From Agromyces aurantiacus (GTDB taxonomy: Bacteria > Actinomycetota > Actinomycetes > Actinomycetales > Microbacteriaceae), in the NCBI RefSeq assembly GCF_016907355.1, contig NZ_JAFBBW010000001.1, positions 992,001-1,056,000 on the forward strand: a stretch of 64,000 bases of DNA. The letters are read 5' to 3'. The translations under genes were made by a program, and so were the position numbers. Shown piece by piece: positions 1 through 64,000 of the stretch. Below the pieces are notes generated by a model. That model made no database searches, was not told the origin of the DNA, and saw only the letters and a list, made by a program, of their open reading frames with translations. Each line of letters begins with the position of its first letter. Position 1 is the first letter of the stretch.

Positions 1-653
1 GGCAGCCACTGCGCGTAGGCGTAGTAGTTGCCCGGCGGCAGCCGGTCGAACTCGCGCGTCACGGTCTCCGAGTCGGCGACGAGCGGACCCGCGGACGAGG
101 TGCCGCCGCCCAGCACCTCGTAACCGTAGACCTCGCCCGGGATGAGTCCGGAGAAGGTGACGGACACGATGCCGTCGCGACCGAGGCTGCAGCTGACGGG
201 CGTCACGGCGACATCGAGGTCGGGGCACGCCCCGACCGTGACCTCCCGCGAGTCGATGTTCGCCCCACCGGTCTCCCGTTCGACCGTGTAGATCACGGTG
301 TATGCGCCCGGAGCAAGCGGGACGTCGGCCTCGAACTCGGTGTCGTCGACGTACGTCGCCTCGTGCACGAACGCGCCCGTGCCGTCGATGATCGTCACGA
401 AGTCCTGGTAGAAGACGAACGGATCGCGCACGACGTAGTGGATCGATCCGAGGCCGCCGTAGGTGGCGCAGTCGGTGACGGTGACCTCGATCGAGGACTC
501 GGTGGGCGGCAGCTCCTCGGCCGACGCGGGCGCCGCGAGCGCGATCCCGACGGCGGCCAGCGCGGCGGCGACGAGGCCGGCGAGCGTGATGCGCCACCGG
601 TGCGCGGTGCCGGTCGAGCGGCTCGGGCCGGCGGTGCGGATGGTGCGGGGCAT
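1..653 (-). CDS. Secreted hypothetical protein, C-terminus outside window
   Basis: The frame is open from an ATG at 653 to the window edge (217 codons). The first ~46 residues form a signal peptide: an Arg-rich start, a hydrophobic stretch around LAGLVAAALAAVGIALA, and an Ala-x-Ala site (PASA|EE). The mature part is acidic and rich in Val, Thr and Tyr, with repeating beta-strand patterns such as GAYTVIYTVERETGG, like Ig-fold or fibronectin-like surface proteins. GAGGGAG lies about 6 nt upstream of the start. No enzyme motif is visible. It is divergent from the ABC exporter gene. Family not identified. Confidence 0.7.
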   Translation of the reverse strand, partial: MPRTIRTAGPSRSTGTAHRWRITLAGLVAAALAAVGIALAAPASAEELPPTESSIEVTVTDCATYGGLGSIHYVVRDPFVFYQDFVTIIDGTGAFVHEATYVDDTEFEADVPLAPGAYTVIYTVERETGGANIDSREVTVGACPDLDVAVTPVSCSLGRDGIVSVTFSGLIPGEVYGYEVLGGGTSSAGPLVADSETVTREFDRLPPGNYYAYAQWL

Positions 654-767
654 GGGCGACTCCCTCGCGCGGGGACGTGAGCTGCGATCACCGTATCCCC
701 GGCACGCTCTCGGCGAACACCCCTCGTTCGGGGAGTCCGGGCCGGCGGCGGTGCCGGAGGGCGCACG

Positions 768-773
768 TAGGGT
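768..773 (+). promoter_or_regulatory. Leaderless -10 element (TAGGGT) of the ABC exporter gene
   Basis: TAGGGT ends 6 nt before the ATG at 780, so transcription would begin at or next to the start codon. The same spacing recurs before many genes in this window. No Shine-Dalgarno sequence lies at a normal distance from this ATG, which supports leaderless initiation. Confidence 0.5.
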
Positions 774-779
774 GAATGC

Positions 780-2729
780 ATGAGCATGCACGGGGGCGGG
801 ATGGGGCCGCCCGGCGCGCGGCCCGCCGTGGCTCGCGGCGGGGGCATGCGCGGCCGGATCTCCAGCGCCGACGAGGCCGCGCAGCGCGCAGAGAACGCCG
901 AGGCGCCGAAGATCCCGCACCTGCTGCGCCGCATCGCCGAGCTGTTCCGGCCGCATCGGGCGGCGCTCACGGTGGTCGTGGTGCTCGTGCTGGTCGGGGC
1001 GGCGCTGAGCGTCATCCCGCCCCTGCTCACCCAGCGCGCGTTCGACGACGCGCTGTTCCCGACCGACGGCTCGGGCGACATCGGCGAGCCGAACCTGACC
1101 GCCCTCAGCTGGATCGTCGGCGCGATGATCGCCGTGTTCGTCGTCTCGGCGCTCCTCGGCGTGTGGCAGACGTTCCTCACGGCGACCATCGGCAACCGGG
1201 TCATGGGCGCGATGCGCGTCCGGCTGTTCAGCCACTTGCAGTCGATGGAGCTCAGCTTCTTCACGCGCACCAAGACCGGCGTCATCCAGTCGCGCCTCCA
1301 GAACGACGTGGGCGGCGTGGCGTCCGTGCTCACCAACACCGTGTCGAGCGTGCTCGGCAACACGGTCACCGTCATCTCGGCGTTCGTGGCGATGCTGCTG
1401 CTCAACTGGCAGCTGACCCTGATCGCGCTCGTCCTGATGCCGTTCATGGTGATCGCGCAGCGGCGCGTGGGCCAGGTGCGGGCGCGCATCGCGGCGAAGA
1501 CGCAGGAGTCGCTCTCGGAGATGACCGCGATCACGCAGGAGACGCTGTCGGTCAGCGGCATCCTGCTCTCGAAGAGCTTCACGCGGCAGAAGAGCGAGAT
1601 CGAGCGCTACGCCGACGAGAACCGCAACCAGATCTCGCTCCAGGTGCGCCAGCAGATGTCGGGGCAGTGGTTCTTCGCGATGGTCTCGATCTTCATGTCG
1701 TCGATCCCGGCGATCGTGTACCTCGTGTCGGGCTGGCTCATCACCGGCGGCGTGTCGGGCATCACGGCGGGCACGATCGTGGCGTTCACCACGGTGCAGG
1801 CGCGCCTGCTGTTCCCGCTCATGGGCCTCATGCGCGTCGCCCTCGACCTGCAGACCTCGAGCGCGCTGTTCGCGCGCATCTTCGAGTACCTCGACCTGAA
1901 GCCGGCGATCACCGACGGCCCCGACGCGCGCGAGGTGCCGGCGGGTGCGGATGCCGCGGGCGAGCCGTCGCTCGGCCGGGTCGAGTTCGACCACGTCTCG
2001 TTCCGGTACCCCGACGCCGACGCCGACCAGCGGCCGACGCTCGACGACGTGTCGTTCACGATCGAGCCGGGCCAGTTCGCCGCCTTCGTCGGACCGAGCG
2101 GCGCGGGCAAGACCACGGTCTCCTACCTCGTGCCGCGCCTGTACGAGGCCTCGAGCGGCACGGTGCGCTTCGCCGGCGTCGACGTGCGCGACCTCTCGCA
2201 GGAGTCGCTCATGTCGCACATCGGCATCGTGAGCCAGGAGACCTACCTCTTCCACGCGTCGATCGCCGAGAACCTCAGGTACGCCAAGCCGGATGCCACG
2301 GACGCCGAGCTCGAGGCCGCCGCGCGCGCCGCGAACATCCACGAGACCATCGCGTCGTTCCCCGAGGGCTACGACACCGTCGTGGGCGAGCGGGGCTACC
2401 GCCTGTCCGGCGGCGAGAAGCAGCGCATCGCGATCGCGCGCGTGCTGCTGAAGGATCCGGCGGTGCTCGTGCTCGACGAGGCGACGAGCGCGCTCGACAC
2501 GATCAGCGAGCGCGTCGTGCAGGCGGCGCTCGACGACGCGTCGCGCGGTCGAACGACGATCGCGATCGCGCACCGGCTGTCGACGGTCGTCGCGGCCGAC
2601 GTCATCTTCGTGATCGTCGCCGGCCGGATCGCCGAGCGCGGCACGCACGCCGAGCTCATCGAGGCCGGCGGGGTCTACGCGTCGCTCTACCGGCAGCAGG
2701 CGGAGCGCCCGGAGGTGGCGACGCGGTAG
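780..2729 (+). CDS. ABC transporter, fused permease and ATPase (type IV exporter half)
   Basis: A 649-residue half-transporter that would work as a dimer in the membrane, exporting an unknown drug or lipid-like substrate. After a cytoplasmic N-terminal ~60 residues comes a six-helix ABC membrane domain (roughly 60-350), then a nucleotide-binding domain. Visible motifs are Walker A GPSGAGKTT at 438-446, signature LSGGEKQRIA from 542, Walker B VLVLDE at 562-567 and the switch His in AIAHRLST. Full length for the family. ATG 780 is chosen because of the leaderless -10 element just upstream; ATG 786 is a possible alternative. It is the only exporter gene here, so a partner half is either absent (homodimer) or elsewhere. 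Substrate cannot be assigned. Confidence 0.9.
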   Translation: MSMHGGGMGPPGARPAVARGGGMRGRISSADEAAQRAENAEAPKIPHLLRRIAELFRPHRAALTVVVVLVLVGAALSVIPPLLTQRAFDDALFPTDGSGDIGEPNLTALSWIVGAMIAVFVVSALLGVWQTFLTATIGNRVMGAMRVRLFSHLQSMELSFFTRTKTGVIQSRLQNDVGGVASVLTNTVSSVLGNTVTVISAFVAMLLLNWQLTLIALVLMPFMVIAQRRVGQVRARIAAKTQESLSEMTAITQETLSVSGILLSKSFTRQKSEIERYADENRNQISLQVRQQMSGQWFFAMVSIFMSSIPAIVYLVSGWLITGGVSGITAGTIVAFTTVQARLLFPLMGLMRVALDLQTSSALFARIFEYLDLKPAITDGPDAREVPAGADAAGEPSLGRVEFDHVSFRYPDADADQRPTLDDVSFTIEPGQFAAFVGPSGAGKTTVSYLVPRLYEASSGTVRFAGVDVRDLSQESLMSHIGIVSQETYLFHASIAENLRYAKPDATDAELEAAARAANIHETIASFPEGYDTVVGERGYRLSGGEKQRIAIARVLLKDPAVLVLDEATSALDTISERVVQAALDDASRGRTTIAIAHRLSTVVAADVIFVIVAGRIAERGTHAELIEAGGVYASLYRQQAERPEVATR

Positions 2730-2738
2730 CGCCGGCGG

Positions 2739-3062
2739 TCACGCCCCTGTGCGCTCGGCGCCCGCGGGTGCGCGCCACTGGTCGCCGGCGGTCGCGGCCA
2801 GCGTCTCGAGCAGTTCGCCGACGCGGTGGTCGGATTCGACCGGGTGCCGCATCGGCAGTTCGACGACGGTGCGGTAGCGGTTGCGGCGGCCGTCCTTCTC
2901 GCGCTGCACGTAGCCGGCCTCGACGAGGTCGGCGATGATGCCCTGCGCCGTGCGTTCGGTGATGCCGACGGCCTCGGCGACCTCGCGGACGCGGATCTCG
3001 GGATCGCGGGCGAGGCAGATGAGCACATGACCGTGATTGGTGAGGAACGTCCACGTGCTCAT
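2739..3062 (-). CDS. Small winged-helix transcriptional regulator divergent from the dab operon
   Basis: A 107-residue protein that is nearly all DNA-binding domain: helices around residues 20-50 (VREVAEAVGITERTAQGIIADLVEAGYV) followed by a beta wing (REKDGRRNRYRTV). This fits the ArsR/MarR-like winged-helix group. The start at 3062 (MSTWTF) has TACGAT (3069-3074 on the plus strand) 6 nt upstream, so it is probably leaderless. It is transcribed away from dabB across an 87-bp gap, so regulation of bicarbonate uptake is a reasonable inference but is not shown by a clear operator. No metal-binding or redox cysteines are visible. Confidence 0.75.
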   Translation of the reverse strand: MSTWTFLTNHGHVLICLARDPEIRVREVAEAVGITERTAQGIIADLVEAGYVQREKDGRRNRYRTVVELPMRHPVESDHRVGELLETLAATAGDQWRAPAGAERTGA

Positions 3063-3112
3063 GGCTTCATCGTACCGGAACCCGATAACCAGAATCAGAT
3101 TACACGAATCAT

Positions 3113-3142
3113 TTGACAGGCGAAGTGTAAAACCGGTAATTT
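3113..3142 (+). promoter_or_regulatory. Promoter of the dabB-dabA-PII operon
   Basis: TTGACA (3113-3118), an 18-bp spacer, then TAATTT (3137-3142), with the ATG of dabB 7 nt further at 3150. This is the best sigma70-type promoter in this part of the window and it predicts a leaderless dabB mRNA. It lies in the same 87-bp gap as the start of the divergent regulator. Confidence 0.6.
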
Positions 3143-3149
3143 GCATCGC

Positions 3150-4625
3150 ATGTCTGAACTCGTGCTCGCCGCCATCGCGGTCCAGGCCGTCGTCGCGGCG
3201 GCCGCGACGATCGCGCTCCGCCGGCCGCCCCGGGCGATCGGCCTCGCCGTCGGCGGATCGGTCGTCGCGTTCGCCCTCGCGACCGCCGCGGTGGTCGACG
3301 CCGCGATCCGCGGCGGCGATCGGGTCGGCCCCGTGCTGCTCGCCTTCGTCCTCGGCGTCGCACTGCTGGTGCAGGCGTTCGGGCGCGGCAACCTGCGCGG
3401 CGATCCGGCCGCGGGGCGCTTCGCGGCGCTCGCGGCCTGGCTCGCCGCCGCGTCGGGGGCGGCGGCGTCGGCGCTCGACCTGCTCGCGATCGCCGCCGCC
3501 TGGACCGCGGGTACCGTGACCGTGATACTCCTCCTCGGCCACGCCGGCCGCTGGGAGCAGGCGCGGGTCGCACGTCGCCGGGCGGCGGCCGCGCTCCTCG
3601 TCGGCGACGCCGGCCTGTGGCTCGCGGTGGCGGCCGTCCAGCTCGATCGAGGCGACCTCGGCCTCTCGGCGCTCGGCGGCGTGACGCCCGCGACGGCCGC
3701 GATCGCCGGCACGGGCGTCGCGCTCGCCGCACTCTCGCGCGCCGCCTCCATCCCCTTCCACGGCTGGCTGCCCGCGTCGCTCGCGGCGCCGACCCCGGTC
3801 TCGGCGCTGCTGCACGCGGGCTTCGTGAATGCGGGCGCCGTGCTCCTCCTGCGCACCTCCGACCTGCCGAGCCCCGTCGCCGGCGTGATCGTCGGGGCGT
3901 GCGGCGCGCTCACCGTGGTCGTCGCCGGCGCCGCGATGCTCACGCGGCCCGACGTGAAGGGCCGACTCGTGCACTCGACCGCCGCCCAGATGGGGTTCAT
4001 GCTCGTGGCCTGCGCCATCGGCGCGTGGGCCTTGGCACTCTTCCACGTCATGGCGCACGGCCTGTTCAAGGCCGCATCCTTCCTCGGCTCCGGCACCGTC
4101 GCATCCGCGCACGCCACGGGTCGATCGCCTGCGCCGGCGACCTCGACGGGTGCGTGGCGCCGTCTCGGCCGGCCGGCCGCGATCGTGCTCACGGCCCTCG
4201 CGCCCGTGGTCGCCGCCGTGCAGACGGGTGGACTCTCGACCGCCTCGGCGGCGATGCTGCTCTTCACCGCGCTCGCCGTCGGGGTGGCGGCGGCCGCCGC
4301 GCTCGGCGCATCGTCCGCCGGCGGAGGTCGTGCCTCCCTCCTGGCGGTCGCCGCCGCCGGGGTGGGCGTCGCGTACGTGCTCGTCGCGCACGCGTTCGAC
4401 GTCTGGCTCCGACTCGACGCCGGACCCGGGGCGGTGACGTGGCTGCTCGTGCCCGCGCTCGCGCTGGCCCTGGGCCTCGTGGCCCTCCTCGCCCGAGGGC
4501 GCGGCGCCCTCGCCGACACCGCCTACGCCTTCGCGCTCGGCTGGGCGCGGCCACCCATCCCGGCCCGGCGGTCCGATCCGGGCCTGTCCGCCACCGTCCC
4601 CTCCGAATACGGGAGCCGCGCATGA
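3150..4625 (+). CDS. dabB: DabB-type proton-translocating membrane subunit (NuoL/MrpA-like)
   Basis: A 491-residue integral membrane protein of the proton-conducting antiporter family (NuoL/MrpA-like). In DAB inorganic-carbon pumps this subunit supplies proton flow that drives the partner DabA to hydrate CO2 to bicarbonate in the cytoplasm. Visible family landmarks are SIPFHGWLPASLAAPTPVSALLHA, with the conserved His and Pro-rich loop, then HSTAAQMGFML and the FHVMAHGLFKAASFLGSG helix. Hydrophobic Ala/Leu/Val helices run over most of the length. ATG 3150 follows a strong promoter; an in-frame TTG at 3141 is less likely. Its TGA overlaps the dabA ATG (ATGA), which indicates coupled translation. 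The next gene, with DabA metal ligands, distinguishes it from a respiratory complex I subunit. Confidence 0.87.
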   Translation: MSELVLAAIAVQAVVAAAATIALRRPPRAIGLAVGGSVVAFALATAAVVDAAIRGGDRVGPVLLAFVLGVALLVQAFGRGNLRGDPAAGRFAALAAWLAAASGAAASALDLLAIAAAWTAGTVTVILLLGHAGRWEQARVARRRAAAALLVGDAGLWLAVAAVQLDRGDLGLSALGGVTPATAAIAGTGVALAALSRAASIPFHGWLPASLAAPTPVSALLHAGFVNAGAVLLLRTSDLPSPVAGVIVGACGALTVVVAGAAMLTRPDVKGRLVHSTAAQMGFMLVACAIGAWALALFHVMAHGLFKAASFLGSGTVASAHATGRSPAPATSTGAWRRLGRPAAIVLTALAPVVAAVQTGGLSTASAAMLLFTALAVGVAAAAALGASSAGGGRASLLAVAAAGVGVAYVLVAHAFDVWLRLDAGPGAVTWLLVPALALALGLVALLARGRGALADTAYAFALGWARPPIPARRSDPGLSATVPSEYGSRA

Positions 4626-7318
4626 ACGACCACCGCCGTCCGACCGAGACCCGCGGACCCGGTGCACCGGGCGACACCCGCGAGGGACGCGCCGCCGTCA
4701 TCCGCGGCATGATCGCGGCCGCCGACCGCGTCGTCGCGCCGCATCGCCCGCTCACCGCGTTCATCGCCCGGAACCCGCTCGCGGGCTACGAACGGTGGAC
4801 GTTCGACGAGGCCGCGGAACGGGCGGCCCGGGAGCACGGGACGCGCCTGACCCTCGACGAGGCCGGGTTCCGATGCCGCCACGCCGCCGGCGAGATCACC
4901 GCGGACGACCTGCGCGCGGCCCTCGAACGGCACGTCTCGGAGGCGCGCGACCGGTCGCGTCGGTCGCCGAGCCCCGGACGGCACGGGCTCGCCGTCGCCG
5001 ACATCCTGCTCGCCGACCTCCTCGACGCCCCCGTCGCCGGTGGGCCGGAGCGCACGATGCACACGCCGTCCGCGCTCGCGGCGCCGCGCACGGCGGCCCG
5101 CGTCGACGACCTGGTCCTGCGCTGGACCACGGCGTACCTCGGGGCCGAGCACGTCGCGTGGTCGCCGTGGCGCGACGAGGCCTTCTGGCCGGGGTGGCGC
5201 AGGCTCGCCTCGCGCGACCCGATGGTGCCGCGCCACGTTCGCCGCGGCATCCGATCGCTCGGTGCCGACCCCGAGGATGCCGTCGCCGACGCGCTCGCGC
5301 ACTGGCGGCTGCTCGGCGACGACGCCGATCGCTTCCTCCGCGCCGAGATCGCCGCGCTACCCGGGCTCGCGGGGCACGTCGCCGACGCCGCCGAGGCGGG
5401 GCGCGGCATCGACCTCGTCGACCTCATCGCGGTGAGGGTCACGTACGAGCGGCTCCTCGTGCGACCGGGCGTGGTCGTCGATCCGGGTGCGGCGGTCGCC
5501 GCGCCGTCGTCGCCCCGGCCCGAGCAGTCCCGGGTCGACGCGGTGCTCCGCCGGCTCGGCCTCCCCGAGGAGGATGCGACGGCGCGCGCGACCGTCGGCC
5601 GGGTGCTCGGCCTCGTGCGACCCGAGGAACGCGTGCTCATCTGGCAGGAGGCGCTCGACCGCAGTGCCGCGCGGCGGCTCGCACCCCCGCGGACGCGCGC
5701 CCGGCAGGAGTCCGACGCCGGTGCGCCCGCGTCGGCGTCGGAGCGTGCGCTCGCGCAGGCGGTCTTCTGCATCGACCCTCGATCCGAGGGGCTGCGCCGC
5801 GCCCTCGAGCACGAGGCGGATGGTCGAGGACGCGGCGTCGAGACCCTCGGGTTCGCCGGGTTCTTCGCGGTGCCGATGCGCTGGCACGACCTCGACGGCA
5901 GCGACCCGACCGCCGCATGCCCGGTGCTGCTCGCGCCGCGCCGCGACGTCGGCGAGCGCGCGGCCGACACCGCGGGCGCCGCGCGCTACACGGCTCGGCT
6001 GCGCGCGGGCGCCGCGGCTGCCGGCGTCGTCTCGCGCGCCAAGAACTCGACGCTCGCCCCGTACGCGCTCGCCGAGACCGCAGGGTGGGCCATGGGCGTC
6101 GGGGCCGCGCTGCGCACCGGCGCTCCGCTCGGGTGGGCGCGCGTCGCCGATGCCTGGCGCGCTCGGTCGGCGCGGCCGGCCACGCGCGTCGATGCCGACG
6201 CGGTCTTCGCCGTGGACGAGCGCGTCGCCTACGCCGAGGCGGCCCTTCGGATGATGGGCCTCGTCGACGGGTTCGCGCGCGTCGTGCTCCTCGCGGGCCA
6301 CGGCGCCGACACGGTCAACAACCCGTTCGCCTCGGCGCTGCACTGCGGAGCGTGCGGCGGGCATCGCGGCGGGCCGAACGCGCGCGCGGCCGCCGCGCTG
6401 CTGAACGACCCCGGGACGCGCGCCGGCCTCGCGGGTCGCGGCATCCGCATCCCCGAGGACACCGTGTTCGTGGCGGTCGAGCACGAGACCGTGAGCGACC
6501 GGGTCGAGGTGTGCGAGCCGTGGTCGGTGCCCGGGTCGCACCTCGCTGACCTCGCCGAGCTCGAGGCGCTGCTCGCCGGGGCGCGTGCCCGCTCGGTCCG
6601 CGAGCGCCTCGCGGCACTGCCGGGCGCTCCGGCCGGCGGTGCCGACGTCCTGCAGGCCGACGCCGACCGGCGTGCCGCCGACTGGTCCGAGTCGTACCCG
6701 GAGTGGGGGCTCGCGGGAAACGCGGCCCTCGTGGTCGCGCCGCGGCGCGAGACCAGGGGGCTCGACCTCGGTCGCCGGGCCTTCCTGCACAGCTACGACC
6801 CCGAGGCCGATCCGGATGGCGCGGCCCTCGAGACCATCCTCACGGCGCCGATGATCGTGGCCCAGTGGATCAACGCCCAGTACCTCGCCTCGACGGTCGA
6901 GCCCGATCGCTGGGGCGCCGGACCGAAGCCCCTCGTCAACGTGGTCGGCGACGTCGCGGTGCAGGCCGGGTACGGCGGCGACCTGCGCACGGGCCTGCCG
7001 TGGCAGTCCGTGGGCGTCGGACGCAGCGCCGTGCACGACCCCGTGCGACTGCAGGTGTTCGTGCAGGCCCCGATCGGCCGGATCTGCGCGATCGTCGACC
7101 GGTCGAGCCTCGTGCGCGGCCTGCTGGACGGCGAGTGGATCGCGTTGCGGGCTCGCGAGCACGCGTCGGATCCCTGGCTCCGTTACGGCCCGCTCGGCTG
7201 GTCGCGCGACGGCATCGGCGAGCCGGGCGCATCCGCTCGCTCGGCCGACCGCGACCCTGCCGACGCCCGAGCCGCATCCCCGAACCGCACCGCTCAGCCC
7301 ATGGAGGAACGTCGATGA
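4622..7318 (+). CDS. dabA: DabA (DUF2309) inorganic carbon pump subunit
   Basis: An 898-residue protein of the UPF0753/DUF2309 family, the cytoplasmic beta-carbonic-anhydrase-like half of the DAB bicarbonate accumulation complex. The zinc site characterised in Halothiobacillus DabA (Cys, Asp, His, Cys) is intact: C383 and D385 in VFCIDPRSEG, H560 in AGHGADTVNNP and C575 in LHCGACGGHRGG. The Cys-x-Asp and the 15-residue His-Cys spacing match the known protein. The N-terminus has the family pattern (PHRPLTAFIARNPLAGYE). ATGA overlaps on both sides tie it to dabB and the PII-like gene. The organism otherwise looks heterotrophic, so bicarbonate for carboxylases rather than CO2 fixation is the likely use (inference). 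Confidence 0.93.
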   Translation: MNDHRRPTETRGPGAPGDTREGRAAVIRGMIAAADRVVAPHRPLTAFIARNPLAGYERWTFDEAAERAAREHGTRLTLDEAGFRCRHAAGEITADDLRAALERHVSEARDRSRRSPSPGRHGLAVADILLADLLDAPVAGGPERTMHTPSALAAPRTAARVDDLVLRWTTAYLGAEHVAWSPWRDEAFWPGWRRLASRDPMVPRHVRRGIRSLGADPEDAVADALAHWRLLGDDADRFLRAEIAALPGLAGHVADAAEAGRGIDLVDLIAVRVTYERLLVRPGVVVDPGAAVAAPSSPRPEQSRVDAVLRRLGLPEEDATARATVGRVLGLVRPEERVLIWQEALDRSAARRLAPPRTRARQESDAGAPASASERALAQAVFCIDPRSEGLRRALEHEADGRGRGVETLGFAGFFAVPMRWHDLDGSDPTAACPVLLAPRRDVGERAADTAGAARYTARLRAGAAAAGVVSRAKNSTLAPYALAETAGWAMGVGAALRTGAPLGWARVADAWRARSARPATRVDADAVFAVDERVAYAEAALRMMGLVDGFARVVLLAGHGADTVNNPFASALHCGACGGHRGGPNARAAAALLNDPGTRAGLAGRGIRIPEDTVFVAVEHETVSDRVEVCEPWSVPGSHLADLAELEALLAGARARSVRERLAALPGAPAGGADVLQADADRRAADWSESYPEWGLAGNAALVVAPRRETRGLDLGRRAFLHSYDPEADPDGAALETILTAPMIVAQWINAQYLASTVEPDRWGAGPKPLVNVVGDVAVQAGYGGDLRTGLPWQSVGVGRSAVHDPVRLQVFVQAPIGRICAIVDRSSLVRGLLDGEWIALRAREHASDPWLRYGPLGWSRDGIGEPGASARSADRDPADARAASPNRTAQPMEERR

Positions 7319-7638
7319 ACATCGAAGGCCTGACGCCGATGACGAAGATCGAGCTCGTCATCCCCACCACCGAAGTCGACGCCGTCGCCGCGCTCATGCG
7401 GTCGGTCGGCGCGACCGGGTACACCTCGCTCGGCGGCGTGTCCGGGGTCGGCCATCACGGCGCCCACGGCGGGCGCATGCTGTTCAACGATCGCGACGCG
7501 CTCACGCTGCTCATCACGGTCGTGCCCGCCGAGCGCGCCGCGACCATCGTCGCGGGGCTCCGGCCGGTGCTTGACGCGGGATCGGGCGTGATGTTCGTCA
7601 CGGAGACGGCTGTCAGCCGGCCCGAGTACTTCCGCTGA
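7315..7638 (+). CDS. PII-like (DUF190/SbtB-type) regulator linked to DAB uptake
   Basis: A 107-residue protein with the PII-like ferredoxin fold pattern: N-terminal strand MTKIELVIPTTEVDAVAALMRSVGATGYT, a Gly/His-rich flexible loop (GGVSGVGHHGAHGG, about residues 40-54) in place of the T-loop, then LTLLITVVPAERAATIVAGL. PII-like trimers beside bicarbonate transporters (SbtB, CPII) bind nucleotides or bicarbonate and control uptake; a similar role for the dabAB complex is inferred. It overlaps dabA by ATGA. The His-rich loop is unusual and could bind a metal. Exact ligand not predictable. Confidence 0.82.
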   Translation: MNIEGLTPMTKIELVIPTTEVDAVAALMRSVGATGYTSLGGVSGVGHHGAHGGRMLFNDRDALTLLITVVPAERAATIVAGLRPVLDAGSGVMFVTETAVSRPEYFR

Positions 7639-7683
7639 CGCGAGGCGCGACCCGGAACTCGTGGCCCGCGACCTGCGACGCGC

Positions 7684-8349
7684 TCACGAGCGCTCGGCGA
7701 GCATGTCCTCCATGAGCGCGATCTCGGACTGCTGGCTCGAGACGATCGACTCGGCGAGCGACACGACGACCGGGTAGTCGGACCGGTCGAGCGCGGCCTC
7801 GGCCATCTCGACCGCACCGGCGTGGTGCGCGATCATGAGCTCGAGGAACCGGCGCTCGGCCTCGACGCCGTCGAGCGAGCGCAGCTCCTCGACCTGCGCG
7901 GGCGTCGCGAGCCCGGGCATCGGCTCGCCGGGCGCGTGACCCGACGCGTCGGCCTCGCCGACGCCCGCCCCGTGGCCGTCGTGCCCGCCGCCGCCCTCGG
8001 CCGGCCCGGTCATCCAGGCCATGGACGGCTCCGAACCGAACTGCGGCAGCCCCCACTCGGCGAGCCAGCCGTACATCTGACCGGCCTGCTGCGCCTGGGT
8101 CGTGGCGATGTCGTAGGCGAGCAGGCGCACGTCGGGGTCGTCGGTCGCGTCGCGCACGATCATCGCGAGCTCGACGCCCTGATGGTGGTGCACCTGCATG
8201 TCGCGCGCGAACCCGGCCTCGACGCTCGCGTCGGTCGGGGTCGGGTCGCCGAGCGTCGACAGCCGCCCGATCGAGAACGCGATCGCGCCCACGGCCAGCA
8301 GCGCCACGCCGGCCGCGAGCACGATCGCCCAGCGGGCGGGGCGCGTCAC
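7684..8349 (-). CDS. DUF305 family membrane-anchored protein
   Basis: A 221-residue protein with one N-terminal transmembrane segment (WAIVLAAGVALLAVGAIAF) and an extracytoplasmic DUF305 ferritin-like region. The two-fold pattern of the family is clear: QVHHHQGVELAMIV near residue 50 and MIAHHAGAVEMAEAAL near residue 175, each with His-His before a helix. Between them is a His/Gly-rich linker (GGGGHDGHGAG). DUF305 proteins occur with copper or other metal handling genes, but the function is not established. GTG 8349 is chosen because it overlaps the preceding stop (GTGA), so the two genes are translationally coupled. Confidence 0.88.
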   Translation of the reverse strand: MTRPARWAIVLAAGVALLAVGAIAFSIGRLSTLGDPTPTDASVEAGFARDMQVHHHQGVELAMIVRDATDDPDVRLLAYDIATTQAQQAGQMYGWLAEWGLPQFGSEPSMAWMTGPAEGGGGHDGHGAGVGEADASGHAPGEPMPGLATPAQVEELRSLDGVEAERRFLELMIAHHAGAVEMAEAALDRSDYPVVVSLAESIVSSQQSEIALMEDMLAERS

Positions 8350-9017
8350 GCCACCTTGCCCGGGCCGTCGATCGCGCCCGTGCACGCGGCGCCGGGCTCG
8401 GGCACGTCCTGGCTCAGCCAGTACTCCTCGAGGAACGCGGCGATGCGCTCGTCGCCGGCGTCGTCGACCTGCAGCTGGGAGTTCCATCCGCTCAGCACGA
8501 TGGGCGCGGGCAGGCCCTCGAAGGGGGAGAGGATCACGTAGGTCGACGGCAGCTTCGACCTGAGCGTCGACACCTCGTCGTCGGTGAGCGCCTCGGGGTC
8601 GTAGGTGACCCAGACCGCGCCGTGCTCGAGCGAGTGCACGGCGTTCTCGTTCGGCACCGGCTCCTCGTACACGCCGCAGTTCAGCCACGCCGGGTTGTGC
8701 CGGCCGCCCGCGGGCGGGGTCTGCGGGTAGTCGACGGCGCCCTCCACGTGCTCGGAGACGTTCTCGAAGGTCTCGACGCCCTCGACCGACGCGCCCGTTC
8801 CGCCGGCGCTGTAGGTCGCAGGTCGCGGCGTGAGCACGATCGAGGTCACGACGAGCGCGACGATGGCGACGCCGACCCCGACCGAGCTCCAGATCGCGAT
8901 GCGGCGGTTGCGACGCATCCGCGCCTCGCGCTTCTTGAACTCCTCGAGCTTGCGTTCGCGCTCGATCGCGCGCTGCTGCTTGACGGTCGGCTTCTGTCCG
9001 GGCGGGGGCGTGGTCAC
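8346..9017 (-). CDS. DUF3105 family membrane-anchored protein
   Basis: A 223-residue protein: a charged, probably coiled-coil cytoplasmic N-terminus (KQQRAIERERKLEEFKKREARMRRN), a transmembrane helix (VGVGVAIVALVVTSIVL) and an extracytoplasmic DUF3105 domain. The family signature is present: YPQTPPAGGRHNPAWLNCG, then NENAVHSLEHGAVWVTY. GTG 9017 is used because AGGAAGG lies 8 nt upstream. DUF3105 and DUF305 genes are often neighbours in actinobacteria, as here. The conserved His and Cys suggest metal or redox chemistry outside the membrane, but no role is proven. Confidence 0.87.
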   Translation of the reverse strand: MTTPPPGQKPTVKQQRAIERERKLEEFKKREARMRRNRRIAIWSSVGVGVAIVALVVTSIVLTPRPATYSAGGTGASVEGVETFENVSEHVEGAVDYPQTPPAGGRHNPAWLNCGVYEEPVPNENAVHSLEHGAVWVTYDPEALTDDEVSTLRSKLPSTYVILSPFEGLPAPIVLSGWNSQLQVDDAGDERIAAFLEEYWLSQDVPEPGAACTGAIDGPGKVA

Positions 9018-9124
9018 GTGCGGGGCCTTCCTGGCGACGGGGGACTCGGTCCATCCAAACGCATCGGACTGGGAGAACGCCACGACGCGCAGGCAGCGCC
9101 CGCCACGCGGCATCCGTCACCCGC

Positions 9125-9130
9125 TAGGCT
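9125..9130 (+). promoter_or_regulatory. -10 element (TAGGCT) for a leaderless cysteine leader ORF
   Basis: TAGGCT ends 6 nt before the GTG at 9137. This is the same geometry as other leaderless starts in the window, so the transsulfuration mRNA probably starts at the first base of the small Cys-Cys ORF. No good -35 is visible. Confidence 0.5.
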
Positions 9131-9136
9131 TGCCGC

Positions 9137-9169
9137 GTGAGCTTCTCGCCTCGGTGTTGTCGTCGCTAG
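9137..9169 (+). CDS. Leaderless 10-codon Cys-Cys leader peptide upstream of cystathionine beta-synthase
   Basis: GTG AGC TTC TCG CCT, then CGG TGT TGT CGT CGC TAG, encodes VSFSPRCCRR-stop. Two adjacent Cys codons near the end, a TAGGCT -10 placed for leaderless transcription, and a sulfur amino-acid gene 81 nt after the stop match the cysteine-responsive leaderless leader peptides described in actinobacteria. There, ribosome stalling at Cys codons when Cys-tRNA is scarce raises downstream expression. The UGU codons contrast with the UGC normally used in this genome. No protein function is expected; the act of translation is the signal. Chance cannot be excluded by eye. Confidence 0.6.
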   Translation: MSFSPRCCRR

Positions 9170-9189
9170 GCAGGCGACCCCTTCCCCCT

Positions 9190-9223
9190 GCGTCGCGCGC
9201 CGTTCCGGGCGCCGCTCCGACGC
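9190..9223 (+). promoter_or_regulatory. Possible attenuation hairpin between the Cys leader ORF and cbs
   Basis: GCGTCG at 9190-9195 can pair with CGACGC at 9218-9223, and the enclosed GC-rich sequence can form an inner GCGC/GCGC stem. The hairpin sits between the leader stop (9169) and the AGAGGA ribosome site (9232-9237) of the beta-synthase gene, where it could mask or expose that site. Structure judged by eye only. Confidence 0.35.
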
Positions 9224-9250
9224 ACTCCACCAGAGGATGAAGACACCGGC

Positions 9251-10624
9251 ATGAAGTACGCACACGACATCACCGAACTGGTCGGCAACACGCCGCTCGT
9301 CAAGCTCAATCGCGTGACCGAGGGGCTGACCCCGGCCACCGTGCTCGTCAAGCTCGAGTACCTGAACCCGGGCGGCTCGTCGAAGGACCGCATCGCGGCG
9401 CGCATCATCGATGCGGCGGAGCGCGAGGGCAAGCTCAAGCCCGGCGGCACGATCGTGGAGCCGACCTCGGGCAACACGGGCGTCGGACTCGCGCTCGTCG
9501 CGCAGCAGCGCGGGTACCACTGCATCTTCGTCTGCCCCGACAAGGTCAGCGAGGACAAGCGCAACGTGCTGAAGGCGTACGGCGCAGAGGTGGTCGTGAC
9601 GCCGACCGCGGTCGCGCCCGACAGCCCCGAGTCGTACTACGGCGTCTCCGACCGGCTCGCGCGCGAGATCCCCGGCGCGTTCAAGCCCGACCAGTACTCC
9701 AACCCCAACGGGCCGCGCTCGCACTACGAGACGACCGGCCCCGAGATCTGGCGCGACACCGACGGGAAGATCACGCACTTCGTCGCGGGCGTCGGCACGG
9801 GCGGCACCATCACGGGCACGGGACGGTACCTGCGCGAGGTGTCGGGCGATCGCGTGCGCATCATCGGCGCCGACCCCGAGGGCTCGGTCTACTCGGGCGG
9901 CACGGGCCGGCCCTACTTCGTCGAGGGCGTGGGCGAGGACTTCTGGCCGACCGCCTACGACCCCGCGGTGCCGCACGAGATCATCGCGGTCTCCGACGCC
10001 GAGTCGTTCGCGATGACCCGGCGGCTCGCCCGCGAGGAGGGCATCCTCGTCGGCGGCTCGAGCGGCATGGCCGTCGTCGCCGCGCTGAAGGCCGCCTCGC
10101 GGCCGGATGTCACGTCCGACGACGTGTTCGTCGTGCTCCTGCCCGACTCCGGGCGCGGCTACCTCGGCAAGATCTTCAACGACAAGTGGCTGCGCGCGTA
10201 CGGCTTCGGCAACGCGCCGACCGGGCACACGGTGCGCAACCTCCTCGACGCGAAGGCCGACCGCACGGCGCCGCTCGTGTACGTGCACCCGAACGACACC
10301 GTGCGCGAGGCGATCGACCGCATGACCGAGACCGGCGTCTCGCAGCTCGTCGTGCTCTCGGCCGATCCGCCCGTCGTGCTCGGCGAGGTCGTGGGCGCGC
10401 TGCACGAGGAGCAGCTGCTCGAGCAGGTGTTCTCCGGCCGGGCCAAGCTCACCGACGAGGTCTCGACCGTGGTGGGCGAGCCGCTGCCGCTCATCGGCGC
10501 GAACGAGCCCGTCGCCGCGGCGCGCACGGCGTTCGGCGAGGCCTCCGCGATGCTCGTCACCGACGGCGGCAAGGCGCTCGGCGTGATCACGCGCGCCGAC
10601 CTGCTCACCTACCTCTCCTCCTGA
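9251..10624 (+). CDS. cbs: Cystathionine beta-synthase
   Basis: A 457-residue PLP enzyme, joining serine and homocysteine to cystathionine (reverse transsulfuration). The catalytic domain begins at once (ITELVGNTPLVKLN); the PLP lysine is K45 in GGSSKDR, and the PLP-binding loops EPTSGNTGVGLA and GVGTGGTITGTGRYL follow. The segment SVYSGGTGRPYFVEGVGEDFWP is typical of beta-synthases rather than O-acetylserine sulfhydrylases. After about residue 330 comes a tandem CBS-domain pair, as in the eukaryotic enzyme but without an N-terminal haem domain. AGAGGA lies 13 nt before ATG 9251. It is followed after 11 nt by the gamma-synthase/lyase gene, and is probably controlled by the Cys-Cys leader upstream. 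Confidence 0.93.
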   Translation: MKYAHDITELVGNTPLVKLNRVTEGLTPATVLVKLEYLNPGGSSKDRIAARIIDAAEREGKLKPGGTIVEPTSGNTGVGLALVAQQRGYHCIFVCPDKVSEDKRNVLKAYGAEVVVTPTAVAPDSPESYYGVSDRLAREIPGAFKPDQYSNPNGPRSHYETTGPEIWRDTDGKITHFVAGVGTGGTITGTGRYLREVSGDRVRIIGADPEGSVYSGGTGRPYFVEGVGEDFWPTAYDPAVPHEIIAVSDAESFAMTRRLAREEGILVGGSSGMAVVAALKAASRPDVTSDDVFVVLLPDSGRGYLGKIFNDKWLRAYGFGNAPTGHTVRNLLDAKADRTAPLVYVHPNDTVREAIDRMTETGVSQLVVLSADPPVVLGEVVGALHEEQLLEQVFSGRAKLTDEVSTVVGEPLPLIGANEPVAAARTAFGEASAMLVTDGGKALGVITRADLLTYLSS

Positions 10625-10635
10625 AAGGCACCTCG

Positions 10636-11796
10636 ATGCAGCACGACGCGCGCTTCGACACCCGCGCCATCCACGCCGGGCAGGACCCCGACCCGACGAC
10701 CGGCGACGTCATCCCGCCGATCCACGTCACCTCGACCTACGCGCAGGACGCCATCGGCACCCTGCGCGGCGGCTACGAGTACTCGCGCGGCGGCAACCCC
10801 ACGCGCACCGCGCTCGAGACCCAGCTCGCGGCGCTCGAGGGCGGCATCCGGGGCCTGTCGTTCGCGTCGGGCCTCGCGGCCGAGGATGCGCTGCTGCGCA
10901 CCGTGCTGCAGCCCGGCGACCACGTCGTCATCGGCAACGACGTGTACGGCGGCACGCACCGGCTCATCCGTCGCGTCTTCGGCGCCTGGGGCGTGCGGCA
11001 CACGACGGTCGACACGAGCGACCTCGACGCCGTGCGCGAGGCGATCGAGCTCGGCACGACCAAGGTGCTGTGGGTCGAGACGCCCTCCAACCCGTTGATG
11101 AAGATCTCGGATGTCGCGGCGCTGGCCGAGCTCGGCGACGAGGCCGGCGTGCTGGTCGTGGTCGACAACACCTTCGCGTCGCCCGCGCTGCAGCAGCCGA
11201 TCGCGCTCGGCGCGAGCGTGGTCGTGCACTCGACCACGAAGTACCTGGGCGGGCACTCCGACGTGGTGGGCGGCGCGCTCGTCTTCGCGCCCGGGCGTGA
11301 GGAACTCGCCGAACAGGTCGGCTTCACGCAGTTCGCGGCCGGCGCGGTCTCGTCGCCGTTCGACGCGTTCCTCACCAGCCGCGGCATCAAGACCCTCGGC
11401 GTGCGGATGGAGCGCCACAGCCGCAACGCGCTCGCGATCGCGCAGCGACTGACCGAGCACCCCGGCGTCGCGCGCGTGCTCTACCCGGGGCTCGAGTCGC
11501 ACCCGGGGCACGAGCTCGCGGCCCGGCAGATGTCGGGCTTCGGCGGCATGGTCTCGATCGACCTCGCCGGCGGCGGCGAGGCCGCGCGGCGGTTCGCCGA
11601 GTCGACCGAGCTGTTCACCCTCGCGGAGTCGCTCGGCGGCGTCGAGTCGCTCGTGAACTACCCCTCCGAGATGACGCACGCGTCGGTCAAGGGCACCGAG
11701 GCCGAGGTGCCCGAGTCGATCGTCCGCCTCTCGGTCGGCATCGAGGATGTCGCGGACCTGCTCGCCGACATCGACCAGGCGCTCGGGCGGCTCTGA
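10636..11796 (+). CDS. metB: Cystathionine gamma-synthase/lyase family enzyme
   Basis: A 386-residue Cys/Met-metabolism PLP enzyme. Family landmarks are FDTRAIHAGQDPDPTTGDV at the N-terminus, YEYSRGGNPTR, SGLAAEDALL, and the PLP lysine K202 in HSTTKYLGGHSDV. Length is normal. The sequence alone does not separate gamma-synthase (forward, from O-acyl-homoserine) from gamma-lyase (reverse, making cysteine). Sitting 11 nt behind cystathionine beta-synthase and behind a cysteine-type leader favours a gamma-lyase role or dual activity. The symbol follows common annotation for this family and is tentative. Confidence 0.88.
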   Translation: MQHDARFDTRAIHAGQDPDPTTGDVIPPIHVTSTYAQDAIGTLRGGYEYSRGGNPTRTALETQLAALEGGIRGLSFASGLAAEDALLRTVLQPGDHVVIGNDVYGGTHRLIRRVFGAWGVRHTTVDTSDLDAVREAIELGTTKVLWVETPSNPLMKISDVAALAELGDEAGVLVVVDNTFASPALQQPIALGASVVVHSTTKYLGGHSDVVGGALVFAPGREELAEQVGFTQFAAGAVSSPFDAFLTSRGIKTLGVRMERHSRNALAIAQRLTEHPGVARVLYPGLESHPGHELAARQMSGFGGMVSIDLAGGGEAARRFAESTELFTLAESLGGVESLVNYPSEMTHASVKGTEAEVPESIVRLSVGIEDVADLLADIDQALGRL

Positions 11797-11819
11797 CCCA
11801 TCCACCGACCCGGGCGGTC

Positions 11820-12473
11820 TCACTTTCGCGTGGTGGTCGGGGTGTCGGAACGGTAGGAGTGGCCGAGCTGGTCGCTGAGCCCGAAGTAGTGGCGGAAGTT
11901 GTAGATCAGCGGACTCCATGTCGCCGGGTCGATGTGGTTCGTTCCGGGTACGACGATGTCGGTCGCTGCGTGAACCATGCTCACGGCGACTTCGACGATC
12001 ACGAACCCGCCCGCCTGGCCGGGAGTGATGCTGATCGCGGAGCCTTCCAGCTGGAGCGGGCATTCCGCCACCCGGGGCGGAGCGACCGTCGCCGATGGCA
12101 TGGACGTCACGCCGGCCGCCGCGAACTTGTCCGCCTCGAACCGCATTCCGTGAGGCTTGGACGCCGGCACCGGAGAACGACCGGTCAGCGGTGCGAGCCG
12201 CTCGACCTGCTCCCACATTCCCGGTGACGGCACGTTCACGACGAGCTCGGGCCGCTCGCGGAGATTCGCGACGGTCTGTCCGTCCGATCCGAGCCCGAGC
12301 ACGAGCGTGTGGCCGAGCGCCCATGCCGAGGAGATCGGCGCGAGGTTGGGCGCCCCGTCCGGATTGGTGGTCGTGATCAGGACGACCGGTGTGCCGAAGT
12401 AGAGGATGCTCGGCTCGATCGCCGTGAAGAGGTGGGTTTCGGGAGCTGCGCCGGTCTGGAGGGAAGGAATCAC
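11820..12473 (-). CDS. Flavin reductase-like FMN-binding protein
   Basis: A 217-residue protein with the split-barrel flavin reductase fold: VVLITTTNPDGAPNLAPISSAWALGHTLVLGLGSDGQTVANLRERPELVVNVPS is the typical FMN-binding N-terminal half, and a C-terminal half carries ECPLQLEGSAISITPGQAGGFVIVEV. Such proteins reduce flavins or act on small substrates; the substrate is unknown. GTG 12473 is preceded by TATCGT (12480-12485, minus-strand sense) at 6 nt, so it is probably leaderless. It stands alone, converging with the transsulfuration operon. Confidence 0.8.
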   Translation of the reverse strand: MIPSLQTGAAPETHLFTAIEPSILYFGTPVVLITTTNPDGAPNLAPISSAWALGHTLVLGLGSDGQTVANLRERPELVVNVPSPGMWEQVERLAPLTGRSPVPASKPHGMRFEADKFAAAGVTSMPSATVAPPRVAECPLQLEGSAISITPGQAGGFVIVEVAVSMVHAATDIVVPGTNHIDPATWSPLIYNFRHYFGLSDQLGHSYRSDTPTTTRK

Positions 12474-12610
12474 CGGACGACGATACGCGCTGATCGGTTC
12501 GGTCCGCGCCGAAGCATGAGGACCGGGGCGAGCCGCCTCGACGCGCACAGCGGTGGGAGAATGGGAGCAGGCGCACGGCGCCGTCGCCGGCGCCCCGGGA
12601 GGTGGTTCCG

Positions 12611-13405
12611 ATGTCGACGGGACTCATCGTGACCCTGATCATCGTCGGGGTGCTCGCGATCGTGCTGCTGATCATGTCGATCAAGGTCGTGAAGCAGTAC
12701 GAGCGCGGGGTGGTGCTGCGCTTCGGCCGGCTGCACGGTGTGCGGGAGCCCGGCATCCGCCTCATCATCCCCTTCGTCGACGTGATGACGAAGGTGTCGC
12801 TGCGCATCGTCACGCTGCCGATCCAGTCGCAGGGCATCATCACGAAGGACAACGTGAGCGTGGGCGTCTCGGCGGTCGCGTACTACCGGGTGACCGACGC
12901 GGTGAAGTCGGTGATCGCGATCGAGAACGTGCAGTCGGCGATCGACCAGATCGCGCAGACCACGTTGCGCAAGGTGATCGGCCAGCACCACCTCGACGAG
13001 ACGCTGTCCGAGACCGCGGCCCTGAACGCCAACATCCGCGAGATCCTCGACGTGATCACCGCCGACTGGGGCGTCGAGGTGACGCTCGTCGAGCTGAAGG
13101 ACATCCTGCTGCCCGACTCGATGAAGCGGGCGATGGCCAAGCAGGCCGAGGCCGAGCGGGAGAAGCGCGCGAAGATCATCGCGGCCGAGGGCGAGGCGCT
13201 CGCCGCGACGCGGCTCGGCGAGGCGTCCGACACGATGATGTCGCATCCGCTCGCCCTGCAGTTGCGCACCCTGCAGACGCTCGTCGAGGTCGGCGTCGAC
13301 AAGAACACGCTCGTGGTGGTGCCCGCGCCGCTCATGAGCTCGATCGGCGACCTGGCGACGTTCCTCGATCGGGAGGCGGCGGTGTCGCAGGTTCGGGCGC
13401 CGTGA
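12611..13405 (+). CDS. SPFH/band-7 membrane protein (stomatin-like)
   Basis: A 264-residue protein with an N-terminal transmembrane helix (IVTLIIVGVLAIVLLIMSI) and a full SPFH domain: KQYERGVVLRFGRLHGVREPGIRLIIPFVD, then VSVGVSAVAYYRVTDAVKSV. A C-terminal helical, coiled-coil part (KRAMAKQAEAEREKRAKIIAAEGE) drives oligomer formation in stomatins. It probably organises membrane microdomains or proteases. GGGAGGTGG just upstream supports ATG 12611. There is no NfeD-like or protease partner gene beside it. Confidence 0.9.
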   Translation: MSTGLIVTLIIVGVLAIVLLIMSIKVVKQYERGVVLRFGRLHGVREPGIRLIIPFVDVMTKVSLRIVTLPIQSQGIITKDNVSVGVSAVAYYRVTDAVKSVIAIENVQSAIDQIAQTTLRKVIGQHHLDETLSETAALNANIREILDVITADWGVEVTLVELKDILLPDSMKRAMAKQAEAEREKRAKIIAAEGEALAATRLGEASDTMMSHPLALQLRTLQTLVEVGVDKNTLVVVPAPLMSSIGDLATFLDREAAVSQVRAP

Positions 13406-13420
13406 TCCCCGCCGGCCGTA

Positions 13421-13457
13421 CTGGCAGGATGTTGCGCAAGACAGTCAGGTCTGCCAG
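13421..13457. promoter_or_regulatory. Inverted repeat upstream of the amino-acid permease gene
   Basis: CTGGCAG (13421-13427) is repeated as CTGCCAG (13451-13457), and the spacer contains the palindrome TTGCGCAA (13432-13439). The element lies 36-72 nt before the permease start and could be an operator or part of the promoter. No cognate regulator gene is adjacent. Confidence 0.3.
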
Positions 13458-13492
13458 CGCGCGCGGCACGCGACATCCGGCACCATGATCTG

Positions 13493-14848
13493 GTGAGTTC
13501 GCGAACCCTGGATGCCGCGCCATCCGCCGACGCCACGACCCGGCGGCACGGCGGCCTCGGGCTCGTGCAGGGCACGGCCCTGTACATCGCGAGCGTGCTC
13601 GGCACGGGGATCCTGGTGCTGCCAGGGCTCGCCGCTCAGAAGGCCGGGCCCGCGTCGATCCTCGCGGTCGGGGCCGTGCTCGTGCTCTCGATCCCGCTCG
13701 CGGGCACGTTCGCGGCGCTGGCCTCGCGGTTCCCCGACCCCGGCGGCGTCGCGAGCTACGTGCGCCGCGCGCTCGGGCCGACCGCGGCGCGCATGACGGG
13801 GTACTGGTTCTTCTTCGGCGTGTGCGTGGGCGCGCCCGTCGTCGCGATCCTCGGCGGCGAGTACGTCGTCGCCGTGCTCGGGGTCGACCGGTCGGCGGTC
13901 CCGGTGATCGGCTTCGCGGTGTTCCTCCCGCCGTTCGTCGCCAACTGGTTCGGCGTGCGCGTCGCCGGCTGGGTGCAGTTCGCGCTCACGGGCCTGCTGC
14001 TCGCGGTCGTCGTCGGCGTGGTCGCCGTGACCTTCCCCGCGGCCGACCCGTCGAACTTCACGCCCTTCCTGCCGAACGGATGGGCCGGGGTCGGCGTCGC
14101 GATCAGCCTCTTCGTGTGGGCGTTCGCGGGCTGGGAGGTCGGCACGCACATCGCGGGGGAGTTCCGCGACCCGAAGCGCACCATCCCGCTGGCCACCGGC
14201 ATCGCGATCGTGGTCGTCGGCGCGGGGTACCTCGCACTGCAGTTCGCGACGGTCGCCGTGCTCGGCGATCGCGCCGGCGAGAGCCAGGTGCCGCTGCTCG
14301 ATCTCGTCGAGACGACCGCGCCCGGCATCGGCTCGGTGCTCGTGGCGATCGTCGCCGCGATCGTCACGGTCGGCGTCGTGAACGCCTACCTGCCCGCGTT
14401 CGGCAAGCTGGGTGCTGCGCTCGGACGCGACGGCGACCTGCCGCGATTCCTCGCGAAGGGCGCCGCCGACGGCGAGGTGCCGCGTCGCGCGCTCGCGCTC
14501 ACCGGCGCGCTGATCACCCTGTACTTCGGCCTGATGCTCATGAACGAGCTCGACCTCACGGGCTTCATCCTGATCCACACGAGCAACATGGTGGCGATCT
14601 ACGCCGCCGGCATGCTCGCGGCGACGCTGCTGCTGCGGCGCTGGTCGTTCGGGTGGTGGCTCGCGGTCGTCGCGACCGTGCTCACGGCGGGGCTGCTCGT
14701 GCTCGCGTGGCAGAACCTCGTGGTGCCCATCGTGCTTGCCGTGGCATCCGTGGCGGTCACGATCGTCAAGCGGGCGCGCGCGAGCCGACGCGAACGCCGT
14801 TCCGCAGCAGGATCCCCCGCCGCCGAGATCACTGAGGAGCCGAGTTGA
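13493..14848 (+). CDS. APC-family amino-acid permease
   Basis: A 451-residue polytopic membrane protein of the amino acid-polyamine-organocation family with about 12 helices. The N-terminal helix 1 pattern GLVQGTALYIASVLGTGILVLPG is the substrate-binding GTG motif region, and helix 6 carries FVWAFAGWEVGTHIAGEF. A short basic tail follows the last helix. Closest in style to YjeH-like methionine/branched-chain efflux proteins, but the substrate is not certain. GTG 13493 has no clear ribosome site. It overlaps the cyclase gene by TTGA, so the two are co-translated. Confidence 0.87.
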   Translation: MSSRTLDAAPSADATTRRHGGLGLVQGTALYIASVLGTGILVLPGLAAQKAGPASILAVGAVLVLSIPLAGTFAALASRFPDPGGVASYVRRALGPTAARMTGYWFFFGVCVGAPVVAILGGEYVVAVLGVDRSAVPVIGFAVFLPPFVANWFGVRVAGWVQFALTGLLLAVVVGVVAVTFPAADPSNFTPFLPNGWAGVGVAISLFVWAFAGWEVGTHIAGEFRDPKRTIPLATGIAIVVVGAGYLALQFATVAVLGDRAGESQVPLLDLVETTAPGIGSVLVAIVAAIVTVGVVNAYLPAFGKLGAALGRDGDLPRFLAKGAADGEVPRRALALTGALITLYFGLMLMNELDLTGFILIHTSNMVAIYAAGMLAATLLLRRWSFGWWLAVVATVLTAGLLVLAWQNLVVPIVLAVASVAVTIVKRARASRRERRSAAGSPAAEITEEPS

Positions 14849-15807
14849 CCGAGTACCGCGCCGTCTTCGACGCAAACATCCGCTTCGTGAACGGCGGGGG
14901 CCTTCGGGCCGAGGGGTTCCGACTGGACGTGCCGTCGCGCGATCTCGGCGAGGGTGAACTCGCCCGGCTCCTCGTGCGGCACCTGGGGCTCGCGCTCGTC
15001 GGCAGCGTCGAGTTCTCGAACCTCGACGTCGTCGCCGAGCCGCACAAGGGCTCGCGCGGTGTCGCGGAGTCCGGCATCGCGCTCGCAGAGCGCGCGGGGG
15101 CCGCGGATGCCGCGCCCGCCCGTGCCGCCGCGGCTCGCGGTGAACTGGTCGACCTCAGCCATCCCATCCGGGACGGGCTCGTGACCTACCCCGGCATCCC
15201 CGCGCCGACCATCGTGCCGCACCTCACCCGCGAGGCGTCGCGCGAGCACTACGCCCCGGGCACCGAGTTCGAGATCGACCTCATCACGATGGCGGGCAAC
15301 ACCGGGACCTACCTCGACAGCCCGTTCCACCGCTACGAGCACGGCGGCGACCTGGCGAGCCTCGAGCTCGCGACGCTCGTCGGCCTGCCCGCCGAGGTCT
15401 TCCACCTCGCGGATGCGTCGGAGCGCGGCATCCCCGCCGAGGTGTTCTTCGAGCGTGAGCTCGCCGACGCGGCCGTGCTGCTGCACACCGGCTGGAGCCG
15501 GCACTTCGGCACGCCGGCCTACGCCCACGGCTCACCCTTCCTCAGCGAGGCGGGCGCGCGGCACCTCGCCGACGCGGGCGTGGCGCTCGTGGGCATCGAC
15601 GCGCTGAACATCGACGACACCGAGGGGACCGGGACCCGCCCGGCGCACTCGATCCTGCTCGCGGCCGGCATCCACGTGGTGGAGCACCTCACCGGCCTCG
15701 ACCGGGTGCCGGCGCGCGGGGCGCGGTTCACCGCGGTGCCGCCCAAGGTCGAGCGGTTCGGCACGTTCCCGGTGCGCGCGTTCGCCGAGCTGCCCGTCGA
15801 CGTGTGA
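14845..15807 (+). CDS. Cyclase/kynurenine formamidase-like hydrolase with extra N-terminal domain
   Basis: A 320-residue protein in two parts. Residues ~95-320 are a metal-dependent cyclase-family domain (PF04199): LVDLSHPIRDGLVTYPG, then the His-rich MAGNTGTYLDSPFHRYEHGGD motif that binds the metal, and VALVGIDALNIDD. Residues 1-70 (DANIRFVNGGGLRAEGFRL, then SNLDVVAEPHKGSRG) form a separate small domain I do not recognise, joined by an Ala-rich linker. Such enzymes hydrolyse N-formyl amides or cyclic amides. TTG 14845 is chosen because GAGGAG lies 8-9 nt upstream and it overlaps the permease stop. The permease pairing suggests uptake and hydrolysis of a related amide (inference). Confidence 0.85.
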   Translation: MTEYRAVFDANIRFVNGGGLRAEGFRLDVPSRDLGEGELARLLVRHLGLALVGSVEFSNLDVVAEPHKGSRGVAESGIALAERAGAADAAPARAAAARGELVDLSHPIRDGLVTYPGIPAPTIVPHLTREASREHYAPGTEFEIDLITMAGNTGTYLDSPFHRYEHGGDLASLELATLVGLPAEVFHLADASERGIPAEVFFERELADAAVLLHTGWSRHFGTPAYAHGSPFLSEAGARHLADAGVALVGIDALNIDDTEGTGTRPAHSILLAAGIHVVEHLTGLDRVPARGARFTAVPPKVERFGTFPVRAFAELPVDV

Positions 15808-15839
15808 GCCCCGTACGATTCCCCCGGCCGGAGCGGCGC

Positions 15840-16295
15840 TCAGCCCTCCCACACCCGGGGGCCCGTGCCGGTCGCGCCGAGCGCGTCGTCGGGGTTGCGC
15901 AGGCGGCAGTTCCGCAGGCTCAGGCAGCCGCAGCCGATGCAGCCGTCGAGGTCGTCGCGCAGGTGCTCGAGGTCGGCGATGCGGGCGTCGAGGGCCGCGC
16001 GCCAGCGTCGGGAGAGCCGCGACCAGTCGGCCTTGGTGGGCGTGCGGCCCGCGGGCAGCGAGGCGAGCGCGTCGCGGATCTCGGCGAGCGGGATGCCGAC
16101 GCGCTGGGCGACGCGGATGAACGTGACGCGGCGCAGCGCGTCGCGGCGGTAGCGCCGGTGGTTGCGTTCGTCGCGTTCCGACCCGAGCAGCCCCTCGCGC
16201 TCGTAGAAGTGCAGGGTCGAGATCGCGACGCCGCTGCGGGCCGACAACTCGCCCACGCTGATCATCGCGTGGCCCGCGGGTTCGAGCTGCGGCAT
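15840..16295 (-). CDS. soxR: Redox-sensitive activator SoxR
   Basis: A 151-residue MerR-family regulator. N-terminal HTH: ISVGELSARSGVAISTLHFYEREGLL; dimerisation helix around 95-118; then the [2Fe-2S] ligand cluster C119, C122, C124 and C130 (CIGCGCLSLRNC), numbered exactly as in E. coli SoxR. Oxidation of the cluster by redox-cycling compounds switches it to activator. ATG 16295 has GAGGGGG close upstream; ATG 16265 is an internal alternative. It is divergent from an MFS pump gene, with a SoxR box in the 59-bp gap. Actinobacterial SoxR typically controls a few export and redox genes rather than SoxS. Confidence 0.95.
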   Translation of the reverse strand: MPQLEPAGHAMISVGELSARSGVAISTLHFYEREGLLGSERDERNHRRYRRDALRRVTFIRVAQRVGIPLAEIRDALASLPAGRTPTKADWSRLSRRWRAALDARIADLEHLRDDLDGCIGCGCLSLRNCRLRNPDDALGATGTGPRVWEG

Positions 16296-16316
16296 CCGGC
16301 CCCCTCTGCCTCGGAT

Positions 16317-16347
16317 TTGACCTCAACCTTAGTTGAGGCCGTACGGT
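16317..16347 (+). promoter_or_regulatory. SoxR-activated promoter of the MFS gene, with SoxR box 16321-16338
   Basis: CCTCAACCTTAGTTGAGG (16321-16338) is an 18-bp palindromic SoxR box closely matching the enterobacterial one. It lies inside a 19-bp spacer between TTGACC (16317-16322) and TACGGT (16342-16347). An over-long 19-bp spacer occupied by the operator is the hallmark of MerR/SoxR-activated promoters. ATG 16355 is 7 nt past the -10, so the mRNA is leaderless. Confidence 0.85.
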
Positions 16348-16354
16348 CGAGCGC

Positions 16355-17773
16355 ATGACCGTCGACGAAGCGAGCGCCACCGGCGCGATCCCGGCGCCGC
16401 CACGAGCGCGCGTGCTCGACCCCGCCCACCGCTGGATCAGCATCGGCATGTGCGCCCTCGTGTTCCTCGCGGCGTTCGAGTCGATGGCTGTGACGGCCGT
16501 CATGCCGGCCGTCGCCGCCGAGCTCGACGGGCAGGCGCTCTACGCGCTCGCCTTCGCCGGGCCCCTCGCGGTCAGCGTGATCGGCATGATCGTCGCGGGC
16601 AACGCCGCCGACCGCGGCTGCCCGCGCCTCGCCCTCTTCGCCTCGGTCGCGCTGTTCGTCGCCGGGCTGCTCATCGCGGGCACCGCGACCGGCATGTGGC
16701 AGCTCGTCATCGGACGGCTCGTGCACGGCCTCGGCGGCGGCGGGCTCACGGTCGCGCTGTACGTGATCGTCGCGCGGGTCATCCCGGCGGCGCTGCAGCC
16801 GAGCCTGTTCGCCGGGTTCGCGGCCGCGTGGGTCGTGCCCTCGCTCGTCGGCCCGTTCATCTCGGGTGTCGTGGCCGACGGCGTGGGGTGGCAGTGGGTG
16901 TTCCTCGGCGTCGTCGGGCTCGTCGTGCCGGCGCTCGCGATGGTCGTGCCGAGCCTGCGCCGCATGCGCGTGGAGGTCCCGGCGCAGCGCCCGCCGTGGC
17001 GCGTCTCGCGCATCGCGTGGGCGACGCTCGCCGGCGTCGCGGTGCTCGTGCTCAACCTCTCGACCGAGGCATCCGGGTGGGCGGGCTGGATGGTGCCGCT
17101 CGCCGCCGTCGTGGTGATCGCGGTCGCCGTGCGCCCGATGGTGCCGCGCGGCACGCTTCGCGCCGTGCCGGGGCTGCCCGCGACGGTGCTCACGCGCGCC
17201 ACGCTCTCAGGCGCGTTCTTCGGCGCGCAGGTCTACCTGCCGCTGCTCCTCACGGGCGAGCCGTACCGGTTGAGCACCGCCATGGCCGGACTCGTGCTCA
17301 CGCTGAGCGGGGTCGCCTGGGCGATCGCGTCGCAGGTGCAGGGCCGGAACCCCGAGCGCCTGAGCCACGAGGCGTGCCTGCGCATCGGGCTCGCGCTGCT
17401 CGGCGTCGCGATCGCCGGGTCGCTCGTCGCGACGATCCTCGGGCTGCCGCCCGTCGCGTTCATGCTTACGTGGTCGCTCGCCGGCGCGGGCATGGGGATC
17501 ATGTACCCGCGCACGACCGTCATCGGGCTCCAGTCCTCGAGCGCCGAGAACCAGGGCTTCATCAGCTCGGCGATGACCGTCGCCGACGCCCTCGGCGCGG
17601 CCGTGACCATCGCGCTCTCGGCCCTCGTCTTCGCGTTGCTCCTCCCGCTCGGCGCGGTGACCGCCGTCGCGGGCGGCATCGCGGTCGCCCTCGGCGTGTG
17701 GGCGGCCGGGCTGTTCACGGGTCTCCGGGCCCGCGTCGAGGCGCCCGAGGCAGCCGCGCTCGAGATCGGCTGA
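16355..17773 (+). CDS. MFS multidrug-type efflux transporter under SoxR control
   Basis: A 472-residue major facilitator with 14-TM (DHA2-like) character: the N-terminal helix WISIGMCALVFLAAFESMAVTAVMP, the loop motif GNAADRGCPRLALF, and the helix 5 antiporter region GRLVHGLGGGGLTVALYVIVARVIPAALQ. A proton-coupled exporter of redox-active or toxic compounds is likely given the SoxR promoter. It closely resembles the second MFS gene at 18849, so the two are paralogues. The 3' end carries a 10-bp tandem repeat over its stop codon. Confidence 0.88.
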   Translation: MTVDEASATGAIPAPPRARVLDPAHRWISIGMCALVFLAAFESMAVTAVMPAVAAELDGQALYALAFAGPLAVSVIGMIVAGNAADRGCPRLALFASVALFVAGLLIAGTATGMWQLVIGRLVHGLGGGGLTVALYVIVARVIPAALQPSLFAGFAAAWVVPSLVGPFISGVVADGVGWQWVFLGVVGLVVPALAMVVPSLRRMRVEVPAQRPPWRVSRIAWATLAGVAVLVLNLSTEASGWAGWMVPLAAVVVIAVAVRPMVPRGTLRAVPGLPATVLTRATLSGAFFGAQVYLPLLLTGEPYRLSTAMAGLVLTLSGVAWAIASQVQGRNPERLSHEACLRIGLALLGVAIAGSLVATILGLPPVAFMLTWSLAGAGMGIMYPRTTVIGLQSSSAENQGFISSAMTVADALGAAVTIALSALVFALLLPLGAVTAVAGGIAVALGVWAAGLFTGLRARVEAPEAAALEIG

Positions 17774-17800
17774 GGTCGGCTGAGGTCGGCTGAGGTCGGG
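17771..17800. repeat. Tandem 10-bp repeat (TGAGGTCGGC x3) over the MFS stop codon
   Basis: Three copies of TGAGGTCGGC in a row (last base differs in the third). The first copy supplies the TGA stop of the MFS gene. Looks like slippage and could vary in copy number between strains; no function apparent. Confidence 0.7.
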
Positions 17801-17930
17801 CCGGGGTCGGCGACGCGCAGCGGCCCGACCCTGCGCGCGTCGGCCCCGCGCCATCCGCTCACCTGACGAACCCCTCCGGATCGCGCGTCGCGGCTGGCAT
17901 GCGCGGGCGATTCCGGGTGAGGATGGTCGC

Positions 17931-18761
17931 ATGACCGCCCATGCGTACGCGCTCGCCGACGGCAACACGATCCCCGCGATCGGGCTGGGCACGTACGGGT
18001 TGAACGACCAGAGCGGCGTGGAGGCCATCGTCTCGGCCATCCACGACGGCTACCGGCTGCTCGACACCGCCTACAACTACGGCAATGAAGAGGTGGTGGC
18101 CGAGGCCATCCGCCGTTCCGAGGTCGACCGCAGCGACCTGTTCGTCACGACCAAGCTGCCCGGCCGGCACCACGGCACGGAGGAGACCCTCGCGAGCTTC
18201 GAGCAGTCGCGCCGGCGCCTCGACCTGGACTGGGTCGACCTCTACCTCATCCACTGGCCGAACCCGCGACGGGACCGCTACGTCGACAGCTGGCGCTCGA
18301 TGATCAAGCTGAAGGAGCGCGGCGTCGTCCGCTCCATCGGCGTGTCGAACTTCACGCCCGCGATGCTCGATCGGCTCGTGGCCGAGACCGGCCTCATGCC
18401 CGTCGTGAACCAGGTCGAGCTGCACCCGTACTTCCCGCAGGCCGAGCTGCGGGCGTACCACCTCGAGCACTCGATCCGCACCGAGAGCTGGAGCCCCCTG
18501 GCCAAGCGCAGCGAGCTGCTGGCCGAGCCGGTGATCGTCGAGATCGCGGCCCGCCACGGCGCGACGCCCGCGCAGGTCGTGCTCGCGTGGCACCTCGCGC
18601 TCGGTTCGGTGCCCATCCCCAAGTCGGCCGACGCCGAGCGGCGCCGCCAGAACCTCGACGTGTTCGACCTCGAGCTCGACGCGGCCGAGGTCGACGCGAT
18701 CACCGGGCTCGAGCGCGGGCGGCTCTGGGGCGCCGACCCCGACGTGCACGAGGAGCTCTAG
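17931..18761 (+). CDS. Aldo/keto reductase
   Basis: A 276-residue NADPH-dependent oxidoreductase with a TIM barrel. The catalytic tetrad is present: D45, Y50, K75 and H108 (in LLDTAYNYGNE, VTTKLPG, YLIHWP). The cofactor region PIPKSADAERRRQN near residue 225 matches NADPH binding. It resembles 2,5-diketo-gluconate reductase-type AKR5 enzymes acting on carbonyls; the substrate is unknown. GAGGAT (17919-17924) lies 6 nt before ATG, consistent with a leaderless start. It lies between two paralogous efflux genes, so a stress or detoxification role is plausible. Confidence 0.92.
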   Translation: MTAHAYALADGNTIPAIGLGTYGLNDQSGVEAIVSAIHDGYRLLDTAYNYGNEEVVAEAIRRSEVDRSDLFVTTKLPGRHHGTEETLASFEQSRRRLDLDWVDLYLIHWPNPRRDRYVDSWRSMIKLKERGVVRSIGVSNFTPAMLDRLVAETGLMPVVNQVELHPYFPQAELRAYHLEHSIRTESWSPLAKRSELLAEPVIVEIAARHGATPAQVVLAWHLALGSVPIPKSADAERRRQNLDVFDLELDAAEVDAITGLERGRLWGADPDVHEEL

Positions 18762-18848
18762 CAGCCGACCGGTCCGGGTCGGGTTCCGTCCGTTCGGCGG
18801 CGGTGAAGACCCCGGCGGATGTCGCGCGCGCGACGTAGGCTCGATCGG

Positions 18849-20225
18849 GTGACCGACCGCACCGCCTCCGCGCCATCCGAGCCCGATGCCGCGGTCGGCG
18901 GCCCGCTCGCGAGGCCGTGGCGGTGGCTCTCGATCGGCATGTTCTCGCTGATCTTCCTGGCCGCGTTCGAGGCGCTCGCGGTGACGACCGTGATGCCGAT
19001 CGTCGCGGCCGACCTCGACGGCCGGTCGCTCTACGCCGTCGCCTTCTCGGTGCCGCTCGCGGCCGGCGTGGTCGGCATGGTCATCGCGGGCAACTGGAGC
19101 GACCGCTCGGGGCCGTTGCCGCCGCTGCTCGCCGCCGCCGCGCTCTTCGTGAGCGGGCTCGTGATCGCCGGCCTCGCGCCGAACATGCCGATCCTGGTGC
19201 TCGGCCGCTTCGTGCACGGCCTGGGCGGCGCGGCCGTGACCGTGCCGCTCTACGTCATCGTGGCCCGGGTGTACCCGGCCGCCGTGCGCGCGCGGGTGTT
19301 CGCGGGCTTCGCCGCGGCGTGGGTGATCCCGTCGATCATCGGCCCCGCCGTCGCGGGATTCATCGCCGAGCGCCTCGACTGGCGGTGGGTGTTCCTCGGG
19401 GTCATCGCACTCGTGGTGCCCGCTGGCGCGATGATGCTCGTGCCGCTGCTGCGCGTGCTCGACCGCGTGCAGGGCGACCCCGCGGTCGCCTGGAGCGGCA
19501 CGCGGATCGCGTGGGCGGTCGTGGCCGCGGCCGCGGCCCTCGCGCTCGGGCTCGCGAAGGAGCTGCCCGAGCCGTGGCGCTGGCTCACGGCCGCGGCGGC
19601 GATCGGCGTGGCGATCCTCGCCGTGCGCCCGCTCGTGCCGCCGGGCACGGTGCGGGCTGCGCGCGGGATGCCGGCGACCGTGCTCATGCGCGCCATCGTG
19701 GCAGGGGCGTTCTTCGGCAGCGAGATCTACCTGCCCTACCTGCTGATGGAGCGGTACGAGTTCTCGGCGAGCCTCGCGGGCGCGGTGCTGACCGGGGCCG
19801 GGATATCGTGGGCTGCCGCGTCGTGGCTGCAGGGCCGCCTGGGGGAGCGCGTGTCGCACGCCGATGCCGTGCGCATCGGGGCGGCGCTGCTCGCGGTCTC
19901 GCTGCTGGCGGTCCTCGCGGTGGCGGCGTTCTCGCTCCCCCCGCTGGTCGCGTTCGCGGCGTGGACGCTCTCGGGTGCGGCGATGGGGTTCATGTACCCG
20001 AGGTTCTCGGTGTCGGTGCTCGAGCAGTCGCGTCAGGAGTCGCAGGGGTTCAACAGCGCGGCCCTGAACATCGGCGAGGCGCTCGGCTCGGCGATCGCGC
20101 TCGCGATCACGGCCCTGGTCGCGAGCGTGCTCGGGCCGGAGGCGTTCGCCGCCGAGTTCCTCGTGACGGCCGCCATCGCGATCGTCGGCGTGCTGCTCGC
20201 GTCGCGCGTCCGTCCGCGCATGTGA
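18849..20225 (+). CDS. MFS efflux transporter, paralogue of the 16355 gene
   Basis: A 458-residue major facilitator very similar to the SoxR-controlled one: WLSIGMFSLIFLAAFEALAVTTVMPIVAADLDG, GNWSDRSGPLPP, and GRFVHGLGGAAVTVPLYVIVARVYPAAVR. GTG 18849 follows TAGGCT (18836-18841) by 7 nt, so it is leaderless; an upstream GTG would give an unlikely Arg-rich extension. There is no SoxR box here, so control differs from that of its paralogue. Substrate unknown. Confidence 0.88.
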   Translation: MTDRTASAPSEPDAAVGGPLARPWRWLSIGMFSLIFLAAFEALAVTTVMPIVAADLDGRSLYAVAFSVPLAAGVVGMVIAGNWSDRSGPLPPLLAAAALFVSGLVIAGLAPNMPILVLGRFVHGLGGAAVTVPLYVIVARVYPAAVRARVFAGFAAAWVIPSIIGPAVAGFIAERLDWRWVFLGVIALVVPAGAMMLVPLLRVLDRVQGDPAVAWSGTRIAWAVVAAAAALALGLAKELPEPWRWLTAAAAIGVAILAVRPLVPPGTVRAARGMPATVLMRAIVAGAFFGSEIYLPYLLMERYEFSASLAGAVLTGAGISWAAASWLQGRLGERVSHADAVRIGAALLAVSLLAVLAVAAFSLPPLVAFAAWTLSGAAMGFMYPRFSVSVLEQSRQESQGFNSAALNIGEALGSAIALAITALVASVLGPEAFAAEFLVTAAIAIVGVLLASRVRPRM

Positions 20226-20247
20226 CGGTCACATTGTGACGGTCACA
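20221..20247. promoter_or_regulatory. Two tandem LacI-type operators (TGTGACGGTCACA)
   Basis: Two perfect 13-bp palindromes TGTGAC-G-GTCACA at 20221-20233 and 20235-20247, 14 bp apart. The first overlaps the stop of the MFS gene. They precede the LacI gene, and a near-identical site lies at the araD promoter (21457-21472), so this LacI protein probably represses itself and araD-chvE-gguAB. Confidence 0.75.
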
Positions 20248-20277
20248 TTCCGCCGTGAAGTGTGCATAATGGTCGCG

Positions 20278-20310
20278 ATGGCATGTGTGACCGTGAACAT
20301 GCCGAGATGA
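20278..20310 (+). CDS. Possible leaderless 10-codon upstream ORF before lacI
   Basis: ATG at 20278 lies 7 nt after CATAAT (20265-20270) and encodes MACVTVNMPR-stop. Its TGA overlaps an in-frame ATG of the LacI gene at 20307 (ATGA). It may simply be 5' untranslated sequence, but the geometry would give translational coupling. No peptide function is proposed. Confidence 0.25.
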   Translation: MACVTVNMPR

Positions 20311-20321
20311 TCGAGGTCTCG

Positions 20322-21350
20322 ATGCCCGAGCAGACGCAGGAGCCGGCGCGGACGCGCGCGCCGAGCATCCGGGACGTCGCGCGCCTGGCCGGTGTCTCGC
20401 ACCAGACCGTGTCGCGCGTGCTGAACCACCATCCCAGCATCCGCCCCGAGACCAAGCAGCGCGTGCTCGACGTCATGGCCGAGCTGCAGTACAAGCCCAA
20501 CCGCGCGGCGCGCGCGCTCGTGACCAGCCGGTCGCGCACGATCGGCATCCTGTCGGCCTCGGGCACGCACTACGGGCCGGCCTCGAGCATCGCCGCGATC
20601 GAGTCGGCGGCGCGCGAGGCGGGGTACTGGGTCAGCACGGCGAACATCGAGTCGAGCGACGCGGGCTCGATCGCCGACGGGCTGGCGCACCTCGCCGCCC
20701 AAGGCATCGAGGGGCTCGTGGTCATCGCGCCCCAGGTGCGCGTGTTCGACACGCTCGCGCAGCTCTCGATCGACGTGCCGTACGTCTCGCTCCAGTCGAC
20801 GGGCCGCGATCCCCAGCACGCGCTCTCGGTCGACCAGATCGCCGGGGCCCGCCTCGCCACGCGGCACCTGATCCAGCGCGGCCACCGGATGATCTACCAC
20901 CTCGCGGGCCCGCAGGACTGGATCGAGGCCGAGGCCCGGATGCGCGGCTTCCTCGACGAGATGGGCGCACAGGACGTGCCCACGACCGCGCCGATCCTCG
21001 GCGACTGGACCGCCGACTTCGGCTACTACGCGGGGCGCGAGCTGCTCACGGTCCGCGACTTCACGGCGATCTTCTGCTCGAACGACCAGATGGCGCTCGG
21101 GGTCATGCACGCCGTGCGCGACGCGGGGCTCGACATCCCGCGCGACGTCTCGATCGTCGGCTTCGACGACATCCCCGAGGCCGCGCACTTCTGGCCGCCG
21201 CTGACCACCGTGCGGCAGGACTTCGCCGAGCTCGGCCGTCGGTGCGTCGCGCTGCTGCTGGGCGACCTCGACCCGTCGGCGCCTGAGTACCGCGGCACGA
21301 TCGAGCCCGAGCTGATCGTGCGCGGGTCGGTCGGCGCGCCGGCGTTCTGA
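20322..21350 (+). CDS. LacI-family regulator of the araD-chvE-gguAB operon
   Basis: A 342-residue repressor. HTH: SIRDVARLAGVSHQTVSRVLNHH, hinge helix YKPNRAARALVT, then a periplasmic-binding-like effector domain (GILSASGTHYGPASS through DDIPEAAHFWPPLTTVRQDF). GAGGT sits 6 nt before ATG 20322; ATG 20307, overlapping a short upstream ORF, is an alternative. Operators TGTGACGGTCACA lie in its own promoter and a close copy is in the araD promoter. The effector is probably arabinose or a related pentose, from the neighbouring genes. Confidence 0.87.
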   Translation: MPEQTQEPARTRAPSIRDVARLAGVSHQTVSRVLNHHPSIRPETKQRVLDVMAELQYKPNRAARALVTSRSRTIGILSASGTHYGPASSIAAIESAAREAGYWVSTANIESSDAGSIADGLAHLAAQGIEGLVVIAPQVRVFDTLAQLSIDVPYVSLQSTGRDPQHALSVDQIAGARLATRHLIQRGHRMIYHLAGPQDWIEAEARMRGFLDEMGAQDVPTTAPILGDWTADFGYYAGRELLTVRDFTAIFCSNDQMALGVMHAVRDAGLDIPRDVSIVGFDDIPEAAHFWPPLTTVRQDFAELGRRCVALLLGDLDPSAPEYRGTIEPELIVRGSVGAPAF

Positions 21351-21351
21351 G

Positions 21352-21372
21352 GCCGGCCCTGCGCGGGCCGGC
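21352..21372 (+). terminator. Hairpin after the LacI gene
   Basis: GCCGGCCC (21352-21359) pairs with GGGCCGGC (21365-21372) around a 5-nt loop, 2 nt past the stop. There is no U-tract, as is usual for actinobacterial terminators. Confidence 0.55.
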
Positions 21373-21415
21373 GGGGACTCGGCAGGCCCGTTACCGTTCC
21401 GTGACCTTCGCTCGG

Positions 21416-21472
21416 TTGACACCCTCGCGCACCATGTGGCTAACATGTGACTCGCCATGTGAACGGTCACAT
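21416..21472 (+). promoter_or_regulatory. araD operon promoter with LacI operator 21457-21472
   Basis: TTGACA at 21416-21421, with GCTAAC (17-bp spacing) or TAACAT (19-bp spacing) as the -10. Just downstream, ATGTGAACGGTCACAT (21457-21472) closely matches the two palindromes before the adjacent LacI gene. An operator over the start of transcription fits simple repression. Confidence 0.7.
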
Positions 21473-21539
21473 CAGCCGTCACCTGGAACACGACATCACC
21501 GCCGTTCCGACGGCCGCACCATTCGACGAGGGAGTCCGC

Positions 21540-22259
21540 GTGACCAGCTTCGGCCCGCAGATCGAGGTCGCGATCGCGCGTGTGCGTGCCGATGTCGCCC
21601 GTCTGCACGGCGAGTTGACGCGGTACGGCCTCGTCGTCTGGACGGGCGGCAACGTGTCGGGCCGGGTGCCGGGTGCGGACCTGTTCGTGATCAAGCCCTC
21701 GGGCGTGAGCTATGACGAGCTGGCGCCCGAGAACATGATCCTGTGCGACCTGGACGGCGCCGTGATCCCGGGCACGCCGGGCAGCGAGCGGGCTCCGTCG
21801 TCGGACACCGCGGCGCACGCGTACGTGTACCGGAACATGCCCGAGGTGGGCGGGGTCGTGCACACGCACTCGACGTACGCGACGGCGTGGGCCGCGCGCG
21901 GCGAGGAGATCCCGTGCGTGATCACGGCGATGGCCGACGAGTTCGGCGGCCCGATCCCGATCGGCCCGTTCGCGATCATCGGCGATGACTCGATCGGCCG
22001 CGGCATCGTGGAGACCCTCACGGGGCATCGGTCGCGGGCGGTGCTGATGCAGAACCACGGTCCGTTCACGATCGGCGCGAACGCCAAGGACGCGGTCAAG
22101 GCCGCGGTCATGGTCGAGGACGTGGCCCGCACGGTGCACCTGGCCCGCGAGGCCGGCCCGTTGATCCCGATCGCGCAGGAGGCGATCGACCGGTTGTACG
22201 ACCGGTACCAGAACGTCTACGGACAGTCCATCGACTCCCGCAGACCCGCCCCCAACTGA
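21540..22259 (+). CDS. araD: L-ribulose-5-phosphate 4-epimerase
   Basis: A 239-residue class II aldolase-family epimerase, converting L-ribulose-5-phosphate to D-xylulose-5-phosphate, the last step of L-arabinose breakdown. The fold landmarks are TGGNVSGR and [11 protein letters not shown] (phosphate binding), [13 protein letters not shown] with the zinc-binding His-x-His, and the third His in [14 protein letters not shown] 21540 is preferred: GAGGGAG lies 6 nt upstream and the length matches the family; the frame is open further upstream through the operator. It heads the araD-chvE-gguA-gguB operon. Confidence 0.92.
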
Positions 22260-22267
22260 ACAGAGCT

Positions 22268-22299
22268 TGCGGCATCCGAGGTCCCGAACGGATGCCGCA
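22268..22299 (+). terminator. Hairpin between araD and chvE
   Basis: TGCGGCATCCG (22268-22278) pairs perfectly with CGGATGCCGCA (22289-22299) around a 10-nt loop. It may stop part of transcription or protect mRNA ends, separating araD from transporter expression. Confidence 0.5.
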
Positions 22300-22386
22300 G
22301 GGAAGTCGGTCGTCATGGACGAGGCCGGCCTCTCCCAACGTCACCAAGACGACGACGTCCATGACCACACAGTGAAAGGACACACC

Positions 22387-23508
22387 GTGAACAGCACGAA
22401 GAAGGTGCTCCTCGCCACGCTGGCGGCCGGTTCGATGCTCGCGCTCGCCGCGTGCTCGGGCAACAGCGGCGGCGGCGGAGGAGAGGGCGACGGCGGCCTG
22501 ATCGGCGTCGCGATGCCCACCAAGAGCTCCGAGCGCTGGATCCAGGACGGCGACGCCGTCAAGAAGCAGCTCGAGGACGAGGGCTTCAAGGTCGACCTCC
22601 AGTACGCCGAGGACGACATCCCCACCCAGGTCTCGCAGATCGAGAACATGATCACGAAGGGCGCCGAGGCGCTGATCATCGCCTCGATCGACGGCACGAC
22701 GCTGTCGGAGGTGCTGCAGAGCGCGGCCGACGCCGACATCCCCGTCATCGCCTACGACCGCCTCATCCGCGACTCCGAGAACGTCGACTACTACGCGTCG
22801 TTCGACAACTACAAGGTCGGCGTCCAGCAGGCCACCTCGATCCTCGCGGGCCTCGGCCTGACCGACCTCGAGGGCAACGCGGCATCCGACGCGCCCAAGG
22901 GTCCGTTCAACATCGAGCTGTTCGCCGGTTCGCCCGACGACAACAACGCCACGTTCTTCTGGAACGGCGCGATGGACACGCTCCAGCCGCTCATCGACGA
23001 CGGCACGCTCGTCGTGAAGTCGGGCCAGACCGACTTCGAGCAGGCCGCCATCCTCCGTTGGGACGGCGAGGTCGCGCAGAGCCGCATGGAGGACATCCTC
23101 ACCTCGACGTACTCCGACGGCTCGAAGGTCAACGCGGTGCTCTCGCCCTACGACGGCCTCTCGCGCGGCATCATCTCGGCCCTCACCGACGCCGGCTACA
23201 CGGTCGGCGACGAGTGGCCGATCATCTCCGGCCAGGACGCCGAGCTCGACTCGGTGAAGGCGATCAACTCCGGTGAGCAGTACTCGACCATCTTCAAGGA
23301 CACCCGCGAGCTCGCGGCCGTGGCCGTGGACATGGCCACCGCGCTGCTGAACGGCGAGGAGCCCGAGGTCAACAACACCGAGGACTACGACAACGGCGTG
23401 AAGGTCGTGCCCTCGTACCTCCTCGAGTCGCAGATCGTCGTCAAGGACAACATCACCGAGGTCCTCGTCGACAGCGGCTACTGGACCGAAGAGGAAATCA
23501 ACGGCTGA
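22387..23508 (+). CDS. chvE: ChvE-type multiple-monosaccharide binding lipoprotein
   Basis: A 373-residue extracytoplasmic solute-binding lipoprotein: signal peptide ending LALAAC with the lipid-attached Cys23, a Gly/Glu linker, then a periplasmic-binding domain ([46 protein letters not shown]). The length and [17 protein letters not shown] match the ChvE/XylF group, which binds arabinose, galactose, xylose and glucose. GTG 22387 has GAAAGGA upstream. It works with GguA and GguB downstream; a strong hairpin follows the gene. Confidence 0.92.
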
Positions 23509-23549
23509 TTCGCCGCTGAGCCGAATCGGATGATGCGATCCCGCGTGTC

Positions 23550-23585
23550 GGGACCTGAGGCGGGAGTACCCTCGCCTCAGGTCCC
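23550..23585 (+). terminator. Strong hairpin between chvE and gguA
   Basis: GGGACCTGAGGCG (23550-23562) and CGCCTCAGGTCCC (23573-23585) form a perfect 13-bp stem with a 10-nt loop. Placed between the binding-protein and ATPase genes, it probably causes partial termination or stabilises the chvE message so that the binding protein is made in excess. Confidence 0.75.
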
Positions 23586-23639
23586 GGCCGCGGCATCCGT
23601 CGCACCGGACGGCGCACCGGCAATGGAGCAGGAGCAAGG

Positions 23640-25169
23640 ATGACCACCAAGATTCTCGAGATGCGCGGCATCACCAAGACGTTCCCCGGCGTGAAGGCCC
23701 TCTCGAACGTCAACCTCGCGGTCGAGCGCGGCGAGGTGCACGCCATCTGCGGCGAGAACGGCGCCGGCAAATCGACGCTCATGAAGGTGCTCTCGGGCGT
23801 CTACCCGCACGGCACCTACGACGGCGACATCGTCTTCGAGAACGAGGTCGTCGAGTTCAAGGACCTCACCGATTCCGAGGCCAAGGGCATCGTGATCATC
23901 CACCAGGAGCTCGCGCTCAGCCCGTACCTGTCGATCGCCGAGAACATCTTCCTCAATAACGAGCAGAAGGGCGCCGGCGGCCTCATCGACTGGAACAAGA
24001 CCAACTTCGAGGCCGGCAAGCTCCTCGCCCGCGTGGGGCTGAAGGAGAACCCGACCACGAAGATCATGGACATCGGCGTCGGCAAGCAGCAGCTCGTCGA
24101 GATCGCCAAGGCCCTGTCCAAGCAGGTCAAGCTCCTGATCCTCGACGAGCCCACCGCGGCGCTCAACGACGAGGACTCCGACCACCTGCTCGACCTGATC
24201 CTGCACCTCAAGGGGCAGGGGATCACGTCGATCATCATCAGCCACAAGCTCAACGAGATCAAGAAGGTCGCCGACACGGTCACGGTCATCCGCGACGGCA
24301 AGACGATCGAGACGATCGCCAAGCAGGAGGTGACCGAGGACCGCATCATCAAGGACATGGTGGGCCGCGACCTCGAGCACCGCTACCCCGACCACACGCC
24401 CAACATCGGCGAGGAGCTGCTCCGCGTCGAGGACTGGACGGCGCACCACCCGCAGGACACCTCGCGCGTCGTCGTCGACCACGTGAACCTGCACGTGCGC
24501 GCCGGCGAGATCGTGGGCATCGCGGGGCTCATGGGGGCCGGGCGCACCGAGTTCGCGATGAGCCTCTTCGGCCACTCGTACGGCTCGAAGATCTCGGGCA
24601 AGGTCTTCCTGCGCGGCAAGGAGATCAAGACCCGCACGGTCGCCGAGGCGATCGACCACGGCATCGCGTACGCGACCGAGGACCGCAAGACGTTCGGCCT
24701 GAACCTCATCGAGGACATCAAGCGGAACATCTCGATGGCGTCGCTGAAGAAGCTCGAGAAGTTCGGCCTCGTGCACGACAACGAGGAGTACGCGGTCGCC
24801 AACGAGTACCGCAAGTCGATGAACATCAAGGCGCCGAACGTCCTGGTGAAGACCGGCAAGCTCTCGGGCGGCAACCAGCAGAAGGTCGTGCTGTCGAAGT
24901 GGATCTACTCCGACCCCGAGGTGCTGATCCTCGACGAGCCGACCCGCGGCATCGACGTCGGCGCGAAGTACGAGATCTACACGATCATCAACAAGCTCGC
25001 CGCGCAGGGGAAGGGGATCATCGTGATCTCCTCCGAGCTGCCCGAGCTGCTCGGCATCTGCGACCGCGTGTACGCCCTCTCGGAGGGTCGCATCACCGGC
25101 GAGCTCCCGATCGAGCAGGCCACGCCCGAGTCGATGCTCAAGCTCATGACCATGGAAAAGCCCCGCTAG
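23640..25169 (+). CDS. gguA: Multiple-monosaccharide ABC transporter ATPase (GguA/MmsA)
   Basis: A 509-residue tandem ATPase of the sugar (CUT2) type. The first domain has Walker [10 protein letters not shown] at 38-46, a signature region [14 protein letters not shown] and Walker [12 protein letters not shown]. The second has the degenerate Walker [12 protein letters not shown] usual for this class, then [14 protein letters not shown] and [13 protein letters not shown]. It powers uptake through GguB of sugars delivered by ChvE. The [15 protein letters not shown] insertion is typical of GguA. ATG 23640 follows GGAGCAAGGA. Confidence 0.94.
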
Positions 25170-25201
25170 CCCGCGGCTGACGGATCACTTCAGGAGACAT
25201 C

Positions 25202-26446
25202 ATGTCGAATCCGAATCCCCCCACCCTCGAGGAATCGCACGCGGCGGGCAGCAACGTCAATCCCGTCGACAACAAGTTCACCGAGCGCCTGACCCACGTG
25301 CTCAGCGACCTCGGCCGCAACGGCATCTTCATCGCCCTCGTGCTCGTGGTCGTGCTGTTCGCGATCCTCACCGACGGCATCCTGCTTCGCCCGCAGAACA
25401 TCTCCAACCTGGTCGTGCAGAACGGGTATATCCTCGTGCTCGCGATCGGCATGGTGATGGTCATCATCGCGGGACACATCGACCTGTCGGTCGGCTCGGT
25501 CGCGGCCTTCGTCGGCGCATGTTCCGGCGTCTTCGCCGTGCAATGGGGCCTGCCGTGGTGGCTCGCGGTGCTGCTCTCGCTCGGCATCGGCGCGCTGGTG
25601 GGCGTCTGGCAGGGCTGGTGGATCGCCTACGTCGGCATCCCGGCGTTCATCGTGACGCTGGCGGGCATGCTCATCTTCCGCGGGCTCGCGCTCGTGGTGC
25701 TGGGCAACGCGAACATCGGCTCGTTCCCCACCGAGTACCGCGCGCTCGGCAACGGCTTCACCACGGCCCTGACGGGCGACTCCGACCTCGACGTGCTGAC
25801 CCTCGGCGTCGGTGCCCTGGCGATCGTCATCCTCATCGTGCAGCAGCTGCGCACGCGACGCGGTCGCCAGAAGTACGGCCAGGACGTCGAGCCCATGGCG
25901 TGGTTCATCGTCAAGCTCGTGCTGATCTCGGCGGCGATCGGGTTCTTCACCTACGCGCTCGCGACGTACAAGGGCATCCCGGTCACGCTGATCATCCTGG
26001 GCGTGCTGGTGCTCGTGTACAGCGTCATCATGAACCGCACGGTGTTCGGTCGTCACATCTACGCGATCGGCGGCAACCGCCACGCGGCCGAGCTGTCGGG
26101 CATCAAAACCCGCCGGGTCGACTTCTGGCTGTTCGTGAACATGGGCTTCCTGGCGGCGCTCGCCGGGCTCATCTTCACGGCCCGCCTGAACCTCGCCGGC
26201 CCGAAGGCCGGTGACGGCTTCGAGCTCGAGGCGATCTCGGCGGCGTTCATCGGCGGCGCGGCCGTGCAGGGCGGCGTCGGCACGATCGGCGGCGCGATCA
26301 TCGGTGGCCTGATCATCGGCGTGCTGAACAACGGCATGTCGATCATGGGCATCGGCATCGAGTGGCAGCAGGCCGTGAAGGGCCTGGTGCTGCTGCTCGC
26401 GGTCGCGTTCGACGTGTACAACAAGCGGCGGTCGGGCGGCCAGTAG
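25202..26446 (+). CDS. gguB: Multiple-monosaccharide ABC transporter permease (GguB/MmsB)
   Basis: A 414-residue CUT2 permease with about 10-12 helices. The conserved segment VMVIIAGHIDLSVGSVAAFVGA (IDLSVG signature) is clear, as are GRHIYAIGGNRHAAELSGI and the ISAAFIGGAAVQGGVGTIGGAIIG helix. Length (~400 aa, longer than RbsC) is characteristic of GguB. AGGAGA lies 5-6 nt before ATG. It is the last gene of the operon; a strong terminator follows. Confidence 0.94.
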   Translation: MSNPNPPTLEESHAAGSNVNPVDNKFTERLTHVLSDLGRNGIFIALVLVVVLFAILTDGILLRPQNISNLVVQNGYILVLAIGMVMVIIAGHIDLSVGSVAAFVGACSGVFAVQWGLPWWLAVLLSLGIGALVGVWQGWWIAYVGIPAFIVTLAGMLIFRGLALVVLGNANIGSFPTEYRALGNGFTTALTGDSDLDVLTLGVGALAIVILIVQQLRTRRGRQKYGQDVEPMAWFIVKLVLISAAIGFFTYALATYKGIPVTLIILGVLVLVYSVIMNRTVFGRHIYAIGGNRHAAELSGIKTRRVDFWLFVNMGFLAALAGLIFTARLNLAGPKAGDGFELEAISAAFIGGAAVQGGVGTIGGAIIGGLIIGVLNNGMSIMGIGIEWQQAVKGLVLLLAVAFDVYNKRRSGGQ

Positions 26447-26464
26447 GCGCGCGACTCGAGTCGA

Positions 26465-26498
26465 ACGAGGGGCGGATGCTGCGGCATCCGCCCCTCGT
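26465..26498 (+). terminator. Terminator after gguB
   Basis: ACGAGGGGCGGATGC (26465-26479) and GCATCCGCCCCTCGT (26484-26498) form a perfect 15-bp stem with loop TGCG, 19 nt past the stop. It has no U-tract but is the strongest hairpin in the window. Confidence 0.8.
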
Positions 26499-26531
26499 CG
26501 CGTTCACGCCCTGGGCTGGCGTGTCGGCTTC

Positions 26532-26565
26532 GTTAGCGCTAACATTTCCTGTTGTTAGCGCTAAC
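26532..26565. promoter_or_regulatory. Two LacI-type operators (GTTAGCGCTAAC) before the araB-like gene
   Basis: Perfect 12-bp palindromes GTTAGCGCTAAC at 26532-26543 and 26554-26565, centres 22 bp apart (two helix turns). TAACAT at 26540-26545 may be the -10. They are probably bound by the LacI protein encoded at the end of this operon (29865). Confidence 0.8.
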
Positions 26566-26588
26566 GAACCAGGGGAGGACGCTCGCCG

Positions 26589-28199
26589 ATGAGCGACACC
26601 GGGAACACGACGGATGCCGCGCGCGCGGCGATCCGCGAGGGGCGCACGTCGCTCGGCATCGAGTTCGGCTCGACGCGCATCAAGGCGTGCCTGGTCGGCG
26701 TCGACCCGACGCAGGTGCTCGCCACGGGCAGCCACGAATGGGAGAACCGGTTCGTCGACCGGGTCTGGACCTACTCCGAGGAGGACATCTGGTCGGGCCT
26801 GCAGGCGGCCTACGCCGACCTCGTCGCCGACGTGCGCCGCCGCCACGACGTCGTGCCCGAGACGTTCGGCGCGATCGGCGTCTCGGCGATGATGCACGGC
26901 TACCTCGCGTTCGGCGAGGTCGGCGAGCTGCTCGTGCCGTTCCGCACGTGGCGGAACACCTCGACCGGCCCCGCGGCCGCCGAGCTGAGCGAGGCGTTCG
27001 GACTCAACATCCCGCTGCGCTGGTCGATCGCCCACCTGTACCAGGCGGTGCTCGACGAGGAGGCGCACGTCCCCGACATCCGCTCGTTCACGACCCTCGC
27101 CGGGTACGTGCACTGGAAGCTCACGGGACGTCGCGTGCTCGGCGTCGGCGATGCCTCGGGCATGTTCCCGATCGACTCGGCCGCGCACGACTACGACGCC
27201 CGCCTGACCGGGGTGTTCGACGGGCTCGTCGCCGAGCGGGCTCCCCATCTGCGCGTCGCCGACCTGCTGCCCGACGTGCTGCGGGCCGGCGAGCGCGCCG
27301 GCGGGCTGACGACGGATGGCGCGGCGCTCCTCGATCCGTCGGGCGCGCTGCGCGCCGGCATCCCGTTCTGCCCGCCCGAGGGAGACGCCGGCACGGGCAT
27401 GGTCGCGACGAACGCGGTCGCCCCGCGCACCGGGAACGTCAGCGCCGGCACGAGCATCTTCGCGATGGTCGTGCTCGAGCGTCCGCTCTCGCACGCGCAC
27501 CACGAACTCGACTTGGTCACCACGCCCGCGGGCGACCCCGTCGCGATGGTGCACTGCAACAACGGCGCGAGCGAGCTCGCGGCCTGGGCGGGGGTGTTCG
27601 GGCGCTTCGCCACGGCCGTCGGCGCCACCGTCGACGCCGACGGCGTGTTCGAGGCGCTGTTCCGCGAGGCGCTCGCGGGCGAGCACGACGCCGGCGGCCT
27701 GCTGGCCTACAACCACCTGGCCGGCGAGCCGATCGCCGGGCTCCCCGAGGGGCGGCCCATGGTCGTCCGCACGCCCGACAGCCGGCTCACGCTCGCGAAC
27801 CTCATGCGAGCGCAGCTGTACGGCGTGTTCGGCACGCTCGCGCTCGGCATGCGCGTGCTCGACGCGGAGGGCGTCGAGCTCGACCGGATGTTCGCCCACG
27901 GCGGCATCTTCCGCACGGCCGGGGTCGCGCAGAGGCTGCTCGCCGGCGCGCTCGACGCACCCGTCGCGGTCGGCGAGACCGCCTCCGAGGGCGGGGCGTG
28001 GGGCATGGCGGTACTCGCGGCCTACCTCTCGGCTCCGGCCGGTACCGACCTCGGCACCTTCCTCGACCGGCACGTCTTCGAGCACGCCGCCGTCGAGACC
28101 GTGCAGCCCGATCCCGACGACGTCGCCGGCTTCTCGGCGTACCTCGACCGCTACCGCGCCGGACTCGCCGCCGAGGCGGCCGCCGTCGACGCCCTCTGA
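26589..28199 (+). CDS. araB: FGGY-family carbohydrate kinase, probable L-ribulokinase
   Basis: A 536-residue sugar kinase. The N-terminal phosphate loop [17 protein letters not shown], the middle FGGY pattern [14 protein letters not shown] and [10 protein letters not shown], the adenosine-site region [12 protein letters not shown] and the late motif [21 protein letters not shown] are visible. It is not the classical E. coli AraB, so the L-ribulose substrate is inferred from position: it precedes araA in the same operon and the araD epimerase lies 5 kb away. GGGGAGGA supports ATG 26589. Regulated by the two GTTAGCGCTAAC operators. Confidence 0.85.
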
Positions 28200-28201
28200 C
28201 G

Positions 28202-28258
28202 CGAGTGGGCGAACTTGGCGGCGTTGCGACATCCGACACAGCCAGGATCGCCCACTCG
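28202..28258. repeat. 57-bp element bounded by 11-bp inverted repeats
   Basis: CGAGTGGGCGA (28202-28212) is perfectly inverted as TCGCCCACTCG (28248-28258), enclosing 35 bp. It lies between the kinase and araA genes, only 2 nt past the kinase stop. It could be a transcribed stem-loop or a small dispersed intergenic element. Confidence 0.6.
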
Positions 28259-28329
28259 AGGAGACCGACCCCGCGGACCGCACCCCGCACGGTACGCGCA
28301 GACCACACCGCAGAAGTAAGGATCCGCAC

Positions 28330-29853
28330 ATGACCCGCACCCCGCTCACCACGTCGCTCGACGGCTCCGAGGTCTGGTTCCTCACCGGGAGCCAGCACCT
28401 GTACGGACCCGAGACGCTCCGACAGGTCGCCGAGCAGTCGCGCACGATCGCCGAGGCGCTCGACGCCGCATCGGACGTGCCCGTCAAGATCGTCTGGCAG
28501 CCGGTGCTCACCGACTCGGCCGCGATCAAGCGCATCATGCTCGAGGCGAACGCCGCACCGAACGTCATCGGCCTCATCGCGTGGATGCACACGTTCAGCC
28601 CCGCCAAGATGTGGATCGCCGGGCTCGACGCGCTGCAGAAGCCGCTCGCGCACCTGCACACGCAGGCCAACGTCGAACTGCCGTGGGGCGACATCGACTT
28701 CGACTTCATGAACCTCAACCAGGCCGCGCACGGCGACCGCGAGTTCGGGTACATCCAGACCCGACTCGGCGTGCCGCGCAAGACGATCGTCGGGCACGCC
28801 TCCGACCCGCGCGTGCAGCGCGAGCTCGGCACCTGGCAGCGTGCGGCCGCCGGCCTCGCGGCATCCCGCGACCTCAAGCTCGCGCGCTTCGGCGACAACA
28901 TGCGCTACGTCGCGGTCACCGAGGGCGACAAGACCGAGGCCGAGTTGCGGTTCGGCGTGCAGGTCAACACGTGGGGCGTGAATGAGCTCGCCGACGCGGT
29001 GCACGCGGCATCCGACGCCGAGATCGACCTGCTCGTGCAGGAGTACGAGGACCTCTACGACGTCGTGCCGTCCCTGCGCCGGGGCGGGGAGCGGCACGAC
29101 TCGCTGCGCTACGGCGCCGCCATCGAGCTCGGGCTGCGCTCGTTCCTCGAGGAGGGCGGCTTCGGCGCGTTCACCACGTCGTTCGAGGACCTCGGAGCGC
29201 TGCGGCAGCTGCCGGGCCTCGCCGTGCAGCGACTGCAGGCCGAGGGCTACGGCTTCGGCGCCGAGGGCGACTGGAAGACGGCGATCCTCGTGCGCATCGC
29301 GAATGTCATGGGCGCCGGGCTGCCCGGCGGTGCAACCCTCATGGAGGACTACACCTACGACCTCACGCCCGGCGACGAGCTGATCCTCGGCGCGCACATG
29401 CTCGAGGTCGCGCCGTCGATCACGACCGCGAAGCCGTCGCTCGAGATCCACCCCCTCGGCATCGGCGGCAAGGAGGACCCGGTGCGGCTGGTCTTCACCG
29501 CCGACCCCGGTCCGGCCGTGGTCGTGGCCATGTCCGACCTTCGCGACCGCTTCCGCCTGACCGCCAACGTCGTCGAGAACGTCGCGCCGCGTGAGCCGCT
29601 GCCGAAGCTGCCCGTCGGCCGCGCGATCTGGAAGCCCGCGCCCGACTTCCAGACCTCGGCCGCCGCGTGGCTCACGGCGGGCGCCGCGCACCACACCGTG
29701 ATGTCGACCGCCGTCGGCGTCGAGGTGTTCCGCGACTTCGCCGAGATGGCGCGCGTGGAGCTCCTGGTCATCGACGAGGAGACGACGCAGCGCGGCTTCG
29801 AGCGCGAAGTACGGTGGAACCAGGCCTACTACCGACTGGCGCAGGGCCTCTGA
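28330..29853 (+). CDS. araA: L-arabinose isomerase
   Basis: A 507-residue enzyme interconverting L-arabinose and L-ribulose. Conserved blocks are [41 protein letters not shown]-like [14 protein letters not shown] and, for the Mn-binding and catalytic site, [29 protein letters not shown] and AAHHTVMS. Length equals the E. coli enzyme (500 aa). ATG 28330 starts the recognised N-terminus. It lies between the kinase and a LacI gene, 11 nt before the latter. Confidence 0.97.
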
Positions 29854-29864
29854 GGGAGGAACGC

Positions 29865-30971
29865 GTGAGCGGTGCGGATGCGGCGAGCCGGGCGGTGGAG
29901 GCCCGGCCACGCGCGGCGTCCGGACCAGGGCGCGATCCGGCCCCCGCGCCGGTCGCACCCGATGCCGGCGCCGGCGTGCCGACCATGTTCGACGTGGCCA
30001 AGCACGCCGGCGTCTCGCACCAGACCGTTTCGCGGGTGCTCAACGACCTGCCCGGCGTCGCCGCGGCGACGCGCGAGCGCGTGCGGCAGGCCATGGCCGA
30101 GCTCAATTACGCGCCGTCGCCGACCGCGCGCGCGATGGCGCGCCGCCGGTCGGGCTCGATCGGCCTGATCCAGGCCGGCCGACCCGACTACGGACCCTCG
30201 AGCGCGGCGCTCGGCTTCAACGAGGCCGCGCGCGAGGCCGGCTACGCCGTGAGCCAGGCGAGCATGCGCGCGCTCGACGCCGACGCGCTCACCCAGGCCG
30301 TACACCGGCTCGTGCTGCAGCGCGTCGAAGCCATCGTGCTCATCTCGGGCGAGCGCGAGGGCGTCGATGTGTTGCGCGGCATCGACGCGGGCGTGCCGCT
30401 CGTCGCCGTCGCCTCCGAGGGCGGGCCCGGGTTGCACCGCGTCTCGTTCGACCAGGCCGCGGGGGCGCACCTCGCGACCGAGCACCTCATCGGGCTGGGC
30501 CACCGGCGCATCGCGCACGTCGCAGGCCCGGCCGACTCGATGGATGCCGCGGAGCGCCGCCGCGGGTTCGCTGGCGCGCTCGCGGCGCACGGCCTCGAGC
30601 AGCGCGAGCCGCTCGCGGGGGACTGGCTCGCGGCATCCGGCCACGCCGCCGGCCGACGACTGCTCGACGACGGATGGGCCACCGCCGTGTTCGTCGGCAA
30701 CGACCAGATGTCGCTCGGCCTGCTCTCGGCGTGCCATGCCGCCGGGGTTCGCGTGCCCGACGACCTGAGCGTCGTCGGCTTCGACGACATCCCCGAGGCG
30801 GCGTTCTTCACGCCCGCGCTCACGACCATGCGGCAGGACTTCGACACGCTCGGGCGCGACATCATGGCGACGGTGGTCGACGTGCTGCGCGACGAGGCGT
30901 CGGCGCCCGATCGGACGGCGCGCGTGCCCGAGCTCGTGGTGCGCGCGAGCACGGGCACGCCGCGCGGCTGA
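29865..30971 (+). CDS. LacI-family regulator of the araBA operon
   Basis: A 368-residue repressor with a disordered Ala/Pro-rich N-terminal 40 residues, HTH TMFDVAKHAGVSHQTVSRVLNDL, hinge YAPSPTARAMARRR and a sugar-binding-like domain (GLIQAGRPDYGPSSAALGF; VVGFDDIPEAAFFTP). GTG 29865 has GGGAGGA upstream and follows araA by 11 nt, so it is part of the kinase-araA operon and probably autoregulated through the GTTAGCGCTAAC sites at 26532-26565. Its HTH is closest to the third LacI (39788), whose operators share the AGCGCT core. Confidence 0.87.
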   Translation: MSGADAASRAVEARPRAASGPGRDPAPAPVAPDAGAGVPTMFDVAKHAGVSHQTVSRVLNDLPGVAAATRERVRQAMAELNYAPSPTARAMARRRSGSIGLIQAGRPDYGPSSAALGFNEAAREAGYAVSQASMRALDADALTQAVHRLVLQRVEAIVLISGEREGVDVLRGIDAGVPLVAVASEGGPGLHRVSFDQAAGAHLATEHLIGLGHRRIAHVAGPADSMDAAERRRGFAGALAAHGLEQREPLAGDWLAASGHAAGRRLLDDGWATAVFVGNDQMSLGLLSACHAAGVRVPDDLSVVGFDDIPEAAFFTPALTTMRQDFDTLGRDIMATVVDVLRDEASAPDRTARVPELVVRASTGTPRG

Positions 30972-31054
30972 CGCCCGCGCGCCCGCGCGCGGCTCGCGCG
31001 CGCGGCTCGCGCGCGCGGCATCCGGTCGCCCGCGCCGTCCGCCCGCCGCGCTGT

Positions 31055-31113
31055 CACCTGCGCAACGCAGGTGCCCAGTCGGCGTGTCGGGCTCACGCGC
31101 GCCCGACACGCCG
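31055..31113 (+). terminator. Two adjacent hairpins after the araBA-lacI operon
   Basis: CACCTGCG (31055-31062) pairs with CGCAGGTG (31066-31073), loop CAA. Next, CGGCGTGTCGGGC (31080-31092) pairs perfectly with GCCCGACACGCCG (31101-31113), loop 8 nt. They lie about 85-140 nt past the lacI stop. The rest of 30972-31326 is GC-rich repeat-like DNA (GGCTCGCGCGCGC units) with no supportable gene. Confidence 0.55.
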
Positions 31114-31326
31114 CGCGACACGCCTCCCGACCTGCAGAGCGCCCGCGCGCGGCCTCCTGCGCCATCGAGATCGAAGGATGAGCGGCGCGATGACCCCGCT
31201 CGAGCGGGTCTGGCGCGTCTCATCCTGCATTCGGCTCGCAAACACCGATCGAGCCTCGGGCGTCTCGCCGGGGCGGATGCCAGGACACGCCGAACGCGCG
31301 CGTGTCCGCGACATCCGCCCCTCGTC

Positions 31327-31707
31327 TCACTGCGCCGACCAGGCGGGCAGCTGCTGCAGCGTCCAGCGGTTGCCGTCGGGATCGCGCAGCGTGATGAAGC
31401 GGCCCCACGCCTGCTCGTCGATGCCCTCGCACTCGACGCCCTTGGCGCGCAGGTCGGCGAGCACGGCGTCGGCGTCGGGGATCACGACCTGGATCACGTC
31501 GAGCGAACCCGGCTCGAGCGTCGCGCCGAGCCCCTCGCCGATCGCGATCGAGCAGGCCGATCCGGGCGGGGTCAACTGCACGAAGCGCAAGTTCTCGTTC
31601 ACGCGCTGGTCGTGGTCGGCGTTGAAGCCGAGCTTCTCGACGTAGAACTCCTTGGCGCGGTCGACGTCGCTGACGGGCACGTGGATGAGCTCGATCTTCC
31701 AGTCCAT
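31327..31707 (-). CDS. VOC-family (glyoxalase/dioxygenase fold) protein
   Basis: A 126-residue protein of the vicinal-oxygen-chelate superfamily with two beta-alpha-beta-beta-beta units: ELIHVPVSDVDRAKEFYVEKLGF and VIPDADAVLADLRAKGVE, ending ITLRDPDGNRWTLQQLP. The His in LIHVPV and the RDPDGN loop are usual for the family, where they can bind a metal. Substrate unknown. GGGAGA lies upstream of ATG 31707. It stands alone on the minus strand. Confidence 0.9.
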   Translation of the reverse strand: MDWKIELIHVPVSDVDRAKEFYVEKLGFNADHDQRVNENLRFVQLTPPGSACSIAIGEGLGATLEPGSLDVIQVVIPDADAVLADLRAKGVECEGIDEQAWGRFITLRDPDGNRWTLQQLPAWSAQ

Positions 31708-31826
31708 GGTGGGTCTCCCTGTTCGGTGGTATTCCCCCAGTGTCGCGCGGCTTGCGGTCAATTTCTGTCCGGAATGCGCACCATTCGCGCTCTGATCCAC
31801 GGCGAGTCGTCGGATGTCGCGCGCGA

Positions 31827-31928
31827 CGCGCCGAGCGGCACCGGCGTGTCGCGCGGAATCTCCTTCAGCCCGCCGCGCCGCGCGCCCAACGGCGCCGGCG
31901 CGTCGCGCGAATTCTCCTTCACCGCGCC
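31827..31928. repeat. Degenerate direct repeat, ~47 bp, two copies with 54-bp period
   Basis: Copies at about 31827-31873 and 31881-31928 share the pattern CGCGCC..CGGC.CCGGCG.GTCGCGCG, then CTCCTTCA. They fill most of the gap between the VOC gene and the HhH-GPD gene. No coding potential is supported. Confidence 0.5.
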
Positions 31929-31959
31929 GGGTGGCACCCCCGGTGCGAGGATGGAGCAC

Positions 31960-32538
31960 ATGACCACGCTCAACATCACCGGGGATGCCGCGGCCGACGA
32001 GCTGCTCAGCACCGATTCGTTCGCGCTGCTCACGGGCATGCTCCTCGACCAGCAGGTCGCGATGGAGACGGCGTTCGCCGGCCCGCTGAAGATCGAGCAG
32101 CGCGTCGGCTCGATCGATCCGCAGCAGATCGCCGGGTACGACCCCGATCGGCTCGTCGAGGTGTTCAAGCAGACCCCCGCCGTGCACCGCTACCCGGGGT
32201 CGATGGCCGGGCGCGTGCAGGCGCTCGCCCACGCGGTCGTCGACGACTGGGGCGGCGACGCGTCGGCGATCTGGACGCAGGGCGACCCCGACGGCGCCAC
32301 CGTGCTGAAGCGGTTGAAGGCCCTGCCCGGCTTCGGTGACCAGAAGGCGAAGATCTTCCTCGCACTGCTCGGCAAGCAGCTGGGCCTGCAGGCGGCCGGA
32401 TGGCGCGAGGCCGTCGGGCACTACGGCGAGGACGGCTGCTTCGCGTCGGTCGCCGACATCACCGACGCCGAGTCGCTCGCCAAGGTGCGCGCGACGAAGC
32501 AGGCCGCGAAGGCCGCGGCAAAATCGGCGAAGGGCTGA
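31960..32538 (+). CDS. HhH-GPD family (uncharacterised DNA glycosylase-like) protein
   Basis: A 192-residue protein. The core LLTGMLLDQQVAMETAFAGPLKIEQR resembles the helix around the helix-hairpin-helix of base-excision glycosylases, and LKALPGFGDQKAKIFLALLGKQLG is the hairpin (LPGFGDQKA) that binds DNA backbone. The catalytic Lys/Asp and iron-sulfur cluster of Nth/MutY are not evident, so activity is uncertain. It ends in a Lys/Ala tail (TKQAAKAAAKSAKG), like actinobacterial DNA-binding tails. ATG 31960 follows GAGGAT by 7 nt. Confidence 0.8.
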   Translation: MTTLNITGDAAADELLSTDSFALLTGMLLDQQVAMETAFAGPLKIEQRVGSIDPQQIAGYDPDRLVEVFKQTPAVHRYPGSMAGRVQALAHAVVDDWGGDASAIWTQGDPDGATVLKRLKALPGFGDQKAKIFLALLGKQLGLQAAGWREAVGHYGEDGCFASVADITDAESLAKVRATKQAAKAAAKSAKG

Positions 32539-32567
32539 CCTGTTCACGTCACGGGGGCCGGGGCCCG

Positions 32568-33173
32568 TCACGACGGCCGGGGCGTCAGGTGGACCGGGCG
32601 CCGCAGGTTCAGCGCGAGATGCGCGTCGAGCTTCCGGCTCTTCGTGGCGAGCGTCTTCCCCCGCACCGCCAGCGTGCCGGTGACCGTGACGTCGCCGCCC
32701 TCCACCGCGACGAGGTCGCCGTCCGCCACGTCCGCTGCGCACCCGGTGATCTGGAACACCAGGCTCAGCTGGAACTCGACGCTCCCGACCCGGACGTCGT
32801 CGATGTAGACGTCGACGACGGGCTTGTACGTCGAGGTGACTCGGTGCGAGGCGAGCTCGACGACCTCGCGCGAGGTCGAGCCGAGGGTCCGTCGTCCGGC
32901 GTCGAGGAGCGCCTTGTACTTCAGCCACCCGGCGACGACGCCGTCGACGAGGTCGAAGTCGAGCAGGCGCGCGGCGGCAGCGCCCACTTGCCGGTACGCG
33001 GCGCCCCGGGCGGTCGTCGAGAGGCGTTCGACGCCGGTGGTGCCGGTCGCGTCGCGATCGGTCGCGACCAGCGCCGCCGTGATCGCGTCGGCGGTGAGGT
33101 GGGCACGCCCCTCGTCGCCGAGGAAGTCGAGCACGGTGAGGTGCTCCTCGGTCGCTGGTGCCGTCGTGGTCAT
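32568..33173 (-). CDS. Hypothetical protein coupled to a PASTA membrane protein
   Basis: A 201-residue soluble protein with no motif I recognise. It has a helical N-terminal half (ATEEHLTVLDFLGDEGRAHL; VGAAAARLLDFDLVDGVVAGWLKYKALLDAG) and a beta-rich C-terminal half (YKPVVDVYIDDVRVGSVEFQLSLVFQITGCAADVADGDLVAVEGGDV). It has no signal peptide. ATG 33173 overlaps the preceding stop (ATGA), so it is made together with the PASTA protein and may act with it at the membrane. Confidence 0.75.
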   Translation of the reverse strand: MTTTAPATEEHLTVLDFLGDEGRAHLTADAITAALVATDRDATGTTGVERLSTTARGAAYRQVGAAAARLLDFDLVDGVVAGWLKYKALLDAGRRTLGSTSREVVELASHRVTSTYKPVVDVYIDDVRVGSVEFQLSLVFQITGCAADVADGDLVAVEGGDVTVTGTLAVRGKTLATKSRKLDAHLALNLRRPVHLTPRPS

Positions 33174-34411
33174 CGTCGGACCTCCTCGAATTCGTGCCGG
33201 TGCTCGCCGGGATGCGGTTCGATGCGCACGACGTGGCGGATGGCGTCGTGCTCGCCGGGCGTCTCGACGATCTCGCTGCCCACCCGGACGGGCGTCACGG
33301 GCCGCGCACGCACGTGCTCGGCCACCCACCTGCGTTGCGCCGCGCGGTGGCGGCCCCGAAGCAGCATGGTCGCCAGTGCGGCGATCGCCAGGAGGAGGGC
33401 GACCGCGGTCGCGATCAGGAACGCGATCGAGACGGATGGCGCGGCGGTCGTGATCACGGTGACATCGGAGCCCCGCGGCACGGTGGTGCCGGGCGCGGGG
33501 TCCTGGCCCTCGATGAGGTCCCCCTCGGACGAGCCGGAGAGGACGAGCCGCAGCCCGAGGGGATCCAGGGCCGCGATCGCATCCTGCTTCGACATGCCGA
33601 CGAGGTTCGGCACGACGACGGTCGGCGGCGGAACCTGCTGCATGGTCAGGTCCACCGGTGTCCCGACGGGCACTTGGCTGCGAGAGGCGGGGGACTGGTC
33701 GCCGACCTGATCGCCCGTTCCCGAGACCTCGCCGACCGTCAGCTGCGCGCTCGCGAGGGCATCCCGTGCCTCGGCCAGCGTGAGCCCGGTGAGGTCGGGG
33801 ACCTCGGCGAACGCGACACCGAGGACGACGTCGACCGGCGATCCCGTGATCGCCTCATCGCCGGGAGGCGGATCCTGGGAGCGCACGCGGTCACCATCGC
33901 CCGACGCCTCTCCCAGCACGAGCCGGGCCTCTTCGAGGATGGGAACCGCCTGCTCGACGGTGAGGCCGACGAGATCGGGGACCACTGTCATGTCGGAGGT
34001 CGACGGCGTCACCTCGAAGTCCCTCTCGGCGGCGATGGCGGCGTCGCCCGTGCAGCGAGCGAACACCGCGTGCGTCCCCGGACCCGTCTCCGCCGGCACC
34101 ACGAAGGAGGTCGTCGCAGTCCCTGCTGAGATCACGGCCGTCCCGAACTCGATCGACGTCCCGTCGCCGTCCCACGAGAAGGCCACCTCGGAGAGGCCGA
34201 CGTCGTCGCTCCCGACGAAGGGGCAGTCGTCGAAGCCCGCCGCGACGGCCGTGACCACGGTGCCGCGCGGCCCCTGCGCGGGGTCGAGGGTGAGGTCGGG
34301 CGTCGCGGGCTGCGCCACGGCTGCCGCGGTGAACGTGCTGCCGAGCGTCGCGAGCGCGAGCAGCACCGTGGTCGCGATCGCACGACGGCGCGACGAAACG
34401 GAATCGGCCAT
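33170..34411 (-). CDS. Secreted/membrane-anchored protein with three PASTA domains
   Basis: A 413-residue protein: signal peptide (AIATTVLLALATLGSTFTAAAVA), a ~110-residue Ig-like beta domain (TPDLTLDPAQGPRGTVVTAVAAGF), three PASTA repeats (VVPDLVGLTVEQAVPILEEARL; EVPDLTGLTLAEARDALASAQL; VVPNLVGMSKQDAIAALDPLGL) and a C-terminal transmembrane helix with a short basic cytoplasmic tail. PASTA domains usually sense muropeptides in PknB-type kinases or penicillin-binding proteins, but no kinase or transpeptidase domain is present. Orientation is type I with PASTA outside. ATG 34411 has GGGAGGGGG upstream. Confidence 0.88.
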   Translation of the reverse strand: MADSVSSRRRAIATTVLLALATLGSTFTAAAVAQPATPDLTLDPAQGPRGTVVTAVAAGFDDCPFVGSDDVGLSEVAFSWDGDGTSIEFGTAVISAGTATTSFVVPAETGPGTHAVFARCTGDAAIAAERDFEVTPSTSDMTVVPDLVGLTVEQAVPILEEARLVLGEASGDGDRVRSQDPPPGDEAITGSPVDVVLGVAFAEVPDLTGLTLAEARDALASAQLTVGEVSGTGDQVGDQSPASRSQVPVGTPVDLTMQQVPPPTVVVPNLVGMSKQDAIAALDPLGLRLVLSGSSEGDLIEGQDPAPGTTVPRGSDVTVITTAAPSVSIAFLIATAVALLLAIAALATMLLRGRHRAAQRRWVAEHVRARPVTPVRVGSEIVETPGEHDAIRHVVRIEPHPGEHRHEFEEVRR

Positions 34412-34526
34412 GTCGGGGGGCCCCCTCCCCACCGCGTAGGTTCACCACCCACGGTCCTCTCGAAGGCGGGCGGTGTCAACGACGCGGCTCCGGCGTGCTG
34501 CGCACGACGGGTCGGCGCCGATCCAG

Positions 34527-34642
34527 ATGAGCGCTCACATCCGTGGGCGCCGGTGTTCGGCGCCCGTTCGGACCGGGAACGGGCCCGAGTTTCGATCGGG
34601 ATGGAACTCGCACTTGTGAGCGCTCACTTGTGAGCGCTAACA
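34527..34642. promoter_or_regulatory. Three LacI-type operators before the ytfQRT-yjfF operon
   Basis: ATGAGCGCTCACAT (34527-34540), TGTGAGCGCTCACT (34615-34628) and TGTGAGCGCTAACA (34629-34642). The last two abut, 14 bp centre to centre. The AGCGCT core is shared with the araBA operators but the flanks differ. The LacI gene at the end of the operon (39788) is the likely binder. The rest of 34433-34734 holds the presumed promoter and no gene. Confidence 0.8.
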
Positions 34643-34734
34643 TCTCGACTGCGGCCCGAACGGACTGGCCGCCCGGCGCACCGAGACTCCGCAGCAGCCC
34701 AGCCGCCGGCCAGTGAACAAGGAGGTTCCAGCTG

Positions 34735-35718
34735 ATGAAGAAGCAGCTCATCGGCATCGCCGCCGCCGGCGCGATGCTCCTCGCCCTCTCCGGATGCGCC
34801 AGCGGTGGCAACGCCGCGGCCGAGGGCCCCAAGCCGCTCGACGAGCTCGTCGTCGGCTTCGCCCAGGTCGGCGCCGAGTCGGGATGGCGCACCGCCAACA
34901 CCAAGGACATCCAGGCCGCCTTCGAGGACGCGGGGATCGAGCTCAAGTTCTCCGACGCGCAGCAGAAGCAGGAGAACCAGATCAAGGCGATCCGCTCGTA
35001 CATCCAGCAGCAGGTCGACGTGATCGCGTTCTCCCCGGTCGTCGAGACCGGATGGGACGCGGTCCTGAACGAGGCGAAGGCCGCCGGCATCCCCGTGGTG
35101 CTGACCGACCGCGCCGTCGACTCGAAGGACGACTCGCTCTACGTCAGCTTCCTCGGCTCCGACTTCGTCGAGGAGGGGAAGAAGGCCGGCCAGTGGGTGC
35201 TCGACGAGTACGCCGATGCGACCGAGCCGGTGCAGATCATCCAGCTCGAGGGCACGACGGGCGCCGCCCCGGCGATCGACCGCGCCGAGGGCTTCGCCGA
35301 CGTCATCGCCGAGAACCCGAACCTCGAGGTGGTCGCGAGCCAGACCGGCGACTTCACCCGCGCGGGCGGCAAGCAGGTCACCGAGGCGCTGCTCAAGTCG
35401 AATCCCGACGTCGACCTCATCTACGCGCACAACGACGACATGGGTCTCGGCGCGATCGAGGCGATCGAGGCCGCCGGCCTCGTTCCCGGCAAGGACATCA
35501 AGATCGTCACGGTCGACGCGGTCCACGACGGCATGCAGGCCCTCGCCGACGGCAAGATCAACTTCATCGTCGAGTGCTCGCCGCTGCTCGGCAAGCAGCT
35601 GATCGACATCGTGAAGCAGATCAACGACGGTGAGACGCCCGAGAAGCGCATCATCACCGAGGAGACCACCTTCACGCAGGAGCAGGCCATCGAGGCGCTG
35701 CCCGACCGGCAGTACTGA
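34735..35718 (+). CDS. ytfQ: Sugar-binding lipoprotein, YtfQ-type (galactofuranose/arabinose)
   Basis: A 327-residue solute-binding lipoprotein: signal peptide ending LLALSGC (lipid Cys21), then LVVGFAQVGAESGWRTANTKDIQAAF, the YtfQ pattern for furanose binding, VDVIAFSPVVETGWDAVL, PVVLTDRAV and VDLIYAHNDDMGLGAIEAI. YtfQ homologues carry galactofuranose, and related systems (AraU) carry arabinose or arabino-oligosaccharides; the arabinose genes nearby favour the latter. AAGGAGG precedes ATG 34735. Regulated by the LacI operators upstream. Confidence 0.92.
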   Translation: MKKQLIGIAAAGAMLLALSGCASGGNAAAEGPKPLDELVVGFAQVGAESGWRTANTKDIQAAFEDAGIELKFSDAQQKQENQIKAIRSYIQQQVDVIAFSPVVETGWDAVLNEAKAAGIPVVLTDRAVDSKDDSLYVSFLGSDFVEEGKKAGQWVLDEYADATEPVQIIQLEGTTGAAPAIDRAEGFADVIAENPNLEVVASQTGDFTRAGGKQVTEALLKSNPDVDLIYAHNDDMGLGAIEAIEAAGLVPGKDIKIVTVDAVHDGMQALADGKINFIVECSPLLGKQLIDIVKQINDGETPEKRIITEETTFTQEQAIEALPDRQY

Positions 35719-35726
35719 TCCGCGGT

Positions 35727-35766
35727 CGCGGGTCGAGGATGTCGCGCCGCGACGCCTCGGCCCGCG
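35727..35766 (+). terminator. Long imperfect hairpin between ytfQ and ytfR
   Basis: CGCGGG (35727-35732) pairs with CCCGCG (35761-35766), with inner CGAGG/CCTCG and GTCGCG/CGCGAC stems nested inside. It lies 8 nt past the binding-protein stop, in the same position as the hairpin after chvE, so it probably sets the binding protein to ATPase ratio. Confidence 0.65.
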
Positions 35767-35832
35767 ATTCCGGGTGTCGAGACGCCGCTTCGCGGCTCAC
35801 CAACCCTCACAGACACGAACTTGGAGAGCATC

Positions 35833-37511
<1,679 letters not shown>

Positions 37512-37515
<4 letters not shown>

Positions 37516-38555
37516 CCGCCCTCGCCAAGATCGCCTCGAGCCGGCTGTTCTGGCCGGTCGTGATGCTGCTCGTGCTCTTCGCGATCAACCTGGTCGCGTT
37601 CCCCGGCTTCTTCACGATCACCGTGCGCGACGGGCAGCTGTTCGGGAGCCTGATCGACATCCTGCGCAATGGCGCGCCGACGCTGATCATCGCGGTCGGG
37701 ATGACGCTCGTCATCGCCACGCGCGGCATCGACCTGTCGGTCGGGGCCGTGGCGGCCATCGCGGGCGCGGTCGCGTGCTCGATCATCCTCGGGTCGCCCG
37801 AACCCGGGAACCTCGCGACGGTCGCCGTCGCGGTGGCGGTCGCGCTCGTCATCTCGCTCGTGCTCGGCGTGTGGAACGGGTTCCTCGTCGCGGTGCTCGG
37901 CATCCAGCCGATCATCGCGACGCTGATCCTCATGACCGCCGGCCGCGGCGTCGCGATGCTCATCACCGAGGGGCAGATCCTGACGGTGAACAGCCCGCCG
38001 TTCAAGTTCCTCGGCTCGGGCTTCTGGCTCGGCGTGCCGGTCGCCGTGATCATCGCGGCCGTCGTGTTCGGGCTCGCCGCGCTCATCACACGGCGCACCG
38101 CGCTCGGCATGTTCATCGAGTCGGTCGGCATCAACCCCGAGGCGAGCCGCCAGGCGGGCGTGCGGGCGCGCGGGCTGCTGTTCGCGGTCTACACGTTCTG
38201 CGCACTGTGCGCGGCGATCGCGGGCCTCATCCTCACGGCGAACACCGCGGCGGCGGATGCGAACAACACGGGCCTGTTCATCGAGCTCGACGCGATCCTG
38301 GCCGTCGTGATCGGCGGCACGTCGCTCGCCGGCGGTCGCTACTCGCTGCTCGGCACGCTCGTCGGAGCCCTCGTCATCCAGACCCTCGTGACCACGGTGT
38401 ACACGGTCGGCATCCCGCCGATCGCGACCATGGTGTTCAAGGCCGCGGTCGTGACCGTCGTGTGCCTGCTCCAATCGCCCACCACGGCCGAGGCGTTCAG
38501 CGGATTCCGCAGGCGCCTCGCCGTCCGAGCCGGGAAGGGGCTCGCCGCATCATGA
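37512..38555 (+). CDS. ytfT: Sugar ABC transporter permease, YtfT-type
   Basis: A 347-residue CUT2 permease with about 9-10 helices. The signature IATRGIDLSVGAVAAIAGAVA and the central GVWNGFLVAVLGIQPIIATLILMTAGRG segment match YtfT, as does LDAILAVVIGGTSLAGGRYSLLGTLVGA. It forms a heterodimer with the YjfF-type permease next to it. Overlaps ytfR and yjfF by ATGA on both sides. Confidence 0.93.
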
Positions 38556-39658
38556 CCGAGCTGCTCGACGCCCCCGGGCGCACCTCACCAGGCGCCGACC
38601 GAGCGCCCGCTCGCCGCGCGCCGCGCACGCCGCGCGGTCCGGCCGGCTCCGGCCCCGCGCCATCCGGCAACCCCCTCGCCCGCGCGGCCCGCGCCGCCGG
38701 CGCGCTGCTCACGAGCCCCAAGTACGGGCCCGTGACGGTCACCGCCATCCTGTTCGTCGCCGTCTTCGTCGTCGGCGGCATCCGGTACCGCGGGTTCTTC
38801 TCGGGGCAGGTGTTCCTCAACCTGTTCGTCGACAACGCCTACCTCATCGTGCTCGCGGTCGGCATGACGTTCGTGATCCTCACGGGCGGCATCGACCTGT
38901 CGGTCGGCGCGGTCGTCGCGCTGTCGGGCATGATCGCCGCGAGCCTGCTGCAGACGGGATGGTCGCCGGCCGCGGTGATCCCGCTGATCCTGGTGCTCAC
39001 GAGTGTGCTGGGGCTGCTCGTCGGCCTCATGATCCACGTGTTCAAGGTGCAGCCGTTCATCGCGACGCTCGCGGCGATGTTCCTCGCGCGCGGCCTCTGC
39101 TACGTGATCAGCCAGTCGTCGATCTCGATCACCGACCCGACGTTCGTGCAGCTCGCGGTCTCGCGCATCCCGCTCGGCGGCGGCATGTCGATCACGCCGA
39201 GCGTGATCATCGCGCTCGTCGTCGTCGCGATCGCCGTCTGGGTGCTGCACGCCACGCGCTTCGGCCGCACCGTCTACGCGATCGGCGGCGGCGAGACCTC
39301 TGGCCTGCTCATGGGCCTGCCGGTCGCCCGCACCAAGGTGCTCGTGTACGTCATCTCGGGCTTCTGCTCGGGCCTCGCGGGCGTGCTGTTCACCTTCTAC
39401 ACGCTGTCGGGCTACCCGCTCACGGCGATCGGCACCGAACTCGACGCGATCGCCGCGGTCGTGATCGGCGGCACGCTGCTGACCGGCGGATACGGGTTCG
39501 TGCTCGGCTCGGTGCTCGGCGTGCTCGTGCTCGGCGTGATCCAGACGATCATCACGTTCGAAGGCACCCTGTCGTCGTGGTGGACGAAGATCTTCATCGG
39601 CGCGCTGCTGCTGGTCTTCATCATCCTGCAGAAGGTGCTGACGGCGCGGCGGCGATGA
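38552..39658 (+). CDS. yjfF: Sugar ABC transporter permease, YjfF-type
   Basis: A 368-residue CUT2 permease. It has a ~50-residue Pro/Ala/Arg-rich cytoplasmic N-terminus not typical of E. coli YjfF, then helices with FVILTGGIDLSVGAVVALSG, FKVQPFIATLAAMFLARGLCYVI and IGTELDAIAAVVIGGTLLTGGYG. Partner of the YtfT-type permease in a furanose or arabinose importer. Last transport gene before the operon's LacI. Confidence 0.92.
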   Translation: MTELLDAPGRTSPGADRAPARRAPRTPRGPAGSGPAPSGNPLARAARAAGALLTSPKYGPVTVTAILFVAVFVVGGIRYRGFFSGQVFLNLFVDNAYLIVLAVGMTFVILTGGIDLSVGAVVALSGMIAASLLQTGWSPAAVIPLILVLTSVLGLLVGLMIHVFKVQPFIATLAAMFLARGLCYVISQSSISITDPTFVQLAVSRIPLGGGMSITPSVIIALVVVAIAVWVLHATRFGRTVYAIGGGETSGLLMGLPVARTKVLVYVISGFCSGLAGVLFTFYTLSGYPLTAIGTELDAIAAVVIGGTLLTGGYGFVLGSVLGVLVLGVIQTIITFEGTLSSWWTKIFIGALLLVFIILQKVLTARRR

Positions 39659-39743
39659 GCGAGCGGATGGCGCGTGGCCCGGTCCCGTGTCGGAGCGGGC
39701 CATTCGCCTCCCCGCCCGGGGCGGGTCGGGCGGGATAATCGAG

Positions 39744-39791
39744 ATGACGAGCGCGCCGCGGGCGCGGGGCAGGGAGCCAGGCAGCCGGTGA
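39744..39791 (+). CDS. Possible 15-codon upstream ORF coupled to lacI
   Basis: ATG 39744 follows GATAAT (39734-39739) by 4 nt and encodes MTSAPRARGREPGSR; its TGA overlaps the GTG start of the LacI gene (GTGA). A similar short ORF precedes the LacI gene at 20322. Either could be chance, since the LacI gene also has its own ribosome site (AGGGAG). Confidence 0.2.
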   Translation: MTSAPRARGREPGSR

Positions 39792-40825
39792 GCGATCACG
39801 ACGACAGGGCCCGGGCCGCGACGATCTTCGACGTGGCCCGGCTCGCCGGTGTGTCGCACCAGACCGTGTCGCGCGTGCTCAACGACCTGCCCAACGTGCG
39901 GCCCGCGACCCGCGCGCGTGTCGAGCAGGCGATCAAGCAGCTGCGCTACGTGCCGTCGCCCGCGGCTCGCGCGCTCGTGACGCGACGCACGCGCACGCTC
40001 GGGCTCATCGTCACGGGGGCGCCCGACTACGGGCCCTCGTCGACGGCGCTGCACTTCAACGAGGCCGCGCGCGACGCCCGGTACGCCGTGATCACGGCGA
40101 GCATGCTCGAGACGGATGCCGCGAGCATGCGCTCGACGGCCGAGCTCCTCGTGCGCCAGAACGTCGAGGCGATCGTGCTCATCGCCGCGCAGCGGGCCGC
40201 GCTCGACGCGCTCGACGGCATCGAGCTCGGCGTGCCGGTCGTGGCCGTGGCCTCCGAGGAGCGCGGCGCGCTGCATCGCGTCTGGCTCGACCAGTACGCG
40301 GGGGCGCGGCTGGCGGTCGAGCACCTCATCGGGCTCGGGCATCGCGAGATCCGGCACGTCTCAGGGCCCACCAACGCGATGGATGCCGCGGAGCGCGTGC
40401 GCGGCTGGGCCGCCGCACTCGGCGAGCACGGCCTCGCGGCGCGCGAGCCGCTCGTCGGCGACTGGTCGCCGGGCAGCGGCTACGTGCACGGGCGCGCGCT
40501 CGCCGCCGACCGCGACATGACCGCGATCTTCGTCTCGAACGACCAGATGGCGCTCGGCGTGATGCACGCGCTCGCCGAGGCGGGTTTGTCGGTGCCGGGC
40601 GACGTGAGCATCGTGGGCTTCGATGACATCCCCGAGGCGGCGTTCTTCGCGCCGCCGCTCACGACCGTGCGCCAGGACTTCGACGCGCTCGGTCGGGATG
40701 CGATGGCGGGCGTACTCGCGGTGCTCGGCGATGACGACCGGATGCCCGTGCCGCGCGTGCCGGATCTCGTGGTGCGCACGAGCACCGCCGCGCCGTCGCG
40801 CGACCGCGCGGCCGTCACCGGCTGA
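39788..40825 (+). CDS. LacI-family regulator of the ytfQRT-yjfF operon
   Basis: A 345-residue repressor: HTH TIFDVARLAGVSHQTVSRVLNDL, hinge YVPSPAARALVTRRT, effector domain GLIVTGAPDYGPSSTALHF through IVGFDDIPEAAFFAPPLTTVRQDF. GTG 39788 has AGGGAG about 10 nt upstream. GATAAT at 39734-39739 may give it its own promoter. The GTGAGCGCTMAC operators before ytfQ are the likely targets. It is clearly related to the other two LacI genes here, with identical recognition-helix residues (SHQTVSRVLN). Confidence 0.87.
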   Translation: MSDHDDRARAATIFDVARLAGVSHQTVSRVLNDLPNVRPATRARVEQAIKQLRYVPSPAARALVTRRTRTLGLIVTGAPDYGPSSTALHFNEAARDARYAVITASMLETDAASMRSTAELLVRQNVEAIVLIAAQRAALDALDGIELGVPVVAVASEERGALHRVWLDQYAGARLAVEHLIGLGHREIRHVSGPTNAMDAAERVRGWAAALGEHGLAAREPLVGDWSPGSGYVHGRALAADRDMTAIFVSNDQMALGVMHALAEAGLSVPGDVSIVGFDDIPEAAFFAPPLTTVRQDFDALGRDAMAGVLAVLGDDDRMPVPRVPDLVVRTSTAAPSRDRAAVTG

Positions 40826-40831
40826 GCCGGT
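40817..40831 (+). terminator. Short hairpin over the lacI stop codon
   Basis: ACCGGC (40817-40822), TGA, GCCGGT (40826-40831): the loop is the stop codon of the LacI gene. The GC-rich repeats that follow could form further stems. Confidence 0.4.
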
Positions 40832-41161
40832 CACGGCAACCGGCTGGTCGGGTCGCGCCTGACCGGCTGAGGTGGTCACGGGCACCTCACCCTCTCCGCA
40901 CCTCCGGAGATCGCCCCGCCACCGGTCGGTCGGGCCACATATGCTCCGGTCCCGTGGTGATCTCCGGGGTTGTGGCGGTGCGGCGTGCGCGATGGGTCGC
41001 CGAGCGGGGCGGGTCGGGCGCGCCTCGCTCGGGACGGCGAGCCCCGCGCGACGGGCGGCTGAGCCATCCGCTCACCGCGGGCGTCGCCGCGCCGGCGGGC
41101 GGCGCCCCGCGCGGTCAGGCCCCGCGCGTCGCCGCGTCGGCGGGCGATGCCCCGCGTGCGG
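40832..41161. other. Non-coding GC-rich intergenic region with repeats
   Basis: It contains the inverted repeat CCGGAGATC (40914-40922)/GATCTCCGG (40969-40977) and, toward its end, the first copy of a duplicated block that continues into the 3' end of the MarR gene. A plus-strand open frame here is Ala/Arg/Gly-rich with no ribosome site, and I reject it as a gene. Confidence 0.5.
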
Positions 41162-41172
41162 TCAGCCCTCGC
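41081..41172. repeat. Direct duplication of ~46 bp at the 3' end of the MarR gene
   Basis: A block at about 41081-41126, GCGTCGCCGCGCCGGCGGGC and so on, recurs at 41127-41172 as GCGTCGCCGCGTCGGCGGGC, ending in each case near GCGGTCAG. The second copy contains the MarR stop codon (41162-41164), so the gene end was duplicated outward. Confidence 0.6.
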
Positions 41173-41635
41173 GCGCCGCCGCGACACGCGCCCGCACGCG
41201 CGCCGAGGCATCCGCGATCGCCTGCTTCTCCTCGGGCTCGAGCACGTCGAGGAACAGCGCGCGGATCGCGAGCGCGTGATCACGCACCGCGCGGAGCAGT
41301 GCGCGGCGCCCGTCGCGCGTGAGCACGACGAGCGAGCCGCGCCCGTCGGTGTCGCAGTCGACCCGCTCGACGAGTCCGCGGCTCGCCATGCGCGTGAGCT
41401 GGTGCGAGACGCGGCTCTTCTCCCACCCGATGTGCTCGCCGATCGTGCCCGGCCGCAGCCGGCGTTCGGGTGCCTTGAACAGCGCGAGCAGCACGGCGTA
41501 ATCGGCCTGCGAGATGCCGGCGTCGCGCTGGAGGCGACGGTCGAGCTCGCGGCCGAGCTCGGCGTGCATCGCCACGAAGCCGTCGAAGAGCGCCCACTCG
41601 GCGTCGTCGACTTCGGAGACCTCGGTCGCGGACAT
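41162..41635 (-). CDS. MarR-family regulator divergent from an FMN reductase
   Basis: A 157-residue winged-helix regulator: dimer helix FDGFVAMHAELGRELDRRLQRDAGISQADYAVLLAL, HTH RPGTIGEHIGWEKSRVSHQLTRMASRGLV, wing RVDCDTDGRGSLVVLT. A single Cys in the wing could act as a redox sensor (speculative). ATG 41635 is 6 nt past TAGGCT (41642-41647, minus-strand sense), so it is leaderless. Two TGA-nACG-TCA operators lie in the 88-bp divergent gap; it probably represses itself and the reductase in response to quinones or electrophiles. Confidence 0.9.
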   Translation of the reverse strand: MSATEVSEVDDAEWALFDGFVAMHAELGRELDRRLQRDAGISQADYAVLLALFKAPERRLRPGTIGEHIGWEKSRVSHQLTRMASRGLVERVDCDTDGRGSLVVLTRDGRRALLRAVRDHALAIRALFLDVLEPEEKQAIADASARVRARVAAAREG

Positions 41636-41658
41636 GCGCCCAGCCTATCGGGAATGTA

Positions 41659-41698
41659 GTTGATACGTCATCTTGTTCATTTATGATGACGTGTCAAC
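41659..41698 (+). promoter_or_regulatory. Promoter of the FMN reductase gene bracketed by MarR operators
   Basis: GTTGATACGTCATC (41659-41672) and GATGACGTGTCAAC (41685-41698) are inverted copies with one mismatch in 14 bp; each half also contains a smaller palindrome (TGATACGTCA, TGACGTGTCA). TTGATA (41660-41665), a 16-bp spacer and TATGAT (41682-41687) form the plus-strand promoter, so both -35 and -10 are covered by operator. Confidence 0.8.
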
Positions 41699-41723
41699 CA
41701 AAGACTTCGAAAGGGGACCGCAC

Positions 41724-42311
41724 ATGTCCGCAGTCAAGATCGGCATCATCATCGGCAGCACCCGCCCCGGTCGCGTGGGCGACCAGGTGGCGCGATGGGT
41801 GCTCGAGCAGGCCCAGCAGCGCACCGACGCCGAGTTCGAGCTCGTCGACCTCGTCGACTTCGCGCTGCCGCACCTCGACGAGCCGCTTCCGCCCGCGATG
41901 GGCCAGTACGCGCAGCCGCACACCAAGGAGTGGGCCGAGAAGGTCGACTCGTTCGACGGCTACATCTTCGTCACCCCCGAGTACAACCACTCCACCTCGG
42001 GCGCGCTGAAGAACGCGCTCGACTTCGTCTACGGCGAGTGGAACAACAAGGCCGCGGGGCTCGTCAGCTACGGCTCGGTCGGCGGCACCCGCGCGGCCGA
42101 GCACCTTCGGCTCATCCTCGGCGAGCTGCAGGTCGCCGACGTGCGCCAGCAGGTCTCGTTCTCGCTCATGACCGACTTCGAGAACTACCGCACCTTCACG
42201 CCCGCCGGCTACCACGCGGGCATGCTCGCCGCGCAGCTCGACCAGCTCGTGCCGTGGGCTGCCGCGCTGCGCACGGTGCGCGAGGCGGGTGAGCTCTCCC
42301 AGGCGGCGTAA
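41724..42311 (+). CDS. NADPH-dependent FMN reductase
   Basis: A 195-residue flavodoxin-fold reductase. FMN-phosphate loop IGIIIGSTRPGRVGDQVARW, and FVTPEYNHSTSGALKNALDF, the family's flavin and substrate loop. Likely two-electron reduction of quinones or azo compounds, limiting redox cycling. Typical length. GAAAGGGG supports ATG 41724. It is controlled by the divergent MarR gene. Confidence 0.93.
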   Translation: MSAVKIGIIIGSTRPGRVGDQVARWVLEQAQQRTDAEFELVDLVDFALPHLDEPLPPAMGQYAQPHTKEWAEKVDSFDGYIFVTPEYNHSTSGALKNALDFVYGEWNNKAAGLVSYGSVGGTRAAEHLRLILGELQVADVRQQVSFSLMTDFENYRTFTPAGYHAGMLAAQLDQLVPWAAALRTVREAGELSQAA

Positions 42312-42326
42312 CCGGCGTCGCCCTCG

Positions 42327-43148
42327 TCAGCGCTCGACGCGCTCGTCGAGGAACTCCGCGATGGTCGCGGCCATGACCTCGGGCTGCCACTGATGCTGCG
42401 CCGCCGGGATGGCGCGCTGCTCGGCAGCCGGCATGGCCGCGACCATCGCATCGGCCGACCGGGTCATCACGTCGAGCGTCTCCTCGCCGACGAGCACGAG
42501 CGTGGGCGCCTGGATGCGGCCGAGCAGCTCGGCGTGCGGGGCGGACTGCGCCCAGGCGAGCGATTCGGCGTCGGCCTCGAGGCTCGGGCCGATGCGCACC
42601 ATGAGCGGCCACGACGGACTCGTCTTGGCCTGCTCGAGCCATTCGGCCGGCATGTCCTTCATGTAGTACTCGACGACCGCATCGGGGTCGTCGCCGGCGA
42701 TGCGGTCGCGCAGGCCCGCGAGGAACTCCGCGCCATCCGTGCCCTGCTCGACGCCGAGCGGCACCTCGAACATCACGAGCGCGTTCACGGGCAGCCCGGC
42801 CGCCGCCGCGGCCAGCGCGATCGAGCCGCCGGATGAGTTGCCGAAGAGCGCGACCCCGGTCGGGGCGTCGCCCATACGTTCGAGCTCGGTCACGATCGCC
42901 CAGAGGTCGGCGATGTTGTCGGCGAGCGTCATGGTGGCCTCGTGGCCGCTCTCGCCGCGGCCGCGCCGGTCGTAGTTGATCACCGAGTACCCGCGCGCGG
43001 CGAGCAGCTTCGCGAGCTGCTTGGTCGCGGGGTCGAACGCGCGGAACTGGAATGCCCCGCCGATCAGGATGACGGGCGGTCCCTCGCCCTCCCGGTCGTA
43101 GGCGATCGACGTGCCGTCGCGCGAGATGACGGTGTGGGACGGGGCCAT
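42327..43148 (-). CDS. Alpha/beta hydrolase
   Basis: A 273-residue hydrolase. Oxyanion region VILIGGAFQFRAFD, the nucleophile elbow GNSSGGS (Ser), a lid region with ADAESLAWAQ, a late Asp in VLVGEETLDVMTRS region and His in AAQHQWQP near the end. Resembles small esterase/lactonase-type enzymes; substrate unknown. It converges with the FMN reductase gene. Confidence 0.87.
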   Translation of the reverse strand: MAPSHTVISRDGTSIAYDREGEGPPVILIGGAFQFRAFDPATKQLAKLLAARGYSVINYDRRGRGESGHEATMTLADNIADLWAIVTELERMGDAPTGVALFGNSSGGSIALAAAAAGLPVNALVMFEVPLGVEQGTDGAEFLAGLRDRIAGDDPDAVVEYYMKDMPAEWLEQAKTSPSWPLMVRIGPSLEADAESLAWAQSAPHAELLGRIQAPTLVLVGEETLDVMTRSADAMVAAMPAAEQRAIPAAQHQWQPEVMAATIAEFLDERVER

Positions 43149-43350
43149 GCGGTCCTCCTTCGCAGGTTCGGTCTGCGGGGGTTCGGTCCGCGGGCCACGC
43201 TACCCGCGTGGGCGCGGATCCGACAGGGCCGGGCGGGCTGGATCGCACCCCCCGCGACGCGCCGTGCCGCCGCGCGGGAATGTCGGTGGGTGGTGCGAGC
43301 ATGTCATCGGACAACACCACATGTTGGGGTCGACTGGGCGAGGGGGCCCA

Positions 43351-43391
43351 GATGTCGGGATGGCGCGACACGCCGCGACACGCCCGACATC
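43351..43391. repeat. Inverted repeat GATGTCGGG/CCCGACATC enclosing GCGACACGCC repeats
   Basis: GATGTCGGG (43351-43359) and CCCGACATC (43383-43391) flank two copies of GCGACACGCC. The inner 19 bp (43366-43384) nearly matches 31104-31124, so this is part of a dispersed intergenic repeat family. The remainder of 43149-43526 shows no gene. Confidence 0.5.
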
Positions 43392-43526
43392 CGTTCACAG
43401 GGTGAATCCGCTCGGATGAGCGGGCCTGTGGAGAACGTCGACCCGAACCGCGGAAATCCGCCGGTCAGGGGGTCTTCGGGCTGGGGATGAACGGTGGAGA
43501 ACGCGGTGGAAAACTACACGAATGTA

Positions 43527-43575
43527 ACTACAGCATCTTGTGGCTGTTCAGTTCGCCAGACACAAGATGTAGTAT
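43527..43575 (+). promoter_or_regulatory. Two NrdR boxes and promoter of nrdHIEF
   Basis: ACTACAGCATCTTGTG (43527-43542) and ACACAAGATGTAGTAT (43560-43575) are inverted versions of one 16-bp motif, 33 bp apart start to start (three helix turns), as usual for NrdR. TAGTAT at 43570-43575 is the probable -10, inside the second box. NrdR with dATP bound would block transcription. Confidence 0.88.
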
Positions 43576-43640
43576 TGAAGGACACCAGCAACACCGGGGG
43601 AATCGGCTCCTCCAGGAGCCAGAGAAGAGGGGTCTCAGAG

Positions 43641-43874
43641 ATGACGGTCACGGTCTACACCAAGCCTTCCTGCGTGCAGTGCAACGCGACGTACCGCGCC
43701 CTCGACAGCAAGGGCATCGAGTACGAGGTGCTCGACCTCTCGCAGGACGAGCAGGCGCTCGCCGCGGTCAAGGAGCTCGGGTACCTGCAGGCCCCGGTCG
43801 TCATCACCGACGAGGACCACTGGTCGGGCTTCCGCCCCGACAAGATCGACGAGCTGGCCTCTCGGCTCGCGTAA
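43641..43874 (+). CDS. nrdH: Glutaredoxin-like NrdH redoxin
   Basis: A 77-residue redoxin, the electron donor for class Ib ribonucleotide reductase. CxxC at C11-C14 (KPSCVQCNAT) and the C-terminal WSGFRPDKI motif specific to NrdH are present. AGAAGAGGGG lies 9 nt before ATG 43641. An in-frame upstream extension to about 43494 would include the NrdR boxes and is rejected. First gene of nrdHIEF. Confidence 0.97.
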   Translation: MTVTVYTKPSCVQCNATYRALDSKGIEYEVLDLSQDEQALAAVKELGYLQAPVVITDEDHWSGFRPDKIDELASRLA

Positions 43875-43925
43875 CGCTCCCGGGAGCAGCGACCGGGGGG
43901 TCGTGATGCACAACCTGGAGCAGCA

Positions 43926-44351
43926 ATGACGAACCTGATCTACTTCTCGAGCGTGTCGGGCAACACCGCGCGCTTCATCGAGAAGCTCGGGCGGCCGGCG
44001 GCGCGCATCCCGCTCCACGCGAAGGATGCCGCCCTCGTCGCCGACGAGCCCTTCGTGCTCGTGGTGCCGACCTACGGCGGAGGCGACGGCAAGGGCGCCG
44101 TGCCGAAGCAGGTCATCAGGTTCCTGAACGACCCGCGCAATCGCGCGCTCATCCGCGGCGTCATCGCCGCCGGCAACACCAACTTCGGTGCGGCCTACGG
44201 CCTCGCCGGCGACATCGTCGCCGCGAAGTGCCACGTGCCGCACCTGTATCGCTTCGAAGTATTCGGAACACCCGACGACGTTCGCGCCGTCGACGAGGGA
44301 TTGGACGCATTTTGGTCAACGCAGCAGCATCCGGCAACGACAGTGGCGTAG
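43926..44351 (+). CDS. nrdI: Flavodoxin-like NrdI
   Basis: A 141-residue flavodoxin-like protein that supplies oxidant to assemble the dimanganese-tyrosyl cofactor of Nrd[17 protein letters not shown] is the FMN phosphate loop; [21 protein letters not shown] and [19 protein letters not shown] are NrdI signatures. GGAGCA precedes ATG. Its 3' end overlaps the probable nrdE start. Confidence 0.96.
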
Positions 44352-46492
44352 CGCTCATCGACGCGCCGCGCTCGAGCAGCAGCGGGATGGACTACCACTC
44401 GCTGAATGCGATGCTCAACCTGTACGGCGCCGACGGCAAGATCCAGTTCGAGAAGGACAAGGAGGCCGCGCGCGAGTACTTCCTGCAGCACGTCAACCAG
44501 AACACGGTCTTCTTCCACTCCCTCAAGGAGCGCCTCGACTACCTCGTCGAGAAGCAGTACTACGAGAAGGCGGTGCTCGACCAGTACTCGTTCGAGTTCA
44601 TCCAGAAGCTCAACGACCTGGCGTACTCGAAGAAGTTCCGCTTCGAGACGTTCCTCGGCGCGTTCAAGTACTACACGAGCTACACGCTGAAGACGTTCGA
44701 CGGCAAGCGGTACCTCGAGCGCTTCGAAGACCGGGTGGTGATGACCGCGCTCGGCCTCGCGCAGGGCGACGAGCAGCTCGCGATCGACCTCGTCGAGGAG
44801 ATCATCGCCGGCCGCTTCCAGCCGGCGACGCCGACGTTCCTCAACACGGGCAAGGCGCAGCGTGGCGAGCTCGTCTCGTGCTTCCTGCTCCGCATCGAGG
44901 ACAACATGGAGTCGATCTCGCGGGGCATCAACTCGTCGCTGCAGCTGTCGAAGCGCGGCGGCGGCGTGGCGCTGCTGCTCAGCAACATCCGCGAGGCCGG
45001 CGCGCCGATCAAGCAGATCGAGAACCAGTCGAGCGGCATCATCCCGGTCATGAAGCTGCTCGAGGACTCGTTCAGCTACGCCAACCAGCTCGGCGCACGC
45101 CAGGGCGCCGGTGCGGTGTACCTCTCGGCGCACCACCCCGACATCATGCGGTTCCTCGACACCAAGCGCGAGAACGCCGACGAGAAGATCCGCATCAAGA
45201 CGCTCTCGCTCGGGGTCGTCGTGCCCGATATCACGTTCGAGCTCGCGAAGAACAACGAGGACATGTACCTGTTCTCGCCGTACGACGTCGAGCGCGTCTA
45301 CGGCAAGCCGTTCGGCGACGTGCCGATCACCGAGAACTACCGCGCCATGGTCGACGACCCGCGCATCAAGAAGACGAAGATCAACGCGCGCGAGTTCTTC
45401 CAGACGATCGCCGAGATCCAGTTCGAGTCGGGCTACCCGTACATCGTGTTCGAGGACACGGTGAACAAGGCCAACCCGATCAAGGGCCGGATCAACATGT
45501 CGAACCTGTGCTCCGAGATCCTGCAGGTCAACACGCCGACGACCTACAACGAGGACCTCAGCTACAACCAGATCGGCAAGGACATCTCCTGCAACCTGGG
45601 CTCGCTGAACATCGCGCTGGCGATGGATTCGCCCGACCTCGGCAAGACGGTGGAGACCGCCATCCGGGGCCTGACCGCGGTGTCGAACATGTCGCACATC
45701 TCGTCGGTGCGTTCGGTCGAAGACGGCAACGACAAGTCGCACGCCATCGGCCTCGGCCAGATGAACCTGCACGGCTACCTCGCCCGCGAGCGCATCCACT
45801 ACGGAAGCGAAGAGGGCGTCGACTTCACGAACATCTACTTCTACACGGTGCTCTTCCACGCCCTGCGGGCGTCGAACCAGATCGCGATCGAGCGCGGCGA
45901 GACGTTCGACGGCTTCAAGGACTCCAAGTACGCGTCGGGCGAGTTCTTCGACAAGTACACCGATGCCGCGTGGGTGCCGCAGACCCCCCGCGTGATCGAG
46001 CTCTTCGCCGACGCCGGCGTGCACATCCCGACGCAGCACGACTGGCAGGAGCTGAAGGCCTCCGTCATGGAGCACGGCATCTACAACCAGAACCTGCAGG
46101 CGGTGCCGCCGACCGGCTCGATCTCGTACATCAACAACTCGACGTCGTCGATCCACCCGATCGCGGCGAAGATCGAGATCCGCAAGGAAGGCAAGCTCGG
46201 CCGCGTCTACTACCCGGCGCCGTTCATGACGAACGACAACCTCGAGTACTACGAGGACGCGTACGAGATCGGCTACGAGAAGGTCATCGACACGTACGCC
46301 GCGGCCACGCAGCACGTCGATCAGGGCCTCTCGCTCACGCTGTTCTTCAAGGACACCGCGACGACCCGCGACATCAACAAGGCCCAGATCTACGCGTGGA
46401 AGAAGGGCATCAAGACGATCTACTACATCCGGCTGCGGCAGCAGGCCCTCGAGGGCACCGAGCTGGACATGTGCGTCAGCTGCACGCTGTAG
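44312..46492 (+). CDS. nrdE: Class Ib ribonucleotide reductase alpha subunit
   Basis: The catalytic subunit reducing ribonucleoside diphosphates. From [24 protein letters not shown] the sequence follows enteric NrdE closely: [15 protein letters not shown] (active-site Cys), [22 protein letters not shown] and a C-terminal redox pair CVSC in the last residues. Start is uncertain: TTG 44312 (726 aa, GAGGGA 11 nt upstream, overlapping nrdI by 40 nt) gives the short N-terminal extension seen in other NrdE proteins; ATG 44387 (701 aa) has no good ribosome site. It has no ATP-cone, as expected for class Ib. Confidence 0.95.
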
Positions 46493-46495
46493 TGA

Positions 46496-47557
<1,062 letters not shown>

Positions 47558-47573
47558 GGATTCATCCGTAAGC

Positions 47574-48848
47574 ATGCGAAAGAAGTTTGAGCCCATCGAC
47601 GTTTCCGACGTCTTCGTAGCCGGAAACTACCCTGCGCATACATACAATCCGCGCAGCGGCACACATCTGGAATCCGAGATTACGTCGTATTTGCGCCAGC
47701 GTGGCAAGTGTTTGGTGATATCAGGCCCAAGTAAGTCTGGGAAGACGGTTCTTGTTGAACACATGCTGCCTCGGTCGTTTGCAGTCTGGATCAGTGGGAA
47801 TCGGCTAAGGACGATCGAGGACGTATGGTCAGCAATTGTCGATCAGCTTGATGCATATACCGAGGTGAGTAGGTCTGAGTCTGAGGGTTCGGGTGTTGCC
47901 CTCGAAGGCAGCGTGACCGTTGGCATTCCTGAGTTTCTACAGGCGAAAGTCGGGGCTCGCCCGACATTCGACAAGAATGAGGCAATTGCTGGGCGTCACG
48001 TCAGGTCGGCGGCGAGCACCGTTCTTGAGTATCTTGCGCATACACCAGTGCCAATTGTCATCGATGACTTTCATTACATCGAGGATGAGGGTCTGCGCAA
48101 GCAAGTGACGCTCGTAGTCAAGGAACTGATCCTCGCGACGCATGTAATTCTCATTGCAGTTCCGCACGTGGCGTTCGATCCGGTGCGAGATAGTCCCGAC
48201 ATGAACGGCCGGGTATGGGGTGTACGGGTGGAGCCGTGGGAGGTTCAAGAACTCGCCGAGATCGCAGTGGACGGCTTCCGAGTGTTGAATCTCATCGACG
48301 CGGATGGCCTGGGCAACAAACTGGCCGAGGCGAGTCTAGGCGCCCCGTTCATCATGCAGCAGCTCTGCCAAGATCTCGTATGGGCAAACAACATCTACGA
48401 ATCGAATCTCTCCACGCTCCCGCTGTCGCCGCCAAGTTCTTGGCCGGTATTCTTCCGGACGGTCGCGGACCGTCATGTTCCCGGAATATTCGAGAAGCTC
48501 AAGCAAGGGCCTCCTACTCGAGGACAGGAGCGCGTCAACCGGCCGTTGAAGGATGGTCGCAGGACTGACAGCTATGGAGCGATTCTGCTCGGCGTGAAGT
48601 CGTTGAGCCCTAGGCTGGAGTACCACTACACGGTTCTGTCGAAGGAGCTTGAGAAGTTCTTCAGCGAAGTGCCCAAGAATCAGCAGCTGACAAGCGCGTT
48701 GGGTCACATGGCTGAGATCGCACGCAAAGGCCGTGGCACGAGTGACGCCGCCTTCGCCTACAAGGATGACCGAGTGAACGTTGCGGATCCATTTCTTGCG
48801 TTTTACCTTCAGTACGGAAGTTGGACGCTACCTGGGCCTGATGCTTAG
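47574..48848 (+). CDS. P-loop ATPase of unknown role in a low-GC island
   Basis: A 424-residue protein. Walker A GPSKSGKT at residues 51-58 and a Walker B-like IVIDDFHYI at 161-169 place it among AAA/STAND-type ATPases (ATP-binding domain near residues 20-260, with GAPFIMQQLC as in archaeal-type STAND ATPases). The C-terminal ~150 residues (SSWPVFFRTVADRHVPGIFEKLKQG; FLAFYLQYGSW) include a helical, winged-helix-like part. Codons use A/T third bases (AAG/TTT/ATT/GTT mix) much more than neighbours, so it was acquired. It begins 16 nt past nrdF. Similar stand-alone ATPases occur in defence islands, but no effector domain is visible. Confidence 0.8.
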   Translation: MRKKFEPIDVSDVFVAGNYPAHTYNPRSGTHLESEITSYLRQRGKCLVISGPSKSGKTVLVEHMLPRSFAVWISGNRLRTIEDVWSAIVDQLDAYTEVSRSESEGSGVALEGSVTVGIPEFLQAKVGARPTFDKNEAIAGRHVRSAASTVLEYLAHTPVPIVIDDFHYIEDEGLRKQVTLVVKELILATHVILIAVPHVAFDPVRDSPDMNGRVWGVRVEPWEVQELAEIAVDGFRVLNLIDADGLGNKLAEASLGAPFIMQQLCQDLVWANNIYESNLSTLPLSPPSSWPVFFRTVADRHVPGIFEKLKQGPPTRGQERVNRPLKDGRRTDSYGAILLGVKSLSPRLEYHYTVLSKELEKFFSEVPKNQQLTSALGHMAEIARKGRGTSDAAFAYKDDRVNVADPFLAFYLQYGSWTLPGPDA

Positions 48849-49193
48849 TAGTTGCGGGCCGCGGGGTCGATTCATCGCACGCCGTACGTGACAATGGGCC
48901 GACATGTCAAAGAATGGCCCCGCTTGGCTCACACCAGTAGGTAATCGCCACGCCGGCGGCTGAATGAGACCCGGATCCTGCCTGAAGGAGCAACTTGAGG
49001 GCGGCGGCAAAGTTCGCACGCCTCCGCGCGATGCGTGACCTGGAAGGAGTGTAGCCACCTGACCGTGGGCGGTGAATGCAGTATCTTTCGCCTTGCTCAG
49101 GGGGTTGCATGGTTCGGCCCTACTGCACGGTGCTCAAGCCCACGTCGAGTACCGCGAAGAGAGATCCCTATCGATGACCATCCGACGGGACAT
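48849..49193. other. Intergenic DNA inside the acquired island, no gene supported
   Basis: Between the converging ATPase and chaperone genes. Short open frames exist on both strands (for example minus-strand 48907-49110), but none has a ribosome site or a recognisable product. It may hold decayed gene remains. Confidence 0.4.
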
Positions 49194-49694
49194 TCATGGC
49201 ATCGATGCGCGCTCGTGCTGTCGACGACGCCTGTTGCGCTCACCCGCGTCCTCGGCCGCCAAGGCGACAACGGCGCCGAACTCGAAGGGTAGATCGTACT
49301 TCGGCAGACCGGCATCCAAGGTCATGCTCGCGACATCAAGCCGGTGGTAATGATGCGCCGCGGCGTTGGCAAGTGGCTGCGCAGGATCAAGGGCGCCTGA
49401 GCTCGCGTCTTCTTGGGTCAACGGACGACTCGCCTCAATGCGGACCGCCATCCTCGAGGTGACGACTCCCGCCTCAGCGCCGACCTCCCCGTCGGTCTCC
49501 CCTGGAAGGTAGGCGGCAAAGCGGTAGGCCGTCTCGATGATGATCGTCGGTGCGTCGACAGTGTAAGAGCTGCTTGAGAGTTCGTAATCGATCCGGGCTA
49601 GGAGCACATTCGACGCGTCCACCTCGAGGTTGCGCCTCCATGATCGCTCGATCGGAGTCACGTCAACGACTTCGAACGTAAGGTCGTCAAGCAT
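49194..49694 (-). CDS. SecB-like chaperone of a toxin-antitoxin-chaperone module
   Basis: A 166-residue protein. The C-terminal part YHRLDVASMTLDAGLPKYDL followed by PFEF lines up with the SecB hallmark [25 protein letters not shown], and the centre has SecB-like antiparallel strands (LLARIDYELSSSSY; APTIIIETAYRFAAYL) ending in an acidic loop (GETDGEVGAE). In M. tuberculosis TAC the SecB-like protein protects the antitoxin from degradation. It is third in the same order here and overlaps the antitoxin gene by 8 nt. It is too divergent to be a housekeeping SecB, which most actinobacteria lack. Confidence 0.72.
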   Translation of the reverse strand: MLDDLTFEVVDVTPIERSWRRNLEVDASNVLLARIDYELSSSSYTVDAPTIIIETAYRFAAYLPGETDGEVGAEAGVVTSRMAVRIEASRPLTQEDASSGALDPAQPLANAAAHHYHRLDVASMTLDAGLPKYDLPFEFGAVVALAAEDAGERNRRRRQHERASMP

Positions 49695-50262
49695 CTAGAG
49701 CCTTCTCTTGTGCGCTGAGGCGTGCGGTCCATTCGCCCGACCAGCCGTGCAGCTCGATTGCCACCTGGCCCGTGCCGAGGCGTACTCGCCCCCGACTCTC
49801 GTCAATTTCGTAGCCAGCGCGCACGAAGGTGTAAGCGGCGTCCGCACCGTCGTGGCCCGCGGCGTACGACACATAGACGTCGTGGTACTCGCGCTTGGCT
49901 CTGTTGGCGACTTGGATTTGGGGTGCATCCGGGTCAGTGGGGACTAGTCGAGTGATGAGTCGATATCCGAGTGCTCGGAAGTACCTGGCGAAGGTACTTG
50001 CGCGCAGGTCATCCTCGCCGTTCAAGATCTGTGAAACGCGGCCCTCGGTGACTCGGAGTCGCGCGGCGATGTCACGACGGGACAGGTCAGGCCGCGCATC
50101 GAGCGCGCAATGCAAGAGAGCATGCATTTGGATGGGAAGCTCTGCCGCTGCTAGCTCCACAGCAAGCTGCGGATCATCCTCGATAGCGTCCAGCAGCGGC
50201 CTCTGGCTAGTTCCGCGGGACGGTCGATGGGTCCTAGCCCTCCGGGCTGGCAGGTCGGTCAT
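49687..50262 (-). CDS. higA: HTH antitoxin (HigA-like) with C-terminal extension
   Basis: A 191-residue protein. A basic N-terminus, helices around 30-55, then a Cro/CI-type HTH: DLSRRDIAARLRVTEGRVSQILNG, followed by ASTFARYFRALGYRL, as in HigA-type antitoxins. After ~residue 105 an extra ~85 residues (IQVANRAKREYHDVYVSYAAG; QVAIELHGWSGEWTARL) are much longer than in ordinary HigA. In TAC systems a C-terminal chaperone-addiction segment is what the SecB-like protein recognises, so this extension is the candidate. ATG 50262 lies inside the toxin gene (29-nt overlap). Confidence 0.78.
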   Translation of the reverse strand: MTDLPARRARTHRPSRGTSQRPLLDAIEDDPQLAVELAAAELPIQMHALLHCALDARPDLSRRDIAARLRVTEGRVSQILNGEDDLRASTFARYFRALGYRLITRLVPTDPDAPQIQVANRAKREYHDVYVSYAAGHDGADAAYTFVRAGYEIDESRGRVRLGTGQVAIELHGWSGEWTARLSAQEKALDA

Positions 50263-50782
50263 GTTCAACGTCCTCCTCACGGATTGTCTTGGCCAACTGG
50301 ATCTCTTCGGGCGGCGCCTTCGGCCCGGTCTTGGGAAACATGTGCGTAAGCCGGATGGTGTAGTCGAAGTCTGGGATCTCCCAGTACCTTGCGCCCTTCG
50401 GGGCATCGTCGATATGAGAGATCGGCGCCTTGGGCTCGTAGTTGCCCTCGTCATCGGTGTCGAACATCGGTATCCGCTTGGAGCCGATCTTCCACTCCCA
50501 CACGCCATCAACCAAGTAGTTCATCGCCCGGCGGTAGAGAGGCTCACCGTGCTGGACGAAGTGCTTGAGATGGGCCAAGAGTTTGAAGTAGTCATCGGGC
50601 TGTCGTTCGTCCGGCCACGGATCTCCTTCCACATGGTCTTCATCGAGTCGCCACTCACCCTTTCTCAATCGGGCCAGGGCCTCCGATACCGGAGACGTGC
50701 TACCGTCCGCCCTGACGGCGCACTCGACGATGTAGTAGTCGTCGTCGGTGCCTACGAGCAACTCTCGCACAACTTTAGCCAT
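50234..50782 (-). CDS. higB: HigB-like toxin (RelE/Gp49 superfamily)
   Basis: A 182-residue protein. N-terminal strand and helix ECAVRADGSTSPVSEALARL fit the HigB start; DYFKLLAHLKHFVQHGEPL and VWEWKIGSKRIPMFDT are the helix and core strands; the end, YTIRLTHMFPKTGPKAPPEEIQLAKTIREED, is the classic Gp49/HigB tail (HGF.KK..KTP..EI..A). An insertion of about 35 residues separates the last strands, making it longer than Mtb HigB1 (125 aa). Likely a ribosome-dependent mRNase (inference). ATG 50782 lies within an inverted repeat that is the probable autoregulatory operator. Confidence 0.75.
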   Translation of the reverse strand: MAKVVRELLVGTDDDYYIVECAVRADGSTSPVSEALARLRKGEWRLDEDHVEGDPWPDERQPDDYFKLLAHLKHFVQHGEPLYRRAMNYLVDGVWEWKIGSKRIPMFDTDDEGNYEPKAPISHIDDAPKGARYWEIPDFDYTIRLTHMFPKTGPKAPPEEIQLAKTIREEDVEHDRPASPEG

Positions 50783-50791
50783 TCCTAAAGT
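50772..50791. promoter_or_regulatory. Inverted repeat over the toxin start codon, probable antitoxin operator
   Basis: ACTTTAG (50772-50778) and CTAAAGT (50785-50791) are perfect 7-bp inverted arms with a 6-bp spacer that contains the toxin start codon (50780-50782, minus strand). TACTTT immediately upstream on the minus strand may be the -10. This fits repression by the HTH antitoxin. Confidence 0.65.
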
Positions 50792-51005
50792 AGGTTCCTG
50801 CGTCGTCGGGTCATAGGACCCATGCAATCAGCGACGGGCCGCGGGTTCTGTGACCCATTTTGGGGGTCTGCGGCGCTACGTGGTCGAGCTGCGGACGCGG
50901 CTGTTGAGTCGATCTCTGGACGTCGCGAGGCGCTCGGCGCTACGACATACGTCGCAGCGGTCTCGCCGATCAGGGGCCTTGCGGCCGGGTTGTGTGTCGC
51001 AAATA

Positions 51006-51185
51006 TCAATCGATGAACTCGCGCCCGAGGTGCTCAAGCCAGTCGAGGGCGCCGTCGACTTGAGCCCGCACGGCTGCTCCTCGACTCCTGGAAGAGTCGA
51101 GCCGCACCTGAACCAACGCAGATGAATCACGCCTGATGAAGTCGAGCGCCTCACGCGCCGGGGCCTCTTCTGGCGCCGAGCTCAA
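51006..51185 (-). CDS. Possible small protein or gene remnant
   Basis: A 59-codon minus-strand frame ending REFID-stop, from a TTG at 51185. It reads as an amphipathic helical segment (REALDFIRRDSSALVQVRLD; VRAQVDGALDWLEHLGREF) more protein-like than chance in this DNA, but has no ribosome site, and its upstream part is stopped near the tmsA-like gene promoter. Either a tiny gene or the truncated end of a lost one. The rest of 50792-51246 has no supportable gene. Confidence 0.22.
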   Translation of the reverse strand: MSSAPEEAPAREALDFIRRDSSALVQVRLDSSRSRGAAVRAQVDGALDWLEHLGREFID

Positions 51186-51246
51186 GCGATTCAGACCCTG
51201 TACGTCCGTCGTCGGATTGCCTCTGTGGAGAGCGGCTCCCGCGGAC

Positions 51247-51252
51247 TACCGT
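51247..51252 (+). promoter_or_regulatory. Leaderless -10 (TACCGT) of the tmsA-like gene
   Basis: TACCGT ends 6 nt before GTG 51259. It marks the point where host-style GC-rich sequence resumes after the island. Confidence 0.45.
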
Positions 51253-51258
51253 GAGGGT

Positions 51259-52650
51259 GTGTCCGCTCCTGCGACCGACGCGATTGACGCACGGGCCGCT
51301 CACGCCGACGGCGTCGAGCGCCTGCTGGAGAGCTACCGGGCCCTGCCGGCCGCGGCGACGGTGCGGCTGGCGAAGCCGACGTCGAACCTATTCCGGTCGC
51401 GCGACCGGGTCGAGGCGCGGGGCCTGGACACGTCGGGGCTGACGCAGGTCATCGCGGTCGACGCGGAGTCACGGACGGCCGACGTGGCCGGCATGTGCAC
51501 GTACGAGGATCTCGTCGCGGCGACACTTCCCCACGGGTTGGCGCCTCTGGTCGTGCCGCAACTGAAGACCATCACGCTCGGCGGCGCGGTGACCGGGCTC
51601 GGGATCGAGTCGACGTCGTTCCGCAACGGGCTGCCGCACGAGTCGGTGCTCGAGCTCGACATCCTCACCGGCGCCGGCGAGGTCGTGACCGCGTCGCCGA
51701 CGGTGCACGCCGACCTGTTCCACGCGTTCCCGAACTCGTACGGCACGCTCGGCTACGCCGTGCGGCTGCGCATCGAGCTGGAGCCGGTGCAGCCGTTCGT
51801 CGCGCTCACGCACCTGCGGTTCCACGACCTCGGCGACCTCATCGACACGATGGACCGCATCGTCGAGACCGGCGCCCTCGACGACGGCACGCGCGTCGAC
51901 TACCTCGACGGGGTCGTCTTCAGCGCCGACGAGAGCTACCTCTGCGTGGGCGTGCAGACCGCGGCATCCGGCCCGACCAGCGACTACACCGGCCAGCGCA
52001 TCTTCTACCGCTCCATCCAGCATGCGGATGGCGCGACGCACGACCGGCTCACGATCCACGACTACCTGTGGCGGTGGGACACCGACTGGTTCTGGTGCTC
52101 GCAGGCATTCGGCGCGCAGCATCCGCTCGTCCGCCGGCTTTGGCCGCGGCGCTACCGGCGCAGCAGCGCGTACTGGAAGCTCATGAAGCTCGAACGGCGG
52201 TACGACATCGGAAACCGCATCGAACGGTTGCGCGGCCGGCCGCCGCGCGAGCGCGTGATCCAGGACGTCGAGATCCCGATCGAGCGGACCGCGGAGTTCC
52301 TCGGCTGGTTCCTCGTCGAGGTGCCGATCGAGCCGATCTGGCTGTGCCCGCTGCGACCGCGCGACGACACCGACTGGCCGCTGTACCCGCTCGAGCCGCA
52401 CCGCACGTATGTCAACGTCGGCTTCTGGTCGACCGTGCCGGTCGGCGCGACCGAGGGCGCGACGAACCGCCTCATCGAGCGCAAGGTCGGCGAGCTCGAC
52501 GGGCACAAGTCGCTGTACTCCGACGCCTACTACCCGCGCGACGAGTTCGACGCGCTCTACGGCGGCGATGCCTACCGCGCCGCGAAGCGGCGGTACGACC
52601 CCGACTCACGGCTCCTCGACCTCTACGCGAAGGCGGTGCAACGACGATGA
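51259..52650 (+). CDS. FAD-binding reductase, TmsA-like (10-methyl fatty acid synthesis)
   Basis: A 463-residue flavoprotein of the DHCR24/PF01565 oxidoreductase group: FAD-binding region VIAVDAESRTADVAGMCTYEDL, LVVPQLKTITLGGAVTGLGI and NGLPHESVLELDILTGAGEVV; the C-terminal half has substrate-domain Trp/Tyr-rich stretches (DTDWFWCSQAFGAQHP). In actinobacteria this protein next to a Cfa-like methyltransferase reduces a 10-methylene to a 10-methyl acyl chain (tuberculostearate pathway). GTG 51259 follows TACCGT by 6 nt. ATGA overlap with the methyltransferase gene. No separate TmsC gene is seen. Confidence 0.83.
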   Translation: MSAPATDAIDARAAHADGVERLLESYRALPAAATVRLAKPTSNLFRSRDRVEARGLDTSGLTQVIAVDAESRTADVAGMCTYEDLVAATLPHGLAPLVVPQLKTITLGGAVTGLGIESTSFRNGLPHESVLELDILTGAGEVVTASPTVHADLFHAFPNSYGTLGYAVRLRIELEPVQPFVALTHLRFHDLGDLIDTMDRIVETGALDDGTRVDYLDGVVFSADESYLCVGVQTAASGPTSDYTGQRIFYRSIQHADGATHDRLTIHDYLWRWDTDWFWCSQAFGAQHPLVRRLWPRRYRRSSAYWKLMKLERRYDIGNRIERLRGRPPRERVIQDVEIPIERTAEFLGWFLVEVPIEPIWLCPLRPRDDTDWPLYPLEPHRTYVNVGFWSTVPVGATEGATNRLIERKVGELDGHKSLYSDAYYPRDEFDALYGGDAYRAAKRRYDPDSRLLDLYAKAVQRR

Positions 52651-54008
52651 CGACGTCCAAGGAGCGCGGGCCCGGGTCGGCGACGACGGCGGATGCCGCG
52701 ACGGCGGATGCCACGCCGAAGCCGGATGCCTCGGGCAAGCTCACCCTCGCCGAGATCCTGGAGCTCGTCGCCGGCGGGCAGCTCCCGCTGCGGTTCACCG
52801 CGTACGACGGCAGCTCGGCGGGCCCGCCCGACGCCCCGCTCGGCATCGAGCTGAAGACCCCGCGCGGCACGACCTACCTCGCCACCGGTCGCGGCGATCT
52901 CGGCCTCGCGCGCGCCTACATCGCCGGCGACCTCGAGATCCACGGCGTGCACCCGGGCGACCCCTACGAACTGCTCCGCGCGCTCGCCGACGAACTGGTG
53001 TTCCGGATGCCGCCGCCACGGGCGATCGCGCAGATCCTCCGTTCGATCGGCGTCGAGCACCTGCGGCCGATCGCGCCGCCGCCGGGGGAGGCGCCGCCCC
53101 GGTGGCGCCGGGTCGCCACGGGCCGCCGGCACAGCAAGGCGCGGGACGCCGAAGCCATCCACCACCACTACGACGTCTCGAACGCCTTCTACGAGTGGGT
53201 GCTCGGACCGTCGATGACCTACACGTGCGCGTGCTACCCGCGCCCCGACGCATCCCTCGACGAAGCCCAGGAGAACAAGTACCGGCTCGTCTTCGAGAAG
53301 CTTCGGCTGGCGCCCGGCGACCGGCTGCTCGACGTGGGCTGCGGGTGGGGCGGCATGGTGCGCTACGCGGCGCGGCGCGGCATCCGGGTCGTCGGCGTCA
53401 CGCTGTCGGAGGAGCAGGCCACGTGGGCGCAGGGCGCCATCGCCGAGGAGGGCCTGGGCGAGCTCGCCGAGGTGCGCCACGGCGACTACCGCGACATCCG
53501 CGACACCGGATTCGACGCCGTGTCGTCGATCGGGCTGCTCGAGCACATCGGGGTGCGCAACTACGCGAAGTACTTCCGCTTCCTGCAGTCGCGGCTGCGC
53601 ACCGGCGGGCTGCTGCTCAACCACTGCATCACCCGGCCCGACAACACGTCCGAGCCCTCGACGCACGGGTTCATCGACCGCTACGTCTTCCCCGACGGCG
53701 AGCTCACCGGGTCCGGGCGCATCATCACCGAAGCGCAGGATGCCGGCCTCGAGGTGCTGCACGAGGAGAACCTGCGCCCGCACTACGCGCTCACCCTTCG
53801 CGACTGGTGCGCCAACCTCGTCGAGCACTGGGACGAGGCGGTCGACGAGGTCGGCCTGCCGACCGCGAAGGTGTGGGGGCTCTACATGGCCGGCTCGCGG
53901 CTCCAGTTCGAGCGCGGCGGCATCCAGTTGCACCAGGTGCTGGCGGTGAAGCCGGACGACCGCGGGGGAATGGGCGACCTGCCGCTGCGGCCGTGGTGGA
54001 CGGCGTAG
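52647..54008 (+). CDS. SAM-dependent Cfa-like methyltransferase, TmsB-like
   Basis: A 453-residue cyclopropane-fatty-acid-synthase-family methyltransferase. After a disordered ~30-residue Thr/Ala/Asp start comes the phospholipid-binding N-domain (LPLRFTAYDGSSAGP), then HHHYDVSNAFYEWVLGPSMTYTCACY, SAM motif LLDVGCGWGGM, and GLLEHIGVRNYAKYF. With the adjacent flavoprotein it would methylenate an unsaturated acyl chain, giving 10-methylstearate-type lipids. The end LAVKPDDRGGMGDLPLRPWW is duplicated as a remnant at 55822. The N-terminus has tandem GCGGATGCC units. Confidence 0.87.
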   Translation: MTTSKERGPGSATTADAATADATPKPDASGKLTLAEILELVAGGQLPLRFTAYDGSSAGPPDAPLGIELKTPRGTTYLATGRGDLGLARAYIAGDLEIHGVHPGDPYELLRALADELVFRMPPPRAIAQILRSIGVEHLRPIAPPPGEAPPRWRRVATGRRHSKARDAEAIHHHYDVSNAFYEWVLGPSMTYTCACYPRPDASLDEAQENKYRLVFEKLRLAPGDRLLDVGCGWGGMVRYAARRGIRVVGVTLSEEQATWAQGAIAEEGLGELAEVRHGDYRDIRDTGFDAVSSIGLLEHIGVRNYAKYFRFLQSRLRTGGLLLNHCITRPDNTSEPSTHGFIDRYVFPDGELTGSGRIITEAQDAGLEVLHEENLRPHYALTLRDWCANLVEHWDEAVDEVGLPTAKVWGLYMAGSRLQFERGGIQLHQVLAVKPDDRGGMGDLPLRPWWTA

Positions 54009-54014
54009 GCGTAG

Positions 54015-54038
54015 GGCGTCCGGAACCGGACTGACGCC
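54015..54038 (+). terminator. Hairpin after the tmsB-like gene
   Basis: GTCCGG (54018-54023) AA CCGGAC (54026-54031), extended by GGC/GCC outer bases with a small bulge. The rest of 54039-54315 is moderately GC-rich with no gene visible. Confidence 0.45.
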
Positions 54039-54315
54039 GATTCGCGTCATGAGTCGTCGCTGAATCCGTGGAGACGTCGGGGTGAAGTCTCTACTCAGGG
54101 GTAGCGGCGCGTCCTTCGATCGGAGATGGTGGTCACCTGCAGAAATCGAGTACCCGTTGGCAATCGAAGACGGCGCCACGGGCGCGACGTGCGGAGGCGC
54201 GGGAAGGATCGGGACCCGCAACCGTTGCGTCGAACATGCCTCGCCGACCTGGCGCAGCATCCAACGCAAGATGGCCGGGCAGAGCCCCGGCTGAAGAGGG
54301 AACTGGAGGTCGGTC

Positions 54316-55152
54316 ATGCCCTTTGTGACCACGGACGACGGTGCGGAGATCTACTTCAAGGACTGGGGCGACCGCGACGCCCAGCCCATCATGTTCCACC
54401 ACGGGTGGCCCCTGTCCTCGGACGACTGGGACGCCCAGATGCTCTACTTCCTCGGAAAGGGGTACCGCGTCATCGCCAGCGACCGTCGCGGTCACGGCCG
54501 TTCGTCGCAGATCAGCACCGGCCACGACATGGACCATTACGCGAGCGATGCGTCCGCCGTCGTGGAGCACCTGGACCTGCGCAACGCGATCCACGTCGGC
54601 CACTCGACCGGCGGCGGCCAGGTCGCCCGGTACGTCGCGAAACACGGCGAACCCCAAGGGCGCGTCGCCAAGGCCGTGCTCGTCGCGGCGGTTCCCCCGC
54701 TCATGGTCCAGACCGACGCGAACCCCGGAGGGCTGCCCATCACGGTCTTCGACGGGTTCCGCAGCGCGCTGGCCGCCAACCGAGCCGACTTCTTCCAGGC
54801 CGTCGCGTCGGGCCCGTTCTACGGCTTCAACCGCGAGGGTGCGACCGTATCGGAGCCCGTCGTCGCCAACTGGTGGCGTCAGGGCATGATGGGCAGCGCC
54901 CTCGCGCACTACGAGGGCATCAAGGCATTCTCGGAGACCGACCAGACCGAGGACCTCGAGGCGATCTCGGTGCCCGTCCTCGTCCTCCAGGGCGACGATG
55001 ACCAGATCGTCCCGTACAAGGAGGCCGCTCTCAAGCAGCACGAGCTCCTCAGCAACTCGACCCTCAAGATCTACGAGGGCTTCCCGCACGGGATGCTCAC
55101 CACCCACGCGGACGTCCTCAACGCCGACATCCTCGCCTTCATCCAGCAGTAG
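54316..55152 (+). CDS. Alpha/beta hydrolase, non-haem haloperoxidase type
   Basis: A 278-residue hydrolase: MFHHGWPLSSDDWDAQMLYFL oxyanion region, DRRGHGRSSQ, nucleophile GHSTGGGQVARY (Ser), Asp in VLVLQGDDDQIVPY and His in EGFPHGMLTTH. This set and spacing match cofactor-free perhydrolases and arylesterases of the haloperoxidase group. GGAGGT lies 5 nt before ATG. It stands alone between the fatty-acid genes and the SOUL gene. Confidence 0.92.
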   Translation: MPFVTTDDGAEIYFKDWGDRDAQPIMFHHGWPLSSDDWDAQMLYFLGKGYRVIASDRRGHGRSSQISTGHDMDHYASDASAVVEHLDLRNAIHVGHSTGGGQVARYVAKHGEPQGRVAKAVLVAAVPPLMVQTDANPGGLPITVFDGFRSALAANRADFFQAVASGPFYGFNREGATVSEPVVANWWRQGMMGSALAHYEGIKAFSETDQTEDLEAISVPVLVLQGDDDQIVPYKEAALKQHELLSNSTLKIYEGFPHGMLTTHADVLNADILAFIQQ

Positions 55153-55229
55153 TCCAGCTGCTGCGCGAGGAGGAGACGGCGTGCGCACGGGACTGCCCGT
55201 GCGCGCGCCGTTTCCGGTCAGTGACCGGA

Positions 55230-55787
55230 TCAGGCGGCGGGTTCCACCTCTACCTGCACCTCGTTGTGGCGCAGGAACCAGGGGGTGAAGGGCGGGTTGA
55301 AGCGCGCGAAACGCGGTTCGCCGCGGACCGTGAGCCCTGCGGAGCTCACCTTGGCGAGCAGTTCGTCGCGGTGCCGCTCCCACGACTCCCGCGTCCAGCG
55401 ACCGCTGAACCGGAGTACGGCCACCAACTGCTCCGGCACCGTCCGCAACCTCACTTCGGGCCGAGTGGGGATCGGCGCCTCGGCCTCGGTGATCCCCGCC
55501 GGCAGCACGAAGGCCACGACATGCCCCTCACCGGTCCGCTCCTGCAGCACGGGCGCCGTCATCGCGATCTTCTCCGGCGACTGCACCACCGGCGCCGTCA
55601 TCTCGATCGAACGGCGGGCGGCGTTCTGACCGCCGATGTAGCCGGCGAGCAGGCGGAAGGCCCGATTGCCGGCATCCTCGAACGGCACGCCCCGCACCAC
55701 GGTCTCGGCCACGACGTGCGACGGATAGCGGCGCACCTCCCACCCGTCATGCTGCTGGACGACGTCGAACGGCTGCTGCTCGGTCAC
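55230..55787 (-). CDS. SOUL family haem-binding-like protein
   Basis: A 185-residue SOUL protein: FDVVQQHDGWEVRRYPSHVVAETVV, GNRAFRLLAGYIGGQNAARRSIEMTAPVVQ and FTPWFLRHNEVQVEV are the diagnostic blocks. Family members bind haem or act in haem mobilisation, but binding residues vary and function here is unknown. GTG 55787 follows no obvious leader. It converges with the hydrolase gene. Confidence 0.93.
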   Translation of the reverse strand: MTEQQPFDVVQQHDGWEVRRYPSHVVAETVVRGVPFEDAGNRAFRLLAGYIGGQNAARRSIEMTAPVVQSPEKIAMTAPVLQERTGEGHVVAFVLPAGITEAEAPIPTRPEVRLRTVPEQLVAVLRFSGRWTRESWERHRDELLAKVSSAGLTVRGEPRFARFNPPFTPWFLRHNEVQVEVEPAA

Positions 55788-55821
55788 CTTCCGAGGCTAC
55801 GCCCGCTTTCGCGGTCATGGC

Positions 55822-55892
55822 GTGCTCGCGGTGAAGCCCGACGACCGCAGCGGCGAGGGTGACCTGCCGCTGCGGCCGTGGTGGACCCGTGG
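55822..55892 (+). pseudogene. 3'-end remnant of a tmsB-like methyltransferase gene
   Basis: It reads VLAVKPDDRSGEGDLPLRPWW in one frame, nearly the same as the last residues of the intact gene (ending 54008), with matching nucleotides GACCTGCCGCTGCGGCCGTG. Nothing upstream of it encodes the rest of the enzyme, and the frame runs on into the antisense of the SRPBCC gene. It is a leftover of a second copy, about 1.9 kb from the intact gene. Confidence 0.8.
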
Positions 55893-55896
55893 GGCG

Positions 55897-56370
55897 TCAG
55901 CGACGCCGGAGGTACGCCTCGATGCGGTCGAACGCGCCGACCCAGGCCTGCGACGCGAAGAAGTCGCGGATCTCGGGCGTCGGGAAGCCCGACTGCACGA
56001 CGCTCGTGAGCGTGCCGCCCTCGACGGGCTCGAAGGTGACGACGACGTGCGTGGTCATGGTCTCGCCGCTCGGGTCGCTGCCCGTCGACTCGGTCACGAG
56101 CCGGTGCGGACGGTCGATCTCGAGGAAGACCTGCTCCTCGCGGAAGAGCGTGTCGCGGTCGGGCCCCCACACGGCGACCTGCCGGCCGCCGACGCGCAGG
56201 TCGACCTCGATCTCGACGACGCCCGGCTCCTCGTCGAGGATCGAGAACCAGATCTTCTGCTTCTCGGCGTCGGTGTAGGCGTCGAAGACCTCCTCGGGCG
56301 TCGCGGGGAGCGTGCGCGAGGCGCGCAGCTCGAGGGTCTCGGTGGTGGTGTCGGCCGTGTGCTCGGTCAT
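55897..56370 (-). CDS. SRPBCC (AHSA1-like) domain protein
   Basis: A 157-residue START-like fold protein: SRTLPATPEEVFDAYTDAEKQKIWF at the N-terminus and GGTLTSVVQSGFPTPEIRDFF, WVGAFDRIEAYL at the end, as in AHSA1 proteins. Such proteins beside ArsR regulators are common and bind small hydrophobic ligands; the ligand is unknown. ATG 56370 overlaps the ArsR stop (ATGA). Confidence 0.9.
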   Translation of the reverse strand: MTEHTADTTTETLELRASRTLPATPEEVFDAYTDAEKQKIWFSILDEEPGVVEIEVDLRVGGRQVAVWGPDRDTLFREEQVFLEIDRPHRLVTESTGSDPSGETMTTHVVVTFEPVEGGTLTSVVQSGFPTPEIRDFFASQAWVGAFDRIEAYLRRR

Positions 56371-56726
56371 GGTGTTCCGTCCTGTCCGGTGTCGTTCCGC
56401 GTGCCGTCGCGGAGGGTGAAGTAGGCCTCGAGACCGTCGAGACGGCGCTCCCAGAGGCGCTGGTAGTACGAGATCCACGCCATGGCGTCGTCCAATCGCT
56501 CGGCGCCCAGCCGGCACTGCCGGGTGCGTCCGACCTTCTCGGTGGTGGCGAGCCCCGCGTCGACGAGCACGTCGACGTGCTTGCGGATGCCGGTGAGGGT
56601 CATCCCCGCGGACTCGGCCAGTTCGCTGATCGTGGCGGGCCCGTCGCCGAGCCGCACCAGGATGTCGCGTCGGGTGGTGTCGGCGAGGGCGGCGAACGCC
56701 CGGTCGAGCACCTCATGTTGAACCAT
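56367..56726 (-). CDS. ArsR-family regulator of the SRPBCC gene
   Basis: A 119-residue winged-helix regulator: RAFAALADTTRRDILVRLGDGPATISELAESAGMTLTGIRKHVDVLVDAGLATTEK. No metal-binding Cys pair is present, matching the ArsR group paired with SRPBCC/AHSA1 proteins. ATG 56726 is 7 nt past TACACT, so leaderless. An 8-bp inverted repeat covers the promoter, which suggests autorepression. Confidence 0.92.
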   Translation of the reverse strand: MVQHEVLDRAFAALADTTRRDILVRLGDGPATISELAESAGMTLTGIRKHVDVLVDAGLATTEKVGRTRQCRLGAERLDDAMAWISYYQRLWERRLDGLEAYFTLRDGTRNDTGQDGTP

Positions 56727-56728
56727 GC

Positions 56729-56762
56729 GGTTCAGTGTAGATCACTGAACCGAGAAGTTCAA
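56729..56762 (-). promoter_or_regulatory. ArsR promoter with inverted-repeat operator
   Basis: On the minus strand: TTGAAC (56757-56762), a 17-bp spacer, TACACT (56734-56739), then ATG 7 nt on. GGTTCAGT (56729-56736) and ACTGAACC (56744-56751) are perfect 8-bp inverted arms with a 7-bp spacer overlying the -10 and spacer, as expected for ArsR repression. Confidence 0.75.
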
Positions 56763-56829
56763 TATCTGGTTTCGCGAGCGGCGGGGCGAAGGGGTGCCAT
56801 CGGCGCGCGCACGCGCCTAGCGTGGACGC

Positions 56830-57315
56830 ATGACGATCTCCGAGGCCGACCTCGTCCACCTGCGCCGGGCGGTCGAGCTCGCGCGCGACGCGCTCGACGC
56901 GGGCGACGGCCCGTTCGGGTCGGTGCTCGTCGACGCATCCGGCACCGTGCGGTTCGAGGACCGCAACCGCGAGGTGACGGCGGGGGATGCCACGCGGCAT
57001 CCGGAGTTCGAGATCGCGCGCTGGGCGGCGGCGAACCTGACCGACGACGAGCGGGCCGCGGCGACCGTGTACACGTCGGGGGAGCACTGCCCGATGTGCT
57101 CGGCGGCGCACGCGTGGGTCGGGCTCGGGCGCATCGTGTACGTCGCGTCGGCGGAGCAGATCAGCGGATGGCGCGCGGCGGCCGGCGCCGCGGCATCCGC
57201 CGTCGCGGTCGTGCCGATCAACGCGGTCGCGCCGGGGCTGCCGGTCGAGGGGCCGGTCGACGAGCTCGTGCCGGAGGTGCGAGCGCTCATCGAACGCGCG
57301 GTCGGCTCCAGCTGA
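56830..57315 (+). CDS. Nucleoside/guanine deaminase-like cytidine deaminase-fold protein
   Basis: A 161-residue zinc deaminase: the His-Pro-Glu motif (H57, E59 in TRHPEFEIA) and CPMC (C87, C90) give the metal site and proton shuttle; GDGPFGSVLVD and VYTSGEHCPMC are family blocks. His-Pro-Glu replaces the commoner His-Ala-Glu, as in some guanine/purine deaminases. TAGCGT (56818-56823) lies 6 nt before ATG, so it is leaderless. An internally deleted copy lies at 59570. Confidence 0.88.
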   Translation: MTISEADLVHLRRAVELARDALDAGDGPFGSVLVDASGTVRFEDRNREVTAGDATRHPEFEIARWAAANLTDDERAAATVYTSGEHCPMCSAAHAWVGLGRIVYVASAEQISGWRAAAGAAASAVAVVPINAVAPGLPVEGPVDELVPEVRALIERAVGSS

Positions 57316-57396
57316 CGAATCGACCGGGATCGAGACTCGTCGCGTGAGGGACGTTCGGCCCGTGAGCACGGCGGCGCTCGCGCGTAGGGTCGCGGG

Positions 57397-58116
57397 ATGG
57401 CTTCGGTGCTCGACCCGACGGGGGCCTCGTGGAACCCGCTCTACCGGACCGCGGGAGTCGCCGGCCTGCTGTTCGTGCTGTGCGGCATCACGGCGCTGAC
57501 GATCTACGCCGTGGCGCCGCCGCCCATCTCGGGCGGGGAGGCGACGCTTCGGTTCATCGCCGAGCACACGGTCTCGTACATCGTCCTGCAGGTCCTGTGG
57601 CTCGTGCCGGCGCTGTTCGGGCTGGTGGTGTTCGTCGGTCTGTTCGTCGCTCTCTTCACGTCCAGCCCGGTGATGTCGGTGCTCGGGCTCACGGTGGGCG
57701 GCGCATCCTTCATCGCGCTGCTCGCCGTCCCGGTCACGAGCCAAGGGACCCTCTCGCTGGTCTTCCTCAGCGACCGCTTCACCGCGGCGAGCCCCGCCGA
57801 GCAGGCGACGTTCAGTGCGGCCGCCGAGGCGTTGGTGGCCGAGAACAACACGCCGAGCATCGCCGGTGTGGTGACACCGCTCGGTATCCTGCTGATCTCG
57901 CTGGCCATGGTGCGGGGTGGACTGCCGCACTGGGTGGGATGGCTCGGGGTCGTCACCGGCGCGCTCGGCCTGGCCGGGGAGGCGCTGCGATTCGCGATGC
58001 CGGCGATCTACGCGGTCTACGGGCCCCTGCTGTGGGCGTGGTTCGCGATCGTCGGCGTGGTGCTGCTGCGCCTGCCGGCACGGCGGATTGCCCCACCCCA
58101 GCGCCGGTGCGGATGA
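57397..58116 (+). CDS. Hypothetical six-helix membrane protein
   Basis: A 239-residue integral membrane protein with about six helices (GVAGLLFVLCGITALTIYAV; FGLVVFVGLFVALF; VGWLGVVTGALGLAGEAL; LLWAWFAIVGVVLL). The spacing resembles DUF4386-type proteins of unknown function. TAGGGT (57385-57390) is 6 nt before ATG, so it is leaderless. No functional residue pattern is evident. Confidence 0.75.
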   Translation: MASVLDPTGASWNPLYRTAGVAGLLFVLCGITALTIYAVAPPPISGGEATLRFIAEHTVSYIVLQVLWLVPALFGLVVFVGLFVALFTSSPVMSVLGLTVGGASFIALLAVPVTSQGTLSLVFLSDRFTAASPAEQATFSAAAEALVAENNTPSIAGVVTPLGILLISLAMVRGGLPHWVGWLGVVTGALGLAGEALRFAMPAIYAVYGPLLWAWFAIVGVVLLRLPARRIAPPQRRCG

Positions 58117-58169
58117 CGCGGCGAAGCGACATCCGTCTCGCTGAAGAGGCGACCCAGGGGGCGCCGCAG

Positions 58170-59501
58170 TCAGACGCGCGTGATGGCGGGCACCAGGTAG
58201 GTCTGGTCGAGGATGGCGGCGGCGGGCTCGTACATGCGCAGCACCGGGCGGAACTCGCCGGCGGGCGCGGGCAGCCAGTTGGCGCGGGCCTTCGCGTCGG
58301 CGGGCTCCGTGTGGGAGATGGTGATGACGAGCGAGCCGTCGTCCTCGTAGCGGATGCCGGGGGTGCGGTCGCCGATCGAGTAGCGGTCGATCGGGTTGGC
58401 GACGAGGTAGTAGTCGGGCACGTCGTACATCGTGAGCGACCAGAACGCGCCCACCGGGGGCGGCGGGCTCAGGGTGAGCGTGTACGTGTGCTCGCCGGTG
58501 AGCGCGTCGCCGCGGTCGTCGACGTACGTCGCGATGTAGGCGGCCTCGAACGCCTGGTTGCCCCACAGCCCAGCGAGGGCGGCGCCCGCGCGCTGCACGA
58601 TGCGCCGCTCGGGGTCGGCGATCTTGAACGCCGGGTCGTCGAGCGAGCCCACCTCGAAGAAGTCGAGGTTGTAGTCGAACGTGTGGTACGCGAGGCTCCA
58701 GCCGTTCACGACCTCGTTGCCGCCGCCCGACGCGACGATGGTCTCGAGCAGGTCCTTGCCCTTGGCGTAGCCCGCCTCCAGCGCGGCATCCAGCTCGGGG
58801 TCTCGGCCGTAGGGAGTGGCGCCGGTCGTCGTGAGGCCGAGCGGGGCGAACGCGGCGAACGTGTCGGCATCGCGCGGGGCCGGCGGGAACGCCTGGCTCC
58901 ACAGCCGCAGCCGGTCGAAGAATCGCAGCGCCTCGCTGAGCCCCGTCGCCTCGCTCGAGGGGAGGCCCTCGGCGGCGGCCGAGCCGATGGGGGTCAGGGT
59001 CGTCGCATCCTGCAGCGCATGCACCGCGGGCAGGTCGTCGTCGCCGGCGACCGCCCAGCGACCGACGATCGACGCGACGCGCGTGGGGACGCGCACGACG
59101 GTCTCACCGGGGGCCGCCTGGCCGGCCCAGCCGGGCGGGACCAGCAGGTACGTCGCGGCATCCGTGCCGGTCGCCCGATGCCCGATGTACGCGAAGTTGT
59201 CGGTCCACGCCGACACGAACTGCAGCACGGAGTACCGGCCCGCGGTGTCGGGCACCTCGAGCCGCACCGGGCCGACGCCGAGATCGAGCTGCGCCATCGA
59301 GTACACGGTGTCGTTGTTGATCGTGACGAACGTGTCCTCGGGGCCCGCGAGCGCGCGGGCGTGGCTGAAGCGGTTCCACGGCGCCGCCGCGTTCTTGCCG
59401 ACCCCGGTCGTCACGTAGCGCTCCACCTGGTCGAGGTTGAACACGAGGGGGAAGCCGAACAGGTAGGCCTTGGTCGCGAGGTCTTCGAGCGGGGTCGACA
59501 T
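58170..59501 (-). CDS. DUF1254/DUF1214 domain protein
   Basis: A 443-residue protein with both domains of this family: N-terminal DUF1254 (KAYLFGFPLVFNLDQVERYV; TINNDTVYSMAQLDLGVGPV; DNFAYIGHRATG) and C-terminal DUF1214 (PVGAFWSLTMYDVPDYYLVANPIDRYSIGDRT; LRMYEPAAAIL). No signal peptide is seen, unlike many proteobacterial members. Function unknown. The plus-strand open frame over this gene is a shadow. Confidence 0.9.
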   Translation of the reverse strand: MSTPLEDLATKAYLFGFPLVFNLDQVERYVTTGVGKNAAAPWNRFSHARALAGPEDTFVTINNDTVYSMAQLDLGVGPVRLEVPDTAGRYSVLQFVSAWTDNFAYIGHRATGTDAATYLLVPPGWAGQAAPGETVVRVPTRVASIVGRWAVAGDDDLPAVHALQDATTLTPIGSAAAEGLPSSEATGLSEALRFFDRLRLWSQAFPPAPRDADTFAAFAPLGLTTTGATPYGRDPELDAALEAGYAKGKDLLETIVASGGGNEVVNGWSLAYHTFDYNLDFFEVGSLDDPAFKIADPERRIVQRAGAALAGLWGNQAFEAAYIATYVDDRGDALTGEHTYTLTLSPPPPVGAFWSLTMYDVPDYYLVANPIDRYSIGDRTPGIRYEDDGSLVITISHTEPADAKARANWLPAPAGEFRPVLRMYEPAAAILDQTYLVPAITRV

Positions 59502-59569
59502 GGAGCCATCCTCGCGCGGCGGGGTCGGTACTCGCCATCGGACGTGCCGCGCGCAAGCGACGACGCAGG

Positions 59570-59634
59570 ACGATCTCCGAGGCCGACTGCCCGAGGTGCG
59601 GGCGCTGATCGAGCGCGCCGTCCGGTCGGGATAG
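59570..59634 (+). pseudogene. Internally deleted remnant of a deaminase gene
   Basis: ACGATCTCCGAGGCCGAC (from 59570) equals the start of the deaminase gene at 56833; it is joined at about 59587 to CTGCCCGAGGTGCGGGCGCT, which matches that gene's last 15 codons (LPEVRALIERAV) and ends in TAG at 59632-59634. The two parts are in different frames. About 420 nt of the middle are missing. It is a decayed second copy. Confidence 0.8.
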
Positions 59635-59660
59635 CGACACGCCCGGGTGGACGCCGTGCC

Positions 59661-60143
59661 TCAGGTCACCCGGTAGGCCGCGTACCGCACCGCGTCGGCG
59701 TCGCGGACGCAGGAGGCGATGAACACCGCGTGCTCGAGATGCGCCAGCGCCGCGGCATCCGTCTCGATGGTGATCACGGTGCGGAAGTAGTAGCGGTCGG
59801 GTGGGATGTCGTCGCCGCGCAGCAGACCGGCCAGCACCTCCGGCGGCCCGGTGCGGAGGCCGCGCACCTGGAGGTAGAGCAGGTCGCCGCCGGGGGTGCG
59901 CGCGCTGTAGCGACCGTCGACCTCGATCGCGCCGTCGTCGCGGACGAGCTGCCAGTCGGCCCCACCGGGGAGGAGCTCGGCGTCGAGGCCGTTGGAGACC
60001 TGCCCGCCGAGGATGGGGATGATGCGCCGGTGGCCGGCGCGCGTCCGGCCGTGGTCGGCGAGCGGGCCGAGGCGCACGACCACGTCGAAGGCGTGCTCCA
60101 GGGCCGGGACGGTGGGTGCGTGGGTCATCGGGACTCCAGTCAT
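59661..60143 (-). CDS. DUF3237 family protein
   Basis: A 160-residue protein matching DUF3237: EHAFDVVVRLGPLADHGRTRAGHRRIIPILGGQVS, then GADWQLVRDDGAIEVDGRYSART and DDIPPDRYYFRTVITIETDAA. It is all beta, lipocalin-like in pattern, with no catalytic motif. ATG 60143 overlaps the monooxygenase stop (ATGA); ATG 60128 with GGAG upstream is an alternative. It belongs to the minus-strand catabolic cluster. Confidence 0.9.
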   Translation of the reverse strand: MTGVPMTHAPTVPALEHAFDVVVRLGPLADHGRTRAGHRRIIPILGGQVSNGLDAELLPGGADWQLVRDDGAIEVDGRYSARTPGGDLLYLQVRGLRTGPPEVLAGLLRGDDIPPDRYYFRTVITIETDAAALAHLEHAVFIASCVRDADAVRYAAYRVT

Positions 60144-61393
60144 CGGGACTCGAGGGCGACGGTGAGCGACGACCGGGCGTTCAGCGAGTCAGGGTGGAAC
60201 CCCGCCGCGGCCTTGTACTCGGCGGCGATCTGCTCGAGCTCCGATTGCGGGATGACGTCGTGGATGTCGTCGAACCCGTGCGGTGCCCGTTCGCGGGCGA
60301 GCTGCATCACGCGTTCCGGTCCGGTCCGACGAGTCAGCGCGAGCAGTGCCTCGGTGGCGGGGCGACGGATCCGGTCGTACTCCTCGAGCGCCGCCTCCGG
60401 CGACGGCGCGGTCGCGAGCTGGTACGCGAGGGTCCGTGCGTCGAGGATCGCCTGCGAGCCGCCGTTCGAGCCGTTCGGGTACATCGCATGGGCCGCGTCG
60501 CCGAGCAGGGTGGTGCGTCCGAAGGTCCAGCGCGGCAGCGCGTCGCGGTCGACCATCGGGTACTCCAGGATCTCGTCGGAGGCGGCGATCGTCGCGGGGA
60601 TGTCGAGCCAGTCGAAGCGCCACTCGCGGAACAGGTCGACGATCGGCGCCGGGTCGACCGACCGGTTCCAGTCGACGTCGGGGCTGCCCACCCCGCGGCG
60701 CTCGGCGATGAAGTTCACGCGCTGGCGGCCGCCGGGCCCCGGATTCTCGAGCGGATACGCGACGAACTTCTGCTCGCCATCGCCGGCCATGACCATGGTG
60801 CGACCGTCGAGGTACGGGTCGATCACGGCGGTGCCGCGCCACAGCGTCAGGCCGCTCCACACCGGGTCGCCGTCATCCGGGTACCGCAGCGCGCGCAGCG
60901 CCGAGTGGATGCCGTCGGCGCCGATGACGACGTCGGCCTCGACGTCGGTCGTGCCCTCCGCCGTCGCGAAGGTCGCCGTCGCGGTCGTACCCTCGGCATC
61001 GTCGATGCCGACGAGACGGTGACCGAGGTGGACCACGTCGCCCAGGCGTTCCTCGACCGCCTCGAGCAGCGCCAGCTGCAGGCGGCCCCGGTGCACCGAG
61101 AGCTGCGGCCACCGGTAGCCCGCCGCGAGACCGCGCGGTTCGCTCCAGATCCGCTGCCCGTGCCGCGTGAAGTAGGTGAGCGTGGACGGCGCGACGCCGA
61201 GCGCGCCGACGCGCTCGGCCAGCCCGAGTTCCGTGAGCTCGCGCACGGCGTGCGGCAGCAGGTTGATGCCGACGCCCAGCCCGCGGATGCGGTCGGCGCG
61301 TTCGAAGATGCGGATGTCGCGGAAGCCGGCCGCCTCGAGGCTCAGGGCGGCCGCGAGGCCGCCGATGCCGGCGCCGGCGATGACGATGCGCAC
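60140..61393 (-). CDS. FAD-dependent aromatic monooxygenase
   Basis: A 417-residue class A flavoprotein hydroxylase: dinucleotide fold IVIAGAGIGGLAAALSLEAAG, the DG motif VIGADGIHSALR and the GD motif TTLLGDAAHAMYPNGSNGGSQAI. It resembles salicylate/6-hydroxynicotinate-type monooxygenases acting on a phenolic or N-heterocyclic ring. GTG 61393 has GAAGGAGT upstream. It is coupled to the DUF3237 gene; the amidohydrolase and permease upstream suggest degradation of an imported amine or ring compound. Confidence 0.92.
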   Translation of the reverse strand: MRIVIAGAGIGGLAAALSLEAAGFRDIRIFERADRIRGLGVGINLLPHAVRELTELGLAERVGALGVAPSTLTYFTRHGQRIWSEPRGLAAGYRWPQLSVHRGRLQLALLEAVEERLGDVVHLGHRLVGIDDAEGTTATATFATAEGTTDVEADVVIGADGIHSALRALRYPDDGDPVWSGLTLWRGTAVIDPYLDGRTMVMAGDGEQKFVAYPLENPGPGGRQRVNFIAERRGVGSPDVDWNRSVDPAPIVDLFREWRFDWLDIPATIAASDEILEYPMVDRDALPRWTFGRTTLLGDAAHAMYPNGSNGGSQAILDARTLAYQLATAPSPEAALEEYDRIRRPATEALLALTRRTGPERVMQLARERAPHGFDDIHDVIPQSELEQIAAEYKAAAGFHPDSLNARSSLTVALESR

Positions 61394-61454
61394 GAGTACG
61401 ACTCCTTCGTGGTCGGGCCGAGCGCCCGGTCTGAGTGGTGGGAACGGTCGGCGT

Positions 61455-63104
61455 CTACCGGCGCGCCGGCTCGGGCTGCGCCGGCACCGCGGCATCCGTG
61501 ACGACCCGGCCGTCGACGAGCGTCAGGAGCACCCGCGCGCGCCCGAGCTCGTCGGCCTCGACGGTGAGCGGGTCGGCGTCGAGGACGGTGAGGTCGGCGA
61601 CGGCGCCGACCTCGAGCACACCGCCGCGCTGCCCGATGGTCGTGTACGGGTGGGTGGTGAAGCCGCGCAGCGCATCCACCGCGTCGAGGGCCTGCTCCGG
61701 ATGGACCGGCCTTGCCGCCGGGTCGTCGTGCGGGCGTCGCAGCCGGGCGTCGGCGAGGATGCCGACTGCGTCGCTCGGCGCGATCGGCCAGTCGGAGCCC
61801 AGGGCCAGCGGCACGCCCGCACGGACCAGGTCGCCGGTGCGGAAGCCGCGCGCCGCCCGCTCCTCGCCGAGCCGCTTCGACCAGTGGTCGGTGCCGTCGG
61901 CGCGCGTGAACAAGGTGCAGTGCGTCGGCTGCATGCTGGCCGTGATGCCGGATGACGCGAAGAGCTCGAGCGCGGCATCCGTCATCGTCTCGATGTGCTC
62001 GACCCGGTGGGTCGCGTTCCGGTGCGGCAGGCCGGCGATCGCGCGCACCACGAACTCGATGCCCGCATCGCCGATAGCGTGGGTGGTCGTCGGGATGCCG
62101 CGGCGGTCGAGCTCGGTGAGCGCCTCGCGGTACTGCTCCGGGTCGAGCCAGAGCGACTTGGTCGACTCGCCGAGGCAGTCGGGCTCGTGCAGCCAGGCCG
62201 TGCCGTTGTCGATCGTGCCGTCGATCATCATCTTCACGCCCTCGACGACCCAGCGACGCCCGCGCGTTCCCTGCAGGCGTGCGAGCCGGTCGACCTCCTC
62301 GACGGCGGTGCCGGGTTCGAACCACGGCGACATCCGCAGTCGGATGGGCAGGTCGCGGGTCTGCTCGATCGCCCGGAGGAGCTCGATCGTGTCGGGCGCC
62401 AGGTCCTGCACCTGCCCGGCGGTGAAGCCGGCGCGGGCCATCCGCAGGAGCACGTCATGGAGCCGGTCGACGCGCTGGTCGAACGAGAGCTCCGGGACGA
62501 ACGGCTGGACGATCGCCATCGCCTGCAGTTCGAGGAGGTACCCGGTCGGCCGGCCGTCGGCATCGGTGACGACGCGGGAGCCGTCCGTGAACCGCTCGTC
62601 GCCGCGGCATCCGGCGATCTCGAGGGCCCGGCTCGAGGCCAGCGCGGCGTGCGCGTCGAACAGCCGGATGAACGCCGGGCGGCCCGGGGCGACCTCGTCG
62701 AGCACGCGGTTGGTGACCTCGCCGCCCTCGAACGCGTTCGGGTCGAGCCCCCAGCCGAGCAGCCAGTCGCCGTCGCCCAGGTGCTCGAGCTCGGCGCGCA
62801 GGCGGTGCTCGACGTCGGCGAGGGTGCGGCATCCATTCAGGTCGGCGCCGCGCGTGAGGCCGAGGCCGAACACGGGGTGGATGTGGCTGTCGACGAAGCC
62901 CGGGAGGATCGCCGCGCCCGGCAGTTCGATCACCGTGGTGGCGTCGTCGATGAGCGGCTCGAGGTCGGCGCGCCCGCCGATGGCGAGGATCCTGCCGTCG
63001 GCGACCGCGACGCCCGTGGCATCCGTCGGGGCGAGGTCCTGGTCGGCCATGGTGATGACGCGGCCGCCGAAGACCACGGTCTCGGCGCTCGTGCGAGTGC
63101 TCAT
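61455..63104 (-). CDS. YtcJ-like amidohydrolase
   Basis: A 549-residue metal-dependent hydrolase of the amidohydrolase superfamily, YtcJ/NfdA type: LPGFVDSHIHPVFGLGL (His-x-His metal ligands), VKMMIDGTIDNGTAWL, TTTHAIGDAGIEFVVRAI, ALGSDWPIAPSD (Asp ligand) and a C-terminal beta-sandwich piece. Family members hydrolyse N-formyl or N-acyl amides. ATG 63104 overlaps the permease stop. Fits a pathway in which an imported amide is cleaved and then oxidised. Confidence 0.92.
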   Translation of the reverse strand: MSTRTSAETVVFGGRVITMADQDLAPTDATGVAVADGRILAIGGRADLEPLIDDATTVIELPGAAILPGFVDSHIHPVFGLGLTRGADLNGCRTLADVEHRLRAELEHLGDGDWLLGWGLDPNAFEGGEVTNRVLDEVAPGRPAFIRLFDAHAALASSRALEIAGCRGDERFTDGSRVVTDADGRPTGYLLELQAMAIVQPFVPELSFDQRVDRLHDVLLRMARAGFTAGQVQDLAPDTIELLRAIEQTRDLPIRLRMSPWFEPGTAVEEVDRLARLQGTRGRRWVVEGVKMMIDGTIDNGTAWLHEPDCLGESTKSLWLDPEQYREALTELDRRGIPTTTHAIGDAGIEFVVRAIAGLPHRNATHRVEHIETMTDAALELFASSGITASMQPTHCTLFTRADGTDHWSKRLGEERAARGFRTGDLVRAGVPLALGSDWPIAPSDAVGILADARLRRPHDDPAARPVHPEQALDAVDALRGFTTHPYTTIGQRGGVLEVGAVADLTVLDADPLTVEADELGRARVLLTLVDGRVVTDAAVPAQPEPARR

Positions 63105-64000
63105 CGTGCCTCGACCTCCGCTCCGCCGATGCGGGCGTACAGCTCGGGACGGCTCGAGCGGAGCACGAGCGCGTACACGCCGCCCGCAATCAGCACCAGC
63201 GGCACGACGGCCAGGATGACGGCGTTGATCGCCGGGCCCGCCGCGGTGAGGAAGTCGATCGTCGACACGAGGATCGCCAGGAGCACGGTCATCGCCACGA
63301 TCGAGAAGATCGCCGCCGGGAGCACGTACCACTTCCGCTCGAGGTGCCGGTTCCGGAGGATGAAGACCAGGACGGCGACCGACGCGAGCAGCTGCAGCGT
63401 GATGATGCCGTAGACGCCGGGCGAGTTGACCCAGATGACGAGCTGCGTCAGTGGGTCGAGCCCGGCGACGCCGAAGGCGAGGACGACGGCGACGGCGACC
63501 ACGCTCTGCAGCAGCCCCGCGACCCACGGCGCACCGAATCGGTTGGTGCGGTTGAAGAAGGCGGGCAGGATGCCGTCGCGCGACAGCGCGAAGCTGTACC
63601 GGTTGATCGCGTTGTGGAAGGCGAGCTGCCCGGCGAAGATGCTCGAGACGATCAGGATGAACATGACCGCGACGCCCCAGTCGCCCACGTACTGCCCCAT
63701 GGCGATGAAGAAGAACGCGGCCGGGTCCTCGGCGATCACCCCCTGCGCCTGCGCGTCGCCGAAGGCCTGGATGACGAGCCACAGCGTGCCGGTGTAGAAG
63801 AGCGCCAGGAACGCCACGGCGATGTACGTCGCGCGCGGGATGGAACGGACCGGGTCGCGCGTCTCGTTGCGGTAGAGCACGGTGGACTCGAAGCCCATGA
63901 ACGCGGCGAAGCCGAACCCGAGGATCGCGAACATGCTCGGCGTGAAGATGTTCTCCGGAGCGAACGTCGCGAACCCGAGGTCGCCGCCGCGCTGGCTCAG
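63101..64000 (-). CDS. APC-family permease, N-terminus outside window
   Basis: The frame is open from the window edge to a stop at 63101 (about 299 residues of the C-terminal two thirds). FGFAAFMGFESTVLYRNETRDPVRSIPRATYIAV is helix 6 with the conserved Phe-Glu-Ser and the following loop; LAFHNAINRYSFALSRDGILP and FGAPWVAGLLQSVVAVAVVL follow, as in amino-acid/amine permeases. ATG 63934 is internal, not the start. It is coupled (ATGA) to the amidohydrolase. Confidence 0.9.
   Translation of the reverse strand: MSQRGGDLGFATFAPENIFTPSMFAILGFGFAAFMGFESTVLYRNETRDPVRSIPRATYIAVAFLALFYTGTLWLVIQAFGDAQAQGVIAEDPAAFFFIAMGQYVGDWGVAVMFILIVSSIFAGQLAFHNAINRYSFALSRDGILPAFFNRTNRFGAPWVAGLLQSVVAVAVVLAFGVAGLDPLTQLVIWVNSPGVYGIITLQLLASVAVLVFILRNRHLERKWYVLPAAIFSIVAMTVLLAILVSTIDFLTAAGPAINAVILAVVPLVLIAGGVYALVLRSSRPELYARIGGAEVEAR

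Follow-up and report, generated by a model that had tools for sequence, protein, structure and literature searches.

Three small genes lie end over end in the chromosome of Agromyces aurantiacus, and the question they raise is whether they form a tripartite toxin-antitoxin-chaperone (TAC) module whose third member is a SecB-like chaperone. TACs built on HigBA, HicAB, and MqsRA pairs are already in print (PMC5105189). No account of the subfamily considered here turned up in the literature searched, which is not proof of absence. The genome is a single 3.88-Mb contig, and the stretch analyzed (hereafter, the window) is 64,000 nucleotides of it.

Gene layout

The genes are consecutive, on the same (minus) strand, and overlapping:

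50234..50782, minus strand: toxin gene, 182 aa, HigB/Gp49-type (BECR fold), predicted mRNA endonuclease (model fold, alignment)
49687..50262, minus strand: antitoxin gene, 191 aa, Cro/XRE-type HTH plus a 91-residue C-terminal tail (Pfam, alignment)
49194..49694, minus strand: third gene, 166 aa, predicted SecB-fold chaperone (model fold, profile scores)

The toxin runs from an ATG at 50782 to a stop at 50234, and the antitoxin start (ATG 50262) overlaps its end by 29 nt. The third gene starts at an ATG at 49694 and overlaps the antitoxin stop by 8 nt; both this stop and this start lie in the common letters ATGCTTGA, which suggests coupled translation. The order and overlaps are those given in a first-pass annotation made from the sequence. 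That annotation also read the genes as a TAC module with a SecB-like third gene, a reading supported by the gene order, the predicted folds, and five relatives in which a clear SecB-like gene occupies the third place of this layout. The layout is thus that of a toxin-antitoxin-SecB-like operon, with the window's own SecB assignment depending on a fold model. Overall, we consider it quite likely that the genes are a TAC module. Sigma-70 promoter and terminator scans at the module gave nothing useful.

A predicted HigB-type toxin with an insert

The toxin tail scores 17.9 bits (E 0.0032) against Pfam PF05973 (Gp49), below the cut-off of 23.9 bits, so that by Pfam's rule, fold and residues aside, it is not a member. 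The predicted structure is nevertheless a HigB fold, and the proposal that the toxin ends in a Gp49/HigB tail holds on these two grounds. Using the HigB catalytic residues E, R/K, R, and K as described (PMC9098466), alignment to Streptococcus pneumoniae HigB (6af3) places the catalytic positions at E96, K98, R103, and K151, and this E/K/R/K set is kept in all 10 aligned toxins. The structure of Mycobacterium tuberculosis HigB1 (7awk) is alignable up to its residue 126, which makes the 182-aa window toxin about 56-60 residues longer (~60 had been estimated). The gap from R103 to K151 is 47 residues, versus 18 for the R73-K92 interval in S. pneumoniae HigB, and corresponds to the following feature:

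50333..50473, minus strand: toxin residues 104-150, holding a subfamily insert, with about 30 residues more than in S. pneumoniae HigB (alignment)

An insertion had been placed ahead of the last strands; we find one insert, before the last strand, between R103 and K151. The model and alignment point to a ribosome-dependent mRNA endonuclease of the HigB type that carries a lineage-specific insert, the activity being predicted from fold and residues.

Protein searches with the toxin returned the window's own copy only, tblastn against plasmids and phages gave no match, and a viral-contig scan with the toxin alignment found no relative. Genome searches matched 3 of 396 genomes sampled from the phylum, 6 of 394 from the class, 4 of 248 from the order, and 2 of 60 from the genus (each count includes the own genome, and genomes overlap between samples), as well as two loci in a named genome collection. 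Eleven loci with a related toxin are compared below: the window, L003, L004, L029, L030, L035, L036, L037, L105, L106, and L107.

Antitoxin tails and the third gene

The antitoxin matches Pfam HTH_3 at 23.1 bits, barely above the 23-bit cut-off. The HTH ends at residue 100, leaving a tail of 91 residues, close to the ~85-residue extension behind a Cro-type HTH proposed at first. In a search of 199 genomes of the family, 22 matched the antitoxin, but besides the own genome the match was strong in only three, the weak ones having E values of 3e-4 to 0.01.

Tails were compared in an alignment of 11 antitoxins, one of which (L100) comes from a different module. They measure 52-113 residues in the nine loci with any third gene, and 35, 37, and 22 residues in L004, L035, and L002, which have no recognized third gene (of these three, only L004 has an intact toxin). 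Most of the C-terminal extension is therefore missing from relatives without a recognized third gene, which is the pattern expected of chaperone addiction. Tryptophan is found in no HTH part, in eight of the nine long tails (not in L029), and in none of the three short ones.

In M. tuberculosis, the HigA1 extension is described as containing a pair of similar stretches, WHRLSSYR and WARHISVR; the chaperone no longer bound once both tryptophans had been changed, and it is mainly the first stretch that is bound (PMC5105189, PMC6377645). By eye, and by analogy with these, the nearest counterpart here may be:

49714..49749, minus strand: candidate chaperone-addiction segment HGWSGEWTARLS, antitoxin residues 172-183 (by eye, analogy with the M. 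tuberculosis ChAD)

Among the short-tail loci, the toxin homologue of L035 (1341-2200) is split over two frames, with an intact antitoxin behind it and the palindrome described below retained. L002 (1501-1890), which lies outside the 11 loci, has an antitoxin N-terminus with a toxin-start-like stretch, KVSRTMIYVGTHNA, in front, and is apparently the deletion remnant of a toxin-antitoxin pair.

A conserved palindrome over the toxin start

The inverted repeat ACTTTAG/CTAAAGT reported to cover the toxin start was located as follows:

50772..50791, no strand: palindrome ACTTTAG-N6-CTAAAGT (spacer gaatgg) over the toxin start codon, probable operator (repeat scan, conservation)

Taken alone, such a repeat could be due to chance. 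A 7-bp perfect inverted repeat occurs in 21% of 3000 random 100-nt stretches of the window (in 0.1% if the arms must be AT-rich), and there are six inverted pairs in the 441 bases scanned. We gave up the chance reading because the repeat recurs at related toxin starts: TTTA-N8-TAAA lies near the toxin start in nine of the 11 loci (not in L037 or L107, the most divergent), with 21 occurrences over 531,795 bases of locus sequence, duplicates of these loci included. Nor does conserved MAKV-type coding alone explain it, since the copies in L029 and L035 precede the start codon; the L004 copy starts 17 nt inside the listed ORF. HigA1 is reported to bind a palindrome in its own promoter (PMC6377645). 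By analogy, and given the HTH, the palindrome is probably the operator to which the antitoxin would bind.

Is the third protein SecB-like?

The third protein carries the Tyr-x-Arg...Ser-Met...Pro...Leu-Pro-Phe stretch (HYHRLDVASMTLDAGLPKYDLPFEF) on which the original SecB proposal was based. An hhalign comparison with four SecB-like relatives is weak (probability 0.6%, P 0.096) and covers 29 residues, namely, the Tyr-x-Arg to Pro-Phe stretch only, so the hallmark is present in the C-terminal part and what alignment there is falls on it. The fold predicted for 49194-49694, whose comparison with Rv1957 had been suggested as a check, is SecB-like by Foldseek (four strands then helices), at 12-13% identity to Rv1957. 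The model has a pLDDT of 75.6 and is weak after residue 138. It should be noted that the alignment behind the model held SecB-like proteins; the model is thus not independent evidence, and for this reason the sequence was scored separately with profiles.

Family resources offer little. Pfam, NCBIfam, and PADLOC gave no match (PHROG 22340 only, E 0.21), nor did a sequence search of the PDB, in which Rv1957 was not found. The protein also has no match to, and so is not a member of, Pfam PF02556 (SecB). However, 33 TAC chaperones are reported to fall outside PF02556 (PMC4257090), and hence the missing match is compatible with a TAC chaperone. Protein searches with the third gene found the window's own copy only, and tblastn against plasmids gave no match; among 199 family genomes, six matched, strongly only in the own genome (the others at E 2.6e-4 or worse).

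For the profile scores, we built a SecB-like profile from 11 proteins, leaving out the window protein, and used as background 2001 de-duplicated ORF frames of 120-400 codons from the loci examined (1993 of them unrelated). The window protein scores 5.2 bits, versus 27-54 for clear SecB-like proteins. Only eight of the 2001 frames reach at least 5.2 bits, all of them holding profile members, and 46 of 10000 shuffles (74 with other weighting) score as high. In leave-one-out tests, L030, L036, L037, L029, L105, and L100 score 27-54 bits, a level that none of 3000 shuffles and none of 1993 frames reached. The 127-residue third protein of L106, whose C-terminus had looked SecB-like by eye, scores -0.6 bits (a value equaled or exceeded by 187 of 1993 unrelated frames) and is treated as unclassified. 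Rebuilding the profile without L106 lowers the window protein to 4.2 or 3.6 bits depending on weighting; 98 or 141 of 10000 shuffles then score as high, as do five or eight of 1993 frames. With smaller profiles, 13 or 32 of 5000 shuffles are as high, and the window protein ranks first among 306 window frames, the match covering residues 56-137 of 166.

It could be argued that the SecB fold was simply carried over from the alignment and that this is in reality a beta-alpha protein unrelated to SecB. The model is indeed alignment-led, identity to the relatives is 14-22%, no family matches, and the sequence scores are barely above chance once L106 leaves the profile. Yet the protein is at or near the top of the 1993 unrelated frames with every profile tried, and its gene sits in the same position as clear SecB-like genes, so we regard this reading as unlikely. 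The SecB-like assignment is suggestive, not more, on sequence, and becomes good when the predicted fold and the gene position are added.

A variable chromosomal site, probably used by defense systems

The module lies in a segment that varies between close relatives:

47560..51223, no strand: variable segment between nrdF and the gene of an FAD-binding oxidoreductase (blastn versus five relatives)
47574..48848, plus strand: AAA ATPase gene, PADLOC candidate defense family PDC-S59, E 2.6e-24 (PADLOC)

The ATPase gene is convergent with the module. In the genus sample, 38 of 60 genomes have the FAD oxidoreductase gene and 58 of 60 have nrdF. The site was compared in the five relatives whose FAD proteins are closest to that of the window (91-95%), with nrdF and the FAD gene within about 10 kb. 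Matches by blastn (E 1e-5) end at 47553-47559 and resume at 51224-51246; between the segment ends there is none, and each relative has other contents. The toxin, antitoxin, third gene, and ATPase are all without match in these five relatives by tblastn (E 0.01). The intervals contain Thoeris ThsA and ThsB (L101; G968, 2463-3907), a CBASS cyclase accompanied by an effector of the Cap15 type, a TIR protein, and a KAP-like ATPase (L102; G951, 992-7834), a GmrSD/NsnA-like gene (L103), a 199-codon ORF (L099), and an HTH antitoxin gene and a SecB gene (PF02556 E 0.0021, below cut-off) behind an unassigned ORF (L100; G971, 1234-2656). The last is possibly another TAC. GC content is 61-64% around nrdF, 54-64% within the segment, and about 70% beyond. 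The segment looks like a gene-exchange site used by defense systems; such company is circumstantial, showing neighbors rather than function, and suggests actinobacterial phages as what to test the module against.

How the module may work, and how it compares with known systems

We propose that the antitoxin HTH would bind the palindrome over the toxin start codon and repress the operon. Its long, tryptophan-bearing tail would act as the chaperone-addiction segment, prone to aggregation or proteolysis unless held, and the third protein, as a predicted SecB-fold chaperone, would hold it. Anything drawing the chaperone away might then lead to antitoxin degradation, freeing the toxin to stop translation. 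The most likely trigger would be an abundant, newly made phage structural protein. This release step is modeled on two E. coli TACs for which phage structural proteins are described as the trigger (PMC11618068, PMC11980606): in CmdTAC, a capsid protein displaces the chaperone (PMC11618068), and in HigBAC, a lambda tail protein does so (as told in PMC11980606).

We give release by a phage protein an even chance of being the natural role. A working TAC might instead serve stress response or gene stabilization, which is compatible with the TAC core. The best studied TAC, that of M. tuberculosis, is described as stress-responsive (PMC4257090), and the evidence from the hotspot is circumstantial; against this stand the E. 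coli precedents and the presence of Thoeris and CBASS at the same site in close relatives. We view a stress or stabilization role as a real possibility, if somewhat short of even.

The window module has the three-gene layout with a SecB-like chaperone of E. coli HigBAC and CmdTAC, for which a phage trigger is known. The HigB of an E. coli TAC is listed in the Gp49 family (PMC11980606), whereas CmdT is an mRNA ADP-ribosyltransferase (PMC11618068), unlike the window toxin, HigB-type by prediction. The gene order is that of M. tuberculosis higB1-higA1-Rv1957, from which the module differs in the longer toxin with its insert, in a 91-residue antitoxin tail (the M. tuberculosis ChAD is given as the last 45 residues; PMC5105189), and in a third protein that finds Rv1957 by Foldseek and not by sequence search. 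Set beside the S. pneumoniae toxin and antitoxin (HigBA; 6af3, 6af4), the window toxin has an insert and its antitoxin a long tail, and here a third gene comes after them. The range of TAC modules now takes in a toxin subfamily marked by an insert of its own, along with a putative chaperone that has diverged beyond the reach of present family models; modules of this kind are probably undercounted as a result.

Variation in the third position

Among the 11 loci, the third position is SecB-like in the window (faintly) and clearly so in L029, L030, L036, L037, and L105. Searching directly by sequence, the L030 protein recovers Rv1957 (E 1.4e-5), as does a four-member SecB-like profile without the window protein (E 5.4e-6). 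At L029 (98-1105), the third protein is 335 aa long, its SecB-like N-terminal part followed by about 170 further residues with a weak Bestrophin-like Pfam match below cut-off. No gene is recognized in this position in L004 and L035. L106 has the unclassified 127-residue gene (737-1120) behind a related toxin-antitoxin pair, and an hsdS-like ORF upstream (Methylase_S E 0.022, below cut-off). The remaining two loci have Pfam DUF6941 (E 4e-10 and 2.5e-13, respectively):

L003:2014-2412 and L107:2374-2790: DUF6941 gene behind a related toxin-antitoxin pair, possibly replacing the SecB-like chaperone

This variation bears on whether the module is really a two-component, HigBA-type system, in which the antitoxin with its extension suffices, the third gene being no more than a linked accessory, of SecB fold or otherwise, that inhibition does not require. 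Such a reading would accommodate L004 (a related toxin and HTH antitoxin without a recognized third gene), the DUF6941 or unclassified genes of L003, L107, and L106, and the only faint sequence likeness of the window third protein to its counterparts. It fits poorly with the loss of most of the tail where there is no third gene (22-37 versus 52-113 residues), with the 8-nt overlap onto the antitoxin stop, and with a clear SecB-like gene kept in five of the 10 other loci, and we judge it quite improbable. We thus retain the chaperone-dependent TAC as the preferred reading.

Both DUF6941 loci resemble the window in having a related antitoxin. The toxin is 42% identical in the Microbacterium suaedae locus (L003/L031), where L003 also has the palindrome, and 22% identical in the same-genus locus L107. 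Their third gene, however, has no profile similarity to the SecB-like set (hhalign probability 0.7%, giving no support for a common fold). That DUF6941 is a chance neighbor at L003 was set aside, the same layout being found again in L107. Nor is DUF6941 dedicated to this toxin family: of eight other loci that carry it (from eight of 150 family genomes, surveyed about 1.5 kb per side), none matched the profiles of the antitoxin, the toxin, or the SecB-like set. No mention of DUF6941 was found in the literature searched.

A tentative reading, which we lean against, is that the third position is a swappable sensor cassette, with a SecB-like or an unrelated DUF6941 protein behind related pairs that have long antitoxin tails in each case. 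If so, chaperone addiction would not be confined to SecB, DUF6941 would represent a novel type of phage sensor that holds the antitoxin, and the window module would be one state of a mix-and-match defense family. The natural variants themselves (third gene SecB-like, DUF6941, unclassified, or none, the antitoxin tail differing in length with whether a third gene is present) make the origin of antitoxin chaperone dependence and the replaceability of SecB directly testable.

Two loci (L114:699-1902 and L115:1468-2668) have a row of three small, adjoining genes that ends with DUF6941, the first two without a Pfam match, and represent a second, different three-gene layout with DUF6941.
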